Source: Bacteroidales bacterium
GTDB taxonomy: Bacteria; Bacteroidota; Bacteroidia; Bacteroidales; UBA10428
DNA: 64,000 nucleotides
Reading direction: 5' to 3'
Assembly (NCBI GenBank): GCA_016934395.1
Contig: JAFGSZ010000013.1
Span: forward strand, 124,001 to 188,000
Under the pieces are notes generated by a model. It was not told where the DNA came from. It saw only the letters and a program-made list of their open reading frames with translations, and searched no databases. Below, one piece after another: positions 1-64,000 of this stretch (positions within the stretch are counted from its first letter, which is position 1; each line of letters opens with the position of its first letter). The position numbers were made by a program, and so were the translations under genes.

Positions 1-183
1 TTTATTCGTTAAAAAAAATTTCATTCCTACTTTAAGTAAATCGTTTTTATCCTTAAAGGTTTCATACAAAGTCCGTTTCGAGATACCAAGATGTCCGGCA
101 ATCTGATCCATGGTTACACTGCGGATTCCGTAAATCACAAATAATTCGAATGCCTCTTTGATAATGCGATCCTTCAACTCCAT
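1..183 (-). CDS. TetR/AcrR-family transcriptional regulator, N-terminal part (cut by window edge)
   Basis: The first 61 codons of a minus-strand gene run off the left edge of the window. The translated start reads MELKDRIIKEAFELFVIYG, followed by a helix-turn-helix (residues about 23-45, with MDQIAGHLGISKRTLYETF), which is the classic TetR DNA-binding domain. The ligand-binding C-terminal domain lies outside the window, so the effector cannot be named. The gene diverges from the lipoprotein gene at 498. A good -33/-7 promoter with a perfect palindrome in its spacer lies 25-55 bp upstream, which suggests autoregulation (inference). Confidence 0.85.
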   Translation of the reverse strand, partial: MELKDRIIKEAFELFVIYGIRSVTMDQIAGHLGISKRTLYETFKDKNDLLKVGMKFFLTNK

Positions 184-207
184 AAATTAGTCTTTAATTT
201 GAGCTGA

Positions 208-238
208 CAAAAATATAAAAACTTATAAAGTTTGCAAA
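208..238 (-). promoter_or_regulatory. Bacteroidota-type promoter of the TetR gene with a palindrome in the spacer
   Basis: Read on the minus strand: TTTG (plus 238-235), a 19-bp spacer, then TATTTTTG (plus 215-208). This matches the known TTTG-N19-21-TAnnTTTG consensus exactly. The spacer contains a perfect inverted repeat, AAACTT-ATA-AAGTTT (219-233), positioned where a bound repressor would block RNA polymerase. Autoregulation by the TetR protein itself is inferred. Confidence 0.65.
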
Positions 239-326
239 GTTTTCTGCATAAATTATTTTTTATTTTTATTTCCACAGTTAATAAACAAGCCATGATTAAA
301 TCCAGCTATACCTATATGGTATTGGG

Positions 327-344
327 AATCCGGACATCCGGATT
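327..344. repeat. Inverted repeat AATCCGG-N4-CCGGATT in the divergent region
   Basis: A perfect 7-bp-arm inverted repeat with spacer ACAT lies in the 314-bp region between the divergent TetR and lipoprotein genes. A further copy of AATCCGGAT lies at 485-493, just before the lipoprotein start codon. The arrangement suggests a regulator binding site. I see no gene in the rest of 184-497. Confidence 0.45.
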
Positions 345-497
345 AAATAAATGTTTAAAAAGAACAATAGTGGAATTTCGATTAACGGGTTATTCGGTAT
401 AGGTTTTAGTTAAAATTTAAATAATTTTAAACTTCTAATAGTAAAGACTTTTCAATCTAGCTTATTAAAACTTTTAATAACCTGAATCCGGATAATT

Positions 498-1328
498 ATG
501 AAACACTTTTTAATTTATGGCGCTTTTAGTATCAGCTTTTTTATAATCAGTTGCAAACCTGGAATTAAACAAGAAAATTCAGAATATTTAATACAAAAAA
601 TCGATTCGCTCAAAAAAGCAGGGTATGAAATTATAGATTATCATGCTCATTTAAAGGGAGGCCTGACAATTGAGGATTTACTTGAACATTCAAAAAAAAC
701 AGGCATTAAATATGGGGTAGCCGCAAATTGCGGTTTTGGTTTTCCTATACAAAACGATTCCGCGCTAAGTGCTTATTACCATTTTATGAAACCATACGAT
801 GTATATAATGCTATGCAGGCCGAAGGCAGGGAATGGATCAGCCTGTTCAGTCCTGATTCTGTAGCCTTATTTGATTATGTGTTTACCGATGCAATGACTT
901 TTATAGATGCAAAGGACCGGCGCACCCGGCTTTGGATGAACGACGAGGTTTATGTTGATGATACAACTGAATTTATGGACTATTATGTGCAGCAAATTGA
1001 AACTATTTTCAGTACAGAACCAGTGGACATATATGTTAATCCGACATTTCTGCCTGAGATTATTCGCAACCAGTACGATGAACTCTGGACTCCGGAACGT
1101 ATGATGAAAGTTATAACCGTGTTAAAAGAAAACGGTATTGCCCTTGAAATTAATGCCAGATATCATATACCTTCAGCATCCTTTATTAAACTTGCCAAAG
1201 AAAATGGGATGAAGTTCACTATGGGTACCAACAATGCTGAAGCAGAATTGGGTTATCTTGAATATTGTCTGGATATGATTTCCGCATGTAATTTAAGACC
1301 TGAAGATTTCTGGAAGGTTAAAAATTAA
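498..1328 (+). CDS. Putative lipoprotein, TIM-barrel metal-dependent hydrolase-like
   Basis: This is a 276-residue protein with a lipoprotein signal peptide (hydrophobic 4-18, lipobox IISC with Cys19). After the signal comes DYHAHLKGG with His49 and His51, the H-x-H metal-binding start seen in amidohydrolase and PHP-type TIM barrels. A later stretch (LEINARYHIPSASF) and a GTNNAEAELG segment near the C-terminus also fit that fold. The substrate is unknown. It stands alone on the plus strand, divergent from the TetR regulator, which may control it. Export to the periplasm or outer membrane is expected from the lipobox. The family call is moderately sure and the exact activity is not. Confidence 0.65.
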   Translation: MKHFLIYGAFSISFFIISCKPGIKQENSEYLIQKIDSLKKAGYEIIDYHAHLKGGLTIEDLLEHSKKTGIKYGVAANCGFGFPIQNDSALSAYYHFMKPYDVYNAMQAEGREWISLFSPDSVALFDYVFTDAMTFIDAKDRRTRLWMNDEVYVDDTTEFMDYYVQQIETIFSTEPVDIYVNPTFLPEIIRNQYDELWTPERMMKVITVLKENGIALEINARYHIPSASFIKLAKENGMKFTMGTNNAEAELGYLEYCLDMISACNLRPEDFWKVKN

Positions 1329-1357
1329 TGCAGAATTAATTTTATAATTTTTTTTTT
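1322..1357 (+). terminator. Weak AT-rich terminator after the lipoprotein gene
   Basis: AAATTAAT-GCAGA-ATTAATTT can pair (1322-1342, overlapping the stop codon) and is followed by a run of about eleven T from 1347. The stem has only A-T pairs, so the call rests mainly on the T run. Confidence 0.4.
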
Positions 1358-1395
1358 ACATTTCTACAGTCTAAATACCTTTAAAACTACTTATT

Positions 1396-2457
1396 ATGCC
1401 CAGATTTCTAATAAAAAGAACGGCAGCCAAAGGTACTTCACCGGGGTCTCTTATTTTTTTAGGTACAAAAAAAATGGAACAGACCCGAATGAGGATTATC
1501 CATTATTCAAAGGAGAATCTGATTGAAAGGGATATTCTGGATATCGATGAAATGGATGATTTTTTAAAGGAAGATACCGTTTCATGGTTAAACATTGATG
1601 GATTACATGATACATCGTTGATTGAAAATGTAGGTGAAAAATTTGATATTCACAGTCTTCAGCTTGAAGATATTCTGAATACAGACCAGCGCCCTAAGGT
1701 GGAAGAAGATGAAGATAATATTATCGTTTATCTTAAATTCTTAAGCCGAAATGCCGACCGCCGGCTAAATGCGGAACAGGTGGCTTTTGTTTTGGGGCAA
1801 AACTATCTCATCACTTTTCAGGAAAAAACAGGGGATTATTTTGAGCACGTCCGGGATAGAATCCGGAATTTTAAAGGCAGGATCCGATCGCTAAAAGCCG
1901 ATTATTTATTATATTCATTAATGGACACTATTGTAGATAATTACATTGCTGATATCGGAGAATTGGGAGAACAGATTGAAAACCTTGAAAACAAAGTGCT
2001 TCAACAACCAGACCAGGAGACCTTAACAGAAATTTACAATCAAAAAACGGAAATCAGTTTTATCAGAAAGAATATACGACCTGTAAAGGAAATATTAACG
2101 CGACTATTAATTTCACAATCCGGTCTTATACGGAAAAAAAACCTGATTTTTTTAAGAGACCTTGACGACCTTGTTACCCAATCGCTTGAGGCTGTTGAAT
2201 TGTATCATTCCATGGTAACCGATTATCTTAATATTTATCATTCCAGCATCAGCAATCGTGCCAACGAAGTTATGAAGGTGCTTACTATTTTTGCTGCAAT
2301 ATTTATCCCCTTAACTTTTCTCGCCGGTGTTTACGGTACCAATTTTGAATATTTACCTGAACTCCATTTTAAATACAGCTATTTTGTTATGTGGGGAATT
2401 ATGATTACAGTTGCAGTAATTATGCTCCTCTATTTTAAAAGGAAAAAATGGCTGTAA
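1396..2457 (+). CDS. corA: CorA-family magnesium/cobalt channel, GTN instead of GMN motif
   Basis: This 353-residue protein has the CorA architecture: a long soluble alpha/beta N-terminal domain, a long stalk helix (about 180-285), and two C-terminal membrane segments (about 294-313 and 325-345), ending in the basic tail FKRKKWL. Family members assemble as pentameric Mg2+/Co2+ channels in the inner membrane. The signature loop between the two membrane helices reads YGTNFEYLPEL. Thr315 (codon ACC, 2338-2340) therefore replaces the Met of the canonical GMN selectivity motif, while the flanking residues are conserved. The N-terminus has a Lys/Arg-rich extension of about 30 residues. Stand-alone gene, convergent with the MFS gene. 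Confidence 0.9.
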   Translation: MPRFLIKRTAAKGTSPGSLIFLGTKKMEQTRMRIIHYSKENLIERDILDIDEMDDFLKEDTVSWLNIDGLHDTSLIENVGEKFDIHSLQLEDILNTDQRPKVEEDEDNIIVYLKFLSRNADRRLNAEQVAFVLGQNYLITFQEKTGDYFEHVRDRIRNFKGRIRSLKADYLLYSLMDTIVDNYIADIGELGEQIENLENKVLQQPDQETLTEIYNQKTEISFIRKNIRPVKEILTRLLISQSGLIRKKNLIFLRDLDDLVTQSLEAVELYHSMVTDYLNIYHSSISNRANEVMKVLTIFAAIFIPLTFLAGVYGTNFEYLPELHFKYSYFVMWGIMITVAVIMLLYFKRKKWL

Positions 2458-2508
2458 GCCTTTTGGAAATCGACTTTTGCAGCTATAAAAAAATCGCTAA
2501 ATTAAAAG

Positions 2509-4038
2509 TTAACTATTTTTATCAGGTTTTTTGTAATTTTTAGCTTTCACACGTTTTCCCTGTACTATAACATCCTTAATTGTTTTAGCCTGATTCACTA
2601 AAGCAAAAGGGAAATTAAACAATGTAAACATTCCACCCAGGGTTGAAAAATTCCTCATTCTCATTCTCACTTCAGAAAGTAATTCCTGTAACATCACTTT
2701 TTCTTCCACTTCACCTTTTTCTTTAACATAGGTTAATCGCTGAAGTGCAATAAGTCCTGTAAGAAATGCAATAAAAAAGAAAAAATCCCAACGCTGAAGG
2801 CTCAATGTAGGTAATATAAAATCACCATGTGGTCCGGTCCAGGTAAAATCCCATGACAAAGACCTGACTTCAAAAAAATCGGCAAAAGTCCCCCCCAGAA
2901 TCGGGGCAATTCCGGCGGCCAGTGACACGATAAAAGTGTTGGCTGCAAGAAATGCTGTAGCCTGCCCTTTGGGGGCAAGTTTTAAACCGATATTCCCCTG
3001 ACCCAGGGTTACTCCTGAAATTGCAATTCCCATAAAAACATGTATGATAATGATCAGGGGAATGGTAAACCTGTGAGGATCGGGAACGGTTGTAAACGTC
3101 CAGGCCAATACGCAAACTATATATATTAACGAACTTACAGCCAAAACCGATTTATTGCTGAACTTATCCGACAACGTGCCCCAAATTTTTAAAAAGAAAA
3201 AATTAAAAACCTGGCTGATTACTGACAGAATAATTACAAACGACATATCGTACTTCAACATTTTTAACAAATATACCGTGAAAAAAGGGGCCACCAGGTT
3301 CATCGTAAAGCTCCATACGCCGGTAAATTTTACCAGATTCCGGAAATTTTCATTTTTAAAAGGTTCAAAGATTATTTGAAAAACCTTCAGGTTCGAAGAT
3401 TGAAGTTTTGGTTCCGGAATATTAGATATAAAATATACGCCCATTTCTCCGGCAATAAATCCTGCGGCAAATAATAATGAAAATCCTGCAAGGTTATGCT
3501 CCGGAAACCATTTATCCCAATAATCGATAAAATAACCTCCGGCAAGACTAAAAAAGATTCCGGTCAACATGGCAATTCTCATTTTCCGCCCCATAAACTT
3601 CCCCATATTTTCCTGTGGAATTACATCGCGCATCCATGAATTCCAGCTGCAGGTAGCAACAGCCGCAAAAGCTGAACTTAACAACAACGAAATAAATAAG
3701 ACAACCTTTCCTGCTTCTTCCTTAAAAAGAAAAGGAATTAATGCTATTAGTAATAAAAAAATTCTGGAGACCAATGCTCCCAGTGTTGTTATCAACCGCC
3801 GGTTTTTTATTCTTTCAACAAGATAGATAGACGGCAACTGAATAATTTGGACCAGTGGAGGAATTGCTGCTAAAAGACCGATAACTAAATTCGATGCCCC
3901 CAGTTTTAAAGCAAAAGCAACCAGAAAGGTCCCGCTGGTAAGGGTTACCATAATCTGAGATGCCACCCCGTCTCTTATAACTCCATTTAAACCTTTTTGA
4001 ATTTGCCTTTTATCGAGCGTATCTATTGGTTTTAACAT
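2509..4038 (-). CDS. Major facilitator superfamily transporter
   Basis: A 509-residue polytopic inner-membrane protein with about 12 hydrophobic segments. The N-terminal half has MVTLTSGTFLVAFALKLGA followed by a Pro-rich loop (AAIPPLVQ) and a charged RIKNRR loop between helices 2 and 3, as in MFS carriers. The C-terminal 60 residues are soluble and basic. The substrate cannot be deduced; uncharacterised MFS proteins of this size are common in Bacteroidota. It is a single gene on the minus strand, convergent with corA. The start at 4038 gives a plausible cytoplasmic N-terminus (MLKPIDTLDKRQIQKGL). Confidence 0.82.
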   Translation of the reverse strand: MLKPIDTLDKRQIQKGLNGVIRDGVASQIMVTLTSGTFLVAFALKLGASNLVIGLLAAIPPLVQIIQLPSIYLVERIKNRRLITTLGALVSRIFLLLIALIPFLFKEEAGKVVLFISLLLSSAFAAVATCSWNSWMRDVIPQENMGKFMGRKMRIAMLTGIFFSLAGGYFIDYWDKWFPEHNLAGFSLLFAAGFIAGEMGVYFISNIPEPKLQSSNLKVFQIIFEPFKNENFRNLVKFTGVWSFTMNLVAPFFTVYLLKMLKYDMSFVIILSVISQVFNFFFLKIWGTLSDKFSNKSVLAVSSLIYIVCVLAWTFTTVPDPHRFTIPLIIIIHVFMGIAISGVTLGQGNIGLKLAPKGQATAFLAANTFIVSLAAGIAPILGGTFADFFEVRSLSWDFTWTGPHGDFILPTLSLQRWDFFFFIAFLTGLIALQRLTYVKEKGEVEEKVMLQELLSEVRMRMRNFSTLGGMFTLFNFPFALVNQAKTIKDVIVQGKRVKAKNYKKPDKNS

Positions 4039-4229
4039 TATAAAAGCTTAAAATCTTAATGATTATAAAAATGCTGATAAGGAAATGTTGTATTTCTTAA
4101 ATTAAATTTAAAAATAATAAATTACGATTAAAACACGGGAATACACAAAAGACTTCTTCAGGGTGTTAGAAAACACCTTTCAATTATTTACACCTATGAA
4201 TAATATTCTATTTACTGATCAGGCTTATT

Positions 4230-4655
4230 TTAACTTTCAGCTTCTTGTTTTAACTCCTGCAAATTTTTTTTCATGCCTTCTGTTAGCGATTTACCCATGG
4301 TTCCGGAACCCAAACCTTTTAATGATTCCTCAACAATAACTTTGGTCCCCTCGTTTGTTTCTTCAAATTTCCAGTTATGAACAGCAGATATCCACCAGAT
4401 TTTTCCGGTCCACCCAATTTCAGCATATGGGTTAACAGTATGCAGTTTCGATTTTATTACTAAACTATTGGCCTTCCAAATAAAGGTTTTACCAGCTTCA
4501 GGCATACCTTCAATTTTAGCAGAAGCTACATTACCCTGCCAGCTTGGCCAGTTATTAATTTCAGATACAATTGAGTACACTTTTTTAACAGAAGAACGGA
4601 TAATAATTTCTTCTCTGGCATATGCTTTTGCTGTTGGATCTGCCAATACGTTCAT
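4230..4655 (-). CDS. SRPBCC (START/polyketide-cyclase-like) domain protein
   Basis: A 141-residue single-domain protein. After about 15 residues it enters REEIIIRSSVKKVYSIVSEI followed by NNWPSWQ, the typical start of the SRPBCC helix-grip fold. Alternating beta strands follow (GWTGKIWWISAVHNWKFEE), then a long C-terminal helix (KSLTEGMKKNLQELKQEAES). Such domains bind hydrophobic ligands in a deep cavity. No catalytic residues are diagnostic and no partner gene is adjacent, so only the fold is claimed. It diverges from the DUF1003 gene, and a 23-bp palindrome lies between the two starts. Confidence 0.75.
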   Translation of the reverse strand: MNVLADPTAKAYAREEIIIRSSVKKVYSIVSEINNWPSWQGNVASAKIEGMPEAGKTFIWKANSLVIKSKLHTVNPYAEIGWTGKIWWISAVHNWKFEETNEGTKVIVEESLKGLGSGTMGKSLTEGMKKNLQELKQEAES

Positions 4656-4751
4656 AGATTGATATTTTAAAGTTGAGATTGGAGGTAGTGTTGATATAAA
4701 TAAAATAAATATAATAACTGTTCTTTTAGTATGAAAATAAATCCAACATAT

Positions 4752-4774
4752 AACAAAATTTCCGAAATTTTGTT
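4752..4774. promoter_or_regulatory. 23-bp perfect palindrome between divergent genes (candidate operator)
   Basis: AACAAAATTT-CCG-AAATTTTGTT has two perfect 10-bp arms around a 3-bp centre, in the 239-bp region between the SRPBCC and DUF1003 genes. Neither strand has a following T run, so a dimeric regulator site fits better than a terminator. The regulator is unknown. Confidence 0.5.
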
Positions 4775-4833
4775 CTCACCATTTACAGCCCCAAGTATAA
4801 GATTTCACAGTAAAATACTATCTTAAAAAAAAG

Positions 4834-4841
4834 TACATTTG
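4834..4841 (+). promoter_or_regulatory. -7 box TACATTTG upstream of the DUF1003 gene
   Basis: Exact match to TAnnTTTG, 53 bp before the start codon of the DUF1003 gene. No convincing TTTG lies at the right distance upstream, so this is a one-element match only. Confidence 0.35.
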
Positions 4842-4894
4842 TTGTATGCAACTTTAAAATTCAATTTATAACCAATAATATTATATAATAAAAA

Positions 4895-5593
4895 ATGAAA
4901 ACGTTTTATAGTGACCTTTCAAAAAAAGAATTTCCGCTTTCTGACCGGGTATCAGGCAAAACGGTAAGATTATCTATCTTAAACTTAATTCAAAAGGATA
5001 ATCCGCAATTCACAGCCGATAATTTTTTATCGATTAGTGAACTAAGTATTTACAGAGAAAAATATATTGAAAGCTTTCTTACAAAACAATTGGGAAAACT
5101 CTCAAAGCTGGAAAAAACAGTATTGGTTTCCCTGAAAGATAATTCGACCTTAACGGATAAAATTGATGATGAAGACAAACAAGCAATGACTTTTGGACAA
5201 AGAATTGCAGACAAGGTCGCTACTTTTGGAGGTAGCTGGATATTTATTATATCGTTTGGAATGTTTCTTTTCATTTGGATTTCTATAAATATTTTTTGGC
5301 TTGCCAACAAAGCATTTGATCCCTATCCGTTTATACTTTTAAATTTAATTTTATCGAGTTTAGCCGCAATACAGGCGCCTGTTATTATGATGAGCCAAAA
5401 CCGGCAGGAAGAAAAAGACAGGGAAAGAGGTAAAAAGGACTATATGGTAAACCTCAAATCTGAACTTGAAATCAGGATGCTGCACGAGAAAATCGACCAT
5501 TTAATTATTAGTCAGCAACAGGAAGTATTAGAGATTCATAAAGTGCAGATTGAGATGATGAATGATATACTTAGACGCATTGAAAAAGAATAA
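4895..5593 (+). CDS. DUF1003 family membrane protein
   Basis: A 232-residue protein with a soluble N-terminal half (1-110), two adjacent membrane segments (about 113-136 and 144-166) and a charged coiled-coil tail (170-232, rich in Glu/Lys/Arg). The order ADKVATFGGSWIFIISFG, then APVIMMSQNRQEEKDR, is characteristic of DUF1003 proteins, whose function is unknown. The tail begins at RQEEKDRERGKKDY and probably lies in the cytoplasm. It stands alone, and its promoter region shares the palindrome at 4752-4774 with the divergent SRPBCC gene. Confidence 0.82.
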   Translation: MKTFYSDLSKKEFPLSDRVSGKTVRLSILNLIQKDNPQFTADNFLSISELSIYREKYIESFLTKQLGKLSKLEKTVLVSLKDNSTLTDKIDDEDKQAMTFGQRIADKVATFGGSWIFIISFGMFLFIWISINIFWLANKAFDPYPFILLNLILSSLAAIQAPVIMMSQNRQEEKDRERGKKDYMVNLKSELEIRMLHEKIDHLIISQQQEVLEIHKVQIEMMNDILRRIEKE

Positions 5594-5710
5594 TTGTCAG
5601 GTTTCATAGTTAATATTTTTATAAAATTCTCCTGAATAATCCATATAGGTTTAAATTGAGTAATTTTAAAATTACTTTCCAATTCAGTATATTCGCCTGA
5701 AATTTTTCAC

Positions 5711-5962
5711 ATGAAATGCCGTTCCGGTTGTGGTGCGTGTTGCATTGCTCCTTCTATTTCTTCTCCCATTCCCGGAATGCCGCAAGGCAAACCAGCCGGG
5801 ATTCAATGCATACATCTCACTAAAGATTATAGATGCGCTATTTTTAAGAATCCAGCGCGACCAAAGGTATGTGCTGACTTTAAAGCCGAAACTCTTATCT
5901 GCGGTACCTCGCGCGAGGAAGCCCTGAACAACCTCACCAATCTTGAAAACGGAATTATCTGA
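5711..5962 (+). CDS. YkgJ-type cysteine-cluster protein
   Basis: An 83-residue protein with an N-terminal CRSGCGACC cluster (Cys3, 7, 10, 11) followed by two later Cys positions (IQCIHL, DYRCAIF) and RPKVCADF. This is the spacing of the YkgJ / CxxCxxCC zinc- or iron-binding family. Two arginine/proline-rich motifs between the Cys groups are also typical. The domain is thought to chelate a metal; the role in the cell is unknown. It is a stand-alone gene. Overlapping frames at the same place are shadows, because only this frame keeps the family's Cys pattern. Confidence 0.82.
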
Positions 5963-6089
5963 GTTCTTTAACTGTCGGTAAATACGCAACTAAATTGAGT
6001 ATTTAATTCAGACAAATAGGTGTTTATTCCGATTCATCAGAGAGCTCACGAAACTAACTTTACTTAAAATTTTAAATATAATTATTGCT

Positions 6090-6407
6090 ATGATTACTTT
6101 AAACCAACAAGGTGAACAATTAATAGTTTCGTTTCAAAAAACGAACAAGTTAAATATTCTTAACAGTTCCGTAGTAAAGGAAACTTTACTTAATAAAGCT
6201 TTTGTTAAGTCCAATAATCTGGTTTTTGACTTTAGTGATATCCGGTTTATCGATTCCTCAGGATTTAATCTATTGGTAGAATTGAATAACCAACAGAATC
6301 AAAATGGAAAAAAATTATATGTCTCCGGGGTTTCTGACGAAGCTAAAGAACTTCTTGAACTAATGAAGCTGAATTTCCCGGTATATAATTCTGAAATAGC
6401 TGCTTAA
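6090..6407 (+). CDS. STAS-domain protein (anti-sigma-factor antagonist-like)
   Basis: A 105-residue single STAS domain. The strand-helix pattern and the motif FDFSDIRFIDSSGFNLL match SpoIIAA-type anti-anti-sigma factors. In that family the Ser right after Asp (here Ser56 in D55-S-S-G58) is phosphorylated by a partner kinase. No kinase, phosphatase or sigma gene is next to it, so the partner must lie elsewhere. A role in partner switching is inferred from the family, and a purely structural STAS role cannot be excluded. Confidence 0.82.
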   Translation: MITLNQQGEQLIVSFQKTNKLNILNSSVVKETLLNKAFVKSNNLVFDFSDIRFIDSSGFNLLVELNNQQNQNGKKLYVSGVSDEAKELLELMKLNFPVYNSEIAA

Positions 6408-6528
6408 ACCTGTTCTCCTGTTTTTACAATATTATTCTGCTATTATTTAGAAAAAGTTTTTCCGTTTTTAATTGATCATTTTTGCATAACGGTTGTTTAA
6501 CCAGTTATTCACCGGTTAAATAATTGTT

Positions 6529-7347
6529 ATGCATTCAATCCCAGGACTCGAACAAAAATTAGGCGCATGGTTCCGGCTACATCCCAAAGTTGTTGTCGCT
6601 TTATCGGGAGGTGTGGATTCATGTCTTGTTGCCTATCTTTCGAGAAAATTTCTGGGAAAGAAAAATTCAATTGCTGTTATCTCGGCTTCAGCAAGTGTAA
6701 AACAAAAAGATCTGGATGTAGCGCGGAAGTTTTCTGTACTTTACGATATTCAATTAATCGAAACTGATGCCGGTGAAATCCGGGATCCGAATTACACAAA
6801 AAATCCTATAAATCGTTGTTTTTATTGTAAATCGGCCCTTTATGCCAAACTTAAAAAAATTGTTGATTTACATTATCCTTCATTTGAAGTAATTAATGGC
6901 AATAATTTTAGTGACCTGGGTGATTATCGCCCCGGCCTCAAAGCCGCTGAAAATTTCAGTGCGCTGAGTCCGCTGGCTGAATGTGGCCTGGATAAAAACG
7001 ACATCAGAAAACTGGCAAAACACTATAAGCTTTTTGTCTGGGATAAACCTGCAAGCCCCTGTTTAAGCAGCAGATTCCCTTATGGTGAATCAATCAGTAA
7101 AGAAAAATTAAAACAAATTGAACGCAGTGAAGATCTGTTAAACAGTTTTGGTTTTGATGACGTTCGGGTGAGATATATTAAGAACATTGCAAAAATTGAA
7201 GTTCCGAATGAACAGATCAAAAAACTTCAAGATAAAATATCTGCTATATCATCTGAATTTAAAAAATTTGGATTTGAAAATTGTGTAATCGATCAGGAAG
7301 GATTAATATCAGGGAAACTCAATCGAAATATAAAAAATTCGGTTTAG
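6529..7347 (+). CDS. larE: ATP-dependent sacrificial sulfur transferase LarE
   Basis: A 272-residue PP-loop protein. The ATP pyrophosphatase loop SGGVDS is at 26-31. Cys97 and Cys100 form RCFYC, and PASPCLSSRFPYG carries Cys178, which corresponds to the sulfur-donating Cys176 of Lactobacillus plantarum LarE. LarE converts the carboxylates of a nicotinate-derived precursor to thiocarboxylates while making the nickel-pincer cofactor of lactate racemase. The usual partners larA, larB and larC are not in the window, so the gene is an orphan here. Length and motifs are intact. LarE homologues without lar partners may serve other sulfur-insertion reactions. Confidence 0.85.
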   Translation: MHSIPGLEQKLGAWFRLHPKVVVALSGGVDSCLVAYLSRKFLGKKNSIAVISASASVKQKDLDVARKFSVLYDIQLIETDAGEIRDPNYTKNPINRCFYCKSALYAKLKKIVDLHYPSFEVINGNNFSDLGDYRPGLKAAENFSALSPLAECGLDKNDIRKLAKHYKLFVWDKPASPCLSSRFPYGESISKEKLKQIERSEDLLNSFGFDDVRVRYIKNIAKIEVPNEQIKKLQDKISAISSEFKKFGFENCVIDQEGLISGKLNRNIKNSV

Positions 7348-7438
7348 GTTTTTTATTCCGTTTCACTAAATAATCCATGGGTAAACCGACATGTATTTTA
7401 AAAATTTACAGTACAATAGTTTAAAAAGCAGCAAAATA

Positions 7439-7597
7439 TTAATACGATTTTGCTTTTTTTATCAGCGGATTTCCGCAACACATTAATCCTTGAGACTCAC
7501 AACTGCATCCCTGGCATTCTTTGGTAACTTTTAACTCAAGACCACAGTCTGCACAAACCAACACATCTCCATGTTTAATATCACTACATTTTGTCAT
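7439..7597 (-). CDS. Small Cys-rich, zinc-ribbon-like protein (52 aa)
   Basis: A short minus-strand reading frame encodes 52 residues with eight cysteines (4, 15, 18, 28, 31, 33, 40, 41). The core VCADCGLEL is a CxxC zinc-knuckle pattern, followed by KECQGCSC and MCCG, then a basic tail (KKAKSY). The regular Cys spacing over an otherwise ordinary composition argues for a real metal-binding protein. It resembles small rubredoxin- or desulforedoxin-like ribbon proteins, but I cannot name a family. The start ATG is at 7597. It is convergent with larE. Confidence 0.7.
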   Translation of the reverse strand: MTKCSDIKHGDVLVCADCGLELKVTKECQGCSCESQGLMCCGNPLIKKAKSY

Positions 7598-7754
7598 TAT
7601 ACTTAATTTTGTTAGTTACAAATTAAAAACAATCAAAAGAACATAATAGTTTAGATTATAAATAAATAACGATAAAGCAAGATAATTTTTAATAATTTAG
7701 AAAAATATGAATGTAATCATATACGCAGGGTTTTATTAACGAATAACTACTTCA

Positions 7755-8585
7755 ATGAAAAAGAAAATCGGGCTGTTTCTAATTCATGGCGCCGGAGACG
7801 AACGCTTCAGGGCGCAGGATAAATTCATTCAAAAACTCTTTAAGAAACTTGAAAAGTTAAAGATTGATTCAGGTTTAATTGCATGGCGAAATGCCAACTG
7901 GTATGCTCCAACCCAGAATGAACAGGTTGATCTGTATAACAGGTTTCTTTCATCGCACTATCCGGTAAAAGCAAAAAAACTCCGGCAATTTGTGTTATAC
8001 CTTATTAGCGATATGGTGGCTTATGTGAGTGAGCCGAATAAACCCAGTAAAAAATATGCGGAAACACACGCACTTATTCACAGAGATTTGGCATTATTAA
8101 AAGATGAGCTGGAAGAAAATGCACCACTGATTTTAATGGCCTCTTCACTGGGCACCACAATTATTTCCAACTATATTCAGGATATTCAAAATAAAGTTTG
8201 TCCGGAAATATGGTGTAAAAGCCCGTTTGAACGTTTTGAAACGCTTACGAATATTATAATGCTCGGCAATAATATTCCCATTTATGCGCCAGCTTACAAT
8301 CTCGATCAGTTGACTCCTTTTTTATTCCCGAATGAAAAATTATCAGAAACTTTTAAACCTGTTGCCAGCTGGTTAAATATTTATGATAAAAATGATCCGC
8401 TCGGATTTCCGTTAAAGCCGATCAATGTTTCATTTGAAGCTTCTGTGATCAAGGATATTGAAATGAATGTAGGCGGATTATTAACATCATGGAATATTGG
8501 ATCGCACATGGGATATTGGAAATCTAAAAAGGTAATTGAGCAGGTATCGGGAATAATACGCAACATTTACAAACTTGTTAAATAG
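7755..8585 (+). CDS. Putative alpha/beta hydrolase
   Basis: A 276-residue protein beginning KKIGLFLIHGAGDERF, the strand plus HG oxyanion loop of the alpha/beta-hydrolase fold. A nucleophile-elbow candidate reads A-S-S-L-G (129-133) with Ser131; the first Gly of the usual G-x-S-x-G is Ala. An Asp candidate (DKNDPLGFP) and a C-terminal His (GSHMGYW) could complete a triad. The spacing suits an esterase or lipase-like enzyme of unknown substrate. It ends 3 bp before pgeF, so the two are very probably co-transcribed. No signal peptide is seen, so it is likely cytoplasmic. Confidence 0.65.
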   Translation: MKKKIGLFLIHGAGDERFRAQDKFIQKLFKKLEKLKIDSGLIAWRNANWYAPTQNEQVDLYNRFLSSHYPVKAKKLRQFVLYLISDMVAYVSEPNKPSKKYAETHALIHRDLALLKDELEENAPLILMASSLGTTIISNYIQDIQNKVCPEIWCKSPFERFETLTNIIMLGNNIPIYAPAYNLDQLTPFLFPNEKLSETFKPVASWLNIYDKNDPLGFPLKPINVSFEASVIKDIEMNVGGLLTSWNIGSHMGYWKSKKVIEQVSGIIRNIYKLVK

Positions 8586-8588
8586 CTT

Positions 8589-9383
8589 ATGATTTGGGTA
8601 CTTGAAAATAATCTCTGTATATTTAAATTTAAAAAACTCACCGCTTTTAAATCGATTAATCATTGTGTAACCACAAAAATTGACGATCTGAATAATCAAT
8701 CATCTATGGGTTTTAACCTGGGGTACCTGCCGGGAGTAAATGTTGATTCAGTAGCAACAAACCGCAAAAAAGTTGCCAGCCTTTTAGGTGTTGATCCCGG
8801 AAGACTTATTTTTCCCAAACAATGCCATACCGGGAATGTAAAGGAAATAACGGAAAAAACATTAACCAGCGATCTGGAAAATACAGATGCAGTAATTACC
8901 AATAAACCGGGAACAGCCCTTGGAATATTAACAGCTGATTGCGTGCCCATCCTGTTGTTCGATCCGGTAAATAAAACAATAGCTGCTGTGCATGCCGGCT
9001 GGCGCGGTACGGTTAGTAAGATAGTTTTAAACACCCTCAGTACCATGACACAAAGATTTAAAACCTCCCCGGCAGATGTTATTGTGTGTTTGGGGCCTTC
9101 AATATCTCAGAAAAACTACCAGGTGGGTCCTGAAGTGCTTGAAAAATTCAGGGAATTGTTTAAAAACACAAGCCGGATTATTGCTCACGTTAATGATGAA
9201 GGACGGGGTAATCTTAATTTATGGGAAGCAAACATCCGTCAACTTGTTGAATATGGCGTTCAGAAACAAAATATTGAGTTAGCCGGCATCTGCACGTTTG
9301 AAAACACCAATAAATTTTATTCTGCACGGAAGGATACAATTCGTACAGGCAGATTTGGGAGTATAATTTCATTGATGCCCTGA
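8589..9383 (+). CDS. pgeF: Multicopper-oxidase-like purine nucleoside phosphorylase family protein (PgeF/YfiH)
   Basis: A 264-residue member of the YfiH / DUF152 family. Diagnostic motifs are TADCVPILLFDP and HAGWRGT in the middle, which carry the Cys and His zinc ligands, and FYSARKD with TGRFGS near the C-terminus. Homologues were called laccase-like, but they act on purine nucleosides or as editing enzymes that keep peptidoglycan composition correct. The gene begins 3 bp after the hydrolase stop codon and is probably translated from the same message. The ATG at 8589 (MIWVLENNL) is the natural start. Confidence 0.85.
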   Translation: MIWVLENNLCIFKFKKLTAFKSINHCVTTKIDDLNNQSSMGFNLGYLPGVNVDSVATNRKKVASLLGVDPGRLIFPKQCHTGNVKEITEKTLTSDLENTDAVITNKPGTALGILTADCVPILLFDPVNKTIAAVHAGWRGTVSKIVLNTLSTMTQRFKTSPADVIVCLGPSISQKNYQVGPEVLEKFRELFKNTSRIIAHVNDEGRGNLNLWEANIRQLVEYGVQKQNIELAGICTFENTNKFYSARKDTIRTGRFGSIISLMP

Positions 9384-9493
9384 TTTGATTATAAATGTTA
9401 CTGGCAAAAACAGCTTCCTGACGAAAAGAAAAGTATTCTGTGGGTATTTTTTATTATATTTCCCAAAAGTTTAACAAAATACTATTTTACTCC

Positions 9494-10813
9494 ATGAAAC
9501 CATTGCATATTGCTATTTTAGGTTGCGGGACCGTTGGCGGAGGAGTAGCCCGGATTCTCACAGAAATGCAGGAAGAATTATCTGCAAGGGCCTCTCGGCC
9601 CATTCTGTTAAAAGAAATTGTAGAACTAAATCCAACATATGCTTCCCAACGTTTTAACCTCCCAATTGAACTTTTTGCCGGAGGAGGAAAAGATTTAACA
9701 CCGGATGAAGCCAGTTCGTTTATTCAGAGATTAATCCATAGTAAAGATATTGACCTGATTGTTGAAACTATTGGGGGAACCAATGATTTTGTTTACAATC
9801 TTTCATTAGACATCTGTAAGGCAAAAAAGCACCTGGTATCAGCCAACAAATCCCTGTTGGCAGAGCGTGGGAAGAGTATTTTTGAAGCGGCAAAAAACAG
9901 CAACATTATGCTGGGTTTCGAAGCCGCGGTTTGCGGTGCAATTCCTATTGTAAAAACAATTAAAGAAAGTTTTACAGGCGATAGTATAATTTCTATTTCC
10001 GGGATCATGAACGGGACCAGTAATTATATTCTTTCGAAAATGAAAAGTGAAGGGGTGAGTTTTAAGGAAGCGTTAAAATCTGCCCAGAAAAATGGTTATG
10101 CCGAAGCTGATCCTACACTCGATATTAACGGTCATGATGCTGGTCACAAACTAATTATTTTAATGAAACTTGCTTTCGGCATCGATTTGGCAATAGATCA
10201 GCTTTCTGTTAAGGGTATTGAAAATATTGAAAAAGAAGAATTCGACTTTGCCAACGAAATCGGCAGTACCCTAAAGTTAATATGTTACGGTAAACAGATC
10301 GATGGCGAAGTATATGCTACTGTATGTCCGATGATGGTAAAAAATGACAATTTTCTTTCGGAAGTAAACGGGGCAACTAATGCTATCCGGATCGTGAATA
10401 AATATTCGGGGAAACATATCCTTGTAGGGACCGGCGCCGGTTCATATGAGACCGCCAGTTCCATTGTTGCCGATATTGTGTTTGCCGCAAGATATGCTGA
10501 CCAGGTAAATTATACACACGAAAAATCAAAACTTAAATTTATTGATGCCCGGCACTTTGTATTTCCGTATATCATTACCTTCAGAACCGGAGACACTCCC
10601 GGTACAACAGGTTTTATTACTACTGCAATCGGACAGCAAAAAATAAATATTGATACCGTGAGCCATAACCGGCATATTAAAAACAAAGCTACCTTTTCGG
10701 TGGTAACCATGCCCTGCACTATGAAACAGGTTGAAGATGCTATTGAGAAAATAAAACTAGAAAAGCCGGATATGCTGCTAAGTGAGCCCAAAATTATCCC
10801 TATTCTATATTAG
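9494..10813 (+). CDS. hom: Homoserine dehydrogenase with C-terminal ACT domain
   Basis: This enzyme makes homoserine from aspartate semialdehyde using NAD(P)H, leading to threonine and methionine. The start chosen is the ATG at 9494 (MKPLHIAILGCGTVGGGV), because the Rossmann motif GCGTVGGG should sit close to the N-terminus; an upstream in-frame ATG at 9440 would add 18 unrelated residues. Family motifs are visible: VSANKSLLAERG, GIMNGTSNYILSKM and YAEADPTLDINGHDAGHK with catalytic Asp/Lys residues. Residues about 355-439 form an ACT domain, usually for threonine feedback. Length 439 aa is normal for the unfused enzyme. No other threonine genes are adjacent. Confidence 0.93.
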   Translation: MKPLHIAILGCGTVGGGVARILTEMQEELSARASRPILLKEIVELNPTYASQRFNLPIELFAGGGKDLTPDEASSFIQRLIHSKDIDLIVETIGGTNDFVYNLSLDICKAKKHLVSANKSLLAERGKSIFEAAKNSNIMLGFEAAVCGAIPIVKTIKESFTGDSIISISGIMNGTSNYILSKMKSEGVSFKEALKSAQKNGYAEADPTLDINGHDAGHKLIILMKLAFGIDLAIDQLSVKGIENIEKEEFDFANEIGSTLKLICYGKQIDGEVYATVCPMMVKNDNFLSEVNGATNAIRIVNKYSGKHILVGTGAGSYETASSIVADIVFAARYADQVNYTHEKSKLKFIDARHFVFPYIITFRTGDTPGTTGFITTAIGQQKINIDTVSHNRHIKNKATFSVVTMPCTMKQVEDAIEKIKLEKPDMLLSEPKIIPILY

Positions 10814-10857
10814 AGTAATAAATAATATTTAACCACTATATAAAATCACTGGTTTTA

Positions 10858-10890
10858 ATTGTCTAAATATCAAAATAGTGCTTATTTTTG
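10858..10890 (+). promoter_or_regulatory. -33/-7 promoter of the C39-like gene
   Basis: ATTG (10858-10861; consensus TTTG), a 21-bp spacer, then TATTTTTG (10883-10890), a perfect TAnnTTTG. It lies 34 bp before the start codon at 10925. Confidence 0.5.
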
Positions 10891-10924
10891 AATAACAAAC
10901 GAAAATAAACCCTAAAACGGTTAT

Positions 10925-11794
10925 ATGAAATATTTGACATTATTTATTATAGTATTCTTTAACCTGAACAATGTTAGCGGAATACAATCTGCTAATGTGA
11001 AGAAGAAAAAATCGGAGGTAAGTATAGAGCTACCGGACTCCCTGATTATAGCAAAATTGGATTCTGCAATGTTTATATTTAAGCTCGATTCAATGGAACG
11101 CGAGTTCCAGATAATGTTGTATCTTTTTCAATTACAGGAAAATCAGGTTCGAGAAAAATACGAGAAAAGCAGGAGTATTATTATCATTCTGGGTGTTATT
11201 GTAATCATTTTATTATTTCTTTCCGTAAAGTCTGCATCCAAAAAATTTGTGCTTACAAAGTTCCCATATTACAGACAAAAAAAGGGAAATCAGCCTGGTA
11301 TTATTTGTTTACAAATGATGCATAAATATTATTACGGGAAAAAACTGTCGTATAAAAAACTTAAAAAAGCTTCTCCTCTTGAAGATAAAATGGATGTTAT
11401 GACCTTGAAGGACCTGGCTGTTACAGCCGGCAATCTTGGTTTTGATGTAAAAGTCTGCAAAACAGATATTAATAATTTCTCACAAGAACTTCAGATCCCG
11501 GTAATGGTTTATTTACCAAATCATATGGCGGTTTTATACTATTATAAGGACGAATTCTTTTATTTGGCCGATCCGTATTACGGATTTTTGAAGCTGAAAC
11601 TATTCTATTTTGCTACAGCCTGGCTCACAGAGAACAATAATAAAGGTATTGCCTTTCAACTTTATCCACTTAGAAAGGTTAAAAAATCTGTGCGGCGTAA
11701 ATTAGATCTGGAGAAATTTTCTAAACTAACTCCATTAAACGAGAAATATTGGGAAAATTATAGTTGTGAGATGAATCTTTCTAAACCGGAATAA
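10925..11794 (+). CDS. Membrane-anchored C39-peptidase-like protein lacking the catalytic Cys
   Basis: A 289-residue protein with a signal peptide (1-20), a short charged helical region (30-82), a transmembrane helix (84-102) and a C-terminal domain resembling the C39 leader-peptidase domain of bacteriocin exporters. C39 enzymes carry Gln, Cys, His and Asp. Here Gln118, His200 (LPNHMAVLYY) and Asp216 (LADPYYG) are kept. The nucleophile position is Pro124 (QPG instead of DCG), while the second family Cys is kept (Cys128, CLQMMHKYYYGK). The topology would place the domain in the cytoplasm. A leader-peptide binder rather than a protease is inferred, like the inactive C39-like domain of HlyB. No ABC exporter is adjacent. 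Confidence 0.6.
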   Translation: MKYLTLFIIVFFNLNNVSGIQSANVKKKKSEVSIELPDSLIIAKLDSAMFIFKLDSMEREFQIMLYLFQLQENQVREKYEKSRSIIIILGVIVIILLFLSVKSASKKFVLTKFPYYRQKKGNQPGIICLQMMHKYYYGKKLSYKKLKKASPLEDKMDVMTLKDLAVTAGNLGFDVKVCKTDINNFSQELQIPVMVYLPNHMAVLYYYKDEFFYLADPYYGFLKLKLFYFATAWLTENNNKGIAFQLYPLRKVKKSVRRKLDLEKFSKLTPLNEKYWENYSCEMNLSKPE

Positions 11795-11867
11795 ATACAG
11801 CATTCCATCTTAACCCGGATTTTAATATTTTTGCACCTTAACAGAAATGCTGTTATAATAATTTATA

Positions 11868-12020
11868 GTGAAAACACAAATTAACCTACACCGATATATT
11901 TCAGGGAAACCCAAAAAGAAAGTCTGGTTTCTTATAATCATCCTCATTATGATCTTGTTATTATTGTTTAATTTCAACAGCATCCTGAAGAATTTCCAAA
12001 ATATTTATCCCGGTGTATAG
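11868..12020 (+). CDS. Possible small single-span membrane protein (50 aa, GTG start)
   Basis: A GTG-initiated frame encodes 50 residues: a basic amphipathic start (KTQINLHRYISGKPKKK), a strong hydrophobic segment at about residues 19-35, and a short polar tail. The positive-inside pattern and an upstream -7-like box (TATTTTTG, 11826-11833) support expression. I see no homologue, and an open frame of this size could occur by chance. The rest of 11795-12069 holds no other recognisable gene. Confidence 0.4.
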   Translation: MKTQINLHRYISGKPKKKVWFLIIILIMILLLLFNFNSILKNFQNIYPGV

Positions 12021-12069
12021 CATATTTGAATTGTAATGCAGATACCCGGAAGCTACCAACTAAATCCAA

Positions 12070-13788
12070 TCAAACAAAAGACGGCTCAGTTAAACACTCA
12101 ATAGTATTATATACATAATGGGCTAAACGATCAGCCTGTGAATACATATCGCAATATATAATCCCTGCATTGTATTTGTATTTCCCTTTTTTAATATCCT
12201 TTAGATGATCTTTTTTAATTTGCTCTATTAAATTGTTGAGTTCCTTCTTGTTCTTTTGAATTATATCAATATTTAATTCAAAATTTTCATTCTTAATCCC
12301 TTCAGCCATATTCTCAATCAGGACATTCAGAAGCTCGAAAATATGATGAATATTAGTATTCATATCTTCTGTAAATACAATGTTAGAATCTCTTTGCCGG
12401 AATATTAAATCAGAAAAATTAAAACATGCATCATTAATACTCTCAATTTCATTTATCAGTCTTAACATGATATTTATATTTTCAGAAGTTGAATTACTTA
12501 AAACTCCTGTGGAAACTTTTGTCAAATAGGCCGCAATTTCTACTTCCATACGATCGGAAATTTCTTCATATTTCTTAATTTTCCGAATAAGCTTATCTGA
12601 TTTTTTCGTTTTTGTCTGATCAAATAATTCTTTTACCATATAAAACATCTTTACTGTACGTTCGGAATAATGTACAATTTCATTTTTTGCCTGTATCACA
12701 GAAAGTTCGTTCACCGATAATAACCCTGTATTGATATATTGCAATTTAAATTCTTCATCATCCTCATCGGTGCCTCGAACAAGGTATTTAACCATATGGG
12801 CAATCTGGGGCACAAAACCCACAAGCAGAATAGTATTGAGAAGATTAAATACTGTATGGAATACCGAAAGTGAGATTGGCAGCGCTTCGTATGTTTCTTT
12901 TGCTGACTGCCCGGTTATATAGTAAGCAGAAGCATGACCCAGCTTCACAAGAAACCAGTCGATAAATTTTAAGAAAGGATTAAAAACTATAAGTACAATC
13001 AATACACCAAAAACATTAAAGATCAGATGCGCCCTGGCAGCCTGTTTAGCTGTTTTATTGGCGACCAAAGCGGCAAGGTTTGCGGTAATGGTAGTTCCAA
13101 TATTTTGCCCCAGTACCATGGCTGCTGCCATCTCAAAATTTATCCATCCGTTAAAACACATAACCAGAGTAAGCGCCATTACTGCACTTGATGATTGAAT
13201 AATCATGGTAACAACCGTACCGATAATTAGAAAAATAATTACCGAGCCGAAACCTAAAGAGGCATATCGGGAGAAAAAAGTTAAAATTCCCGGATTAGTA
13301 TGTACATCAGGTACGGAATTTTTAAGAAATTCCAGGCCTATAAAAATCATGGCAAAACCCATAATAAATTCTCCCCAAAAAACCCGCTTGTTCACCTTTG
13401 AGAATATCAAAGGAAGTGCAAGGCCGATAAGAGGCAGGGCAAACAAATTTATATCTACTTTAAATCCAAGAATGGATATTAGCCATGCCGTAACAGTAGT
13501 ACCAATATTGGCACCCATAATTACTCCTATTGACTGAATAAGATTTAACAGCCCGGCATTTACAAAACTCACCACCATTACTGTAGTTGCAGAAGAGGAC
13601 TGTATGATGGCAGTAATTAACAACCCTGTAAGAACACCTCTAAACCTGTTTAATGTTAAGGCTTCCAGAATTGTTCGCATTTTATTACCGGCAACTTTCT
13701 GAAGGGATTCACTCATGATTTTCATTCCGAATAGAAAAAAACCAAGAGCACCCAGTAATTTTAATAAATCAAAAAAAGTATAATTCAT
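12070..13788 (-). CDS. Na+/phosphate cotransporter family protein with PhoU-like C-terminus
   Basis: A 572-residue protein. The membrane half (1-330) contains two inverted repeats, each with the signature QSSSA (IIQSSSATTVM and IIQSSSAVMAL) and GxNIGTT (GANIGTTVTAW and GQNIGTTITAN). These are the hallmarks of NptA/PitB-like Na+/Pi symporters. Residues about 350-560 are helical and match a PhoU-type regulatory domain, a common fusion in this family. It imports phosphate, or may export it under load, driven by sodium. Single gene on the minus strand, downstream of the MBL gene. Confidence 0.9.
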   Translation of the reverse strand: MNYTFFDLLKLLGALGFFLFGMKIMSESLQKVAGNKMRTILEALTLNRFRGVLTGLLITAIIQSSSATTVMVVSFVNAGLLNLIQSIGVIMGANIGTTVTAWLISILGFKVDINLFALPLIGLALPLIFSKVNKRVFWGEFIMGFAMIFIGLEFLKNSVPDVHTNPGILTFFSRYASLGFGSVIIFLIIGTVVTMIIQSSSAVMALTLVMCFNGWINFEMAAAMVLGQNIGTTITANLAALVANKTAKQAARAHLIFNVFGVLIVLIVFNPFLKFIDWFLVKLGHASAYYITGQSAKETYEALPISLSVFHTVFNLLNTILLVGFVPQIAHMVKYLVRGTDEDDEEFKLQYINTGLLSVNELSVIQAKNEIVHYSERTVKMFYMVKELFDQTKTKKSDKLIRKIKKYEEISDRMEVEIAAYLTKVSTGVLSNSTSENINIMLRLINEIESINDACFNFSDLIFRQRDSNIVFTEDMNTNIHHIFELLNVLIENMAEGIKNENFELNIDIIQKNKKELNNLIEQIKKDHLKDIKKGKYKYNAGIIYCDMYSQADRLAHYVYNTIECLTEPSFV

Positions 13789-13833
13789 AGAAAAGGCAGA
13801 TCAAAAAATAGTCAATATTAAGAAAGTATTAAA

Positions 13834-13857
13834 ACTAACAAAATCTCTTTAGTTAGT
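13834..13857 (-). terminator. Weak hairpin after the MBL gene
   Basis: ACTAAC and GTTAGT arms (13834-13839, 13852-13857) can pair on the minus strand and are followed by a short T-rich stretch. It lies between the stop of the MBL gene and the start of the Na/Pi cotransporter. The stem is short and imperfect. Confidence 0.35.
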
Positions 13858-13860
13858 AAT

Positions 13861-14577
13861 TTAATAATGCTGTTTTTTTGAATAATACTCATACTCATTT
13901 TGCAAAATATCCCGGGATATTTCAAAGCCATGGCCGGGAAGAAACAATCTGCAGCCGGTATATAGTAAATTTCCCCAGCTTTTTATAAGAGTGGGTACAT
14001 TATCGGCAAACGGCGGAAAGGCTGAATTTCTGAATATTCCGAAAGCAGCATCTCCCACCAGGGCAATTTCGTTATTCACAAGAATACTTATAGAGCCTTC
14101 GGAATGTCCCGGCGTTGGTAGTAATGTTATATCCGGACCGGATACATTCAGATTGTATTTGCTTTGAATTAACAAATCCGGTTCAACCGGAGAAAATGAA
14201 AATCGTTTTAAAAAAAACCGTGCACCCAGATAAACAATAAAATTACTGAAAACATTGGTCCCTTTTGGCAGCAAAGTTTTCCCTGAATTTAATAGTTTAT
14301 GTTCGGCTTTCCCTAGTATAACTTTGCAATTATAATATTTTTTGAGCGCTGCTGCATTGGCACAATGGTCGAAGTGTGAATGGGTAAGAACCAGAAATCT
14401 CAGCCCGTTTTTCTCAACTTCCAGTTTTTGTAGTTTTCTTATCAGTTTTTTGTATGAATTTTGTTTTCCGGTATCAATCAATATATTTCCGGCATCTGTA
14501 GTAATCAGGTAAACATTACTGCGGCCCTGCAATATTTTATAAATTAAATAACCATTTGATACGGTCCACTTTTTCAT
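13861..14577 (-). CDS. Metallo-beta-lactamase-fold hydrolase
   Basis: A 238-residue MBL-fold protein. The dinuclear metal motif HSHFDH (His66, His68, Asp70, His71) follows FLVLTH, and later ligands are PTPGHSEGS and LVGDAAFG, ending in FLPGHG. This set is typical of glyoxalase II / hydrolase-like members that act on thioesters, phosphodiesters or lactones. The substrate is unknown. It starts 14 bp after the cupin gene and is the last gene of an apparent M24 peptidase-cupin-MBL operon on the minus strand. Confidence 0.85.
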   Translation of the reverse strand: MKKWTVSNGYLIYKILQGRSNVYLITTDAGNILIDTGKQNSYKKLIRKLQKLEVEKNGLRFLVLTHSHFDHCANAAALKKYYNCKVILGKAEHKLLNSGKTLLPKGTNVFSNFIVYLGARFFLKRFSFSPVEPDLLIQSKYNLNVSGPDITLLPTPGHSEGSISILVNNEIALVGDAAFGIFRNSAFPPFADNVPTLIKSWGNLLYTGCRLFLPGHGFEISRDILQNEYEYYSKKQHY

Positions 14578-14591
14578 ATCAAATTAATTCA

Positions 14592-14927
14592 CTACTTCTT
14601 TTTTTGATACCTGCTTTTTTCATTAAAAAAATCGATAGCAAAGGTTTTTGTTTTAAATACTGCCGAATGCAATATACCCTCAGGAATAAAATACGAATCG
14701 CCTTTTTTATAGGTTTTTGTAACTCCGCCAATGGTAAGGTCCATTTCGCCATCAGCCACAATCCCCCATTGTGCTCCATGCTTGTGCTCAGCAACCTCAC
14801 CTATGGGTTCAATTTCAAGAAATACAATCTGGTGATTTTCATCTTGTGACAACCAGCCTTTGATTCCTTTAAATGGAATATCAGCCTCAGGCAGGCCGGT
14901 AATTATGTCGGGATATACATTTTTCAT
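14592..14927 (-). CDS. Cupin-domain protein
   Basis: A 111-residue single cupin. Motif 1 reads EVAEHKHGAQWGIVADGE, where the HxH pair and Glu/Gln positions bind a metal, and motif 2 is GDSYFIPEGILHSA. The beta-barrel pattern fills the whole length. Small cupins of this kind are often isomerases or sensors, and nothing here fixes the reaction. It sits between the M24 peptidase (40 bp upstream) and the MBL hydrolase (14 bp downstream), suggesting one transcript and a shared pathway (inference). Confidence 0.82.
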   Translation of the reverse strand: MKNVYPDIITGLPEADIPFKGIKGWLSQDENHQIVFLEIEPIGEVAEHKHGAQWGIVADGEMDLTIGGVTKTYKKGDSYFIPEGILHSAVFKTKTFAIDFFNEKSRYQKKK

Positions 14928-14967
14928 AGCTTCATATTTTAGAAATTCTATAAAGTATAAAAAAAAA

Positions 14968-16161
14968 CTAAAACACCGGCATTAATCCCGGGTGATCCCC
15001 GGTGATACATTTACCTCCTTCACGGGTAACAATAAATGTATTTTCAATGCCAACCATACCCACATTTTTTATTCCTTTTTTAGGTTCAATGGCAAATACC
15101 ATTCCTTCCTGCAATGGTTCATCAAAACCTTTAGCTATAACCGGCAGTTCATCAATTACAAGTCCAATACTGTGTCCAAGAAAACGCACCTGCCGGTTTC
15201 CAAAACCCATAAAATTTTTTGAAAATTCCGGGGTTAAATTTTCCATTATTAAATTATAAATTTCAGAAGGAATAGCGCCCGGTTTTAGCTGATCAGCAAT
15301 TTTATTTTGTATGGATACACATTTAAAATGTTCCTCTATAACGTTATCCGACAATGAACCATCAAAAATATAGGTCATTGTTTTATCGGTATGGTAACCG
15401 TTTACACCACAACCAATATCCACAAATACCAGGTCGCCTCTTTTAAGTTTGCGTTCCCTGCTGCCAATAAGCGGAACAGCTGGATTCATACCATAATTTC
15501 CACCCGGGCCATTAAATGATGTGGGGTAAATGGAGCTTTCCCCAAATCCTATTTGTCCCAGGATAGCCTCGGCGTTATTCATGCTGAACCGAACAACGCC
15601 ATGGTGCCCTTCCGCTATCATCACCGGAAACAATTCGCTTACAAATTCGGCTTCACTCATTCCTTCCCTCAATAATCTAGGTACCCGTTCTTCGAGAACC
15701 CGACGGTGAATATTCCCGGATTGTTCCATCAAAGATAACTCGTAAGCACTTTTTATCGATCGTATGGATGCAATCTGCAGATCAATAGGAATGAATTCTT
15801 TAAATGGAAAGTGTTTTTTAAACCGTGAAAATAAAGCAAGTGTAACATGCTCCGTTTCCATATAAACCGTTTCGGGAATATTTTTAAATCCTGCTGCTGC
15901 GTCTTTATAACTTTCCATGGGTTTAATAGCTGGAAATAATGATTCATCCATTGCCCTTTCGAAACTCCGGCGAACCCAGAATGCTGCTTCATCCTGGCGG
16001 GGAATAAGCAATACCCCGTCTTGCATGGTACCGGTAAAATAATACAGGTTGATATTATCAAAAATGGCGGCTAAATTCCATTTGGGAAAATCCTTATCCA
16101 TTTGCTTGCGGAAATGCTTCATGCGTCTTTCGAGTTCAGAAGCAGGGACCTTGTATTCCAT
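14968..16161 (-). CDS. M24-family (Xaa-Pro peptidase-like) metallopeptidase
   Basis: A 397-residue protein with the creatinase/prolidase layout: an N-terminal domain (1-150) and a pita-bread C-terminal domain. The metal ligands are visible in order: [13 protein letters not shown] (two Asp), [10 protein letters not shown] (His), EPKKG (Glu) and GIENTF (Glu). It probably cleaves an Xaa-Pro bond or a related amide in the cytoplasm. It is the first gene of the M24-cupin-MBL operon and has a recognisable promoter at 16192-16223. Members with altered N-terminal domains act on non-peptide substrates, so the specificity is open. Confidence 0.87.
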
Positions 16162-16191
16162 ATCTTATTTTGAAATAATATTTTTTTGAGA

Positions 16192-16223
16192 CAAACATAA
16201 ACGATCAGTTGTTGAATTCCAAT
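16192..16223 (-). promoter_or_regulatory. -33/-7 promoter of the M24-cupin-MBL operon
   Basis: On the minus strand: ATTG (plus 16223-16220), a 20-bp spacer, then TATGTTTG (plus 16199-16192), a perfect TAnnTTTG. It ends 30 bp before the M24 start codon. Confidence 0.55.
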
Positions 16224-16263
16224 AAAACCTTTTAAAATATATTTCTAAAAAAATCCAAGTATT

Positions 16264-16392
16264 GTGAAATCTTTTTTATCCGTATTTAAAAGAACACTCC
16301 AGATTGATCATATTGTTCAGAAATTAAAATATAATCGGATGCTCGTAAGGAAGCTGGGAAAAGTGAAAAACCTGAATAAAATCATCTTGTAA
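16264..16392 (+). CDS. Possible 42-aa basic peptide
   Basis: A GTG-initiated frame in the 287-bp gap before gdhA encodes 42 residues rich in Lys, Leu and Val (VKSFLSVFKRTLQIDHIVQK and onward), with a predicted amphipathic helix. Nothing else supports it: no clear promoter and no known family. I list it as a low-confidence small gene. Confidence 0.22.
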   Translation: MKSFLSVFKRTLQIDHIVQKLKYNRMLVRKLGKVKNLNKIIL

Positions 16393-16448
16393 TTATTGGA
16401 ATTTTAGTTATTTAACCTGAAATTTAGGTAGATAATTAGAATATAACC

Positions 16449-17786
16449 ATGGATGTAATAAATTTAATGAACAGCCTGGAAAAACGGCATCCGGGAGAAG
16501 TGGAGTATCATCAGGCAGTGCGTGAAGTGCTGGAATCACTGGTAGAGGTATATGCCGAAAATCCGCAGTTTGAAGCTGCAGGTATTATTGAGCGCATTAT
16601 TGAACCCGATCGGGTATTAAGCTTTAAAATACCCTGGGTGGATGATGAAGGGAAGGTCCATGTAAATCTCGGATACAGAATTCAGTTTAATAATGCCCTG
16701 GGGCCTTATAAAGGAGGATTGCGTTTTCACCCCAGTGTCAATCTCAGCATTCTTAAATTTCTCGGATTTGAGCAGATATTTAAAAATAGTCTTACCACGC
16801 TTCCTATGGGCGGTGGAAAAGGCGGATCAGACTTCCAGCCAAAAGGCAAATCAAATGCAGAGATCATGCGTTTTTGCCAGGCATTTATGCTGGAACTCTG
16901 GAAAATTATTGGACCCGAAACTGATGTTCCTGCAGGTGATATTGGTGTGGGCGGAAGAGAAATCGGATATTTATATGGGATGTATAAAAAACTGGCTCGC
17001 GAGAATTCAGGAATTTTAACTGGCAAAGGTCTTGCGTGGGGCGGTAGTCTGATCAGGCCTGAAGCTACTGGATTTGGCGCTGTATATTTTGCCAAAGAAA
17101 TGCTTGCTACAAGAAAAGAACAATTTAAAGGAAAAACGGTGTCCGTATCTGGATTTGGAAATGTTGCCTGGGGAGCTGTTAAAAAGCTGAATGAGTTAGG
17201 TGCAAAAGTAGTGACTTTATCAGGGCCCGATGGATATATTTATGACAAGGATGGCGTTTCGGGAGAAAAAATAGATTTTATGCTCGAACTCAGGGCCACC
17301 AATGATGACGTGGTTGAACCCTATGTTCAGGAGTTTCCAAACGCACAATTTATTCACGGGAAACATCCCTGGGAAGTAAAATGCGATATTGCCATGCCGT
17401 GTGCCACGCAAAACGAGTTAAACCTTGAAGATGCCAGAAGTCTTATTACCAACGGGACTATTTGTGTTTGTGAAGGCGCCAATATGCCATGCATTCCTGA
17501 AGCTATAGAACTTTTTCAGGAAAAAGGGTTGCTTTTTGGTCCGGGCAAGGCGGCAAACGCAGGTGGAGTGGCCACTTCGGGACTTGAGATGAGTCAGAAT
17601 GCCATGAAACTACAATGGCCAAAAGATGAAGTAGATGACAGGTTACATCACATCATGTCTTCCATTCATCATTCGTGTGTAAAATATGGCAAAGAACAAA
17701 GTGGGTATATCAATTATGTAAAAGGAGCCAACATAGCAGGTTTTTTAAAGGTTGCCAATGCCATGTTAGACCATGGAGTAATTTAA
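16449..17786 (+). CDS. gdhA: Glutamate dehydrogenase (hexameric, probably NADP-specific)
   Basis: A 445-residue enzyme that interconverts 2-oxoglutarate plus ammonia and glutamate. The catalytic Lys lies in LPMGGGKGGSDF, and the substrate-binding region GYRIQFNNALGPYKGGLRFH precedes it. A Rossmann domain (VSVSGFGNVAWGA) binds the nucleotide. Length and motifs match the 450-residue bacterial class used for ammonia assimilation. The ATG at 16449 gives MDVINLMNSLEKRHPGE, normal for the family. Stand-alone gene with no clear -33/-7 match nearby. Confidence 0.95.
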   Translation: MDVINLMNSLEKRHPGEVEYHQAVREVLESLVEVYAENPQFEAAGIIERIIEPDRVLSFKIPWVDDEGKVHVNLGYRIQFNNALGPYKGGLRFHPSVNLSILKFLGFEQIFKNSLTTLPMGGGKGGSDFQPKGKSNAEIMRFCQAFMLELWKIIGPETDVPAGDIGVGGREIGYLYGMYKKLARENSGILTGKGLAWGGSLIRPEATGFGAVYFAKEMLATRKEQFKGKTVSVSGFGNVAWGAVKKLNELGAKVVTLSGPDGYIYDKDGVSGEKIDFMLELRATNDDVVEPYVQEFPNAQFIHGKHPWEVKCDIAMPCATQNELNLEDARSLITNGTICVCEGANMPCIPEAIELFQEKGLLFGPGKAANAGGVATSGLEMSQNAMKLQWPKDEVDDRLHHIMSSIHHSCVKYGKEQSGYINYVKGANIAGFLKVANAMLDHGVI

Positions 17787-17844
17787 TCTATACCAGGAAC
17801 TATTAAAATCTCTTCCATTTATCTGTTTCACGAAAATTCAACCG

Positions 17845-17884
17845 GTGTACGTTTTCGAACGACACCTGTTTCGTTTTCGTTCAC
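17845..17884 (+). promoter_or_regulatory. Two tandem CG-TTTT-CG sites (candidate enhancer-binding-protein sites)
   Basis: Site 1 (17845-17865) is a near-palindrome, GTGTACG-TTTT-CGAACGACAC. Site 2 (17867-17884) has the same CG-TTTT-CG core. Core centres are 22 bp apart, about two helical turns. They lie roughly 100-125 bp upstream of the transcription start expected from the sigma54-like promoter at 17952, the usual place for activator sites. Confidence 0.5.
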
Positions 17885-17951
17885 TTTTAACATTCCTTAA
17901 CAGGCATGTGTAATTCTCGTATCTTGTTGTTTTTATGATATTTACAAACTT

Positions 17952-17967
17952 TGGCACAGAGTATGTT
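17952..17967 (+). promoter_or_regulatory. Sigma54-like -24/-12 promoter of the E-x-W-M repeat protein
   Basis: TGGCAC (17952-17957) matches the -24 element exactly. The -12 region reads ATGTT at the right distance, with GT in place of the invariant GC (GG-N10-GT). The expected start of transcription is about 17977, 26 bp before the ATG at 18003. The -12 mismatch keeps this tentative. Confidence 0.45.
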
Positions 17968-18002
17968 AATTGTACGGTACCCAACATTAAATAAAAAAGA
18001 TT

Positions 18003-18419
18003 ATGAAAACAACAGCAACAAAACCAACTTATAAAACAAAGATTCAAACTTTGATGATTTTTTTAGTAATCCTGGCCTCCCAGACTTTCGGACAAGGATT
18101 AGCCCAAAACATTCAAATGGATGACCTGAGAAAATTTTATTACTCAGCCTCGATTAATTCTCTTCATGAATCTGAAGAATCTCAGGCCATTGAACACTGG
18201 ATGACGGATTTTAAGGAATGGAATGTTAAAAATGAAAGTGCAGCAGATATCAATTCATATATGTACACTGAGAGTGAACAGGAACAGGAACTTGAAAACT
18301 GGATGTTAATTCCTTTCACAACAGAAGCAACCATTAAATATTCAGATCAGGTTGTTGAAGAAGAAGAAATTGAAATTGAACCCTGGATGACCAATCTGGA
18401 TGCATGGTATTCCAAATAG
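18003..18419 (+). CDS. Small secreted acidic protein with three E-x-W-M repeats, function unknown
   Basis: A 138-residue protein with a signal peptide (basic 1-13, hydrophobic 14-28, likely cleavage near 30-35). The mature part is very acidic and carries three copies of a motif: IEHWMTDFKEW (63-73), LENWM (97-101) and IEPWMTNLDAWYSK (125-138, the C-terminus). Each copy follows a run of Glu/Gln/Ser. The first and last copies are clearly the same unit. I do not recognise a family. A sigma54-like promoter and tandem sites precede it and a strong terminator follows, so it is a single-gene transcript, probably responding to a specific signal. Confidence 0.75.
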   Translation: MKTTATKPTYKTKIQTLMIFLVILASQTFGQGLAQNIQMDDLRKFYYSASINSLHESEESQAIEHWMTDFKEWNVKNESAADINSYMYTESEQEQELENWMLIPFTTEATIKYSDQVVEEEEIEIEPWMTNLDAWYSK

Positions 18420-18457
18420 TACTGTTATTGCTGTACAGTTTTATCCATATATATTCA

Positions 18458-18491
18458 GCCATAATACGAAAGTATTGTGGCTTTATTTTTT
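18458..18491 (+). terminator. Strong intrinsic terminator with GAAA tetraloop
   Basis: GCCATAATAC-GAAA-GTATTGTGGC forms a 10-bp stem (one G-T pair) closed by a GNRA loop, followed by CTTTATTTTTT. It ends the E-x-W-M gene transcript and abuts the convergent rmuC stop codon. Confidence 0.85.
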
Positions 18492-19773
18492 ACTCATCAA
18501 TGGCCTTTTCAATAATCGTTTTTGGAAGGTCTTTTTTTGTCTTCAATCCAAGGTCTTTTAAATCTTCAGCTCTTTTTATCAGATTGCCTTTACCGGATGA
18601 AAGCTTGTTCATGGCATCTTCATAGCTTTTCTGGGTCATCTTTAAACGGTTTCCTACATCAATCAGGTCTTCAACCAGGCCAACAAATTTATCATATAAA
18701 TCACCGCTTTTTTGCGCTATCAGACGGGCATTATTATTCTGATACTCCTGCCGCCACATACTTTCAATCATTTTTAAAGCGGCAATCAGGTTGGTTGCGC
18801 TAATCAACAGTATTCTTCTTTCGTAGGCATAGGCCCATAAATTGGTTTCGTTTTGAATAGCCAGAAAATAAGCAGGTTCTATGGGCATAAACAGCATCAC
18901 AAAATCAAGGCTGTTTAGTGTATAAATATCCTGGTACTTTTTAAGACTAAGTTCATTAATATGATTCTTTATTGAAATCAAATGATTTTTTAGCGCTTTA
19001 TCTTTCTCGTTTTCATTATCAGCAGCAACATATTGTTCATAAGCTGTAAGAGACACCTTAGAATCAATAATAATACTCCGGTCACCAGGATAAGACACAA
19101 CTATATCAGGCTGTAACCGCTTTCCATCCTGGGTAGTAAATGAACTCTGAATAAAATATTCCCGGTCTTTGGTTAAACCTGATTTTTCGAGAATACTCTC
19201 GAGTAATACCTCCCCCCAGTTTCCCTGTGTTTTTGAATCGCCTTTTAAGGCTTTGGTTAGATTATTGGTTTCTTTGCTTACCTGCTGGTTCAATTCCGCC
19301 AGTCTCTTTACCTCTTCTTTTAATGAAAATCGCTGTTGTGCCTCTTTATCATAAGTCTCTTCAACCTTTTTTTCAAATTCCTTTATTTTCTCCCCTAATG
19401 GTTTCAGTAACTGGTCGAGGCTGGTTCTATTCTGCTCGGTAAATTTTTTAGTTTTCTCTTCAAGTATCTCGTTTGCCAGATTTTTAAATTCTACAGAAAA
19501 TCGTTCCTGAATTTTATCAAGTTCTGCTTTTTGTTCCTCAAGTTTTTCTTTAAGATTATTAAAATCAGAAGTTTTTGCTGCAAGATGACTATTCAATTCA
19601 ATAATTGCTTTTTCCTTTGCAGAAATTTCAAGCTTATTTTCATTAAGCAGATCCGATAAGGATTGGATTCTTTCTGAAAATATTTTGTCTGAACTTGAGG
19701 ATTTAAAATAAAAAACAAGATAGGTTCCAGCTATTCCTGTTATTAAGCCAACAATTAGAAAGAGAATTTCCAT
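18490..19773 (-). CDS. rmuC: DNA recombination protein RmuC
   Basis: A 427-residue protein with one N-terminal membrane anchor (about 3-22), a long coiled coil (30-200, rich in Glu/Lys/Leu) and a C-terminal nuclease-like domain (about 200-370). RmuC motifs present are QGNWGEVLLESILEKSGL, QPDIVVSYP, IIDSKVSLTAYE, and VMLFMPIEPAYF. The family limits DNA inversions at short inverted repeats and has a restriction-endonuclease-like fold. Length and domain order match. It lies downstream of the ferredoxin gene, separated by a terminator. Confidence 0.93.
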   Translation of the reverse strand: MEILFLIVGLITGIAGTYLVFYFKSSSSDKIFSERIQSLSDLLNENKLEISAKEKAIIELNSHLAAKTSDFNNLKEKLEEQKAELDKIQERFSVEFKNLANEILEEKTKKFTEQNRTSLDQLLKPLGEKIKEFEKKVEETYDKEAQQRFSLKEEVKRLAELNQQVSKETNNLTKALKGDSKTQGNWGEVLLESILEKSGLTKDREYFIQSSFTTQDGKRLQPDIVVSYPGDRSIIIDSKVSLTAYEQYVAADNENEKDKALKNHLISIKNHINELSLKKYQDIYTLNSLDFVMLFMPIEPAYFLAIQNETNLWAYAYERRILLISATNLIAALKMIESMWRQEYQNNNARLIAQKSGDLYDKFVGLVEDLIDVGNRLKMTQKSYEDAMNKLSSGKGNLIKRAEDLKDLGLKTKKDLPKTIIEKAIDE

Positions 19774-19824
19774 AAGATAAGGATAAGGTTTTGCAGATAA
19801 ACAAATTTAGGGATTTTCAGGAAC

Positions 19825-19849
19825 AAAAAAAGCCTGCCCTTCGGCAGAC
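19825..19849 (-). terminator. Intrinsic terminator after the ferredoxin gene
   Basis: On the minus strand GTCTGCC-GAAG-GGCAGGC forms a 7-bp stem (one T-G pair) followed by seven T. It lies 27 bp downstream of the ferredoxin stop codon and separates that gene from rmuC. Confidence 0.85.
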
Positions 19850-19875
19850 TTTTGTCCTTTATGATGTTTGAAAAA

Positions 19876-20043
19876 TTATTCCGGGCTAATCGCTTCAACC
19901 GGACAAACATCTGCACAAGCGCCACAATCAGTACACAATTCGGGATCTATTTTATAAATGTCTCCCTCAGAAATTGCATCGGCCGGACATTCGTCAATGC
20001 AAGTACCACAAGCTGTGCATTCATCACTAATTACGTAAGCCAT
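19876..20043 (-). CDS. 2[4Fe-4S] ferredoxin (55 aa)
   Basis: A short minus-strand gene encodes MAYVISDECTACGTC and onward, with two classic clusters: Cys9, 12, 15, 19 and Cys37, 40, 43, 47, each followed by Pro. This is a clostridial-type 2[4Fe-4S] ferredoxin, a low-potential electron carrier in the cytoplasm, of the type found in anaerobic metabolism. The acidic sequence and 55-residue length are typical. It has its own promoter (20070-20100) and its own terminator (19825-19849), so it is a single-gene transcript. Confidence 0.95.
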   Translation of the reverse strand: MAYVISDECTACGTCIDECPADAISEGDIYKIDPELCTDCGACADVCPVEAISPE

Positions 20044-20069
20044 AAATTTAATTTTAGTTAACTATTCGA

Positions 20070-20100
20070 CAAATTTATATTCAATTTATGTATTGTTAAA
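20070..20100 (-). promoter_or_regulatory. -33/-7 promoter of the ferredoxin gene
   Basis: On the minus strand: TTTA (plus 20100-20097), a 19-bp spacer, then TAAATTTG (plus 20077-20070), a perfect TAnnTTTG 26 bp before the start codon. Confidence 0.55.
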
Positions 20101-20186
20101 GAAATTATTCAGGAAAATGGTTATTTGAAAATAATTTAAATTATTAAAAAATTATAATCCTTCTTACGAAATTTATTAACCATTAG

Positions 20187-21377
20187 TTAACTGTTTAAAA
20201 ATGAAACCGCTAACCACGACAAGGCAGCCATCCCTGTTTTTATTGCATTTTCATCAACATTAAATGTTGGTGAATGAAGTGGTGATGTAATTTTTCGAGC
20301 TTTATCCATCACACCTAAACGATAAAAAGTTGCCGGAAATTTTCGTGAATAATACGCAAAATCTTCAGCTGTCATACGCATATCCAGTTCAACAACCTGA
20401 TGCTCACCTAAAAGTTCTTTTGAAAATTGTGTTGCCTGTTTAGTGATTTTTTCATCGTTTAATACACTTGGATAACCAATCCTAATTTCCACATCGCAGG
20501 AGCCTCCCATGCTTTCAGCAAGCTGGCCGGCAATTTTTTTGATTTGTTCATGAGCGGTTATCCTCCATTCTTCATCGAAGGTACGGAAAGTCCCTTCCAG
20601 TTTTACTTCATCAGGTATTACATTGGTAGTGCCTTCAGCCATCACCCTTCCGAAGGACAACACTGTAGGTATAAAAGCATTGGATTTTCTGCTTACAACC
20701 TGCTGCAATGCAGTTATCATATGAGCTGCAATAAGCACAGGATCGGTAAGATCGTGTGGCAAGGCTGCATGTCCGCCCTTTCCTTTCACAGTAATATATA
20801 TCTCATCAGTAGAAGCCATATACAAACCACTTCTGAAACCCACCTTACCCGCTTCCAACAGAGGTAACACATGTTGGCCAATAATTAAGTCGGGCTTTGG
20901 GTTGTTTAGCGCTCCTTCTTCGATCATTAGTTTTGCCCCTCCCGGAAGTTTTTCTTCTCCCGGTTGAAACAATAATAAAACGGAACCCTCAAACTCGTTT
21001 TTTATTTCGTTAAGAATTTTTGCTGCACCCAGCAATGTTGATGTATGCACATCGTGACCACAGGCATGCATTTTGCCTGCGTTTTCTGATTTATATTCAA
21101 TTTCGTTTTGTTCCTGAATGGGAAGGGCGTCCATATCAGCCCGCAATGCTACCACTCTTTTTTCAGGATTTTTCCCTCTGATAATTCCAACAATACCTGT
21201 TTTTACAAAACCCGGGGTAAATTTAATGCCAAAATCTGTTAATTTATTCTGCACAAATTGTGAGGTTTCGAATTCCTGAAAAGATAACTCCGGATGCCTA
21301 TGCAAATGCCTTCTGGCTGCAACAATTTCATTAAAATAAATTTCAGAAAGATCTTTAATTTTTGATTTAATATCCAT
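20187..21377 (-). CDS. M20-family amidohydrolase (N-acyl-amino-acid/hippurate hydrolase-like)
   Basis: A 396-residue metallo-amidohydrolase. It opens with the family's RRHLHRHPELSFQEFET and has HACGHDVHTSTLLGAA (metal Cys/His), LLLFQPGEEKLPGGA (catalytic Glu-Glu), and a C-terminal MTAEDFAYYSRKFPATFYRLG. The insert between the catalytic halves is the dimerisation domain. Likely substrates are N-acyl or N-acetyl amino acids, or hippurate, in the cytoplasm. It starts 5 bp after the TSUP gene and is the last of three closely spaced minus-strand genes. Confidence 0.9.
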   Translation of the reverse strand: MDIKSKIKDLSEIYFNEIVAARRHLHRHPELSFQEFETSQFVQNKLTDFGIKFTPGFVKTGIVGIIRGKNPEKRVVALRADMDALPIQEQNEIEYKSENAGKMHACGHDVHTSTLLGAAKILNEIKNEFEGSVLLLFQPGEEKLPGGAKLMIEEGALNNPKPDLIIGQHVLPLLEAGKVGFRSGLYMASTDEIYITVKGKGGHAALPHDLTDPVLIAAHMITALQQVVSRKSNAFIPTVLSFGRVMAEGTTNVIPDEVKLEGTFRTFDEEWRITAHEQIKKIAGQLAESMGGSCDVEIRIGYPSVLNDEKITKQATQFSKELLGEHQVVELDMRMTAEDFAYYSRKFPATFYRLGVMDKARKITSPLHSPTFNVDENAIKTGMAALSWLAVSFLNS

Positions 21378-21382
21378 AGAGT

Positions 21383-21751
21383 TTATTTGTCAAGTATCAT
21401 TTTTGTACCGGCAGCTAACATTAAAATACCGAATAGTTTTTTTAATGTTTTTGCCGGAAGATTTACAGAAATCAGCGAACCAAAATAACTTCCCAAAACA
21501 AAAGCAATAATAAGGATTAGCGCAAATTTAAAGTTTACATATCCTTTTTTATAATAGTTAAAAACTGCCAGAAAACCAATTGGGAAAAGAAGTACAGCCA
21601 GGCTTGTGCCCTGCGCCTGATGCTGTGACATACCATAAAAAAATACCAGGGCAGGGACAATGATAATGCCTCCGCCTACGCCCATACTTCCTGCAACGAA
21701 TCCGGCAGAAATTCCTATGGCAGCAAGAAGTAAGATATCTGAAAGGTTCAT
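21383..21751 (-). CDS. Half-size TSUP (TauE/SafE) family transporter
   Basis: A 122-residue membrane protein with four hydrophobic segments. It begins with the repeat signature GFVAGSMGVGGGIIIVPALVF and ends in the repeat closing motif KKLFGILMLAAGTKMIL. TauE/SafE carriers usually contain two such repeats (about 250 residues); this protein has one, so it would have to act as a dimer. The family exports sulfite, sulfoacetate and other organic anions; the substrate here is unknown. It sits between the propeller/barrel gene (9 bp upstream) and the M20 gene (5 bp downstream). Confidence 0.82.
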   Translation of the reverse strand: MNLSDILLLAAIGISAGFVAGSMGVGGGIIIVPALVFFYGMSQHQAQGTSLAVLLFPIGFLAVFNYYKKGYVNFKFALILIIAFVLGSYFGSLISVNLPAKTLKKLFGILMLAAGTKMILDK

Positions 21752-21760
21752 GTAAAAGAT

Positions 21761-24700
21761 TTAAAAGTCTAAACTTAATGAAAGATAAAACACGCGGGGC
21801 AAAAGCTCATAATTTTCTATACCCCAGGCCCAGTCTAATCGAATAAAATAACCAAATAACTGTGACCTTACACCAAATCCATAACCTGCCACAATTGGGT
21901 CCCGGTTAGCATCTATTATTATAGTAATCGGATTTCGTTCTATAATATCATTATCATATGCATTTTGTTTTGCCCAGGGATGAGGACCTGACCAGGCAGT
22001 TCCAATGTCAAAAAACCCGACCACCTGAAAATTTTCAAGAAAACTATTGCTTATCGGAAAGTTAGCAAGGTATTTAATTACCGGCCATCGAATTTCCGAA
22101 TTGAACAGCGCAAAACTGGTCCCGTTTCTAATATTTTGTGAAAATCCGCGCATATTGGTCGCCACGGTCTGATACACATAATTTTTTGTTTCATCAATTC
22201 TGATCTCATTAAGAGGTATAAATGTTGGCGTTTTTAAGGGTGTAATGTTTGTCCAGTTATCTACCCCACCCAGGTAATAGATCAATCTGCTGCTTCCAAA
22301 GTTTGTACTTGCAGCAAACCGGTTAGCCCATATAAGGTTTCTGTGGATTTTAAAATAATTTCTGAAATCCACTCCAACAATCGCCAGATTATCAAAATTG
22401 CCGTTAACCTGCTGGTATAATTCACCAAAAAATTTATACCGTGTACCACTATACAGATTTTTTCCCAGCGAATGCGTATTATCAAAAATATACTCCATTT
22501 TTATACCTACCCAGGTTTTAAAAATATCGGGCTTATTCAGCATGCTTGCTTCAGTTGAAAGAAATACCGTACGGTCGTTGCGGAATGTAAAGGTCCTTAA
22601 CCATGATGCTACCTGATTAAAAGGATACCTGAAAACCAGGGATATTTCATTGGTTTGGGTTTTAATGGTTTCTGCATTCTGAGTAGTATTTTTAAATGTT
22701 TGCCGGTGAAATATAAATTGTTTATTTAACCTGTGTTTCAAATTTTCTATACTAATAAGGTATTCATTACTGTCAAAATCTACAGGCAGTCTGAATCCAC
22801 CAGTTATCTTGTAATCTTCAAACAAATCGTTTGTTCCGATTTTAGTCAGTACATTCATACCCGGATTAAAATACACCGCCCCACCGGTAAATGCCTGGTA
22901 TGAATTATTCAAAAAACTAAAATCGACCTGGTTTACAATAAAATTCTGGTAAAATGCCGTTTGATATATCCGAGGTCTTTGTCGCTTACTGTCTGAAGTA
23001 TCTAAAACCAGATCCAGATTTTTCCCCCGAATTTGTTCATTATAATAGTTTAATTTTTCCTGTTCAAACACATAATTGTTAACGTCTATTGGAAACGGAT
23101 CAAATGTTATTGTATCTTTTTCCGTAATTAACACATTGTCTTTTATATCCTCAATGCCGATTTTTTCTTTCTGCACATTCCGCACACTGTCTTCAATAAT
23201 CAGTTCACTGGTTTTTATTCTGCGGAAGGCGGTAAATTCATTTTGATTATCGGGTAAAATATCTGTTTGAAGCGGATAATTATATAAATAGTATCTGCTT
23301 TTATTAAAAATAACTTCGCCAAGCGTGTTTGTTTTACTGTTATAATCCTGTTCCAGAATATTACGCGAATAGTTAGTAAGGGGATTGGTTTTAGCATAAT
23401 ACCTGTAATGAACAGTTGTATCAACAAAACTGATGGTGCTATCGAATTGTGAATAGTATCGGTTTATTATACCGCTCATGTCGTTTAATGAAATAAATTT
23501 ATTTGCTGCCACTTCATAAGGCATAAATTTATTTACATATTTATAATCAGATAACCGCATTACGGCACCGGATTTAGCGGCAAAATCGTAAATGAAAAGA
23601 TCCTGTACTAACTCATGTCCTGAATTGGAAGCTTCTATATCCAGTGAATCTGATTTCCGGTTTGAACTAAAAATAATTTGTTTTGAATTATTGACAAACC
23701 GGGGATGAAAGTCATCGGCAATATCGTTCGTGATTTGCTGATTTGTTGCAGAAGCCAGATTATGCACAAAAATATCGGTTTTGCCATTCTGAACTGCAGA
23801 CAATACCAGGTATGTGCCATCGTGAGAAAAGGAGGCATCCAGAATTTTATCAAAGTATAAAAAGTTACGTACCTCAAATTCTTTTGTAGCCAGTGTGTAA
23901 TAGTAAAATTTTATACCCCCCTTTTCTTCAGTAAAAAAGGTTAAAATTCTACCTGAAGGGTGCCAGGCCAGAATGGGATAAGAGTAATCTGTTATTTGTT
24001 CCAGACTGTGTTCTTTCCTGATTATTTTTTTTGACTTGCCTGTTTCAGAATTATAGAGCCAGATTTTATATTTACCCATCTTGTTAGAAACATAAGCAAC
24101 ATATTTACCCAGTGGATTTATTTTAACCTGCTGATATACAACTCTTCTTTTCGGCTTTTTTATTAATGGATCTGTATCCGGAAAATTTTCCTGATTTTCA
24201 CCTGCAGTAAACTGATTGAGATAATATTCCTTCCATTCAGAGGAAAGATCCTTTAATGAAAGTCCCAGCACATATAAAAAGCCTGATTTGCTGTTTTTAT
24301 TTACCCGGGTAAGGTAAATTATATTTGGAATAACTGATTCTCCATACGTTTCAGCAATAAATCTCCAGAAAGAATGGCCGGCATAAACGGCATCTTCGCC
24401 AATAAGTCGGTTAAATTTAGTATACTTTCCGGTTTGAATTCCGTCTTTAACCTTGTTTTCAAGATCAAAATTCCAATGATCTGAAACATATGATATTAAA
24501 CCTTTAATATACCATTCGGGAAGATTAAGCAGGGTTGAATTAGTAACATTATCTTTTAGCTGTGATCCATATAACAATTCATTAATAAGTACCTCAGCCA
24601 CAGCAGCCCGAATTTGAACTTCGAATTTTGTATAATCCCCTTCAAAAAAAAGAAAAACTTTGTTTTTACTAATATTAGTTACTCCTCCAATATTGTAATC

Positions 24701-25036
24701 GACTTTTCCGGTAACAAGCCCGATATTACTTTGTCTGAAATCCGATAGTTTATTATATACAACAAAAATTATCCTTTTATCCAGCCGGTAATCAAAAAAG
24801 TTTTCAATTCTTGAAATTTCATTCTCTGCAAAATCAGCAGTATATTCTGCAAGTTGTTTCCCATCCTGGTTGAAATACACATCATATTTATCGTAGCGGT
24901 TAAATTGCCAGTAAAAATCGTTATACTGCACACGATTTTTCCCAAAATCCATCTGGTGACCGTTATAAAACTGACCTTGGAGAGTCTGGCGGAATCCAAT
25001 TAAAATAAGAAAAGAAAAGAATAACTTCTTCCACAT
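21761..25036 (-). CDS. Large secreted protein: degenerate peptidase-MA-like domain, PD40 propeller, outer-membrane beta-barrel
   Basis: A 1091-residue protein with a signal peptide (1-22). Residues about 50-270 resemble the MA-like gluzincin domain (an LPEWYIKGLISYVSD stretch), but the segment where HExxH is expected (AAVAEVLINELLYG) has no His, so it is probably inactive. Residues about 300-500 carry WD40-like PD40/TolB propeller repeats (LAWHPSGR, ASFSHDGTYL, PRFVNNSKQIIFSSNR). Residues about 680-1091 form a surface-antigen/BamA-like barrel rich in aromatic strands, ending in a strand with Phe last (YLSLSLDF). It heads the operon with TSUP and M20. A role in outer-membrane assembly or secretion is inferred. 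Confidence 0.75.
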   Translation of the reverse strand: MWKKLFFSFLILIGFRQTLQGQFYNGHQMDFGKNRVQYNDFYWQFNRYDKYDVYFNQDGKQLAEYTADFAENEISRIENFFDYRLDKRIIFVVYNKLSDFRQSNIGLVTGKVDYNIGGVTNISKNKVFLFFEGDYTKFEVQIRAAVAEVLINELLYGSQLKDNVTNSTLLNLPEWYIKGLISYVSDHWNFDLENKVKDGIQTGKYTKFNRLIGEDAVYAGHSFWRFIAETYGESVIPNIIYLTRVNKNSKSGFLYVLGLSLKDLSSEWKEYYLNQFTAGENQENFPDTDPLIKKPKRRVVYQQVKINPLGKYVAYVSNKMGKYKIWLYNSETGKSKKIIRKEHSLEQITDYSYPILAWHPSGRILTFFTEEKGGIKFYYYTLATKEFEVRNFLYFDKILDASFSHDGTYLVLSAVQNGKTDIFVHNLASATNQQITNDIADDFHPRFVNNSKQIIFSSNRKSDSLDIEASNSGHELVQDLFIYDFAAKSGAVMRLSDYKYVNKFMPYEVAANKFISLNDMSGIINRYYSQFDSTISFVDTTVHYRYYAKTNPLTNYSRNILEQDYNSKTNTLGEVIFNKSRYYLYNYPLQTDILPDNQNEFTAFRRIKTSELIIEDSVRNVQKEKIGIEDIKDNVLITEKDTITFDPFPIDVNNYVFEQEKLNYYNEQIRGKNLDLVLDTSDSKRQRPRIYQTAFYQNFIVNQVDFSFLNNSYQAFTGGAVYFNPGMNVLTKIGTNDLFEDYKITGGFRLPVDFDSNEYLISIENLKHRLNKQFIFHRQTFKNTTQNAETIKTQTNEISLVFRYPFNQVASWLRTFTFRNDRTVFLSTEASMLNKPDIFKTWVGIKMEYIFDNTHSLGKNLYSGTRYKFFGELYQQVNGNFDNLAIVGVDFRNYFKIHRNLIWANRFAASTNFGSSRLIYYLGGVDNWTNITPLKTPTFIPLNEIRIDETKNYVYQTVATNMRGFSQNIRNGTSFALFNSEIRWPVIKYLANFPISNSFLENFQVVGFFDIGTAWSGPHPWAKQNAYDNDIIERNPITIIIDANRDPIVAGYGFGVRSQLFGYFIRLDWAWGIENYELLPRVFYLSLSLDF

Positions 25037-25154
25037 ACTTTAATAACTATAGAATTTTGAGTTCAGTTGTGTAAATTTAGTGTATTCTGACAAATATTTA
25101 TTATCGTTACAAATGATAATACATTCATTAAAAATAAAAAGGAGTACTATTGTA

Positions 25155-25186
25155 TTTATTAAAACTGACAAAATAAATTAATTTTG
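25155..25186 (+). promoter_or_regulatory. -33/-7 promoter of the DUF1573 gene
   Basis: TTTA (25155-25158), a 20-bp spacer, then TAATTTTG (25179-25186), a perfect TAnnTTTG. It lies 60 bp before the start codon at 25247. Confidence 0.48.
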
Positions 25187-25246
25187 AAGATATCACCATA
25201 ACAATTAATTTTATTTTTCGTTACCATCAAAAAATCATAATTAATA

Positions 25247-26335
25247 ATGAAGACTTTATTTTTTCTTGTATTCAATTTATTTATATTTTCTAATATTTAT
25301 TGTCAGGACAAAGCAATTCTTACATTTAATTCCATAATTCATGATTTTGGCAATATTAAAGAAGAAAACGGCAAAGTAAATTACACTTTTGAATTTACAA
25401 ACACCGGAAAAATTCCTTTAATAATCAGTAATGTTAAAACCTCTTGCGGATGTACAACACCTGAATGGACTTCATCTCCTGTTATTCCCGGGCTTAAGGG
25501 ATCTATAGATGTTGAATTCAATCCTTATAAACGCCCCGGTATTTTTAATAAAACAATATCAGTATATAGTAATGCAACGATTCCCGTAATAACGCTGACA
25601 ATAAAGGGAAATGTTATTCCAAAAGAACAAAAAGCCGAAGAAATTTATAAGTATTCCATTGGTGAATTGCGCATAACAAATCCACATGTATCTTTTGGCG
25701 TAATTAAAAAGGGTGAAGTTAAACTTAAAACCATAGAAACAGCAAACCTTACAGACCACCCCATACAATTTGAACTTCAGGATGTACCTAAACATATTAA
25801 ATCCACTTCCTCACCATCTGAACTAAAACCGGGACAAACCGGTGAAATTACTTTTGAATTTAATTCGAATGCCGTTAACGACTGGGATTATATTATCAAC
25901 AGGATTAATGTTTTGGTAAACAAAAAAGAAAATTCCAACAATCGGATTATAATTACCGCTATGGTCCAGGAAGATTTCGCGACTTTAACATCTGAAGATC
26001 TTGCTTCATCTCCTAAAGCCCAATTTAATTCCAATACCTTCGATTTTGGAACCATAACCCAGGACCAACAGGTTGAATACGATTTTTTATTAACCAATAC
26101 AGGGCAGAAAGATTTACTCATAAGAAAGGTCAGGGCAAGTTGCGGTTGTACTGCTGTGTCACCTACAAAAAATATTATTAAACCGGGAGAATCCACTTCA
26201 ATAAAAGCTGTATTCAATCCTGCCGGGAAAAGTGGAAACCAGAAAAAGTCGATAACAGTGATTACAAACGATCCAAAAAATTTTAAAACAATACTTTGGG
26301 TAAAAGGAATAGTAGAGGAAGCTCAAAAAAAATAG
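25247..26335 (+). CDS. Secreted protein with three tandem DUF1573-like (Ig-fold) domains
   Basis: A 362-residue protein with a signal peptide (1-19). Domain 1 (about 24-125) has HDFGNIKEENGKVNYTFEFTN and SCGCTTPEW. Domain 3 (about 262-360) has FDFGTITQDQQVEYDFLLTN and SCGCTAVSP. A middle domain (about 145-250) shares the fold pattern but lacks the Cys pair. DUF1573 proteins are periplasmic or surface Ig-like modules common in Bacteroidota; their role is unclear. The Cys-Gly-Cys pairs may bind metal or form a disulfide. Single gene, 51 bp before meaB on the same strand. Confidence 0.85.
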   Translation: MKTLFFLVFNLFIFSNIYCQDKAILTFNSIIHDFGNIKEENGKVNYTFEFTNTGKIPLIISNVKTSCGCTTPEWTSSPVIPGLKGSIDVEFNPYKRPGIFNKTISVYSNATIPVITLTIKGNVIPKEQKAEEIYKYSIGELRITNPHVSFGVIKKGEVKLKTIETANLTDHPIQFELQDVPKHIKSTSSPSELKPGQTGEITFEFNSNAVNDWDYIINRINVLVNKKENSNNRIIITAMVQEDFATLTSEDLASSPKAQFNSNTFDFGTITQDQQVEYDFLLTNTGQKDLLIRKVRASCGCTAVSPTKNIIKPGESTSIKAVFNPAGKSGNQKKSITVITNDPKNFKTILWVKGIVEEAQKK

Positions 26336-26386
26336 CCTTTAAAATATTTTAAAACCCTGGTTAGTACATCGATCAATTACCCCGGA

Positions 26387-27475
26387 ATGAAAAAAAAGGA
26401 ATCTCACCATAGCGCCCTTTCTGTTAGTAATGGAATAGAGCAACCCTCTTCGGTAAACGAGGCTGCTGTAGCCCGATTAAAACATCAAAAAAGAAAGCCG
26501 CTTTCTTCTAAACAATTCCTTGAAGGAATATTGTCCGGCAACAGAATTGTACTTAGTCAGGCAATAACCCTAATTGAAAGTTCCCTTCCGCAACATCAGG
26601 AAAAAGCCCAGAAGATAATTGAAAAATGCCTCCCTTACAGTGGAAATTCAACCCGTATTGGTATTACCGGAGTTCCGGGAGTCGGAAAAAGCTCGTTTAT
26701 CGAAACTTTTGGATTGCATCTTACATCACTTGGACATAAACTGGCTGTGCTGGCTATCGATCCCAGCAGTGAGCGGTCAAAAGGAAGTATTCTTGGCGAT
26801 AAAACCAGAATGGAAGAACTTTCAACCCAGCCCAACGCTTTTATTCGTCCTTCACCATCTGCAGGTTCGCTGGGGGGCGTTGCCCGAAAAACAAGAGAAA
26901 CCATAATTCTTTGTGAGACCGCCGGATTTGATACCATAATTATTGAGACCGTTGGAGTGGGACAATCCGAAACAGCAGTTCATTCCATGGTAGATTTTTT
27001 CCTGCTTTTAATGCTGGCTGGTGCAGGTGATGAGCTTCAGGGAATAAAACGCGGAATAATGGAAATGGCAGATGCTATTGCTATTACTAAAGCTGATTAC
27101 GGAAACATTCAGAAAGCAAACCGGGCAAAAGCAGAGTATACCAATGCACTGCATCTGTTCCCTCCTTCCCCTTCCGGCTGGATACCCAAAGTACTTACCT
27201 GTTCAGCCCATAAAAATGAGGGGATTAAAGAAATCCGGGAAACAATAAATGAATATGAAAATTTTATCCGAAAGAATGGTTTTTTTTCAACACAACGCAG
27301 TGAACAAGCTAAATACTGGCTGTTTGATACCCTTAACAGAAATCTGCAAGACCATTTTTATTTAAATCCCGAAGTAAAAAAACATCTTTTGAAATACCAG
27401 GAAAATGTATTGGATAATAAAATAAGCCCCTTTGTAGCCGCAAGGAAACTTTTAAACAAATACTTCAAAGAATAG
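26387..27475 (+). CDS. meaB: Methylmalonyl-CoA mutase-associated GTPase MeaB
   Basis: A 362-residue G3E-family GTPase. The P-loop is GVPGVGKS (95-102). It also has AIDPSSERSKGSILGDKTRM, a conserved switch-like stretch, then RPSPSAGSLGGVARKTRE and IIETVGVGQSE. MeaB protects and loads adenosylcobalamin into methylmalonyl-CoA mutase. An N-terminal extension of about 35 basic, low-complexity residues precedes the family core. The mutase itself is not in the window, although it is usually adjacent. Length and all G motifs are intact. Confidence 0.93.
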   Translation: MKKKESHHSALSVSNGIEQPSSVNEAAVARLKHQKRKPLSSKQFLEGILSGNRIVLSQAITLIESSLPQHQEKAQKIIEKCLPYSGNSTRIGITGVPGVGKSSFIETFGLHLTSLGHKLAVLAIDPSSERSKGSILGDKTRMEELSTQPNAFIRPSPSAGSLGGVARKTRETIILCETAGFDTIIIETVGVGQSETAVHSMVDFFLLLMLAGAGDELQGIKRGIMEMADAIAITKADYGNIQKANRAKAEYTNALHLFPPSPSGWIPKVLTCSAHKNEGIKEIRETINEYENFIRKNGFFSTQRSEQAKYWLFDTLNRNLQDHFYLNPEVKKHLLKYQENVLDNKISPFVAARKLLNKYFKE

Positions 27476-27769
27476 AATCAGATTTTCCCGTCTGTTTGTT
27501 CCTGTCATTTATAAATTTTATTTTCATTTGTTTTAAACGAAAAGAACATTGTGAACCCAGCAATCAAAATCAGCAATTATAATTTTTCAGCTACGATAAA
27601 AAATTTATTTTCAAACAAAATGAACAAATTTGATTAAATGGTATTTTAAAGAAAACAAAATAATCATTATTTGAAAGTAGAAAATAATTAAATTTATGTT
27701 CTTATAGCAAAGAAGTAATCAATTTATTATGATTATTAATCTTTAAAAATAACCTAAAATTCAAAACAA
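27476..27769. other. 294-bp intergenic region before lpdA, no gene seen
   Basis: An AT-rich stretch between meaB and lpdA. I find no open frame worth listing and no clean TTTG-N19-TAnnTTTG pair; TAAATTTA at about 27688 is the nearest -7-like sequence. It presumably contains the lpdA promoter. Confidence 0.5.
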
Positions 27770-29161
27770 ATGAAGTATGATTTAATTATAATAGGCAGCG
27801 GTCCCGGTGGATATGTAGCAGCAATACGAGCTTCACAGTTAGGAATAAAAGTTGGAGTGGTAGAGAAAAGTGAGCTTGGCGGAGTGTGTCTTAATTGGGG
27901 TTGTATCCCTACTAAATCTTTATTAAAAAGCGCCCAGGTTTTTGAATATACAAAACATGCTGAAGAATACGGAGTGTTTATTGAAGGTAAAGTAAGCGCT
28001 GACTTTTCCGGTATGGTTGAGCGGAGCCGGGAAGTTGCCAATGGAATGAGCAAAGGCATACAATTTTTATTTAAGAAAAATAAAATTGACCACTTGGAAG
28101 GCACTGCAAAACTGAAGGACAATAAAACTGTAGAGGTAATCAACAGCGAAGGAAAATCTTTAACATATACTGCCGATCATATTATTCTGGCCACAGGCGC
28201 CCGATCGAGAGAATTGCCTAATATTAAAATTGATGGCGAAAAAATTATAGGGTATCGTAAGGCCATGACTCTTAAGAAACAACCTAAATCAATGCTTGTA
28301 ATTGGTTCAGGAGCCATAGGCAGCGAATTTGCTTATTTTTATAATTCTATTGGCACAGAAGTTATTCTTGTAGAGTTTTTGCCTAATGTTGTGCCGCTTG
28401 AAGATGAAGAAGTATCAAAACAACTGGAACGCTCATTTAAAAAGGCCGGAATTAAGGTATTGACAAATTCAAGCGTTGAAGCTGTGGATACGAAGGGGAA
28501 AAATTGTAAGGTAACCGTAAAAACAAAAAAAGGAGAAGAAAAATTCGAAGTTGATATGGTATTGTCTGCGGTAGGAATTGCCCCGAATATTGAAAATCTA
28601 GGGATTGAAGACTTGGGTATTGCTGTGGAAAACGGGAAAATTAAAGTTGATGAATATTATAAATCCAGTGTGCCTAATATTTATGCAATCGGAGATATTG
28701 TTCACGGCCCTGCATTAGCCCATGTAGCATCTGCAGAAGGAATAATATGTGTGGAAAAAATTGCAGGAAAAAATCCCGAACCGTTAGACTACGGAAATAT
28801 TCCGGCATGTACCTATACAAATCCTGAAGTTGCTTCTGTTGGACTTTCGGAAAAAGCAGCAAAAGAAGCAGGATATGAAATTAACGTTGGTAAATTTCCC
28901 TACAGTGCATCCGGAAAAGCAAGCGCCGCAGGACATAAGGATGGATTTATCAAATTAATTTTTGATTCTAAGTACGGTGAATTGCTGGGCGCCCACATGA
29001 TTGGTGCCAATGTAACTGAAATGATAGCCGAAATGGTAGTAGCCCGTAAGCTGGAAACTACAGGGCATGAAATTATCAAATCTGTACATCCTCATCCAAC
29101 CATGTCAGAAGCCATAATGGAAGCTGCTGCCGCTGCTTATGGTGAGGTAATACATATATAA
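27770..29161 (+). CDS. lpdA: Dihydrolipoyl dehydrogenase
   Basis: A 463-residue flavoprotein disulfide reductase. It starts with the FAD-binding GSGPGGYVAAI, then the redox-active GGVCLNWGCIPTKS (Cys40 and Cys45). The NAD-binding GSGAIGSEFAYF follows, and the C-terminal HPHPTMSEAIMEAA carries the catalytic His of the partner subunit. It regenerates lipoamide in 2-oxo-acid dehydrogenase or glycine cleavage complexes. The E1 and E2 components are not adjacent. Length is normal, and a clear bidirectional terminator follows. Confidence 0.95.
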   Translation: MKYDLIIIGSGPGGYVAAIRASQLGIKVGVVEKSELGGVCLNWGCIPTKSLLKSAQVFEYTKHAEEYGVFIEGKVSADFSGMVERSREVANGMSKGIQFLFKKNKIDHLEGTAKLKDNKTVEVINSEGKSLTYTADHIILATGARSRELPNIKIDGEKIIGYRKAMTLKKQPKSMLVIGSGAIGSEFAYFYNSIGTEVILVEFLPNVVPLEDEEVSKQLERSFKKAGIKVLTNSSVEAVDTKGKNCKVTVKTKKGEEKFEVDMVLSAVGIAPNIENLGIEDLGIAVENGKIKVDEYYKSSVPNIYAIGDIVHGPALAHVASAEGIICVEKIAGKNPEPLDYGNIPACTYTNPEVASVGLSEKAAKEAGYEINVGKFPYSASGKASAAGHKDGFIKLIFDSKYGELLGAHMIGANVTEMIAEMVVARKLETTGHEIIKSVHPHPTMSEAIMEAAAAAYGEVIHI

Positions 29162-29162
29162 G

Positions 29163-29193
29163 AAAAATGCCGGCTAACAACCGGCATTTTATT
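29163..29193. terminator. Bidirectional terminator between lpdA and the barrel gene
   Basis: AAAAATGCCGG-N7-CCGGCATTTTA forms a strong GC-rich stem with A-rich and T-rich flanks. It sits just between the convergent stop codons at 29161 and 29197 and can serve both genes. Confidence 0.9.
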
Positions 29194-29196
29194 TTC

Positions 29197-29832
29197 TTAG
29201 AAAGACCCGAATTTAAAATTTAAGTTTACGGAAAGTCCCGATACATCCTTAGGTGCCAGTCTATCCATATCCCCTCTGAAAGCCAATCTGTAACCCACTC
29301 CAATCCCAGGCCTGAAAAATTTTGAAACATTCATTTCCAAATTTACTGCAGGTTCTATAATAAGAAAAACTCCTCCTTCAACCATTTTTTCATCACGCAA
29401 TGCCTCTGTAGATTTTTCAAAAAGCACAACACCGCCTGCTCCGATAAGAGTCGGAAATGAAATTTGAAAGGGCATTTTACTTGGGATTATATAATCCAGA
29501 TAAAATCCTCCATAACCCATAATTGTATTCAGACCGTCAATAACACCATCGCGGGTAGGTCCATCAAAAACTGTTTCTGTTACGAATCCGCCTCCGGCAA
29601 GTCCAAGTGCAAACGAATTATTAAACAAGATTGCAGCTTTTACTCCCGCATATGCACCAAAACCATTAATAAGATGTGTAAATTTTACTTCTGGCCCCAA
29701 AAATAGGCTTATATCAACAGGTTTTGAATTTTTAAAAATAAATTGACTTTCATTATTCGATATCTCTTGTGAATAGAGATTTGAAAATGCTATTATAAAA
29801 GTTATAAATAGAATGGACCTGGTGGTTTTCAT
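29197..29832 (-). CDS. Outer-membrane beta-barrel protein, paralogue of the gene at 59664
   Basis: A 211-residue protein with a signal peptide (1-21) and alternating hydrophobic strands ending in a typical barrel terminus (NLNFKFGSF). It closely resembles the gene at 59664. Shared blocks include GYGGFYLDYIIPSKMPFQIS versus GYGGIFFEPIIAPKFPVHIS, a conserved IGAGGVVL/LGVGGVAL stretch, and a IIEPAVNLEMNVSKFFR / VIEPGVELEFNITRFFR segment. The two are clear paralogues. Function is unknown. It is a single gene, convergent with lpdA. Confidence 0.75.
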   Translation of the reverse strand: MKTTRSILFITFIIAFSNLYSQEISNNESQFIFKNSKPVDISLFLGPEVKFTHLINGFGAYAGVKAAILFNNSFALGLAGGGFVTETVFDGPTRDGVIDGLNTIMGYGGFYLDYIIPSKMPFQISFPTLIGAGGVVLFEKSTEALRDEKMVEGGVFLIIEPAVNLEMNVSKFFRPGIGVGYRLAFRGDMDRLAPKDVSGLSVNLNFKFGSF

Positions 29833-29955
29833 AATTCAAGGGTTTATTTTTTACTGGAGTAAATGTAATTATTATTAAAAATAATATATCCAAAAAACAA
29901 GGAGGTTTTTGATAAACAAAATAATAATGATGATATAGCAGGATGGTATGTAAAC

Positions 29956-29990
29956 AAAAAAAGCTGCTCCAACAATTAGAACAGCTTTTT
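29956..29990 (-). terminator. Intrinsic terminator after the small coiled-coil gene
   Basis: AAAAAGCTG and CAGCTTTTT arms (29956-29990) form a stem with A and T flanks. It lies 22 bp downstream of the minus-strand gene that ends at 30012. Confidence 0.8.
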
Positions 29991-30011
29991 ATAGAATATT
30001 TTCTTTATGGC

Positions 30012-30218
30012 TTAATATGAAAACTGGTATTTTTTTCGAAGTTCTTTCTGATATTCGGAAATTTTTCTTTCCAGTTCCAGGTTTTCTTTCAAGAGTTGTC
30101 TTGAATCACCACCTTCTTCTTCTAGCTCTCTTATAAATCTTCGATTTATAATGATTTTTTTCTGGCATTCGTAAATGCTGGAAATCAATCCCTTTATATT
30201 GTATTTCACATCCAACAT
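30012..30218 (-). CDS. Small coiled-coil protein (68 aa), function unknown
   Basis: A 68-residue, highly charged protein with heptad-like stretches (RFIRELEEEGGDSRQLLKEN, LELERKISEYQKELRKKYQF). No membrane segment or signal is present, so it is probably cytoplasmic. A -7-like box TATATTTG lies about 53 bp upstream (plus 30271-30278), and the terminator at 29956-29990 follows. Those two features support a real gene. I recognise no family. Confidence 0.6.
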   Translation of the reverse strand: MLDVKYNIKGLISSIYECQKKIIINRRFIRELEEEGGDSRQLLKENLELERKISEYQKELRKKYQFSY

Positions 30219-30608
30219 AATTTTATTAATATTTCGGATATATAAATTTATTAATTAAACGATTCGGCTTCAAATATATTTTAGTGATGTAAATTACCCT
30301 GTGAGATGATTTGAATTAGCTGCAATTTTAATGTTTAGATTTTCAACCAATTATATTAAAAAGCCAACATCAGATTTTATAAACATTTAACATATTAGTC
30401 TAATAATTGTTCATAAAATTGTTAATAAGTTATTTTTTATAGTGTAAACAATTCGTTTAGAAACTTCAAAAACGACCAGCCCGGTATATTTTCTAAGGGA
30501 TAGTATAATAGCAGATACACTTTTTATATCGATTTTAACTTATAAAAATTATAATTTTATAGGTTATTGAACATCCGTATCCGGAATTTTAAATTTAATA
30601 ATCTTTTT
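30219..30608. other. 390-bp AT-rich intergenic region
   Basis: Lies between the divergent coiled-coil gene (minus) and the SDR gene (plus). It contains a TATATTTG -7-like box on the minus strand (30271-30278). I see no other convincing promoter, repeat or small gene. Confidence 0.5.
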
Positions 30609-31310
30609 ATGGAGCATAATAAGAAAGTAGCTTTAGTAACCGGTGCAAACAGAGGAATTGGATATGAAATTACCCGGCAACTCGGTGAGAATAACTTTAC
30701 GGTAGTTTTAACTTCCAGAAATTCAGAAAAAGGTATTGAAGCACAGGAAAAACTTTTACTATCAGGGCTGGACATTAAGTATCATCAATTGGATGTTACC
30801 AATGAATACAGCATAAATAAAATTGCTGAATGGATAGGAAAGGTATTTGGTGTTCTTGATGTTTTGGTGAATAATGCAGGAGTTTTAATCGACCGGAATC
30901 CTGCTTTACAGGCAGATATAAACGACATTAGAAAAACCATGGAAATAAATGTTTATGGTGTGTTAAAACTAATTCAGGCATTGGTTCCTGTTCTGGAAAA
31001 AAGCAGCGATGCAAGAATCATAAACATTTCCAGCGATATGGGTTGTTTAAGTGAAATGGGACCCGGATTCCCGGGATACCGGTTATCAAAAGCCTCACTT
31101 AATGCTTTAACTGTAATTTTATCACATGAATTTATGCATAAAAATATCTCTATAAATGCGGTAAATCCCGGCTGGGTGAAATCTGATATGGGAGGCGCTA
31201 ATGCGCGTTTTACGGTTGCCCAGGGCGCTGACACAGCGGTTTGGCTTGCTGCTGCCAAAAATATTCCTACGGGAAAATTCTTCTATAATCGCAAAATTGT
31301 TCCCTGTTAA
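30609..31310 (+). CDS. Short-chain dehydrogenase/reductase (carbonyl-reductase-like)
   Basis: A 233-residue SDR. The start is placed at the ATG at 30609 (MEHNKKVALVTGANRGIG), because the TGxxxGIG cofactor motif must lie near the N-terminus; the upstream start at 30567 adds 14 residues outside the family pattern. The active site has NNAG, INISSDMG and Y-R-L-S-K (YxxxK). It lies 3 bp from the convergent TPR gene. The closest pattern is the carbonyl-reductase-like branch of SDRs with NADPH; the substrate is unknown. Confidence 0.85.
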   Translation: MEHNKKVALVTGANRGIGYEITRQLGENNFTVVLTSRNSEKGIEAQEKLLLSGLDIKYHQLDVTNEYSINKIAEWIGKVFGVLDVLVNNAGVLIDRNPALQADINDIRKTMEINVYGVLKLIQALVPVLEKSSDARIINISSDMGCLSEMGPGFPGYRLSKASLNALTVILSHEFMHKNISINAVNPGWVKSDMGGANARFTVAQGADTAVWLAAAKNIPTGKFFYNRKIVPC

Positions 31311-31313
31311 GGA

Positions 31314-33530
31314 TTAATCATTAAAAGATATCTTTAGATAATCGATCATCAGCGGAATATCGATATTTTGTATTCCGCATTTTTTAAGAAACTTGCTGTC
31401 TTCTTTAAAAACCGAAACAAACCAGTTAAAATCAGCTTTTGATTTTTTGAGACTGTTTAAATAATGAGTAATAGCTTCTTTCTGATTACCCAAACACCAT
31501 AATATGTGTCCCATATTCATCAAATCGTGCTTGTTCCCTTCATTTTTAATAACTTTTTCCTGATATTTTTTTGCATTTTCAAGCTTACCCAGCACAAAAC
31601 TGCACCATGCAATCGGCCGGTGAATTTTAAAATTATCAGGATCACGATACTCAATTTTAAAATAATATTTTAGCGCTGATTCAAAATCTTCAGTTTCCAA
31701 AAAAACATTGCCTAAGTTGTTTTGAATAAAAAGATTATCAGGATCAAAAGATTCTGCTTTTTTATAATATTCTATTGCCTTTTTATAATTTCCCGATTTA
31801 CGATAACAGAAAGCAATTTTGTTCAGCAACCATGTTTTTTGCTGATCTAATATTTCAGCTTTATGATAATATTCAAGTGCTTTGGTAAATTCACCCAGTT
31901 GCTGATAACAATATGCAGTTTTTTCAAAAAGTTCGTAATTTTTATCCTTTTCAGAAATATTAATAAAAATATCCAGGGCCTCAACAAAATAGTCTTTTTC
32001 GAAATAAAACTCCCCTATATTTCTAAGTACTTTTTTATCGTCAATAAGTAAATGATAAAAATCTGTATGGTGAAAATCAAATGTATAATTGAATATATCA
32101 TCAAATTCTGTGCGAAGGGGATGAAGTTTAAAAAACCTGTACAGATCCTGGATGTATTGAGTGATTATAGTTTTATCCTTAGCCGTATTATTTATTATTT
32201 CATTCTCCTTTTCCATCTCATTCATGGCCTTAAGTTCCATGTTGAACAACTCAACCATCATCGATTTTTGCATTGAGGGCATATGCTTTACATTCATACA
32301 AAAAGAATATTTATCTGAATTGCACAAGAAAGCTGTACTCTCCAGACCCTCCAAAAAAACCTCCGAATTAAAATCTTCAGTAATATCTTTGAATGCACTG
32401 GTTAACATTTGGTTTTCTTTGTAAAAAGGTAAAAACCAGTTATTGATCTCATTAAAAAACGGGAAATGTTTAAGTAACGCAAATGCACTTAAAAAAACAT
32501 CTGAACCTTCGAGTTGCATATTGGAAAACTGTTCAATTTTATTATACAAATCCGGTGAATCTTTAAATACAGTTTCCCATTCAGGATTTTTATCCTCGAT
32601 ATTTTTTGCTGATAAAATATCCTGTAGGTTGAGTTTTTCATCCAGCGTGGATTTAATTTTCCATACTTCCGGCAAAATCTCTTCTTTAATTTTTTTAGTG
32701 ATTTTTTCCGTTTCTTTTGCCTTAATCAACTGAATAATTATAGCTTCTGTAGTACGTGTAATGTTTTTGTCGCCTTGCATGGCTTTAAGGCGTTGAGTTA
32801 TTTCAGGATAATAATTCAACCGTTTATCATTAACAAATAAAACCAAAAGAATTCCTGTTAATGCCCGTTGCCATACTTCGTGTTCCTGTTTGTGGTAAAA
32901 TTCGAAAAGTAAAATTACTTTATTGCTGTCGAAATGCCTTAGGGTGGATAAAATTAACGCACTTACCAATACTGATTTATAATGCCACAATAAGAATTTA
33001 TTTTCAATTATCTGACGGGTTAACCGAATATCTGTTTCATTAAATTTATCTTGCAACCAAATTATTCTGAAAAGCAAATTTATCTTATCATAATTTATCC
33101 CTGAAAAATTATTTTCCTCACTGTTTTTACCCGATTTTGGTAAATCATCAACAAATTCCAGCCTTGTTAAAAAATCGTTTGCTTCATCATATTTTAGCTG
33201 TAAATCATTAGATAAGGTCTTTTTATATTGATAATACGATAACAACCCTTCGTTTAAAATGATATCCTCTTTGATATCATCGGCAAGTTCACTAACAGAT
33301 TTCACCAGATGAACATATACTTTCTCTTTTTCCGGGTCGTTGCCCAATTCAAAAGAATATTTTAAAATATTTTTATAGGTTTCATAATAATTGTTCAGAT
33401 GACTTTTGTAATCCTGATTTTTACATTTTTCAACCAGTTCAAACAAAATGTCGAATGCATCTTTAACCTGATATTTCTTAATATTATCGAGTATTTGTTT
33501 GTGCTTTTCGAATAATTCTTTTTTTGTCAT
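31314..33530 (-). CDS. Large TPR-repeat protein, N-terminal half unassigned
   Basis: A 738-residue protein. Residues about 510-700 carry about five tetratricopeptide repeats (LFEKTAYCYQQLGEFTKALE, LLNKIAFCYRKSGNYKKAIE, IQNNLGNVFLETEDFESALK and further ones), which usually form a scaffold for protein contacts. The N-terminal 500 residues are helical, acidic and rich in Lys/Glu/Asn, and I recognise no domain there. No signal or membrane segment is seen. It is a single gene, probably cytoplasmic, with an unknown partner. The 221 bp before the next gene hold no obvious promoter. Confidence 0.8.
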   Translation of the reverse strand: MTKKELFEKHKQILDNIKKYQVKDAFDILFELVEKCKNQDYKSHLNNYYETYKNILKYSFELGNDPEKEKVYVHLVKSVSELADDIKEDIILNEGLLSYYQYKKTLSNDLQLKYDEANDFLTRLEFVDDLPKSGKNSEENNFSGINYDKINLLFRIIWLQDKFNETDIRLTRQIIENKFLLWHYKSVLVSALILSTLRHFDSNKVILLFEFYHKQEHEVWQRALTGILLVLFVNDKRLNYYPEITQRLKAMQGDKNITRTTEAIIIQLIKAKETEKITKKIKEEILPEVWKIKSTLDEKLNLQDILSAKNIEDKNPEWETVFKDSPDLYNKIEQFSNMQLEGSDVFLSAFALLKHFPFFNEINNWFLPFYKENQMLTSAFKDITEDFNSEVFLEGLESTAFLCNSDKYSFCMNVKHMPSMQKSMMVELFNMELKAMNEMEKENEIINNTAKDKTIITQYIQDLYRFFKLHPLRTEFDDIFNYTFDFHHTDFYHLLIDDKKVLRNIGEFYFEKDYFVEALDIFINISEKDKNYELFEKTAYCYQQLGEFTKALEYYHKAEILDQQKTWLLNKIAFCYRKSGNYKKAIEYYKKAESFDPDNLFIQNNLGNVFLETEDFESALKYYFKIEYRDPDNFKIHRPIAWCSFVLGKLENAKKYQEKVIKNEGNKHDLMNMGHILWCLGNQKEAITHYLNSLKKSKADFNWFVSVFKEDSKFLKKCGIQNIDIPLMIDYLKISFND

Positions 33531-33751
33531 TATTTTAAGATAATTTTTGTAGTAGATTTTACTTCAAAATCTGCTCCAAAACAGATTAATTCTTATTATC
33601 CTGACAAATTAACCTGTGCAGTTTCTTTAAAGCCAAAAAAAGTTTACGATTGGCAGGTTAAAAGAAGTGACTACCAAAAGAAAAAAATATTTTTAATAAA
33701 CAAACCTTTTTGAATCAATCAGCTTATAGTGATATTCCTGAAAAAATCTCA

Positions 33752-35401
33752 TTACTGATATAAAAATCTCTTTATGCTTCTTTTAGGAGTTTTTACAAAT
33801 TCTTCATTATGAACTTCAAATCGGGCTATGTTCATATACCCGGGTAATTTTGAATTCACTTCTTCCCGGTGTTGTTCTAAAAGTTTTAACAGTTCTTCTT
33901 CTGAAATTTTATCAGCTTCCAGGATTTCAGCATCAGGGTTAATCAAGGCAACAAGCTTTTCGTTCCTATGCACCACTAAAGATTCTGCCACTCCATATTT
34001 ATTGTTAATCATCGATTCTATTTCTTCGGGGTATATATTCTTACCATTTGCCCCAAGTATCAGGCTTTTGCTTCTCCCCTTAATAAAAATATTCCCCTCC
34101 TTATCCATAACTCCCAGGTCGCCCGTATGCAACCATCCGTCTTTATCAAGTATTTCGTCTGTTGCATCCTTGTTTTTATAATATCCAAGCATTACGTTTT
34201 CTCCCCGCAAGATAATTTCACCCACTTGTTTTACCGGATCCGGAGAATCAATTTTAACCTCAAGGGTATCTACAGGTTTTCCTGAAGATCCCAGTTTTGT
34301 TTTTTGCCAGGCTTCGTAACTGATAAGGGGTCCGCATTCTGTCATCCCATATCCCACTGTTGATGGGAATTTTATTTTTCTGAAAAAGATCTCAGCTTCA
34401 TTATTAAATGGGGCGCCACCAATAACCACTTCAGTAAAATTGCCGCCAAAAACCTTAGTCAGTTTCTCATTAATTTTTTTATACAGCAAATTTCTTATCC
34501 CCGGAATACTTAATAATAGTTTCATGTGCCATTTACTGATAACCGGTAACATTTGCTTTTTATATATTTTTTCTATTACCAGGGGAACTGAAAGAATCAG
34601 GGCAGGTTTTATTTCCTGGAATGCCTGTGTAATAATTTTTGGTGATGGTGTTTTTGTAAGGAAAGTTACATGACATCCAATGGAAAAAGGAAACAAAAAT
34701 TCAAAAGCACAACCGTATGTATGTGCCAGGGGTAAAAAGGATACTATTGGATCGCCGGAATTTAAAGGCATATGGTTTTGTGCAAATCGAACATTTGCGG
34801 CAAGACTGTTATGCTGAAGCATCACTCCTTTTGAAAATCCTGTAGTTCCGGAAGTATAACTTATTACTGCGAGTTCATCATTCGGTACTTCAGGAAGTCT
34901 GTATTCCTGCGGAGACAATCCATTTTTATATTTTTTCTTAAATTCTTCATCAAGATTTTTCACAATAGAAGCAAATTTATCAGATCTTGATTGTATCAGT
35001 TCAAATGTATTTACAGATACCACTCCTGAAAGATTTTTCATTTCATTAAAATCAAAAGTCTCAAAAAGTGAATCTGAGCTGATAAGAATACTGGAATCAG
35101 AATGATTAACTATATATTGTATATCTTCAGGTTTAAAATCGGGTAGTATGGGAACTATAACCGCACCATACGATACTGCAGCAAGGTAAGTAATACACCA
35201 ACGGGCAGAATTTTTCCCCACAAGTGCAATCTTGTCACCTTTTTTAATTCCCGATTTTTCAAAAAGCAGGTGAAATTTAAGAATACGTTCAGCAGTTTGA
35301 GAATATGTGAAACTTTCTCCTTTATAGTCAGAAAGTGCAGGAATATCCCAATTCTTTTTCAGACTTGATTCGATATACTTTACAAAGTTTTCTTTTAGCA
35401 T
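33752..35401 (-). CDS. fadD: Long-chain fatty-acid-CoA ligase (AMP-binding family)
   Basis: A 549-residue ANL-superfamily enzyme. The AMP-binding signature YTSGTTGFSKGVMLQH is clear, along with GYGMTECGPLISYE and the C-terminal GWLHTGDLGVMDKEGN and the hinge-region SKSLILGANGKNIYPEEIE. Such enzymes activate fatty acids to acyl-CoA using ATP. A perfect 14-bp palindrome, TTTAGCATGCTAAA, lies 16-29 bp upstream of the start, suggesting a repressor site. The exact acyl specificity cannot be told; an acyl-ACP synthetase role is possible. Confidence 0.9.
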   Translation of the reverse strand: MLKENFVKYIESSLKKNWDIPALSDYKGESFTYSQTAERILKFHLLFEKSGIKKGDKIALVGKNSARWCITYLAAVSYGAVIVPILPDFKPEDIQYIVNHSDSSILISSDSLFETFDFNEMKNLSGVVSVNTFELIQSRSDKFASIVKNLDEEFKKKYKNGLSPQEYRLPEVPNDELAVISYTSGTTGFSKGVMLQHNSLAANVRFAQNHMPLNSGDPIVSFLPLAHTYGCAFEFLFPFSIGCHVTFLTKTPSPKIITQAFQEIKPALILSVPLVIEKIYKKQMLPVISKWHMKLLLSIPGIRNLLYKKINEKLTKVFGGNFTEVVIGGAPFNNEAEIFFRKIKFPSTVGYGMTECGPLISYEAWQKTKLGSSGKPVDTLEVKIDSPDPVKQVGEIILRGENVMLGYYKNKDATDEILDKDGWLHTGDLGVMDKEGNIFIKGRSKSLILGANGKNIYPEEIESMINNKYGVAESLVVHRNEKLVALINPDAEILEADKISEEELLKLLEQHREEVNSKLPGYMNIARFEVHNEEFVKTPKRSIKRFLYQ

Positions 35402-35416
35402 GTTGTCAGGTTTCTA

Positions 35417-35430
35417 TTTAGCATGCTAAA
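35417..35430 (-). promoter_or_regulatory. Palindrome TTTAGCATGCTAAA before the acyl-CoA ligase gene
   Basis: A perfect 14-bp palindrome lies 16 bp upstream of the minus-strand start codon, with a partial further copy (TTTGGCATG) at about 35443-35451. It is consistent with an operator for a dimeric repressor; the regulator is unknown. Confidence 0.4.
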
Positions 35431-35512
35431 GTTAAAAAAAAGTTTGGCATGTCACTGTTGATGAAAAACCTTTTTAAATCATCTACATAATTAAATACAT
35501 AATTATTGGTGG

Positions 35513-36385
35513 TTAGATGCCAATAATTTCGCCTGCTAACTGCTCATATGTATGCTTAAAAAACGCTCTTTGAATTTCTCTGGTTATTTTACCCGGAATG
35601 CCATTGCCAAAAATATAATTGTCTATTTGAACTACTGGCATAATTTCATTCCCTGTACCTGTTAAAAAGAACTCACTATAGTTATGTATTTCATGTTGTT
35701 TTACAGGTTCCTCAATTAATTCGATATTTAATTCCGAACATATTTTTCTAACAGCAATACGTGTAATACCCGAAAGAATAAGGTTTCCATCAGGATGGGT
35801 ATACACTTTGTTATTCTTTACTGCAAAAGCATTAGAATGCGTTCCTTCTGTAATATTTCCTTGGCGAATAAGTATACATTCATCCGCTCCATGTTCAACA
35901 GCTTCCTGAAAAATAAGTGTATTGGGCAATAAGGCTATCGATTTAATATCGCAACGTAACCATCTGATATCTGGCCTGGATATTACTTTTATTCCAGTTT
36001 TAAGCTGTTTCAGCATAGGCTTTTTTTCAAAAGCCGTGGCATATATTGTACACTGTAAATTTTCTTTAGGAAAATGATGCGTACGTTTCGCGCTCCCACG
36101 GGTAATTTGAAGATAAATACCCGCATATAAATTGTTAAGCCGGTTTTCCAGAATTAATCGGTTAAAAATGTTCTGAAGTTCATGCGTATCATTAAAAACA
36201 ATCTTTACAGCATTTAGACTTCTTTCCAGTCGCCTGATATGTTCATCGAATAAGAAGGGCTGACCTTTATAATACCGTATTACTTCATAAACACCGTCTG
36301 CAAAGTTAAATCCCCGGTCATCGGGTGAAATTAAAGCTTTGTTTTTTGTAAGAAAAAATCCATTTAAATAAACAATTTCAGGCAT
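35513..36385 (-). CDS. dat: Aminotransferase class IV, probably D-amino-acid aminotransferase
   Basis: A 290-residue fold-type IV PLP enzyme. The Lys in RCDIKSIALLPN binds PLP, and the segment ending TEGTHSNAFAV matches D-alanine transaminase (the D-amino-acid branch has CDIKSL-LL and TEG-SN-F). Earlier motifs include FADGVYEVIRYYKGQPFLFD and HIRRLERS. The enzyme makes D-glutamate or D-alanine for peptidoglycan from 2-oxo acids. It could also be a branched-chain aminotransferase relative, which is less likely here. Stand-alone, in line with the acyl-CoA ligase gene downstream. Confidence 0.85.
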   Translation of the reverse strand: MPEIVYLNGFFLTKNKALISPDDRGFNFADGVYEVIRYYKGQPFLFDEHIRRLERSLNAVKIVFNDTHELQNIFNRLILENRLNNLYAGIYLQITRGSAKRTHHFPKENLQCTIYATAFEKKPMLKQLKTGIKVISRPDIRWLRCDIKSIALLPNTLIFQEAVEHGADECILIRQGNITEGTHSNAFAVKNNKVYTHPDGNLILSGITRIAVRKICSELNIELIEEPVKQHEIHNYSEFFLTGTGNEIMPVVQIDNYIFGNGIPGKITREIQRAFFKHTYEQLAGEIIGI

Positions 36386-36561
36386 ATCTTTTTTGATGCG
36401 AATTTATAAATTCTAAAATTACACAGTACCGTCGAAATCATGAAAAAGTATTTTTAAATTTCCTGAAATCAGATACAATTTTAAAAATTATTAATGTTAA
36501 AAATGTTTTTACTATAAATTATTGTGCCTGGCATTTCTGTTTCTTAAAAAGAAGCTTGCTG

Positions 36562-36569
36562 TATTTTTG
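36562..36569 (+). promoter_or_regulatory. -7 box TATTTTTG before hslR
   Basis: An exact TAnnTTTG, about 60 bp upstream of the hslR start; an imperfect TTTC lies 18 bp further up. Weak as a full promoter. Confidence 0.35.
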
Positions 36570-36628
36570 AGGTAAAAACATTAAATAATTTCTATTTTTA
36601 CAAAAAATAAAATTTTTGAATTCATAAA

Positions 36629-36994
36629 GTGAGAATTGATAAGTGGCTTTGGGCAGTTAGAATTTACAAAACCCGCAGTCAGGCTTCCGAAGCCTGCAAA
36701 AAGGGAAGGATTATAATAGATAACATTCCTGTAAAACCTTCCAGAGAAATTAAATTGGGTGATGTTATTATTGTACGAAAAATGCCTGTTCTTTATACCT
36801 TTAAAGTAAAAGAACTTACAGAAAGAAGATTATCTGCAAAACTGGTGAAAGATTATTATGAAGATCTGACTTCAGTTGATGAATTAAATAAATTACAGGT
36901 AAATGAAACTATCTTTATAAAACGCGACCGCGGCGCCGGTCGTCCCACTAAAAAAGAAAGAAGGATAATCGATAAAATTAAAAATTCAGATTAG
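36629..36994 (+). CDS. hslR: S4-domain RNA-binding protein, Hsp15 (HslR) family
   Basis: A 121-residue protein starting MRIDKWLWAVRIYKTRSQAS, the canonical S4 fold used by Hsp15/HslR, followed by a basic C-terminal tail (RDRGAGRPTKKERR). In E. coli, Hsp15 binds free 50S subunits that carry a stuck peptidyl-tRNA. The start codon is GTG at 36629, since the S4 domain begins at once after it. A DUF4924 gene follows 6 bp later and is probably co-transcribed. Confidence 0.85.
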   Translation: MRIDKWLWAVRIYKTRSQASEACKKGRIIIDNIPVKPSREIKLGDVIIVRKMPVLYTFKVKELTERRLSAKLVKDYYEDLTSVDELNKLQVNETIFIKRDRGAGRPTKKERRIIDKIKNSD

Positions 36995-37000
36995 TAACTC

Positions 37001-37543
37001 ATGATAATTGCGCAGGAAAAGAAAAAAAATAATATTGCCGAATATGTATTGTATATGTGGCAGATTGAAGATATAATCAGGGCTTACCAGTTTGATATCG
37101 ATCGGATTGAGATGAATTTAATTTCACAATATCAACAGTCAAAATCGATAAAAGAGGAAATAAAAAACTGGTACGCGAATTTGATTACCATAATGTATGA
37201 AGAAAAAATAATGAAGCAGGGGCATATGCAATTTATTAAAAACGTTGTAAATGACTTGTATGATCTTCACCTGCGCCTTTTGCACAATTTTTCAGACAAA
37301 CAATATGTTGATCAATATAACACCGCTAAAATTAATATTAACGATCTTGAAAAAAAATCCGCAGGTCATTCAGAAAATGAAATTGAAACCTGTTTCACCG
37401 GCCTTTACGCATTACTAATGTTTCGGCTTCAGAAGAAAGAAATAAGTAAAGAAACCTCGCAAGCTATGTCTACCATTAGTAATTTAATAGCATTACTGGC
37501 ACAACGTTATAAACAGATTGAGGATGGAGAATATGAACTTTAG
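37001..37543 (+). CDS. DUF4924 family protein
   Basis: A 180-residue helical protein without signal or membrane segments. The N-terminal block IIAQEKKKNNIAEYVLYMWQ matches the DUF4924 family of Bacteroidota, followed by QIEDIIRAYQFD. The function of the family is unknown. It begins 6 bp after hslR on the same strand, so a shared transcript, and possibly a link to ribosome or heat-shock physiology, is inferred. It ends 19 bp before the convergent DUF3078 gene. Confidence 0.8.
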   Translation: MIIAQEKKKNNIAEYVLYMWQIEDIIRAYQFDIDRIEMNLISQYQQSKSIKEEIKNWYANLITIMYEEKIMKQGHMQFIKNVVNDLYDLHLRLLHNFSDKQYVDQYNTAKININDLEKKSAGHSENEIETCFTGLYALLMFRLQKKEISKETSQAMSTISNLIALLAQRYKQIEDGEYEL

Positions 37544-37562
37544 AATTAAGAGTTCAGATAAT

Positions 37563-38426
37563 CTAAAACTTATAGGTTAACCCCACACCAAAAATTTCCT
37601 TGAGTTGTATTTCATTACTAATATCATAATCGTAGATTATATGTATCAGAATATTCGTACTCAGATAATCATTAATTTTCATATTCATTTTATTTTCCCA
37701 GTTAACGTCAATTTCTTTCGGGATTTCCGGATTATCCAGGTAATTTATAAATAGTTCCATTTTACTCTCAAACACAACATTTTTTATAATCTCTTTTGTG
37801 AAAGTTGCTTTAACAAGTCCCCCAAATTGAAAAAGTAAAGTACTCCCGGGATCAACACCAAATGCTCCACGATCAGATAATTGAGTATTATTAACAATGG
37901 TAATTTTCCCGTTTAAAGGAGAAATAAAAACAGAGAATACTTCCGAAGGTTTGTAATCCATACCCAGAGCCAGATTTATATATGCAGGAGCCATAAATGT
38001 TGAAATAAGCGAATCCGGATTACCTGGATCGTTACCATCCGTAAACTGGGTTTTAAAACCGAACAACACACTGTAAAACCAATTTTTTGAAGCTTTGTAA
38101 CCGTATTTAGATGCAAAATCAATCTTGTCATCTGTTTTTCTTAAGTCCTCTTTGCCTTGTTTTGCATATCCAAGATTTAAATCTAATGTATTTTCCCAGC
38201 TTGAGTTTTCTTTATTGTATTTAGCCGAAAAATTGGCAACTCCCAAACCCGATAATGAATTTAACCCTCCGGCCGACCAGTTTTTCGAAAAGCTGGTTTG
38301 AGAAATTGTAATGGTTCCTGATCCTTCGATTTTCCATAATTTCAGTGAATCAACTTGTGGTGTTTCCTGAGCTAATATTGAACCACCAGTAAAAAGAATC
38401 AAAAATAACATTCCTGATTTCCTCAT
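37563..38426 (-). CDS. DUF3078 family outer-membrane-like protein
   Basis: A 287-residue protein with a signal peptide (1-19). The opening of the mature part, WKIEGSGTITISQTSFSKNW followed by SAGGLNSLSG, is the DUF3078 hallmark. The remainder alternates hydrophobic strands and ends in LTYKF, like an outer-membrane barrel. Function is unknown. It lies 22 bp after the DCC-family gene and is probably the last gene of a flavin reductase-DCC-DUF3078 run on the minus strand. Confidence 0.85.
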   Translation of the reverse strand: MRKSGMLFLILFTGGSILAQETPQVDSLKLWKIEGSGTITISQTSFSKNWSAGGLNSLSGLGVANFSAKYNKENSSWENTLDLNLGYAKQGKEDLRKTDDKIDFASKYGYKASKNWFYSVLFGFKTQFTDGNDPGNPDSLISTFMAPAYINLALGMDYKPSEVFSVFISPLNGKITIVNNTQLSDRGAFGVDPGSTLLFQFGGLVKATFTKEIIKNVVFESKMELFINYLDNPEIPKEIDVNWENKMNMKINDYLSTNILIHIIYDYDISNEIQLKEIFGVGLTYKF

Positions 38427-38448
38427 AATATAAATTATTAAATGTTAA

Positions 38449-38832
38449 CTAAAATTCTGAAATATTACAATGATGTTGCTGTCCAAACAACATATGACGA
38501 TTAATTGCTATTTTATCATAAAAAAAGTCCCTGAGTACGCGGGGGATGATTATTAAAATCCACAGTACAGGCCAAACACCCCTTAAATGTCTGACTATTC
38601 TTAATACTGCAGCAGATTTAAAATATATTTTGTTTTTTTCAATAAGTACAATAGAATCAGGCCTATTATAAAGATAATCAAAAGATTTTAAAATTTCTAT
38701 AGCTTTATCCGACTGATTGGCTAAAACAATAAATCTGTTTTTATAATCTCTCTTAAGGATAAATTTTCCCCACCATGAACAGAGAGCGCACTCGCCGTCA
38801 ACAAAAATTAAAGATTTCCGGTTTTTGTTCAT
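38449..38832 (-). CDS. DCC-family thiol-disulfide-like protein (DUF393)
   Basis: A 127-residue protein with the N-terminal motif FVDGECALCSWW (Asp12, Cys15, Cys18), the DxxCxxC signature of DUF393/DCC proteins, which are predicted to be thiol-disulfide oxidoreductases. Hydrophobic stretches near 90-110 may contact a membrane. No partner or substrate is known. It sits 9 bp after the flavin reductase gene and 22 bp before the DUF3078 gene. Confidence 0.87.
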   Translation of the reverse strand: MNKNRKSLIFVDGECALCSWWGKFILKRDYKNRFIVLANQSDKAIEILKSFDYLYNRPDSIVLIEKNKIYFKSAAVLRIVRHLRGVWPVLWILIIIPRVLRDFFYDKIAINRHMLFGQQHHCNISEF

Positions 38833-38841
38833 ACACTGAAT

Positions 38842-39366
38842 TTATTGCTTTATATAGCAGTTTATAATTTCTCCGATATACATCCGGTGAAAATCATTAT
38901 CAGGATAATTTTTATCAATGATTGTTTTATAAACAAAACTTTCCGGATTTAGATCATTTGCATAGATTTTTTTGCATTCAAATACCAGTCGGGACTGCTT
39001 GTAAGCAATATTTCCATTATCGGTAATTACAGGGATTAATCCGGTGGCTTTGATTTTATCAATGTCCCTTCCTGACTTAGCACCACATATCTGAAGAATA
39101 TTCCTGAATTTGTCTTCAAAAAAACTAAGTGTAAAATTATCGTTCCTTTCTACAAATTTATGTGTATACCGCTGCGGTCTTATAAAAATAATTGCAACTT
39201 TTTTGTTCCAAAGAACTCCCATAGTTCCCCAGCTTGCGGTCATAGTATTAAAAGATTCAGGGGTTCCGGCAGTAATTAACATCCAATCATTACCAATTAG
39301 CTGGAATATATTATCAGAAATTTTTAATGAATCCTGTTTTTGAAAATTCTCATTTATACTTCTCAT
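38842..39366 (-). CDS. Flavin reductase-like domain protein
   Basis: A 174-residue protein of the FMN-binding split-barrel family (flavin reductase / flavoredoxin-like). Motifs are MLITAGTPESFNTMTASWGTMG, IIFIRPQRYTHKF and FTLSFFEDKFRNIL. Such proteins reduce flavins or pass electrons to partners; a high-flux reductase role cannot be told from a flavoredoxin-like one. It is the first gene of the apparent run with the DCC and DUF3078 genes. No clear -33/-7 promoter is found upstream. Confidence 0.85.
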   Translation of the reverse strand: MRSINENFQKQDSLKISDNIFQLIGNDWMLITAGTPESFNTMTASWGTMGVLWNKKVAIIFIRPQRYTHKFVERNDNFTLSFFEDKFRNILQICGAKSGRDIDKIKATGLIPVITDNGNIAYKQSRLVFECKKIYANDLNPESFVYKTIIDKNYPDNDFHRMYIGEIINCYIKQ

Positions 39367-39560
39367 TTTTTACTCATTATTAAGTTTTACAAAATTTTTA
39401 ACAATGAAAGGAATACTGCCATTTCATTTGCCTAAAATTATTTTTATTATATTAGGCCTCAAAATTAACTTTAATAACTATATCAAAAAATAATTACTTT
39501 ACTCTATTTTACCTTGCTATTTACTGAATTTAAGCCCAAGAAATAAACAAAAACGACCCT

Positions 39561-40511
39561 ATGATTGAATCTCTAAAAGTTCTGGATGGCATCAGGCTTA
39601 ATTTTTCACCTGAAGGATTATTTACTATAAATCTTACCCTTGCGTTTATTATGTTTGGAGTTGCCCTCGAAATTAAAATTGAACATTTTAAACAGGTGCT
39701 TCTCAATCCAAAATCTCCAATTGTAGGTGTTATATCTCAGTTTTTCTTACTCCCGTTAATGACCTTTATATTAATTATAATTTTTAATGAAATCATTACA
39801 CCCTCTATCGCAATGGGAATGATTTTAGTGGCTTCCTGTCCGGGAGGAAATATTTCGAATTTTATGTCGGCCATGGCTAAAGGTAATGCAGCACTATCGG
39901 TAAGTTTAACCGCCATTGCAACACTTGCTGCTATTATACTAACGCCTTTAAACTTTGCCATTTGGGGAGGTTTATACACTAATGTGGTCTCACATATAGA
40001 CTCCGGCACATTGCTTCAGCCGCTGTCAATTGATCCGATAGAAATGTTTAAAACCGTTTTTTTATTGCTGGGTATACCATTGGTTTTGGGTATGTGGTTT
40101 AATTACAAATTCCCAAAACTTACATTAAAAATTACGCAGCCTTTAAAAAAAATTTCGATTATTCTTTTTATGCTTATCGTAATCCTTGCATTTATAAAAA
40201 ATTACGATCATTTTATAGCCCATATCAAATTTATCTTTTTAATCGTATTGTTACACAATGCTATTGCACTTACAACCGGATTTACTTTTGCTTCTATTAT
40301 GAGACGAAATGTTCAGGATCGAAGAGCTATAACGATTGAAACCGGCATTCAGAATTCAGGATTGGCCCTGGTATTATTGTTTAACCCTAAAATATTCCCT
40401 CCTGAACTTGCCGTTGGAGGTATGGCTTTTATAGCAGCCTGGTGGGGTATCTGGCATATTATTTCAGGATTGGGAATTTCATATGTATGGTCAAAAATAA
40501 AAATCGACTAA
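39561..40511 (+). CDS. Bile acid:sodium symporter family (BASS) transporter
   Basis: A 316-residue membrane protein with about nine to ten hydrophobic segments. The signature SCPGGNISNFMSAMAKGN and GIQNSGLALVLLF occur in the two halves, as in BASS-fold carriers that move organic anions or pyruvate-like acids with sodium. The real substrate is unknown, and bile acids are unlikely in a free-living bacterium. It is the first of four closely spaced plus-strand genes with PlsC, SDR and VOC. Confidence 0.88.
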   Translation: MIESLKVLDGIRLNFSPEGLFTINLTLAFIMFGVALEIKIEHFKQVLLNPKSPIVGVISQFFLLPLMTFILIIIFNEIITPSIAMGMILVASCPGGNISNFMSAMAKGNAALSVSLTAIATLAAIILTPLNFAIWGGLYTNVVSHIDSGTLLQPLSIDPIEMFKTVFLLLGIPLVLGMWFNYKFPKLTLKITQPLKKISIILFMLIVILAFIKNYDHFIAHIKFIFLIVLLHNAIALTTGFTFASIMRRNVQDRRAITIETGIQNSGLALVLLFNPKIFPPELAVGGMAFIAAWWGIWHIISGLGISYVWSKIKID

Positions 40512-40537
40512 AATAAAAAACTGACGCATTTAGATTT

Positions 40538-41905
40538 ATGGGAAAAGTAACAATTGATAAATGGTCGCTTAAATATACCCTGTTACGTTCGCTATATGCT
40601 AGTGTTGCATACAAGTCTTATTTTAGAAAGATTTATGTACATAATGTAAAAAGTATTCCAAAAAACAAACCTGTAATTTTAGCCCCAAACCACCAAAATG
40701 CCCTGATGGATCCTATGGCCATTGTATGTACTTGTCATCGTCAGGTTATCTTTATTGCCCGGGCTGATATCTTTAAAAATCCCATAATTGCAAGAATACT
40801 CAATGCGCTTAAAATTGTACCCATGTACCGCATGCGCGACGGGGTGGAAAACCTGAATAAAAATGAAGAAATATTCGATCTTACGCAACAAATTCTTAAA
40901 AACAGTCGAAGTCCGATAGCTATATTTCCCGAAGGAAATCATGGAGATAAAAGACGGTTGCGACCTCTTGTAAAGGGTATTTTCAGGATGGCATTCAGAG
41001 CTCAGGAGGAATATGGAGACCAGCCCGGTGTATTATTACAGCCTGTTGGTATTGATTACGGACATTACCAGAACTTCGGAAGCTCACTTTTTATATATTA
41101 TGGAGAACCTTTTGATATCTCTTCTTATTACCTGCAATATAAAGAAAATGCCCCGGTTGCCATTAACCAGCTTAGAGACAGGTTATCGGAAGAAATGAAA
41201 AAATATATGATCCATATTGAAACTGAAGAATATTACGATTTATATATGGATCTCCGGCAGATATATAACGATAGTATGCGCAAAACACTCAATATTAAAG
41301 GCAAAACCCTGCTGGATAAATTCAGGGCCGATAAAAAAATGATTGACATTCTTGACGATGTTGAAAATAAAAAACCCGGGATACTCAAAGAACTGAACAC
41401 TACAATGAAAACCTATCAAAAAGGACTGAAAACTAAAAATCTCCGGGACTGGGTTTTGAAGAAAAAGAAATATTCTTTGCCGGTATTAATCCTCCAGTTT
41501 ATTGGGATGATGGCGCTGAGCCCTCTATATATTTTAGGATTAATTAATAATTATATCCCTTATAAAATCCCCACAATTCCCATAAATAAAATTAAAGACC
41601 CACAGTTTCACAGTACCATGAAGTATGGTATTGGTCTGGTTACCTTTTTACTGTATTATATAATTCTGATCGTTCTTGCCCTGATATTTTTACCTTTTAT
41701 TTGGCTTAAAGTAATATATATTATTTTAATTCCTTTTACCGGACATTTCTCATTTCGCTATTTTATAGCATATAAAAAGCTCTTCGCGAAATTCAGGTAT
41801 ACTTTTCAGGTCTTATTTAAGAATTTGGAAGTTAGCAATCTCCGGGAACTGAGAAAAGAAATTTTCGACCGAATGGATACCTTTGTAAATACAGCAACTT
41901 TATAG
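40538..41905 (+). CDS. 1-acyl-glycerol-3-phosphate acyltransferase-like (PlsC) membrane protein
   Basis: A 455-residue protein with an acyltransferase domain at about 35-230. Its active-site motif is APNHQNALMD, with His52 and Asp58 separated by five residues; the usual family spacing is four. FPEGNHGDKR is the second motif. The C-terminal third contains several hydrophobic segments (about 320-420), which most AGPATs lack, so the protein may be an integral membrane acyltransferase for an unusual lipid. It is 26 bp after the BASS gene and 22 bp before the SDR gene. Confidence 0.82.
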   Translation: MGKVTIDKWSLKYTLLRSLYASVAYKSYFRKIYVHNVKSIPKNKPVILAPNHQNALMDPMAIVCTCHRQVIFIARADIFKNPIIARILNALKIVPMYRMRDGVENLNKNEEIFDLTQQILKNSRSPIAIFPEGNHGDKRRLRPLVKGIFRMAFRAQEEYGDQPGVLLQPVGIDYGHYQNFGSSLFIYYGEPFDISSYYLQYKENAPVAINQLRDRLSEEMKKYMIHIETEEYYDLYMDLRQIYNDSMRKTLNIKGKTLLDKFRADKKMIDILDDVENKKPGILKELNTTMKTYQKGLKTKNLRDWVLKKKKYSLPVLILQFIGMMALSPLYILGLINNYIPYKIPTIPINKIKDPQFHSTMKYGIGLVTFLLYYIILIVLALIFLPFIWLKVIYIILIPFTGHFSFRYFIAYKKLFAKFRYTFQVLFKNLEVSNLRELRKEIFDRMDTFVNTATL

Positions 41906-41927
41906 ATTTAATAATACCTGTATTAGT

Positions 41928-42722
41928 ATGAATTTTAATAATAAAATCATTTGGATTACAGGTGCATCCTCAGGTATAGGAAGGGCATTAGCCATTAAAT
42001 TTGCAAAACAGGGTGCCAGCCTAATCCTTTCGTCAAGAGATGAAACAAAACTTGCCGCAGTAAAAAATGAATGTGATGCGTACACAAACAATTGCGCTAT
42101 TTTCAGTATTGACTTATCGAATGAAGAAAATATTATTGAAACAGCAGATAAGGTATTGAAGAATTATAATAGGATTGATTATTTAATTAATAATGGCGGT
42201 ATCAGCCAGCGATCATATACCATTGAAACTCCGGTTGATGTAGATCGCAAAATAATGGAAACAAATTACTTCGGAGCTGTTACTTTGACCAAAGCCGTAT
42301 TGCCCAGGATGATCGAACAGGGTGGCGGCCACATTGCCGCAGTAACCAGCGTGGTAGGAAAATTCGGGTTTCCCCTTCGTTCAGCCTATTCTGCATCAAA
42401 GCATGCACTACATGGTTTTTTTGATACCGTGAGGGCTGAATTGAAAAACCAAAATATCACGGTTACACTTATTGTACCCGGAAGAATAGTTACAGACATT
42501 TCAATAAATGCCATAAACAAAGAGGGTAAAAAATATGGTCTTATGGACCAGGGACAGGCTGCAGGAATGCCTGCAGATGTTTGTGCCCGCAAAATAGTAA
42601 GAGCATTGGCAAAAAAGAAAAAAGAATTTCTTGTTGGAGGGAAAGAAGTAATTATGGTGCATATCCGAAGGTTCCTGCCCCGTTTATATTATAAATTAGC
42701 ATCCAGGTTAAAAGCAACTTAA
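41928..42722 (+). CDS. Short-chain dehydrogenase/reductase
   Basis: A 264-residue SDR. The cofactor motif TGASSGIG is at the start, NNGG at about 88, and the catalytic YSASK follows the Ser of AVTSVVGKFG. The C-terminal helix region (KKKEFLVGGKEVIMVHIRRF) resembles SDRs that act on lipid-linked or sphingoid-type 3-keto compounds. It is the third gene of the BASS-PlsC-SDR-VOC run, so a lipid reduction step is a fair but unproven guess. Confidence 0.87.
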   Translation: MNFNNKIIWITGASSGIGRALAIKFAKQGASLILSSRDETKLAAVKNECDAYTNNCAIFSIDLSNEENIIETADKVLKNYNRIDYLINNGGISQRSYTIETPVDVDRKIMETNYFGAVTLTKAVLPRMIEQGGGHIAAVTSVVGKFGFPLRSAYSASKHALHGFFDTVRAELKNQNITVTLIVPGRIVTDISINAINKEGKKYGLMDQGQAAGMPADVCARKIVRALAKKKKEFLVGGKEVIMVHIRRFLPRLYYKLASRLKAT

Positions 42723-42771
42723 GAATACATACAAAATATGTATATTCGCAATATTTTATAATGGTTTGAAT

Positions 42772-43836
42772 ATGAAGGAGAAAATTATCAGCGGAATCCA
42801 GCAGGTTGGTATCGGGGTTCCAAATGTAAAAGAAGCATGGATTTGGTATAAAGAACATTTTGGAGTTGATATAAGAATGTTTGAAGAAGCTGCTGTTGCA
42901 GAACTGATGTTACCTTATACCGGAGGAAAACCACAAAAACGGCACGCTGCACTAGCGTTAAATATGCAGGGTGGCGGAGGATTTGAAATCTGGCAGTATA
43001 CCGACAGGGTGCCGGAATTTCCGAAGTTTGAAATCCAAGTCGGTGATTTGGGAATTTTTGCCGTGAAAATTAAGAGTAAAGATGTACGGCGCACTTCTGA
43101 AAAGTATCAGTCACAAAACCTGAACCTGGTTGGAGAAATCACAAAAGATCCCAGAGGTAAAGAACATTTTTACCTTAAAGATCTGTACAATAATATTTTT
43201 GAGATTGTTCCCAGTGATTCCTGGTTTAAAAATGAAAAGAAACTTACCGGTGCAGCATATGGCGCCATTATAGGTGTTTCTGATATGAATAAATCATTGC
43301 ATTTTTATTCAGATATTTTAGGATACGATGAAATAGTATATGACCAGACTGGCATTTTTGAAGATCTGATGGCTATTGCAGGCGGAAGCCAAAAAATGAG
43401 AAGGGTATTATTAAGGCACAGTAAACCCAGGCTGGGCGCATTTAGTCCGTTATTCGGCCGCACACAGATAGAATTGATACAAACTTTGGAGCGTGAACCC
43501 AAAAAAATCTATCATGAACGATTTTGGGGTGACCTGGGATTTATACATATTTGTTTTGATATCACAGGTATGGGATTGCTTCGCGAAGAATGCCAGGCAA
43601 AAGGACATCCTTTTACCGTTGATACAAAAGATTCATTTGATATGGGTGAAGCTGCCGGGGCTTTTTCTTATACAGAAGATCCGGATGGTACTCTTATAGA
43701 ATTTGTAGAAACCCATAAAATACCGGTCTGGAAAAAAATGGGATGGTATATAAATTTACAAAAAAGAAATCCACATAAATCCCTTCCAAGATGGATATTA
43801 AAATCCATATCTTTTAACCGGGTAAAAGATTTTTAA
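42772..43836 (+). CDS. VOC-superfamily protein with two glyoxalase-like domains
   Basis: About 354 residues from the ATG at 42772; the upstream TTG at 42766 is less likely. Two vicinal-oxygen-chelate domains lie at about 5-145 (QQVGIGVPNVKEAWIWYK) and 155-320 (IGVSDMNKSLHFYSDILGYD with EDPDGTLIEFVE). VOC enzymes bind a metal and act as dioxygenases, lyases or isomerases. The substrate is unknown. It ends the BASS-PlsC-SDR-VOC run, and a terminator follows. HPPD-like chemistry is one possibility. Confidence 0.82.
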   Translation: MKEKIISGIQQVGIGVPNVKEAWIWYKEHFGVDIRMFEEAAVAELMLPYTGGKPQKRHAALALNMQGGGGFEIWQYTDRVPEFPKFEIQVGDLGIFAVKIKSKDVRRTSEKYQSQNLNLVGEITKDPRGKEHFYLKDLYNNIFEIVPSDSWFKNEKKLTGAAYGAIIGVSDMNKSLHFYSDILGYDEIVYDQTGIFEDLMAIAGGSQKMRRVLLRHSKPRLGAFSPLFGRTQIELIQTLEREPKKIYHERFWGDLGFIHICFDITGMGLLREECQAKGHPFTVDTKDSFDMGEAAGAFSYTEDPDGTLIEFVETHKIPVWKKMGWYINLQKRNPHKSLPRWILKSISFNRVKDF

Positions 43837-43842
43837 AACAAA

Positions 43843-43875
43843 AAAAACGGAGTTATAAAACTAACTCCGTTTTTA
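43843..43875. terminator. Bidirectional terminator between the VOC and DUF4340 genes
   Basis: AAACGGAGTT-N8-AACTCCGTTTTT forms a good stem with A and T tracts. It sits between two convergent genes (43836 and 43919) and can serve both. Confidence 0.9.
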
Positions 43876-43918
43876 TTAATATCTGAATGTTCTTCTAAAT
43901 AAAAAACAGATTTTATTT

Positions 43919-44887
43919 TTATTTGGCTATTAGCTCCGATTTTCCAATAAATAATTTATCCATTAATCCGTCTTTTATCCCGTTAAAAAATACCCCTTCA
44001 TTCATCGAAGATGAAACAAGATAAGCATTTAAGGAGTCTGCAGCAGCGTATGCTTTGACCTGAATTGGAGAAGCTCCTTCAACGGAAAGTTTAAAATCCG
44101 GTGAAGCATTCAAAGGCTGCTGGTTATCTGCAAATTCAGAACTCGATAACCGGGATATTTTATTCAAGTAGTTCACTACATTGGCTGAATCGGCAAGAAT
44201 ACCATCAATCATCCATCTTCCGCTTTCGTTATATAAAATAAAAGAACTGTCGGCAGGATATGTAAATGTAAGCCTTGACCAATCCGATTTATTTGACATA
44301 ATCACGGTTTTATCCCTGAAATCACCGGCTTTTCTGTTAAAGATCATACTTAAAAAACCATCCACGGCATATACTTCCTTATCGCCCTGCAGCCGCACAT
44401 AGGTCGTCATTTTACCCATTTGGTTTCTCGAATATGGATTCGGATTTTGGGGTTGCTTGTAAAAGAATTTACCAATATAAATATCCGTTATTTTCTTTTT
44501 ACCGGCCTTTATCTGCACTCTTGTTGCCAGCGAATCGTTAACTTCAAAACTTTCCCATTTAGATTTGTCTGTGGCAGCTACCCGTAAAGATTTTAGCTCC
44601 GTTAAAGAAGAAAGCATGGAGTTTATCGAATTTTTATCTGCATTATAATCCTTAGCTTCCACAGTCACTTTCCATCCAGAACCCTGTTTTTTTATTTTAA
44701 CCGGCTGATCTTTATCCGAACGGGGAATTATTATTATTGATGTTACTTTTGCAGTATCCATTTCTACCAGATCAGATCTAAATGACCGGTCGCCTTTTTT
44801 TGAATCATGCAATAATAATACAGATACAAGTACAAGAAGAATAATAAAAATAAATAATAATGTACTAAGTTTAATTTTATTTAACAT
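43919..44887 (-). CDS. DUF4340 domain protein of the Gld-type ABC system
   Basis: A 322-residue protein with one N-terminal membrane span (about 8-26) and a large extracytoplasmic part. The order VDSTVKVTSIII-type and GWKVT strands, and IQIKAGKKKITDIYIGKF, fit the DUF4340 fold that often follows GldG-like ABC auxiliary genes. Function is unknown. Its start overlaps the gldG stop by 11 bp, so it is the last gene of the gldA-gldF-gldG-DUF4340 operon. It probably contributes an extracytoplasmic module to the transporter (inference). Confidence 0.82.
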   Translation of the reverse strand: MLNKIKLSTLLFIFIILLVLVSVLLLHDSKKGDRSFRSDLVEMDTAKVTSIIIIPRSDKDQPVKIKKQGSGWKVTVEAKDYNADKNSINSMLSSLTELKSLRVAATDKSKWESFEVNDSLATRVQIKAGKKKITDIYIGKFFYKQPQNPNPYSRNQMGKMTTYVRLQGDKEVYAVDGFLSMIFNRKAGDFRDKTVIMSNKSDWSRLTFTYPADSSFILYNESGRWMIDGILADSANVVNYLNKISRLSSSEFADNQQPLNASPDFKLSVEGASPIQVKAYAAADSLNAYLVSSSMNEGVFFNGIKDGLMDKLFIGKSELIAK

Positions 44888-46394
44888 AGCCAGCCTCCAT
44901 TCTTTTAATTCTTAAATTTTGTCTGTGCTGCATTCTGAAAATCCCGTAAATAATTACCAGGAAAATCGGAAGCAAAAAATTTAAATATTTTAGAAATGCA
45001 CGTTTACCCTCTTCAATATCATCCAGAGGACGGGACGTAGCGCCTTTGGTTCGCAATTCGATCAAACCGGTATCATCAGAAAGCCAGTCGATAGAATTGA
45101 CCAATAAACTGGCATTATCGGGATTAATCTGACCTTGTTGTCCGCCTCCTATTGGAAAATTACCATCTCCCACTATAACCATTTTTGTAGGAATATTGCC
45201 AGCAATTGGGCCTTCCACAGTAGCTGCAACAGTCAATCCTGATAATGGAAAATCAGTTTTTGACCATTGTTTATTTAAATCAAAAAAAGTGGACGCCGGT
45301 TGTGTTCCCGAATTATCCGAAGTTTTAAGCAGAGGCGTAAAAACAACGGTTGAATCTCCGGAAAAATTTATTGAGCTGGCAAACTGAAATAACACCTGTT
45401 CAAGGCTCGAAGAAATCGGATGATCAGAAAACGTATTTACAACAGGGAAATAATGAAACGGTATTTGTTGTGTAACCACAAATGGCCCCTGCTGCCTTTG
45501 CACACCCACAGGAACACAGTTTTCATCCACCACAAAATTTTCATTGACAATAATACCTTTTTCTGCCAGCCAGGTTTCCAATCCGGTATTTACTGCAAAA
45601 CCCATTAGATTTTGATTTAAATTGGCATCAACCCGGTTAATACCGACGAAAATTCTTCCGCCCCTGGCAATAAAAGCATCAAGCTGAGCCAGATCGTTAT
45701 CAGATATAGAATCGGTGGGTGAAATAATTGCAATTGTCTGGTATTTTTCAAGTTCCAAAGTGGAATCTGATAAAGTAACCGGTTCTACATTATAAAGTAC
45801 CTGCAAATCATACACCACCTGTTGAAGTTGCGATAGCGGAGGTTCTCCATGGCCCTGAAGTATTCCGATTACAGGTTTATCAACAACCGAAAGCTTTTTA
45901 ATCGCAGTAGTCAGGTTATACTCCATTCCAATTCCGGATTCAATGGTAGGCAATACCTCAGTATTTTCGCCAAGGTGAATCACAGCACCCATGTATGCCT
46001 TTTGTACTTTAATTTCATCTTTCTCCCTCATCTGGATCTGCAGTTGCATAATCCCCTCCTGCATAATTTCATTTTCAAGTTCTTCGCTTTCCAACGGATC
46101 CACAAATTCATAAGCCAGCATCCCTTTGGAGAGGTTTGCATATTCAACAAGCAGATCTTTAAAATTACGTCTTACAATATCATAATCCGGGCCTAAGTTT
46201 TTTGAGAAATATGCAGTTATTGTTACAGGTTCCTCCAGATTCCTGAGAATGTCCCGGGTTGCAGTACTCAATGTATACCGGTTATCCTGAGTAAGGTCGA
46301 GCCTGAAAAAAAACCGGTTTGCCAGCAGGTTCAACAAAATAATTACTCCGATTACCAGGATTACAAAATATAATATAGTTTTCTTTGACTTCAT
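44877..46394 (-). CDS. gldG: GldG-like auxiliary protein of ABC-2 transporter
   Basis: A 505-residue protein with a membrane span at the N-terminus (about 7-26) and one near the C-terminus (about 468-488). The region between holds the ABC_transp_aux (GldG) domain: VTITAYFSKNLGPDYD, GILQGHGEPPLSQLQ and ARGGRIFVGINRVD. In Flavobacterium, GldA, GldF and GldG form an ABC complex needed for gliding. Similar operons exist in non-gliding bacteria, so motility is not proven here. It overlaps the DUF4340 gene and lies 12 bp after gldF. Confidence 0.85.
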   Translation of the reverse strand: MKSKKTILYFVILVIGVIILLNLLANRFFFRLDLTQDNRYTLSTATRDILRNLEEPVTITAYFSKNLGPDYDIVRRNFKDLLVEYANLSKGMLAYEFVDPLESEELENEIMQEGIMQLQIQMREKDEIKVQKAYMGAVIHLGENTEVLPTIESGIGMEYNLTTAIKKLSVVDKPVIGILQGHGEPPLSQLQQVVYDLQVLYNVEPVTLSDSTLELEKYQTIAIISPTDSISDNDLAQLDAFIARGGRIFVGINRVDANLNQNLMGFAVNTGLETWLAEKGIIVNENFVVDENCVPVGVQRQQGPFVVTQQIPFHYFPVVNTFSDHPISSSLEQVLFQFASSINFSGDSTVVFTPLLKTSDNSGTQPASTFFDLNKQWSKTDFPLSGLTVAATVEGPIAGNIPTKMVIVGDGNFPIGGGQQGQINPDNASLLVNSIDWLSDDTGLIELRTKGATSRPLDDIEEGKRAFLKYLNFLLPIFLVIIYGIFRMQHRQNLRIKRMEAGYVK

Positions 46395-46406
46395 GTTTCT
46401 CGACTT

Positions 46407-47135
46407 TTAATTGTCACTAGTATTTCTTTTTGCCAATATTGCCTCAGATGCAAATAATCCAATAAAAATTACCGATAAAAAATAGATAATATCTTTTGTA
46501 TCAATTACTCCGCGAATAATAGATTCGTAGTGGGTATTTAAGCTCAGGTAGCTAAGAACATTCCCAAAAATACCCTGGAAATTCATAGCAATTAATCCGA
46601 ACAACAGGTGAAAAAATATGCCTATTAATAATGCCAGCAAAAAGGCTACAATTTGATTGGTGGTTAAGCTGCTGGCGAATAATCCTATACTAATATATGC
46701 TGCGCTCATCAGGATTAAGCCAAGATATCCGCTCCAAACCGCCCCATGATCAATCGGGCCAATAGATGCAACAGTTTTGTAATACGGCAGCGTTAAAGCA
46801 AGTGAAATTAGGATTAATAAAAGAGTTGAAAGAAATTTAGCCGAAACGAGTTGCCAGTCAGACACCGGTTTGGTTAATAACAATTCAAGCGTACCTATAT
46901 TTTTCTCTTCAGCGATAAGTCGCATCGTAAGTGCCGGTATAAAAAAGAACAGGGTCCAGTATGCTACACCAAAGAATGATTGCAGACTTGCCTGTTTTAC
47001 CAGGAATACATCACGGCCAAACAACCAGGTAAAAAATCCGCTAAAGCCTAAAAAAGCAATAATCATAATATAGGCCAAAAGCGAATCGAAAAATGAGTTG
47101 AGTTCGCGTTTGCTGATGATCCAGATTTGCTTCAT
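46407..47135 (-). CDS. gldF: ABC-2 type permease, GldF-like
   Basis: A 242-residue membrane protein with about six hydrophobic segments. The N-terminus MKQIWIISKRELNSFFDSLL and the stretch MRLIAEEKNIGTLELLLTKP (after a hydrophobic span) are typical of ABC-2 permeases of the GldF/NatB group. It should pair with the ATPase encoded 26 bp upstream and with the GldG-like protein downstream. The substrate is unknown. Confidence 0.87.
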   Translation of the reverse strand: MKQIWIISKRELNSFFDSLLAYIMIIAFLGFSGFFTWLFGRDVFLVKQASLQSFFGVAYWTLFFFIPALTMRLIAEEKNIGTLELLLTKPVSDWQLVSAKFLSTLLLILISLALTLPYYKTVASIGPIDHGAVWSGYLGLILMSAAYISIGLFASSLTTNQIVAFLLALLIGIFFHLLFGLIAMNFQGIFGNVLSYLSLNTHYESIIRGVIDTKDIIYFLSVIFIGLFASEAILAKRNTSDN

Positions 47136-47161
47136 ATTTTAATGTTTATAAACGTTTGTAA

Positions 47162-48091
47162 TTATTTTTTTGTCAGTTCACGGAAAACATCTTCGAGTTT
47201 AGTTTCAGTAGGGGTAAGTTCTGTTAATATCCAACCCTTTTTCACACAGAGATTAAACACGTCTTTTTTTGATGAAGTATTGGGTTTACTCTGTACTTCG
47301 AAAGAATGGTCGCTTTTTGAAATAAAATCAACAATTTCAGAATTTGGTAAATCCTGCAATGCTTTAAATATTTCGTTTTTATCTCCCTCCTCTACAGAAA
47401 TTTTCAGAATTTCCCGGCCCTGAGATTGTTTGCGAAGTTCACCAGAAGTCCCGTCTGCAACAATTTTACCCTTATTAATTATCAGGATTCTGTCACAGGT
47501 GGCTTCAACTTCAGCCAGGATATGACTGCTTAAAATCACGGTTTTTTCTTTTCCGATTTCGCGGATCAATTCACGGATTTCAACAATTTGATTCGGATCA
47601 AGGCCTGAAGTAGGCTCATCAAGAACCAACACCTGAGGATCGTGAATAAGCGCCTGCGCAAGGCCTACCCGCTGCTGATAGCCTTTAGAAAGTTCACCGA
47701 TTTTTTTATGCTTCTCCCCTTCAAGGCCACAGGTATTTACCATATCCAAAATACGGGCTTGTATTTTGTTTTTCTCAATACCATGTAATTCAGCAATAAA
47801 TTTTAAATAATCAATTACCGGCATTTCCCGGTACAAAGGATTTGATTCAGGCAAATAACCAATATTCCGTTTAATTTTTTCCGGATCATTATGAATGGAA
47901 TGACCCCCAACAGTAATATCACCCTCATTAGGCATCAAAAAACAGGTGATCGCTTTCATTGTTGTCGTCTTCCCGGCACCGTTTGGCCCCAGAAAACCCA
48001 ATACTTCTCCGGTTTTTACAACAAAAGAAACATCATCCACTGCCCGCTGTGTACCATACTTTTTAGTAATATGATCAACTACAATATCCAT
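47162..48091 (-). CDS. gldA: ABC transporter ATP-binding protein, GldA-like
   Basis: A 309-residue ATPase with Walker A GPNGAGKTT (35-43), the signature LSKGYQQRVGLAQALI, Walker B VLVLDEPTSGLDP and a switch-His ILSSHILAE. The C-terminal region of about 90 residues is the DUF4162-like extension of the GldA/NatA group. It energises the permease encoded next. It is the first gene of the gldA-gldF-gldG-DUF4340 operon. No clear -33/-7 promoter precedes it. Confidence 0.9.
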   Translation of the reverse strand: MDIVVDHITKKYGTQRAVDDVSFVVKTGEVLGFLGPNGAGKTTTMKAITCFLMPNEGDITVGGHSIHNDPEKIKRNIGYLPESNPLYREMPVIDYLKFIAELHGIEKNKIQARILDMVNTCGLEGEKHKKIGELSKGYQQRVGLAQALIHDPQVLVLDEPTSGLDPNQIVEIRELIREIGKEKTVILSSHILAEVEATCDRILIINKGKIVADGTSGELRKQSQGREILKISVEEGDKNEIFKALQDLPNSEIVDFISKSDHSFEVQSKPNTSSKKDVFNLCVKKGWILTELTPTETKLEDVFRELTKK

Positions 48092-48189
48092 ATGTATTGA
48101 ATTAAGTTTTTTGAAAAATTGATCACAAAAAAAATAAATTCAACGCATAAATAATAATGTTTTAAGATTTTTTAACAATTCAGATACAT

Positions 48190-48223
48190 AAAAAAATGCC
48201 ACTATCTTTATTGATAATGGCAT
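48190..48223 (-). terminator. Intrinsic terminator after hsp20
   Basis: On the minus strand ATGCCATTATC-N4-GATAGTGGCAT forms a long stem followed by a run of T. It lies about 28 bp downstream of the hsp20 stop codon. Confidence 0.88.
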
Positions 48224-48250
48224 CTTTAACTAACCTTACTTAACCAAAAA

Positions 48251-48682
48251 TTATGAAATTTTAATTTCTCTTGCCGGCTTTACTTTTGCTTCTTCCTTTT
48301 TAGGAACGATTACATTCAGGATACCGTCTTTATGTGTGGCTTTAATTTTATCATAATCTGTATCCTCTGGCAATATAAATGAACGACTGAATTTACTGTA
48401 GCTGAATTCTCTCCGCATTACTTTTTCATCAGAATTTTCAACATTGTTTTCTTTTTCCGAAGAAATAGTAAGCACATCGTTTTCGACATTCACCTTAAAA
48501 TCGTTCTTTCCTAATCCGGGGGCTGCCACTTCAATTTGATATTCATTATTATTTTCTTTCACATTTACAGCGGGTACACTGTAATTTTCCTGATAATTAA
48601 ACCTTGGAAGGAATTCATTATTACTAAAGAATTCATCCATTAAATTTGGCCAGCTATTGCGGGTTCTAAGAATTGGTAACAT
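48251..48682 (-). CDS. hsp20: Small heat-shock protein (Hsp20/alpha-crystallin family)
   Basis: A 143-residue chaperone. An alpha-crystallin domain (about 38-135) contains EYQIEVAAPGLGKNDFKVNV, DVLTISSEKE and the family GILNVIVPKK stretch. The C-terminus has the IxI anchor (REIKIS) used in oligomer assembly. It holds unfolding proteins in an ATP-independent way. A real Shine-Dalgarno sequence (AGGAGG) precedes the start, rare in this phylum. The upstream region has a sigma54-type promoter and two NtrC-like palindromes, which suggests control by an enhancer-binding protein rather than ordinary heat-shock elements. A strong terminator follows. Confidence 0.93.
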   Translation of the reverse strand: MLPILRTRNSWPNLMDEFFSNNEFLPRFNYQENYSVPAVNVKENNNEYQIEVAAPGLGKNDFKVNVENDVLTISSEKENNVENSDEKVMRREFSYSKFSRSFILPEDTDYDKIKATHKDGILNVIVPKKEEAKVKPAREIKIS

Positions 48683-48690
48683 TTTAATTT

Positions 48691-48696
48691 CCTCCT
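48691..48696 (-). promoter_or_regulatory. Unusual strong Shine-Dalgarno (AGGAGG) of hsp20
   Basis: On the minus strand AGGAGG lies 8 bp before the hsp20 ATG. Genes around it have no such sequence, as is normal in Bacteroidota, so translation of this mRNA may be unusually strong. Confidence 0.7.
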
Positions 48697-48739
48697 ATAA
48701 TTTAGTTCAACATAAATTTTTATTTTATGCCGAGAATAG

Positions 48740-48756
48740 GGCAACAAATGTTCCAA
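48740..48756 (-). promoter_or_regulatory. Sigma54-type -24/-12 promoter of hsp20
   Basis: On the minus strand TTGGAACATTTGTTGCC has GG and GC exactly 10 bp apart and a full TTGC at -12. This matches the consensus TGGCACGN4TTGC except for C-to-A and G-to-A changes in the -24 half. The expected start of transcription is about 48730, 47 bp before the ATG. Confidence 0.6.
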
Positions 48757-48762
48757 TTGAAT

Positions 48763-48785
48763 AATTGCGTCATATTGGCGCAATT
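48763..48785. promoter_or_regulatory. NtrC-like palindrome, promoter-proximal copy
   Basis: AATTGCG-N9-CGCAATT is an exact inverted repeat. Its inner 17 bp read, on the minus strand, TGCGCCA-ATA-TGACGCA, one half-site base away from TGCGCCA-N3-TGGCGCA. The centre lies about 44 bp upstream of the predicted start of transcription. Confidence 0.55.
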
Positions 48786-48795
48786 ACCTTAAAGG

Positions 48796-48816
48796 GATGT
48801 GCCATCATGGCGCATC
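48796..48816. promoter_or_regulatory. NtrC-like palindrome, distal copy
   Basis: On the minus strand GATGCGCCA-TGA-TGGCACATC, a 21-bp inverted repeat with one mismatch; its inner 17 bp share TGCGCCA-N3-TGRCRCA with the other copy. Centres of the two copies are 32 bp apart, about three helical turns. Confidence 0.55.
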
Positions 48817-48874
48817 CAATATTTAAGTATTGTTACATATCTCTGATTGTATGGATTATAGGAATTAAATAATT

Positions 48875-49180
48875 TTATTCGGGTTTCGGCTTTTTAAGAT
48901 ATGTTGATAGGGCATCTACATATTTTTGGAAAGCTTGAATTCCGGTTTTGGTTAATTTGCATGTAGTTAAGGGATAATTTTTACGAAAGGATTTACTAAT
49001 CTCTATATATCCGGCCTCCTGAAGTTTTTTAAGCTGAACGCTAATATTCCCTTTAGTAGCGCCGGTTTTTTCAAGGAGAAAATTAAATTCAGCAGATTCT
49101 ACTCCAACTAATAAAGAAACTATAGATAATCGGAGTTGTGAATGCAACAAAGGATCAAGATCTTTAAAGGATATACTCAT
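48875..49180 (-). CDS. Winged-helix transcriptional regulator (MarR/ArsR-like)
   Basis: A 101-residue single-domain regulator. The core LLHSQLRLSIVSLLVGVESA leads into a helix-turn-helix (FNFLLEKTGATKGNISVQLK) and a wing with KLQEAGYIEISKSF. This pattern matches the small winged-helix family HTH_34-like, close to MarR/ArsR. It follows a membrane protein gene 40 bp upstream on the same strand; such pairs are common in Bacteroidota, and the regulator may control its own operon. Confidence 0.83.
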   Translation of the reverse strand: MSISFKDLDPLLHSQLRLSIVSLLVGVESAEFNFLLEKTGATKGNISVQLKKLQEAGYIEISKSFRKNYPLTTCKLTKTGIQAFQKYVDALSTYLKKPKPE

Positions 49181-49220
49181 GTTATACTTTTTTCCATTTA
49201 TTTAAACGACAAAGGATTAA

Positions 49221-49808
49221 TCAATTCCTTTTGTTTAATATATAACCGGGTATCAAATCAGCTGCAATCACCGACAATCCAATAGCAATAAGCTGGTTTG
49301 AGTATGATAAATGAAATGATACTAAAGCGATGATCCAGCACAAAATACCACCGATAATAAGTGATTTAATTTTTAATAATCCACCGGTTGTAAAAGCTCC
49401 CAAGCCATAAATTGCAATAACTACCGGAAAAGCAATATCATGGTTTTTAAAAATTAAATTGCCCAAAACAATAAACAACAACACGCCTATGCCTGTCCAG
49501 AAATAAGCCATAAATGTATTGATATAGGTTCTGATTCTTCTTTGCTCAGACATTCTGAGGGCATAAATAATTGTCAATACAACACCTAATCCCATTAATA
49601 TGGGCCAACCTATCCAGTGATTATTGTATTTAATAAAATTAATTAATATATATTCCAGCGCACTTGCAGTTAATACAAGCCATCCCCAGATTAAAAAAAT
49701 AGTACCCTTCTCCTTATACTCATTTTTTGCTGATTCAATCATTGTGTATATTAATTTTATACTCTCATTTTCATTGAAGCTTTCTTCAATAGTATTTTTT
49801 GGATTCAT
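49221..49808 (-). CDS. Integral membrane protein of unknown function
   Basis: A 195-residue protein with a polar N-terminus (1-37) and about six hydrophobic segments (about 40-60, 68-87, 100-118, 125-145, 150-168, 170-190). No conserved domain is recognised. It lies just upstream of the winged-helix regulator gene on the same strand, probably in one operon. Its partner regulator may report on a membrane or envelope condition (inference). Confidence 0.7.
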   Translation of the reverse strand: MNPKNTIEESFNENESIKLIYTMIESAKNEYKEKGTIFLIWGWLVLTASALEYILINFIKYNNHWIGWPILMGLGVVLTIIYALRMSEQRRIRTYINTFMAYFWTGIGVLLFIVLGNLIFKNHDIAFPVVIAIYGLGAFTTGGLLKIKSLIIGGILCWIIALVSFHLSYSNQLIAIGLSVIAADLIPGYILNKRN

Positions 49809-49948
49809 ATGCTTTGTTTTTAAGAGTTTATATTCAATTCATTTTTAAAAAGATGATATGATATTAAATCAAAACAAATATAAACTAGTTTACTTTATAA
49901 ACCTAATGTTTGTACAAAAAAATTAACAGGTTCAATCGATTAATTATT

Positions 49949-50860
49949 CTATGATTTTAGGAAGTTGTTAATTTCTTCCCTCATGGGAGCTGATGGTTGA
50001 GCGCCCAGTTTCATTACCGATAATGCTGCTGCTGCATTCGCAAACCGGACTGCCTCATAAATATTTTTTTTCTCGGTTACAGCCACAGCCAGGGCTCCAT
50101 TAAAAACATCACCAGCAGCGGTTGTATCCTCAACCCTGACCTTAAATCCGGTAACCAGTTCAGATCCTCCGCTATCGAGAACAAGCGCTCCATGTTGGCC
50201 AAGGGTAATAATCACTTTATCTACTCCTTTTGAAATAAGAATACGTCCTGCATCCTCTGCAGAATTTTCATCTTCAACTTTAACACCGGTAAGCAATTCC
50301 GCTTCTTTCTGGTTGGGTGTTAATATGGAAACCATTTTTAAAAGACTAATGGGTAATGTAAAAAAAGGAGACGGATTTAAAATAACCCGGATACCATTAT
50401 CGTGAGCAAGTTTTGCTGCATATTCAACAACCTTCAGCGGAATTTCGAGCTGCATTAATAATATATCCGAAGAAAGAATAATTTCTTTTGCACTTATTAC
50501 ATCGTATTCAGAAAGGTTGAGGTTCGCTCCGGGTGCAACAGCAATAAAATTTTCTCCGGCCTGATCCACCATAATCTGGGCCACTCCAGACGGGGCATCT
50601 TTATCTTTAATTACATGATCAATATTAATTTTATCTTTTAAAAAACCCTGAATAGCCTTTTCACCAAACATATCGTTTCCAACTCTGGCAACAAATGTTA
50701 CATCTCCTCCTGCCCTTGCAGCTGCAACAGCCTGATTTGCTCCCTTCCCTCCGGATGCCGTGGCAAATTTTCCTCCAAGAATAGTTTCGCCGGGATTGGG
50801 AAATCGGGGTACCTTAATAATCATATCGGTATTGGAACTTCCAATAACAGTTATCTTCAT
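49949..50860 (-). CDS. rbsK: Ribokinase
   Basis: A 303-residue PfkB-family sugar kinase. It has the N-terminal GGKGANQAVAAARAGG, the ribokinase substrate stretch beginning ITVIGSSNTDMIIKVPRFPNPGE, and the C-terminal ATP/anion-hole DTTAAGDVFNGALA with catalytic Asp. It phosphorylates ribose (or a related furanose) at O5. Neither a ribose transporter nor rbsD is adjacent. The next minus-strand gene upstream is the M3 peptidase, 172 bp away. Related sugar kinases share the fold, but the N-terminal block favours ribose. Confidence 0.9.
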   Translation of the reverse strand: MKITVIGSSNTDMIIKVPRFPNPGETILGGKFATASGGKGANQAVAAARAGGDVTFVARVGNDMFGEKAIQGFLKDKINIDHVIKDKDAPSGVAQIMVDQAGENFIAVAPGANLNLSEYDVISAKEIILSSDILLMQLEIPLKVVEYAAKLAHDNGIRVILNPSPFFTLPISLLKMVSILTPNQKEAELLTGVKVEDENSAEDAGRILISKGVDKVIITLGQHGALVLDSGGSELVTGFKVRVEDTTAAGDVFNGALAVAVTEKKNIYEAVRFANAAAALSVMKLGAQPSAPMREEINNFLKS

Positions 50861-51032
50861 AAAATTCGGGTATTAATAGTTTATACCAATTTAGTAAAAA
50901 AATCCTGATTATACCAAGATAAACTTTCAATTGATATAAACATAGTTTGATTCTGCTAATGCACTGTACAGATGAAAACTTCAAATACATTTAGAAATTC
51001 TACACCTTATAATCAGAATCACATTATTAAAT

Positions 51033-53069
51033 TTATTTCAGTCCGCTTCTTTTTAGTAAAGGCTCTACAGAGGGTTTTTGCCCCCTGAATTTAAGATATA
51101 GTTCCATAGGGTGCTCTGTTCCACCTTTTTCAAGAATATTTTTACGAAAGGAGCTGGCCGTTTTTTTATCAAAAATCCCATTTTCCAGAAATACCGAAAA
51201 AGCATCTGCATCAAGCACTTCGGCCCATTTGTATCCATAATATCCTGCGGCATATCCACCTGAAAAAATATGAGAAAATGCCGGACTCACAAGGCATCCT
51301 TTAATTTCCGGCAGTAAATTCGCCGGAGCCATTGCTTTCTGCTCAAATGAATGTATAGATTCACCCGTTGGTTTTTCCAGCAGGTGCCAGGCCATATCAT
51401 TGAGTGCAAATCCCAACTGACGAACAAAGGCATACCCGTTATGATAATTTTTACTATCGATAATTTTCTTTAACAATTCTTCGGGCATTTTATCCCGCGA
51501 ATCATAATGTATAGCCACCTGATTCAGCCAGTCATGTTCAAGTGCCCAGTTTTCCATTATTTGCGAGGGTAATTCAACAAAATCGCGGTACACACTTGTA
51601 CCCGACAAACTTTGATATGAGCAATTTGTGAGCAAACCATGCAATCCATGCCCAAATTCATGAAGAAAGGTGGTGACTTCATAAAAAGTAAGCAACGAAG
51701 GTTTGCTGGGAGTTGGCTTGGTAAAATTGAACACTAAGGAAATATGTGGCCTGATATTCTCATCGTTTTCATCGATATACTGATCCAGATATGAGGTCAT
51801 CCATGCCCCGCCCTGTTTTCCTTCTCTTGGAAAAAAATCGAGATAAACCAGACCAAGATATTTTCCATCTTCATCGACAGCCTGATATACTGTTACATCA
51901 GGATGATAAACCGGAACATCATTACGCCGGGTAAACTTTATTCCATACAATTTAAAAACAAGATCAAAGATTCCCTCCTTAACGTTGTTGAGGGAAAAAT
52001 AGGGTTTTACCATTTCATCATTAAAATCAAACTTAGCTTTTTTTAGTTTTTCCGAATAATAATCCCAATCCCAACGCTGAAGCTGTAATCCGGAATCATA
52101 ATCTGCTACAAAATTTTGTAACTCCTCTAATTCTGCACGAGCAACAGGAATAGATGCTTCAAGCAGTTCATTAATAAACCCGGTTACATTTTCAGGTGTT
52201 TCGGCCATGCGATCTTCTAATATATAATGCGCATAAGAAGAATATCCCAGTAATTTTGCCAGTTCAATTCTTAATTCAACGATACGTTTAATAATATTTT
52301 CATTATTATTTTCATTCTTTTTTGATCCCCGCGAATGAAAGGCTTTAAATATAGTTTCTCTTAAACTCCGGTTATCTGCATATTTCAGGAAAGGTGCAAA
52401 ACTTGGAAATTTCAAAGTAAACACCCATCCTTCCATATTTCTTGATTCCGCTTCTCTGGCTGCGGCTTCCATAACATATTCAGGCAATCCGGAAAGATCT
52501 TCAGCTTCAGTAATGTGTAAAAAATAAACATTGGTATCGGCCAGTACATTTTCCCCAAACTGTAAGGTTAATTTGGACAATTCCCTGGAGACTGTCCGGA
52601 AGCGATCCTTTCTTTCCCGGCTTAAATTTGCTCCTCTTCTAACGAATCGTTTATAACTGTCTTTTAATAATTTTTGTTGTTCCTCGTTTAAACCCAGATT
52701 TTCTATTTCAGCAAAAACTTTTTTTATTTTACTGAACAACTCTTCATTCAGCATTATATCATTAACAAAATCTGTGATTTTAGGGGAAACCTCTTGTGCA
52801 ATTTTCTGAATCTCTTTTGATGTTTCAGCCGCATTAATATTAAAAAGTATGGCCTGTAAACGGTTTAACAATTTTCCACTGCGCTCAAGGGCAACCACTG
52901 TGTTATCAAAATTCGGAACAGCAGGATTATTAATAATAGTATTAATCTCATCACGTGCCAAAGAAATGGCCTTTTCAAATGCCGGTATATAATGTTCTGT
53001 TTTAATCTCATTAAAAGGAACCGACTTTTTATATGTGTTAAAATTTAGAATTAAAGGATTTACACTCAT
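51033..53069 (-). CDS. M3-family metallopeptidase (oligopeptidase A / Dcp-like)
   Basis: A 678-residue zinc oligopeptidase. The zinc motif HEFGH is at 470-474, with the third Glu ligand expected about 25-30 residues later. The N-terminal block LNFNTYKKSVPFNEIKTEHY and FVDYLDQYIDENDE-type stretches fit the M3A family, which cleaves short peptides in the cytoplasm. No signal peptide is present. I cannot separate oligopeptidase A from dipeptidyl carboxypeptidase by eye. A -7-like box TATATTTG (minus strand, plus 53120-53127) lies 51 bp upstream. Confidence 0.9.
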   Translation of the reverse strand: MSVNPLILNFNTYKKSVPFNEIKTEHYIPAFEKAISLARDEINTIINNPAVPNFDNTVVALERSGKLLNRLQAILFNINAAETSKEIQKIAQEVSPKITDFVNDIMLNEELFSKIKKVFAEIENLGLNEEQQKLLKDSYKRFVRRGANLSRERKDRFRTVSRELSKLTLQFGENVLADTNVYFLHITEAEDLSGLPEYVMEAAAREAESRNMEGWVFTLKFPSFAPFLKYADNRSLRETIFKAFHSRGSKKNENNNENIIKRIVELRIELAKLLGYSSYAHYILEDRMAETPENVTGFINELLEASIPVARAELEELQNFVADYDSGLQLQRWDWDYYSEKLKKAKFDFNDEMVKPYFSLNNVKEGIFDLVFKLYGIKFTRRNDVPVYHPDVTVYQAVDEDGKYLGLVYLDFFPREGKQGGAWMTSYLDQYIDENDENIRPHISLVFNFTKPTPSKPSLLTFYEVTTFLHEFGHGLHGLLTNCSYQSLSGTSVYRDFVELPSQIMENWALEHDWLNQVAIHYDSRDKMPEELLKKIIDSKNYHNGYAFVRQLGFALNDMAWHLLEKPTGESIHSFEQKAMAPANLLPEIKGCLVSPAFSHIFSGGYAAGYYGYKWAEVLDADAFSVFLENGIFDKKTASSFRKNILEKGGTEHPMELYLKFRGQKPSVEPLLKRSGLK

Positions 53070-53251
53070 TGTATATCTTGTAAAAGAATTAAATTTTTAC
53101 GGGTATTATTTTGAATCCACAAATATAGGATTTGTAACATTCATCCGGTGCAAAAGTTCAGAGAGTACAATTTCGTCATGAAAAAAATTCAACAAATTAT
53201 AACATTTTATATTCGGGTTGAATACAACATTTAGGTTAATACATTTTAATT

Positions 53252-53259
53252 TATATTTG
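53252..53259 (+). promoter_or_regulatory. -7 box TATATTTG before the EamA gene
   Basis: A perfect TAnnTTTG, 17 bp before the start codon at 53277, with a TTTA candidate -33 box 18 bp upstream. The short leader makes this plausible but unproven. Confidence 0.4.
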
Positions 53260-53276
53260 CCCTTTACTTTTCACAG

Positions 53277-54158
53277 ATGTCAAAATTTGCTTTACAGAAA
53301 AAAAGCTGGCAATGGATCACCTTGCTATTCCTTTCTTTTATTTGGGGAACATCCTTTATTTTAATGAAGCGTGGCTTAGAAGTATATAACAATTATCACG
53401 TGGCTGCATTCCGGATATTTTTCTCTTTTATCCTGATGGTGCCTGTTTCGATAAAACATATAAATAAAATCACCAGGGAGAATATCAAATCCTTGCTGGT
53501 GGTAGGTTTTATTGGCACTGCTTTTCCGGCTGTATTATTCACTACTGCACAAACAAGGATCAACAGTTCACTCGCCGGCATGCTGAATTCTTTAACCCCT
53601 TTTTTTACTTTGCTTATCGGGCTGATATTTTATAACAGCAAAGTAAAATTCCACAATTTACTCGGAATTTTATTGGGTATGATCGGAGCCATTTTGCTTA
53701 TTCTAAAAAAATCCACCCATATTTTTGAAAATATTAATTACTACGCACTGTTTATTCTGCTGGCTACTCTTTTTTACGGCATTAATGTAAATGAAATTAA
53801 AGCCCGGCTTCATAACCTTTCGGGCCTGGAAATTACCTCGCTGGCCATGTTATTTATTGGGCCGTTTTCTGCGGTATATTTGCTTTTCTCCGATTTTAAC
53901 TATATGAAATTATCAACAGAAAAATGGACCAGCCTGTTTTATATATTTCTGCTTGCTGCATTTTGTTCGGTATTGGCGCTTATAATTTTTAATTCGCTGA
54001 TAAAACATACTACGGCAATTTTTGCAGCATCAGTTACTTATATTATTCCTGCCTTTGCAATATTTTGGGGTATTTTCGATGGTGAAACTGTAACCCTTTG
54101 GCAGTTTTTATGGATTTCATTAATACTTTTTGGCGTTTACCTTGTTAATAAGCGTTAA
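53277..54158 (+). CDS. EamA/DMT-family permease
   Basis: A 293-residue membrane protein with ten hydrophobic segments in two repeated halves. The beginning FIWGTSFILMKRGLEVYN and the middle VGFIGTAFPAVLFTTAQTR match the EamA (DMT) drug/metabolite exporter family. The substrate is unknown; relatives export amino acids, metabolites or drugs. It is a single gene, 97 bp before lnt. No specific operon link is evident. Confidence 0.87.
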   Translation: MSKFALQKKSWQWITLLFLSFIWGTSFILMKRGLEVYNNYHVAAFRIFFSFILMVPVSIKHINKITRENIKSLLVVGFIGTAFPAVLFTTAQTRINSSLAGMLNSLTPFFTLLIGLIFYNSKVKFHNLLGILLGMIGAILLILKKSTHIFENINYYALFILLATLFYGINVNEIKARLHNLSGLEITSLAMLFIGPFSAVYLLFSDFNYMKLSTEKWTSLFYIFLLAAFCSVLALIIFNSLIKHTTAIFAASVTYIIPAFAIFWGIFDGETVTLWQFLWISLILFGVYLVNKR

Positions 54159-54255
54159 ATCGATCCTTTAAAATCATATGTTTGGCAAATGAAGATTTAA
54201 GATGTTCATCTGTTTTAAATTTTTATATCTTTATCGCTTCAATTTTTTATAGCGC

Positions 54256-55857
54256 ATGAAGAAAAACAAACTTTTGTTATATACTGTTGCAACCGGGCTG
54301 CTGCTAATTCCTTCCTGGTATGAATGGGGACACGGACTAATAATGTTAATCGCTTTTGTCCCCTTGCTTTTTGTTGAAGATTACCTTGACAATCACAAAA
54401 AAACTTATCGATCATTTACTGCTTTTTTATATGCTTTTGTTGCCTTTCTGATATGGAACGCCGGTACTACGTGGTGGATATTTAATGCATCTGCTGTTGG
54501 AATGGTGGTGGCTTTTCTATACAGCACTATCGCTATGAGCATTGTTTTCTGGTTGTTCCATATTTCGAAAAGAAACCTTGGCCCGGGTTTCGGATATTTT
54601 GCATTAATTATTTTCTGGATAAGTTTTGAGCATCTTTATTTCAAAGCTGAAATTTCATGGCCCTGGCTTACGTTAGGGCACGGTTTCGCTTATAATGTAA
54701 GGTTTATTCAATGGTACGATACAACCGGCGTGTTGGGAGGCTCATTATGGATCCTTTTATCCAACATTTTAATATTTTTATTTATTAAAAAACTTGTGGT
54801 TGCCGGAAACCAAAATTCACTAAAGGGAGTTGGTTTACTAGCTGTATTGATTGTTATAATTCCTATAATTATATCTCTGACAAAATTTTATACCTACGAA
54901 GAAAAATCAAAACCGGTAGATGTAGTTATCATTCAGCCAAATATAGATCCCTATAAAAAATTTGTTGATATCCCCAGTGTTGAACAAACCCGAAACCAGT
55001 TAAATGCTGCTCTTCCGCTTGCAGATGAGCATGTAGATTATTTTGTTGCTCCTGAAACTTCAATAAATAATAATATATGGCTTGATCAGCTCGATTATGT
55101 GCCAGACATCCGCTTAATTAAAAGTTTCCTTAAAAAATATCCTAAAGCAAAATATGTAGTCGGTATTACTTCTTACAAACGTTATGAACCTGGTGAGAAA
55201 CTGTCCGTTACTGCACGGCCATTAACAGGAACCGAGTATTATTATGATTCATATAATTCCGCCATTCAGATTGATTCAACGGGAAAAATTCCGGTGTATC
55301 ACAAATCGCAATTGGTAGTGGGTGTTGAAAAGATGCCCTATACCAAATATTTAAAATTTCTTAAGAATCTCACCTTACGGCTTGGCGGCACTTTTCGCAG
55401 TCATGGCACCCAGGAGTTTCGCGAAAATTTTATTTCTCCGCAGGATTCAATTAGCATTGCTCCTGTTATTTGCTGGGAATCGGTTTTTGGCGAATTTGTT
55501 TCAGATTATATAAAAAAAGGGGCCAATTTTATTTTTGTTATTACAAACGACGGTTGGTGGGGAAATACTCCCGGACACAGGCAACATAACAGTTTATCCT
55601 GCATACGTGCTATTGAAACACGCCGCAGTGTGGCACGTTCGGCCAATACCGGTATATCCTGTTTTATAAACCAGCGCGGCGAAGTAGGCAAAAAACTTAC
55701 CTGGTGGAAATACGGCGCCATTAGGGATACCATAAATGCTAATGACAAGATTACCTTTTATGTGAAACACGGGAATTACATCGCTCATATTGCCATGTTT
55801 ATGGCGGCTTTAGTATTGCTCATGACTATGGTTAGAGGAATAACAAGAAAATCCTGA
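54256..55857 (+). CDS. lnt: Apolipoprotein N-acyltransferase
   Basis: A 533-residue membrane enzyme: about eight hydrophobic segments (1-215) followed by a carbon-nitrogen-hydrolase domain. The catalytic triad is visible as Glu267 (VAPETS), Lys350 (VYHKSQL) and Cys406 (VICWESVFG). It adds the third acyl chain to the N-terminal Cys of lipoproteins in the inner membrane. Several putative lipoproteins are in this window. Length and the order of motifs are normal for Lnt. Confidence 0.93.
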   Translation: MKKNKLLLYTVATGLLLIPSWYEWGHGLIMLIAFVPLLFVEDYLDNHKKTYRSFTAFLYAFVAFLIWNAGTTWWIFNASAVGMVVAFLYSTIAMSIVFWLFHISKRNLGPGFGYFALIIFWISFEHLYFKAEISWPWLTLGHGFAYNVRFIQWYDTTGVLGGSLWILLSNILIFLFIKKLVVAGNQNSLKGVGLLAVLIVIIPIIISLTKFYTYEEKSKPVDVVIIQPNIDPYKKFVDIPSVEQTRNQLNAALPLADEHVDYFVAPETSINNNIWLDQLDYVPDIRLIKSFLKKYPKAKYVVGITSYKRYEPGEKLSVTARPLTGTEYYYDSYNSAIQIDSTGKIPVYHKSQLVVGVEKMPYTKYLKFLKNLTLRLGGTFRSHGTQEFRENFISPQDSISIAPVICWESVFGEFVSDYIKKGANFIFVITNDGWWGNTPGHRQHNSLSCIRAIETRRSVARSANTGISCFINQRGEVGKKLTWWKYGAIRDTINANDKITFYVKHGNYIAHIAMFMAALVLLMTMVRGITRKS

Positions 55858-56090
55858 AAGAAATAAATCCATGATATTTTAATTATCATTCATTTATTTT
55901 CATATTTTATAAAACTTTTTCTTATCCTCTTTATTTAGTGAAACCCGGAAAATTTCAGATTGTAATAAATTATACTCTGATATCCTGCCTATCTGATTCT
56001 CATTTAGAATTCTCTTTGTTTTTAAACTATTTAATTTACCTGGCTTGAATTGCATCTTATATTATTCTGTAATATCACAGGGGTAAACCT

Positions 56091-56702
56091 TTGAAAAATA
56101 TCATACATTTATGCAACCCTTTTAAAAGTTTATTGTCATTTAAACGAAAAGCAGGAACTTTGGAGGTAGCTTATCAGGACATACATAAGGAGATTATTGA
56201 ACTCAGTAAGGCCGGGAATTCAAAAGCGCAATACCAGCTTTACCGTTTATATTCAAAGGCTATGTACAACATTTGCTATCGTATGATGAACAATAAAGAA
56301 GAAGCTGAAGATATGCTTCAGGATGCATTTACTGAGGCATTTATTAACCTGAAATCCTTTCGTTTCGAATCTTCCTTCGGGGCATGGCTAAAACGGATTG
56401 TGGTAAATAAATGTATCAACTCCCTTAAAAAGAAAAAAGCCGAGCTGGTATTTTCAGACACTATCCCTGATCAAAAAACCGCCCCTGAAAACGAAAATTT
56501 TGAAACCTCTGAGCTGAAAGTAAAAGAGATTCTAAATGCCCTGGAAAAATTACCACATGGATACAGGGTAATTTTTTCACTTTATATGCTCGAAGGATAT
56601 GATCATGCGGAAATTGCAGAGATTATGGGGATAACGGAATCTACTTCAAAATCTCAGTTTTCCAGGGCAAAACTTAAAATTAAAGAACTGTTAATAAACT
56701 AA
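56091..56702 (+). CDS. RNA polymerase sigma factor, ECF type
   Basis: About 203 residues from a TTG start at 56091; no in-frame ATG occurs until inside region 2, and another TTG at 56160 is possible. Sigma region 2 (about 55-120) has AEDMLQDAFTEAFINLKSFR and SFGAWLKRIVVNKCIN; region 4 (about 145-200) has LPHGYRVIFSLYMLEGYDHA and EIAEIMGITESTSKSQFSRA. It directs RNA polymerase to its own promoters and is held by the anti-sigma encoded 5 bp downstream. An unusually long N-terminal extension (about 45 residues) precedes region 2. Confidence 0.9.
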   Translation: MKNIIHLCNPFKSLLSFKRKAGTLEVAYQDIHKEIIELSKAGNSKAQYQLYRLYSKAMYNICYRMMNNKEEAEDMLQDAFTEAFINLKSFRFESSFGAWLKRIVVNKCINSLKKKKAELVFSDTIPDQKTAPENENFETSELKVKEILNALEKLPHGYRVIFSLYMLEGYDHAEIAEIMGITESTSKSQFSRAKLKIKELLIN

Positions 56703-56707
56703 GCATC

Positions 56708-57259
56708 ATGAACGATAAATTTGAAAAGTTCATATCAGAAAACAGGGAAGCATTTGATATTCATGAACCGGATCCAAAAATCTGGGACAGAATTGAAAAA
56801 AACACCAGACCTGTTCGAAAACTGAACTGGAAAAAAATACTTTACCAGGCAGCTGCGGTAGTGATTATATTTCTTGCATCCTATATGGTTCATGATCTGG
56901 TGCAGAAACCACCAAAGGATAGTGTTGCCAAAGAAAAAAAACAGGAACTTGAAATTCCGGAATTAATGGAGGCTGAAATTTATTACACCAGTATTTTAAA
57001 TAATAAACTGGAAGAAATTAAGCCGATACTTGCCGGTGATCCCGGGCTGCAAAAGGAGTTAAACATTGAACTTTCCGAGCTCGACAGCATATACAGAGAC
57101 CTAAAACAAGACCTGCAGGATAACATTGCCAACAATGAAGTAATTGAAGCAATGATCCAGAATTACCGTTTCAGGGTGGCTATACTTGAAGATATTTTAT
57201 CACAGCTCAAATCAGAAGAAGATACGAGCAAACAAAAAATTAATAGATATGAAATCTAA
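56708..57259 (+). CDS. Anti-sigma factor-like single-span membrane protein
   Basis: A 183-residue protein with a short cytoplasmic part (1-43, EPDPKIWDRIE), one membrane segment (about 44-63) and an extracytoplasmic helical part (68-183) with acidic coiled-coil stretches (KLEEIKPIL, LDSIYRDLKQDLQDN). It lacks the Cys/His zinc site of classical ZAS anti-sigma factors. Position directly after the sigma gene and the topology support an anti-sigma role. The extracytoplasmic domain could sense envelope change. It overlaps the next gene's start by 11 bp. Confidence 0.7.
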   Translation: MNDKFEKFISENREAFDIHEPDPKIWDRIEKNTRPVRKLNWKKILYQAAAVVIIFLASYMVHDLVQKPPKDSVAKEKKQELEIPELMEAEIYYTSILNNKLEEIKPILAGDPGLQKELNIELSELDSIYRDLKQDLQDNIANNEVIEAMIQNYRFRVAILEDILSQLKSEEDTSKQKINRYEI

Positions 57260-58331
57260 GAGATTATTGTTCATCTTTTGTTTAGTCCTGACTTTATTTC
57301 AGGTTTCCAGGGCGCAGGTTTATTCTGAGCGCATTTCAAAAGCATACAGGATTAATAATAATACAACCATAGAGATAATTAATAAATATGGTAAAATAAA
57401 TCTCTTAACCTGGAACAAAGATTCTGTAAAATTTGAGATCGATTTATCTATCAGGACTACCAACGCATCAAAGTTCAATAAACTTAAAAACAGTATAAGT
57501 TTCGATTTTACGGCCACAGACTATTATGTAGTGGCAAAAACCACCATTTCAAGTTCGCAAAGTGTAATCTCCGATTTTCTGAACACAATTCTGCCGACAG
57601 ATAACCAGGTTACCATCGATTACACCGTTTATATTCCGGAATATGCCATTTTAAAAGTAGACAACAAGTTTGGAGATATTTATGCTGATAACCTGAATGG
57701 CAATGTAAATATTACGCTCTCTAACGGCAATTTAAAAGCCGGCAGTTTTAATGGAAATTCCGTGATAAAAATAAATTCCGGCGATGGCATTATTAATTCC
57801 ATTGAAAATGGAAGTATATATGTTTCCTATTCAGACCTGCAGCTTAAAAGCACCGATAGGCTTACCCTGGATGCACGGTCGTCAAGGGTAAACATTGATG
57901 CTGCAAAATATATCAAACTGGAATCGCGACGCGACCGCATAAATATTAAAAAAGTAGATGAACTTTATGGAGATAGCTATTTTTCTGTACTTATAATTGA
58001 TGAACTTACCAAAGAATTTAATTACAGCTTAAAATACGGCAACCTGTCGGTTGATTTTATCCCGAAAAACTTTTCGTTCATCAACCTAAATGGGGAATAT
58101 ACCGATATGGACTTGTTATTTGAAAGAGGTTCCGCTTACTTGCTGGATATTAGTCATCATCAGGATGTGTACTTAAATTATCCTGTGCAAATTGCCAGGC
58201 TTGAAGAAAAATCCCTGAATGCCGAAGATAAACAAGTGCTTACATTTGGAAAAATCGGCAGCGGCGCCACAAATTCAAAAGTAAAAATTACGGCTCCAAA
58301 AAAATGTACTATTAATATAATACATAAATAG
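57249..58331 (+). CDS. Secreted DUF4097-like beta-helix protein
   Basis: A 360-residue protein from the ATG at 57249, with a signal peptide (about 1-22, ending SRAQ). The mature part is rich in short beta strands with Asn/Gly turns (FGDIYADNLNGNVNITLSNG, NSGDGIINSIENGSIYVSYS). This is the pattern of DUF4097/DUF2807-type right-handed helices found in surface proteins of the phylum. Function is unknown. It overlaps the anti-sigma gene by 11 bp, so translation is probably coupled, and it is the first envelope product of the sigma operon. Confidence 0.7.
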   Translation: MKSKRLLFIFCLVLTLFQVSRAQVYSERISKAYRINNNTTIEIINKYGKINLLTWNKDSVKFEIDLSIRTTNASKFNKLKNSISFDFTATDYYVVAKTTISSSQSVISDFLNTILPTDNQVTIDYTVYIPEYAILKVDNKFGDIYADNLNGNVNITLSNGNLKAGSFNGNSVIKINSGDGIINSIENGSIYVSYSDLQLKSTDRLTLDARSSRVNIDAAKYIKLESRRDRINIKKVDELYGDSYFSVLIIDELTKEFNYSLKYGNLSVDFIPKNFSFINLNGEYTDMDLLFERGSAYLLDISHHQDVYLNYPVQIARLEEKSLNAEDKQVLTFGKIGSGATNSKVKITAPKKCTINIIHK

Positions 58332-58399
58332 GCACTCGGATGCAACTTGCAAATAAAATAATTGTCATTAGAAGAAATAACAATCAAAACTAAAACACC

Positions 58400-59128
58400 A
58401 TGAAAAAATATAGAATCACATTGTTTACAATATCCACCTTATTAATTTTCAGTCTGTATTCCTGCTCAGACATTTGGAACGACTGTTTGCAGGGAAACGG
58501 GATATTAACAGAAGAAGAAAGGATTGAAGATGATTTTACCGGTATTGAGCTTACCGGCAGTATGGACGTTGAAGTAACAATAGGCAACGACTTCTATGTT
58601 TCTGTTGAAGCAGATGATAACCTGCAACGATATATTATTACACGTACCCGGGGAGACAGGTTATACATTGAAACAGATCGTAACCGGTGTATCCGTTCCC
58701 GTAATCCGATAGTGGTTCATGTTACTCTTCCATACCTGGAGTATTTAGGCATAACAGGTTCCGGAATTATAGATTGTAATTATGTAAATACCGATTTTTT
58801 ACAGCTTTATATTTCAGGATCCGGAGATATTTATGCAGATGTTACTGTTGAAGATTTACAGGCAGACATTACCGGTTCGGGCGAAATAAAACTGTGGGGT
58901 GAGGTAATTAACGGAGATTTATCCATAACAGGTTCCGGGAAAATACGCGCTTTTAGCTGTCAGTTTGATGAATGTAATGCCACCATCACAGGATCCGGGG
59001 ACATCTATGCATTTGTATACGACATCCTGAATGTAAATATTTCCGGAAGTGGTAATGTTTACTACAGGGGAAATCCAGACATTTATTCTTCAATAACCGG
59101 CTCAGGTCATATTGTTAATAGTAATTAA
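58400..59128 (+). CDS. GIN-domain lipoprotein with seven ITGSG repeats
   Basis: A 242-residue lipoprotein (hydrophobic 5-20, Cys22 in LYSC). The head GIN/DUF2807 domain begins at about 46 (FTGIELTGSMDVEVTIG). From residue 118 to the end, seven copies of I-T/S-G-S-G recur every 17-20 residues, consistent with the turns of a beta-helix. DUF2807 proteins are outer-surface or periplasmic proteins of unknown role. It lies 68 bp after the DUF4097-like gene in the sigma operon. Confidence 0.83.
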   Translation: MKKYRITLFTISTLLIFSLYSCSDIWNDCLQGNGILTEEERIEDDFTGIELTGSMDVEVTIGNDFYVSVEADDNLQRYIITRTRGDRLYIETDRNRCIRSRNPIVVHVTLPYLEYLGITGSGIIDCNYVNTDFLQLYISGSGDIYADVTVEDLQADITGSGEIKLWGEVINGDLSITGSGKIRAFSCQFDECNATITGSGDIYAFVYDILNVNISGSGNVYYRGNPDIYSSITGSGHIVNSN

Positions 59129-59148
59129 TCGCTGTAAATTAATTTACA

Positions 59149-59646
59149 ATGAGAATATTATTCATCACTTTGTTTATCTTCCCGGGATTTATTTCGGCTT
59201 CAGCCCAGAATTACACCCGCGATGCCGGGGTGCGATTAGGGTCAACCATGAGTTTGAGTTACAGGCAGCATAATTATGACGATACGGCCTATGAATTTTT
59301 TGCCGGGTATCACAATAGAGGATTTCGGTTTGCTGCACTTAAAGAATTTTTCCGTCCTGCATTTCTAAATACCAGTGACAATTTAACTTTTTGTATGGGA
59401 TTTGGCGCTCATGCCGGAATTTCGTATAGCGATAAATATTCATATTTCAACAGAAATTTTTACAGAGACAGCTGGGTGTTTTCACCAATATTTGGTTTAG
59501 ACGGTTTATTCGGCCTGGAATATGAAATACAGGAATTCCCTGTGTTACTGGGTTTGGAGACCATGCCGTTTTTTGAGTTTTCAGCCGACAGGTTTTTTTA
59601 CCTGGAAATTTTTAACATATCATTTTCGATGAAGTACCGATTTTAA
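59149..59646 (+). CDS. Small secreted/outer-membrane protein of the sigma operon
   Basis: A 165-residue protein with a signal peptide (about 1-19, ending ASAQ). The mature part is rich in aromatic and Gly residues in alternating strands (YDDTAYEFFAGYHNRGFRFA, FSPIFGLDGLFGLEYE) and ends in SFSMKYRF with Phe last, as in outer-membrane barrels. No domain is recognised. It begins 20 bp after the GIN lipoprotein gene and 17 bp before the paralogous barrel gene, so all are probably co-transcribed. Confidence 0.65.
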   Translation: MRILFITLFIFPGFISASAQNYTRDAGVRLGSTMSLSYRQHNYDDTAYEFFAGYHNRGFRFAALKEFFRPAFLNTSDNLTFCMGFGAHAGISYSDKYSYFNRNFYRDSWVFSPIFGLDGLFGLEYEIQEFPVLLGLETMPFFEFSADRFFYLEIFNISFSMKYRF

Positions 59647-59663
59647 AATTAAACGTATATGCC

Positions 59664-60296
59664 ATGAAAAAAATAGCTTTTTTACTTTTTATATTCATAA
59701 CGGGTATCCAATTATCCGCACAAACTGAAGAAGAATCTTCATTTGTAAGACAAGATGATGATTTTAAAACTATTTTGGGGTCCAACAGCATAGGTGGATA
59801 TGGAGCGTTCTCTGTTAGTTATAGCATGATTGATGATCGTAACGGGATGGTTTTTTCAGGAAGAGGCGGAGTTGTTTTGGGCCATATTTTTGCTATGGGA
59901 TTCGGAGGATCAGGATTTATAAATGAAATCTATTTTAACGAAGAATTACAATCCGATGCCAGTCTCTCAGGAGGTTATGGAGGTATATTTTTTGAACCCA
60001 TAATTGCACCGAAATTCCCTGTACATATTTCACTACCTGTACTATTAGGTGTTGGTGGTGTGGCATTATCCAGCATCGATCGTAACCTAAACGATTTTAA
60101 TTACTGGGTTGAAGACAGCGAGGCCTTCTTTGTTATTGAACCGGGAGTTGAACTTGAGTTTAATATTACGCGTTTTTTCAGGTTTGCCATAGCAGGATCG
60201 TATAGGTTTACAAATAATATCAGCCTTTACACATACGATAATTTATCTCTTAACGGCTTTTCAGGAGGGGTAATATGTAAATTTGGAAAATTTTAA
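59664..60296 (+). CDS. Outer-membrane beta-barrel protein, paralogue of the gene at 29197
   Basis: A 210-residue protein with a signal peptide (1-19). It is clearly a paralogue of the minus-strand gene at 29197-29832: both have a GYGG(F/I) block followed by a conserved I(I/A)P-type stretch, a LLGVGGVAL/LIGAGGVVL run, and VIEPGVELEFNITRFFR versus IIEPAVNLEMNVSKFFR, and both end in (K)FG(S/K)F. The function is unknown. It is the last gene of the sigma operon; a strong terminator follows at 60342. Confidence 0.77.
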   Translation: MKKIAFLLFIFITGIQLSAQTEEESSFVRQDDDFKTILGSNSIGGYGAFSVSYSMIDDRNGMVFSGRGGVVLGHIFAMGFGGSGFINEIYFNEELQSDASLSGGYGGIFFEPIIAPKFPVHISLPVLLGVGGVALSSIDRNLNDFNYWVEDSEAFFVIEPGVELEFNITRFFRFAIAGSYRFTNNISLYTYDNLSLNGFSGGVICKFGKF

Positions 60297-60341
60297 ATCT
60301 TTAGAATCCGGTTCGTAATCAGAAAAAAACTAATTTTAATA

Positions 60342-60382
60342 CTTCCGAACGGTTAACTAAAACAATCGTTCGGATTTTTTTG
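60342..60382 (+). terminator. Strong terminator ending the sigma-factor operon
   Basis: TCCGAACG-N15-CGTTCGGA forms an 8-bp GC-containing stem, followed by a run of seven T. It lies about 48 bp downstream of the barrel gene and before the TonB receptor, isolating the sigma operon. Confidence 0.88.
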
Positions 60383-60425
60383 GTTTGATATTTGTTAATT
60401 GAATATTCCTCAAAAAATCTACCCT

Positions 60426-62789
60426 ATGAGATTTCTAACCTTATTACTTGCAATATATCTCTCCTTTCTTTCAGGGTACGGGCAAACCAAATATACAATA
60501 AGTGGTACTATTTCAGATGAAACCGGGGAAGAACTAATTGGAGCCAATATATATATACATAATTTAAAAGCCGGGGCGGTTTCTAATGCCTTTGGATTTT
60601 ATTCCATTACACTCCCGTCAGGAGAATATACCATCTCCTATTCATATGTGGGTTATAATACCCATACAATAGAAGTTGAACTAAATGAAAACAGAAAAAT
60701 TAATATAAACCTCGAACCCGGATCGCGGGAAATCGAATCGGTTGAAATAAGAGCTGAACGAAGGGATGCCAATGTGCGAAAAGTGGAAATGAGCACCGAA
60801 AAACTTCAAATGAAAACACTTAAACGATTGCCGGTAATTTTTGGTGAAACCGATGTGATTAAGACTATAAGTTTACTACCGGGAGTTCAGGCAAGTAACG
60901 AGGCTTCAGGAGGTTTTCATGTCCGCGGTGGCAGTATCGATCAGAACCTGATTCTGCTTGATGATGCGCCGGTTTATAATGCATCGCATGCCGTAGGCTT
61001 TTTTTCTGTATTTAATGGGGATGCGCTGAAAGATGTTAAACTATACAAAGGAGGAATTCCCCCGGAATACGGAGGAAGATTATCATCTATTTTGGATATC
61101 CGCATGAAAGACGGGAATAACGACCATATTAACTTAGAAGGAGGAATCGGAATGATTTCCAGCCGGCTTTCAATTGACGGGCCGATTAACAAAGAAAACG
61201 GATCATTTATTATTGCCGGGCGCAGAACCTATGCAGACTTGCTTTTATTATTTGCCAAAGACTCTCTTGCTAAACAAAGTGCATTGTTTTTTTATGATCT
61301 AAATACCAAAATAAATTACAAAATTAACGATCGGAACCGCATATTTCTATCCGGGTATTTTGGCCGCGATGTAGTTAAACTTGGTTCCCTGCTCCGGCAG
61401 GATTACGGAAACACTACCGCAACGCTTCGCTGGAACCATCTTTTTTCAGACAGATTGTTTTCTAATCTTACCTTAATCTACAGTAACTATAACTATGATC
61501 TGGGTGTGAGTGAAAGTATGATGAGTATGGACTGGAAAACGAACATCATTGATGTAAACGTTAAACTTGATTTAAGTTATTTTATAAATCCAAACAATAC
61601 CCTTAAATTCGGAATAGGCTCCATACACCATGATTTTAATCCGGGCAAAGTAAGTTCATTAATTGATACCGTTGTTTACAATTACGATGTGCCTAATACT
61701 TATTCCTGGGAACATGGTTTTTATATTCAAAACGAACAAAATATTACAAAAAACCTGTCGTTGTTTTATGGATTCCGGTTTTCGGTTTTTCAGAATGTAG
61801 GAAAAAGCAAATACTTTCTATATGATTCATCCAATCCGTTACGATACGAAATTTCAGATACTATAAATCAGGGTTGGGGACAAGTATATAACACCTATTC
61901 CGGTTTTGAACCCAGGCTTGCCCTGCGATATGCATTTAATGATAAAAGTTCTGTAAAAGCCAGTTACAACAGGATGTTTCAATATATTCACCTGGCAAGT
62001 AATAGCACAAGTTCACTGCCGATAGATGTATGGTTTCCCAGTTCTCCGAATGTAAAACCTCAGATTGCAGACCAGGTAGCTTTTGGATATTTCAGGAATT
62101 TTAACAATAACCTGATTGAAACATCTGTGGAGTTATATTATAAAAACAACCAGAATGCCATTGATTTCAGGGACCATGCCGAACTCATTTTAAATGATAA
62201 ATATGAAGGAGAGTTACGATTTGGTGAATCCTGGTCTTATGGAGCGGAATTTATGATAAAAAAACCGGAGGGTAGATTAAACGGCTGGATTAGCTATACC
62301 TATTCAAGAACCTTAAGGAAAATTCCGGAAATAAATAACGGCAAAACCTATTCTGCCCCCCACGATAAACCACACGATATTTCCGTGGTATTATCTTATG
62401 ATATTAATGATAAAATAAATGTTTCAGCAAACTGGGTATATTCATCAGCACCTCCCCGCACTATGCCAACCGGTAGGTTTGAGTATATGGGAAAAGTAGC
62501 GCCGGTATACTCAGACAGGAATACAATAAGAATTTATGACTATCACCGTATGGACCTAGCTGTAACCCTTTACGGGAAAAAACCACAGGAAAGAAAACCC
62601 AGAAAAGATGGTAAATCCAGAAGCAAATATGAAAGTAACTGGAATTTTTCTCTTTATAACGTTTATGCAAGGCATAATCCGCTTACTATTAGTTTTACAG
62701 AATCGGAGGATAACCCGGAAATTACTGAGGCTTCAATGATATATCTCTATTCCGTTGTGCCGTCGATAACCTATAATTTTAAATTTTAG
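60426..62789 (+). CDS. TonB-dependent receptor with N-terminal carboxypeptidase-regulatory-like domain
   Basis: About 787 residues from the ATG at 60426 (MRFLTLLLAIYLS, signal peptide to about 20); the in-frame TTG at 60399 would add nine residues before a poor signal. A CarboxypepD_reg-like domain follows (YTISGTISDETGEELIGANI and onward), then the plug (VIKTISLLPGVQASNEASGG, VRGGSIDQNLILLDDAPVYN) and a 22-strand-type barrel ending in VPSITYNFKF. It imports a bulky substrate, energised by TonB. The DUF4249 lipoprotein gene follows 11 bp later, making a receptor/surface-lipoprotein pair. Confidence 0.93.
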   Translation: MRFLTLLLAIYLSFLSGYGQTKYTISGTISDETGEELIGANIYIHNLKAGAVSNAFGFYSITLPSGEYTISYSYVGYNTHTIEVELNENRKININLEPGSREIESVEIRAERRDANVRKVEMSTEKLQMKTLKRLPVIFGETDVIKTISLLPGVQASNEASGGFHVRGGSIDQNLILLDDAPVYNASHAVGFFSVFNGDALKDVKLYKGGIPPEYGGRLSSILDIRMKDGNNDHINLEGGIGMISSRLSIDGPINKENGSFIIAGRRTYADLLLLFAKDSLAKQSALFFYDLNTKINYKINDRNRIFLSGYFGRDVVKLGSLLRQDYGNTTATLRWNHLFSDRLFSNLTLIYSNYNYDLGVSESMMSMDWKTNIIDVNVKLDLSYFINPNNTLKFGIGSIHHDFNPGKVSSLIDTVVYNYDVPNTYSWEHGFYIQNEQNITKNLSLFYGFRFSVFQNVGKSKYFLYDSSNPLRYEISDTINQGWGQVYNTYSGFEPRLALRYAFNDKSSVKASYNRMFQYIHLASNSTSSLPIDVWFPSSPNVKPQIADQVAFGYFRNFNNNLIETSVELYYKNNQNAIDFRDHAELILNDKYEGELRFGESWSYGAEFMIKKPEGRLNGWISYTYSRTLRKIPEINNGKTYSAPHDKPHDISVVLSYDINDKINVSANWVYSSAPPRTMPTGRFEYMGKVAPVYSDRNTIRIYDYHRMDLAVTLYGKKPQERKPRKDGKSRSKYESNWNFSLYNVYARHNPLTISFTESEDNPEITEASMIYLYSVVPSITYNFKF

Positions 62790-62800
62790 AGAAAATTAAT

Positions 62801-63664
62801 ATGATCAAACATTTATTATACATTAGTAGTGTATTGCTTATAGCAGGACTATTTAATTCCTGTGAAGACAAAATTGATATTGATTTAAATGATGAGCACA
62901 ATCAGCGGCTTGTTATTGAAGGTCGGTTTACCAATGAAAACAAAATCCATGAAATTACATTAAGCAGAACTGCAAGTTATTTTGCCAATGCCCCTGCTCC
63001 GCGTGAATCCGGAGCATCAATAGTACTAACTGACGGAACAATTTCCATTCCCTATTTTGAGAACTCTTCCATCCGGGGGCTATACCAGACCAACACATCT
63101 GTGGCAGGAATAATTGGAAATGACTATAAATTATCCATTGAAACAAATAATAACGAAAACTTTGAAGCTAAAACCCAAATGGACATTGTTGCCCAAATGG
63201 ACAGCATTACCTGGGAATATGAATATGTTGACTTTATTGAAGAAGGATTTTATATCCTTAAATTATGGGCTAATGAACCCGCCGGTAAAGGAAATATATA
63301 TATGTTTAATGTGTATGTAAATGATTCCCTGGATAACAAAACCTTAAGCCAGACCAGCTTTCAGACTGATGAATATTTTGACGGGCAATACCTTCCCGGC
63401 GCAGAAATTTATTATATCGAAGAAGAAAAATTAATTGCTGGTTCCAATCATATTCAGGTGGATATGCTTTCAATTACACGCGATGAATACGATTATAATG
63501 TAGCATTTATTGCTGAAACTGATTATAGTGGAAGCATTTTTTCAGGTCCGCCGGCAAATATCCCTTCAAATTTAAAAAGTACAGATGGCGGTCTTGACGG
63601 TCTCGGATTCTTCAGCGTTTCGGCAGTTACTTCTTATGCGTTTGAAATAATAAAACCAGAATAA
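62801..63664 (+). CDS. DUF4249 surface lipoprotein
   Basis: A 287-residue lipoprotein (hydrophobic 4-17, Cys21 in FNSC). The start EDKIDIDLNDEHNQRLVIEG and the order of beta-rich blocks match DUF4249, a family encoded next to TonB receptors in Bacteroidota, probably as a surface ligand-binding partner analogous to SusD. It begins 11 bp after the receptor stop and is translated from the same message. The ligand is unknown. It converges with the DsbD-like gene, 9 bp away. Confidence 0.85.
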   Translation: MIKHLLYISSVLLIAGLFNSCEDKIDIDLNDEHNQRLVIEGRFTNENKIHEITLSRTASYFANAPAPRESGASIVLTDGTISIPYFENSSIRGLYQTNTSVAGIIGNDYKLSIETNNNENFEAKTQMDIVAQMDSITWEYEYVDFIEEGFYILKLWANEPAGKGNIYMFNVYVNDSLDNKTLSQTSFQTDEYFDGQYLPGAEIYYIEEEKLIAGSNHIQVDMLSITRDEYDYNVAFIAETDYSGSIFSGPPANIPSNLKSTDGGLDGLGFFSVSAVTSYAFEIIKPE

Positions 63665-63673
63665 ATATCCGGA

Positions 63674-64000
63674 TTAGAAATTCTTTTTCCCTTCTTCAAG
63701 CCAGTTTGCCAGATTTTCAACATTTGTATCGTAAAAATATGGCTTCTCCGTAATCAATTCCCCGTTATTATCTAAAATTACATACATGGGCAGGGCATTT
63801 GAATTAAACCGGGATACCTGGAAATCCTTGTTCTTTTTCCCCATTGTTTTTTTAACTTTTCCGTCTATTTCAGAAGTAATCCATTCCGACTCGGGGAGTT
63901 TGGTTTTATCGTCTGTATATAAAGCCAATACTACAAAATCCTCAGATAACTTTTTTTGAATTCTGGGATCAGACCACACCACAGCATACATCTGTTTGCA
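63674..64000 (-). CDS. Thioredoxin-like/DsbD-type protein, C-terminal part (cut by window edge)
   Basis: A minus-strand frame continues past the right edge: before the first Met of the visible part the frame reads Cys-Lys-Gln, then Met-Tyr-Ala-Val-Val-Trp-Ser-Asp-Pro. This fits the second Cys of the CxxC in a DsbD-type thioredoxin domain (C-x-x-C-R/K-x-M...V-W-x-D-P). The 105 visible residues end in ANWLEEGKKNF. The family transfers electrons to periplasmic thiol proteins or acts in cytochrome c maturation. The membrane domain would lie beyond the window. Confidence 0.75.
   Translation of the reverse strand, partial: CKQMYAVVWSDPRIQKKLSEDFVVLALYTDDKTKLPESEWITSEIDGKVKKTMGKKNKDFQVSRFNSNALPMYVILDNNGELITEKPYFYDTNVENLANWLEEGKKNF

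Follow-up and report, generated by a model that had tools for sequence, protein, structure and literature searches.

Sigma54 promoter with two phased palindromes upstream of a Bacteroidales hsp20 gene, and its likely place in a chaperone regulon of the order

The window analysed here is a stretch of 64,000 nucleotides that forms part of contig C131 of a 4.53-Mb draft genome. It carries a gene for a small heat-shock protein (hsp20) whose nearest named relatives, by protein similarity, are found in Bacteroidales metagenome genomes. A preliminary description of the DNA had placed a sigma54-type promoter and two NtrC-like palindromes upstream of this gene, which raises the question of how hsp20 is transcribed and which protein acts on the palindromes. 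In the 5′ to 3′ direction toward hsp20, the elements follow each other as distal palindrome, proximal palindrome, −24/−12 element, 5′ leader and start codon. The features of the locus are the following:

48251..48682, minus strand: hsp20, small heat-shock protein of 143 aa (ORF call; PF00011, E=1.3e-26)
48705..48713, minus strand: 5′-leader element ATGTTGAAC (ATGTNNAAC), 31 nt before the hsp20 start codon
48756-48740, minus strand: −24/−12 sigma54 promoter TTGGAACATTTGTTGCC (sequence; conservation in hsp20 upstream regions)
48785-48763, centre 48774: proximal putative activator site AATTGCGCCA-ATA-TGACGCAATT, upstream of the −24/−12 element
48817-48795, centre 48806: distal putative activator site GGATGCGCCA-TGA-TGGCACATCC, upstream of the proximal site
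48875..49180, minus strand: winged-helix protein (HTH_34; PF13601, E=2.3e-27), the upstream neighbour of hsp20

The −24/−12 element is present on the minus strand as first described. The GG-N10-GC spacing of TTGGAACATTTGTTGCC is exact, its −24 part (TTGGAAC) is slightly off-consensus and its position predicts a transcription start near 48729. When both strands of the window are scanned for TTGGNA-N6-TTGC the single match is the hsp20 promoter. The genome encodes RpoN (contig C21; PF04552, E=5.5e-54) with all three sigma54 domains. No RpoH was found above the cut-off in the window's genome, in which four sigma70-like matches scored 155-167 bits relative to a cut-off of 323. These four sigma70-family proteins of ~291-300 aa (C146, C134, C44, C79), scored against the RpoH model, represent several primary-like sigma paralogues.

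The two palindromes are also borne out by the sequence, with arms of 10 bp that are longer than originally noted. The proximal site (AATTGCGYCA-N3-TGRCGCAATT) has its GNCA-N3-TGNC core at 48769-48779 and its centre 20 bp upstream of the promoter GG, while the distal site (GGATGYGCCA-N3-TGGCRCATCC) has its core at 48801-48811 and its centre 52 bp upstream of GG. The centres are thus 32 bp apart and lie at about −45 and −77 from the predicted start. There are 12 GNCA-N3-TGNC matches in the window, among which the hsp20 pair is the only one less than 115 bp apart. The 4.53-Mb genome has just two exact copies of the extended form TGYGYCA-N3-TGRCRCA, both of them at hsp20, and one more place matches if one mismatch is accepted; the reversed pattern, used as control, has 6 matches per strand at ≤1 mismatch. 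The unit conserved in relatives is shorter (TGHCA-N3-TGDCA), and position −4 varies between A, C and T in 100 relatives' sites (G at −5 was a search requirement). NtrC itself was considered and rejected as the binding protein: its site is TGCACCA-N3-TGGTGCA, with A at −5 and C at −4, and the two palindromes of the window carry G at −5.

Upstream regions of hsp20 were gathered by protein similarity from named genomes and 60 relatives, independently of the motifs, and those more than 75% identical were removed to leave 83 non-redundant Bacteroidota regions that were compared with dinucleotide shuffles. A good −24/−12 element is found in the expected interval of 71 regions (2.8 in shuffles), at least one GNCA-N3-TGNC site in 61 (2.3 in shuffles) and at least two sites in 35 (0.05 in shuffles), the independence of these counts being overstated by the shared ancestry of the relatives. 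The sites are mostly centred at −20 and −51/−52 relative to GG, and otherwise near −30, −41, −62, −73, −83 and −93. A period scan of their positions peaks at 10.5 bp (n=94 sites, R=0.79, nR2=59), which is the pattern expected of proteins bound to one face of the DNA and fixed relative to RNA polymerase. The proximal site had been regarded as nearer to the predicted start than normal enhancers are; −20 from GG turns out to be its conserved, normal position, found also at grpE, htpG and clpB. Some hsp20 copies have no site, as in genomes G041 and G050 that encode a single activator.

Three more hsp20 genes are present in the window's genome. Those on C14 (L013) and C139 (L014) are preceded by the sigma54-like elements TGGCATATTCTTTGAA and TGGCATCCGGTTTGTT, with palindromes that are degenerate or absent, and the fourth hsp20 of the genome (L015) has none. 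The leader element ATGTNNAAC, often ATGTYTAACYAAAA, lies about 30-35 nt ahead of start codons. It was counted in 36 of 87 hsp20 upstream regions (0.7 in shuffles). Many groES leaders also show it, but there is no copy among 79 grpE/htpG/clpB leaders. The window copy would code for M-L-N-stop.

The arrangement is not restricted to hsp20. Most of 30 relatives, and the window's genome as well, have one site at −20/−21 ahead of the −24/−12 element of grpE. A blind search of 149 genomes of the order for a composite pattern (TGGYA-N6-TTGA with GNCA-N3-TGNC centred at −20/−21 from GG) gave 112 matches, compared to 4 for the reversed pattern. The first downstream gene was read for 107 of the 112 matches, the products were clustered and Pfam was run on cluster representatives. 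A chaperone or protease gene lies downstream in 100 of the 107 cases: 43 grpE, 27 htpG, 14 hsp20, 9 ClpB/ClpC, 3 zinc metallopeptidase, 2 FtsH, 1 Lon and 1 DnaK. The other genes include one thioredoxin and one OsmC. Among the few non-chaperone matches is also a site ahead of a baeRF family 3 release-factor-like gene (L283, in G031).

The matches in the window's genome are grpE (C32) and clpB (C143, 30 nt before the start), with no htpG match seen there in this search. The hsp20 gene of the window was missed because its −12 reads TTGCC. An earlier, stricter pattern with TGGNAY found nothing in this genome, because grpE reads TGGCAA and hsp20 ends in TTGCC; grpE and clpB were recovered after relaxation of the pattern. 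The −24/−12 element is also conserved at groES (TGGCATAAAATATGCT in the window's genome), where most sites are degenerate or a long way upstream and there is usually none at −20. As in the sigma54 regulon of Flavobacterium psychrophilum, grpE, groES and clpB of the window's genome all have the −24/−12 element. The groES upstream regions of relatives (e.g., L179, L174) include a terminator-like hairpin, GTGTCAGTATGTCATA...CTGACACTTTTTT, with a GNCA-N3-TGNC core that is at −31 from the groES promoter in two genomes; one sequence may serve there both as terminator and as activator site. Taken over the order, the distribution of promoters and sites points to hsp20 as a member of an order-wide sigma54 heat-shock regulon rather than to a control peculiar to hsp20.

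Which activator would bind the sites? A search of the gene neighbourhood found no activator gene adjoining hsp20. The window's genome encodes six Fis-type sigma54 activators, five with a receiver domain and one without:

C126:49437-50663: sensorless AAA+-Fis activator of 409 aa (AAA+, lid, Fis HTH), upstream of lptE-secG-groES

The gene of the sensorless protein is ~3 kb upstream of groES in the window's genome and at least eight others, and is itself mostly without the site. A single copy of the protein (54-80% identity) was found in 57 of 60 relatives; of the 45 good-quality genomes, 44 have it. Its AAA+ core keeps the GSFTGA and Walker motifs and has structure matches to NtrC-family proteins, FleQ, ZraR and PspF. 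The recognition helix of the HTH is nearly invariant. An insert of ~110 residues, part of which is a conserved helix-like stretch (EREILYKILFDM...DLKKLV), separates AAA+ from HTH. Three genomes encode no sigma54 activator other than this protein, and all of them bear sites: two perfect ones precede hsp20 in G024, which also has sites ahead of grpE, while G031 has a single one at grpE and G041 a single one at clpB. In one genome (G056, 96% complete) a site precedes htpG and no match to the sensorless activator was obtained at E<1e-90. The proposal that sigma54 and an NtrC-family activator run hsp20 is supported by the conserved elements, the presence of rpoN and the six Fis-type activators of the genome; its likening of the sites to those of NtrC falls with the G at −5. 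The protein that binds them is probably the sensorless AAA+-Fis activator encoded upstream of groES, rather than NtrC.

Another sigma54 activator of ~390 aa, with a receiver and AAA+ domain, is widespread (L095-L113, e.g., G001:C1:249825-250325). It is found near grpE in ~10 relatives and is missing from the window's genome. This “type B” protein has a receiver and no HTH, and therefore cannot be the site-binding protein. A RAYT-like transposase ORF (L007:339-962) adjoins one of the response-regulator activators of the window's genome.

It is unlikely that the same promoter and sites respond instead to a two-component signal through one of the five response-regulator activators (L002, L004-L007). 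These proteins do have Fis HTH domains, and three are encoded on the same contig, but G024, G031 and G041 bear sites in the presence of the sensorless activator alone, the type that is also the only one found here to be nearly universal. The genes next after L004, L005, L006 and L007 are kinase-like, and L004-L006 have transporter genes on either side, which suggests other targets. A repressor, either the winged-helix neighbour or a CIRCE-like repressor, whose operators overlap the promoter is considerably less probable still. The closeness of the proximal site to the promoter (centre about −45) and the winged-helix gene upstream are what such a model has in its favour. However, unlinked genes are preceded by site and promoter together, at a constant helical phase, the sites are upstream of −24/−12 and not over it, and sigma54 promoters require an activator anyway. 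The CIRCE/HrcA element (TTAGCACTC-N9-GAGTGCTAA) has no match in the window within 3 mismatches. The repressor that had been considered a real alternative is not needed, and the winged-helix neighbour has, as far as the evidence goes, no part in the mechanism.

The inverted repeats could in principle act as RNA or DNA hairpins (a terminator, a thermometer or a REP element), a reading suggested by the 10-bp arms and 3-nt loop of the window copy and by a RAYT-like transposase ORF elsewhere in the contig. We consider this highly improbable: the repeats are upstream of the predicted start, half-sites vary independently, and over ~100 sites the pairing at position ±4 and in the outer arms hardly exceeds, if at all, what base composition predicts. 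No Rfam match was obtained in the window, and a REP element was rejected as the genome has just two extended copies. Practically no weight can be given to a chance likeness to sigma54 elements, with hsp20 expressed from a housekeeping TAnnTTTG promoter, since no TAnnTTTG sequence is found in the 192-bp hsp20 upstream region and conservation is well above shuffles; nothing in the data speaks in its favour.

The reading that we favour, and consider likely from the comparative sequence evidence, is that hsp20 is controlled by the −24/−12 promoter and the two phased palindromes as part of a chaperone/protease regulon of the order, with the sensorless protein as the most likely activator. Sigma54 RNA polymerase would transcribe hsp20 from the −24/−12 element, and opening of the promoter would need an AAA+ activator on two GNCA-N3-TGNC palindromes located on the same helix face and in phase with the promoter. 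The regulon would be run either by one site at −20/−21 from GG or by a pair of sites placed on a 10.5-bp ladder. Bound to both palindromes, the sensorless activator would oligomerise beside the closed complex and open it with ATP, and would thus activate rather than repress. A centre at −45 would leave little DNA for looping, which agrees with the strict helical phasing. As the protein has no sensor domain, the signal, presumably heat or misfolded proteins, must come from a partner or from the activator's own level. Titration by chaperones, as for sigma32, is a guess consistent with the place of the gene beside groESL.

The arrangement can be compared to three systems of E. coli. At glnA, NtrC binds Fis-type palindromes with a CA-N3-TG core, a pair of which is 32 bp apart, and activates a sigma54 promoter. 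The hsp20 region shares the paired CA-N3-TG-core palindromes 32 bp apart and the sigma54 promoter. It differs by G instead of A at −5, by sites centred at −45/−77 that are locked to the helical turn whereas those of glnA are beyond −100, and by a candidate activator without receiver domain. PspF of the psp operon resembles this candidate in having AAA+ and Fis HTH domains and no N-terminal sensor (AAA+ match, E about 1e-61), but the candidate has the ~110-residue AAA+-HTH insert and heat-shock targets, and no PspA-like partner was seen. The small heat-shock gene ibpB also has a sigma54 promoter, which is its second promoter and accessory to sigma32, in contrast to the window's genome in which no RpoH was found.

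Control of Bacteroidota chaperones by sigma54 has already been reported (PMC9723704, PMC12316311), so that a sigma54 promoter at a small heat-shock gene, first described as unusual, is less so and would be expected. In F. psychrophilum, of the same phylum, −24/−12 starts were mapped for groESL, lon, dnaK, grpE-dnaJ, htpG and clpB (PMC9723704). The available part of that paper presents this SM4 protein-quality-control regulon, with sigma54 promoters before chaperones, without hsp20 in the table and without activator sites, and names three activator candidates with none singled out. A 2025 computation found sigma54 promoters enriched before genes of IbpA/Hsp20, GroEL, GrpE, DnaK, HtpG and proteases in Bacteroidota (PMC12316311); in its accessible text the regulons rest on promoter matrices, and neither an enhancer motif nor its phasing nor an activator is described. 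No report of the enhancer motif, of its phasing and short range or of the candidate activator was found in the open literature, a search that covered few subscription papers.

Bacteroidota are a dominant gut and environmental phylum, and the present analysis addresses how they induce heat-shock genes without sigma32. It brings, from comparative sequence alone, an enhancer code and a testable candidate activator. A wider proposal, which we put forward tentatively as possible rather than probable, is that the heat-shock response of Bacteroidales, perhaps of Bacteroidota, has its master activator in the sensorless protein whose gene adjoins groESL, that this protein replaces sigma32 and acts at short range from helically phased sites, and that it is controlled by chaperone titration via its conserved AAA+-HTH segment. 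If the mechanism is correct, the sigma54 enhancer would adjoin its promoter at a constant helical phase, in contrast to the textbook enhancers that act from a distance by looping, and a sigma54 system would serve proteostasis rather than nitrogen metabolism or motility.
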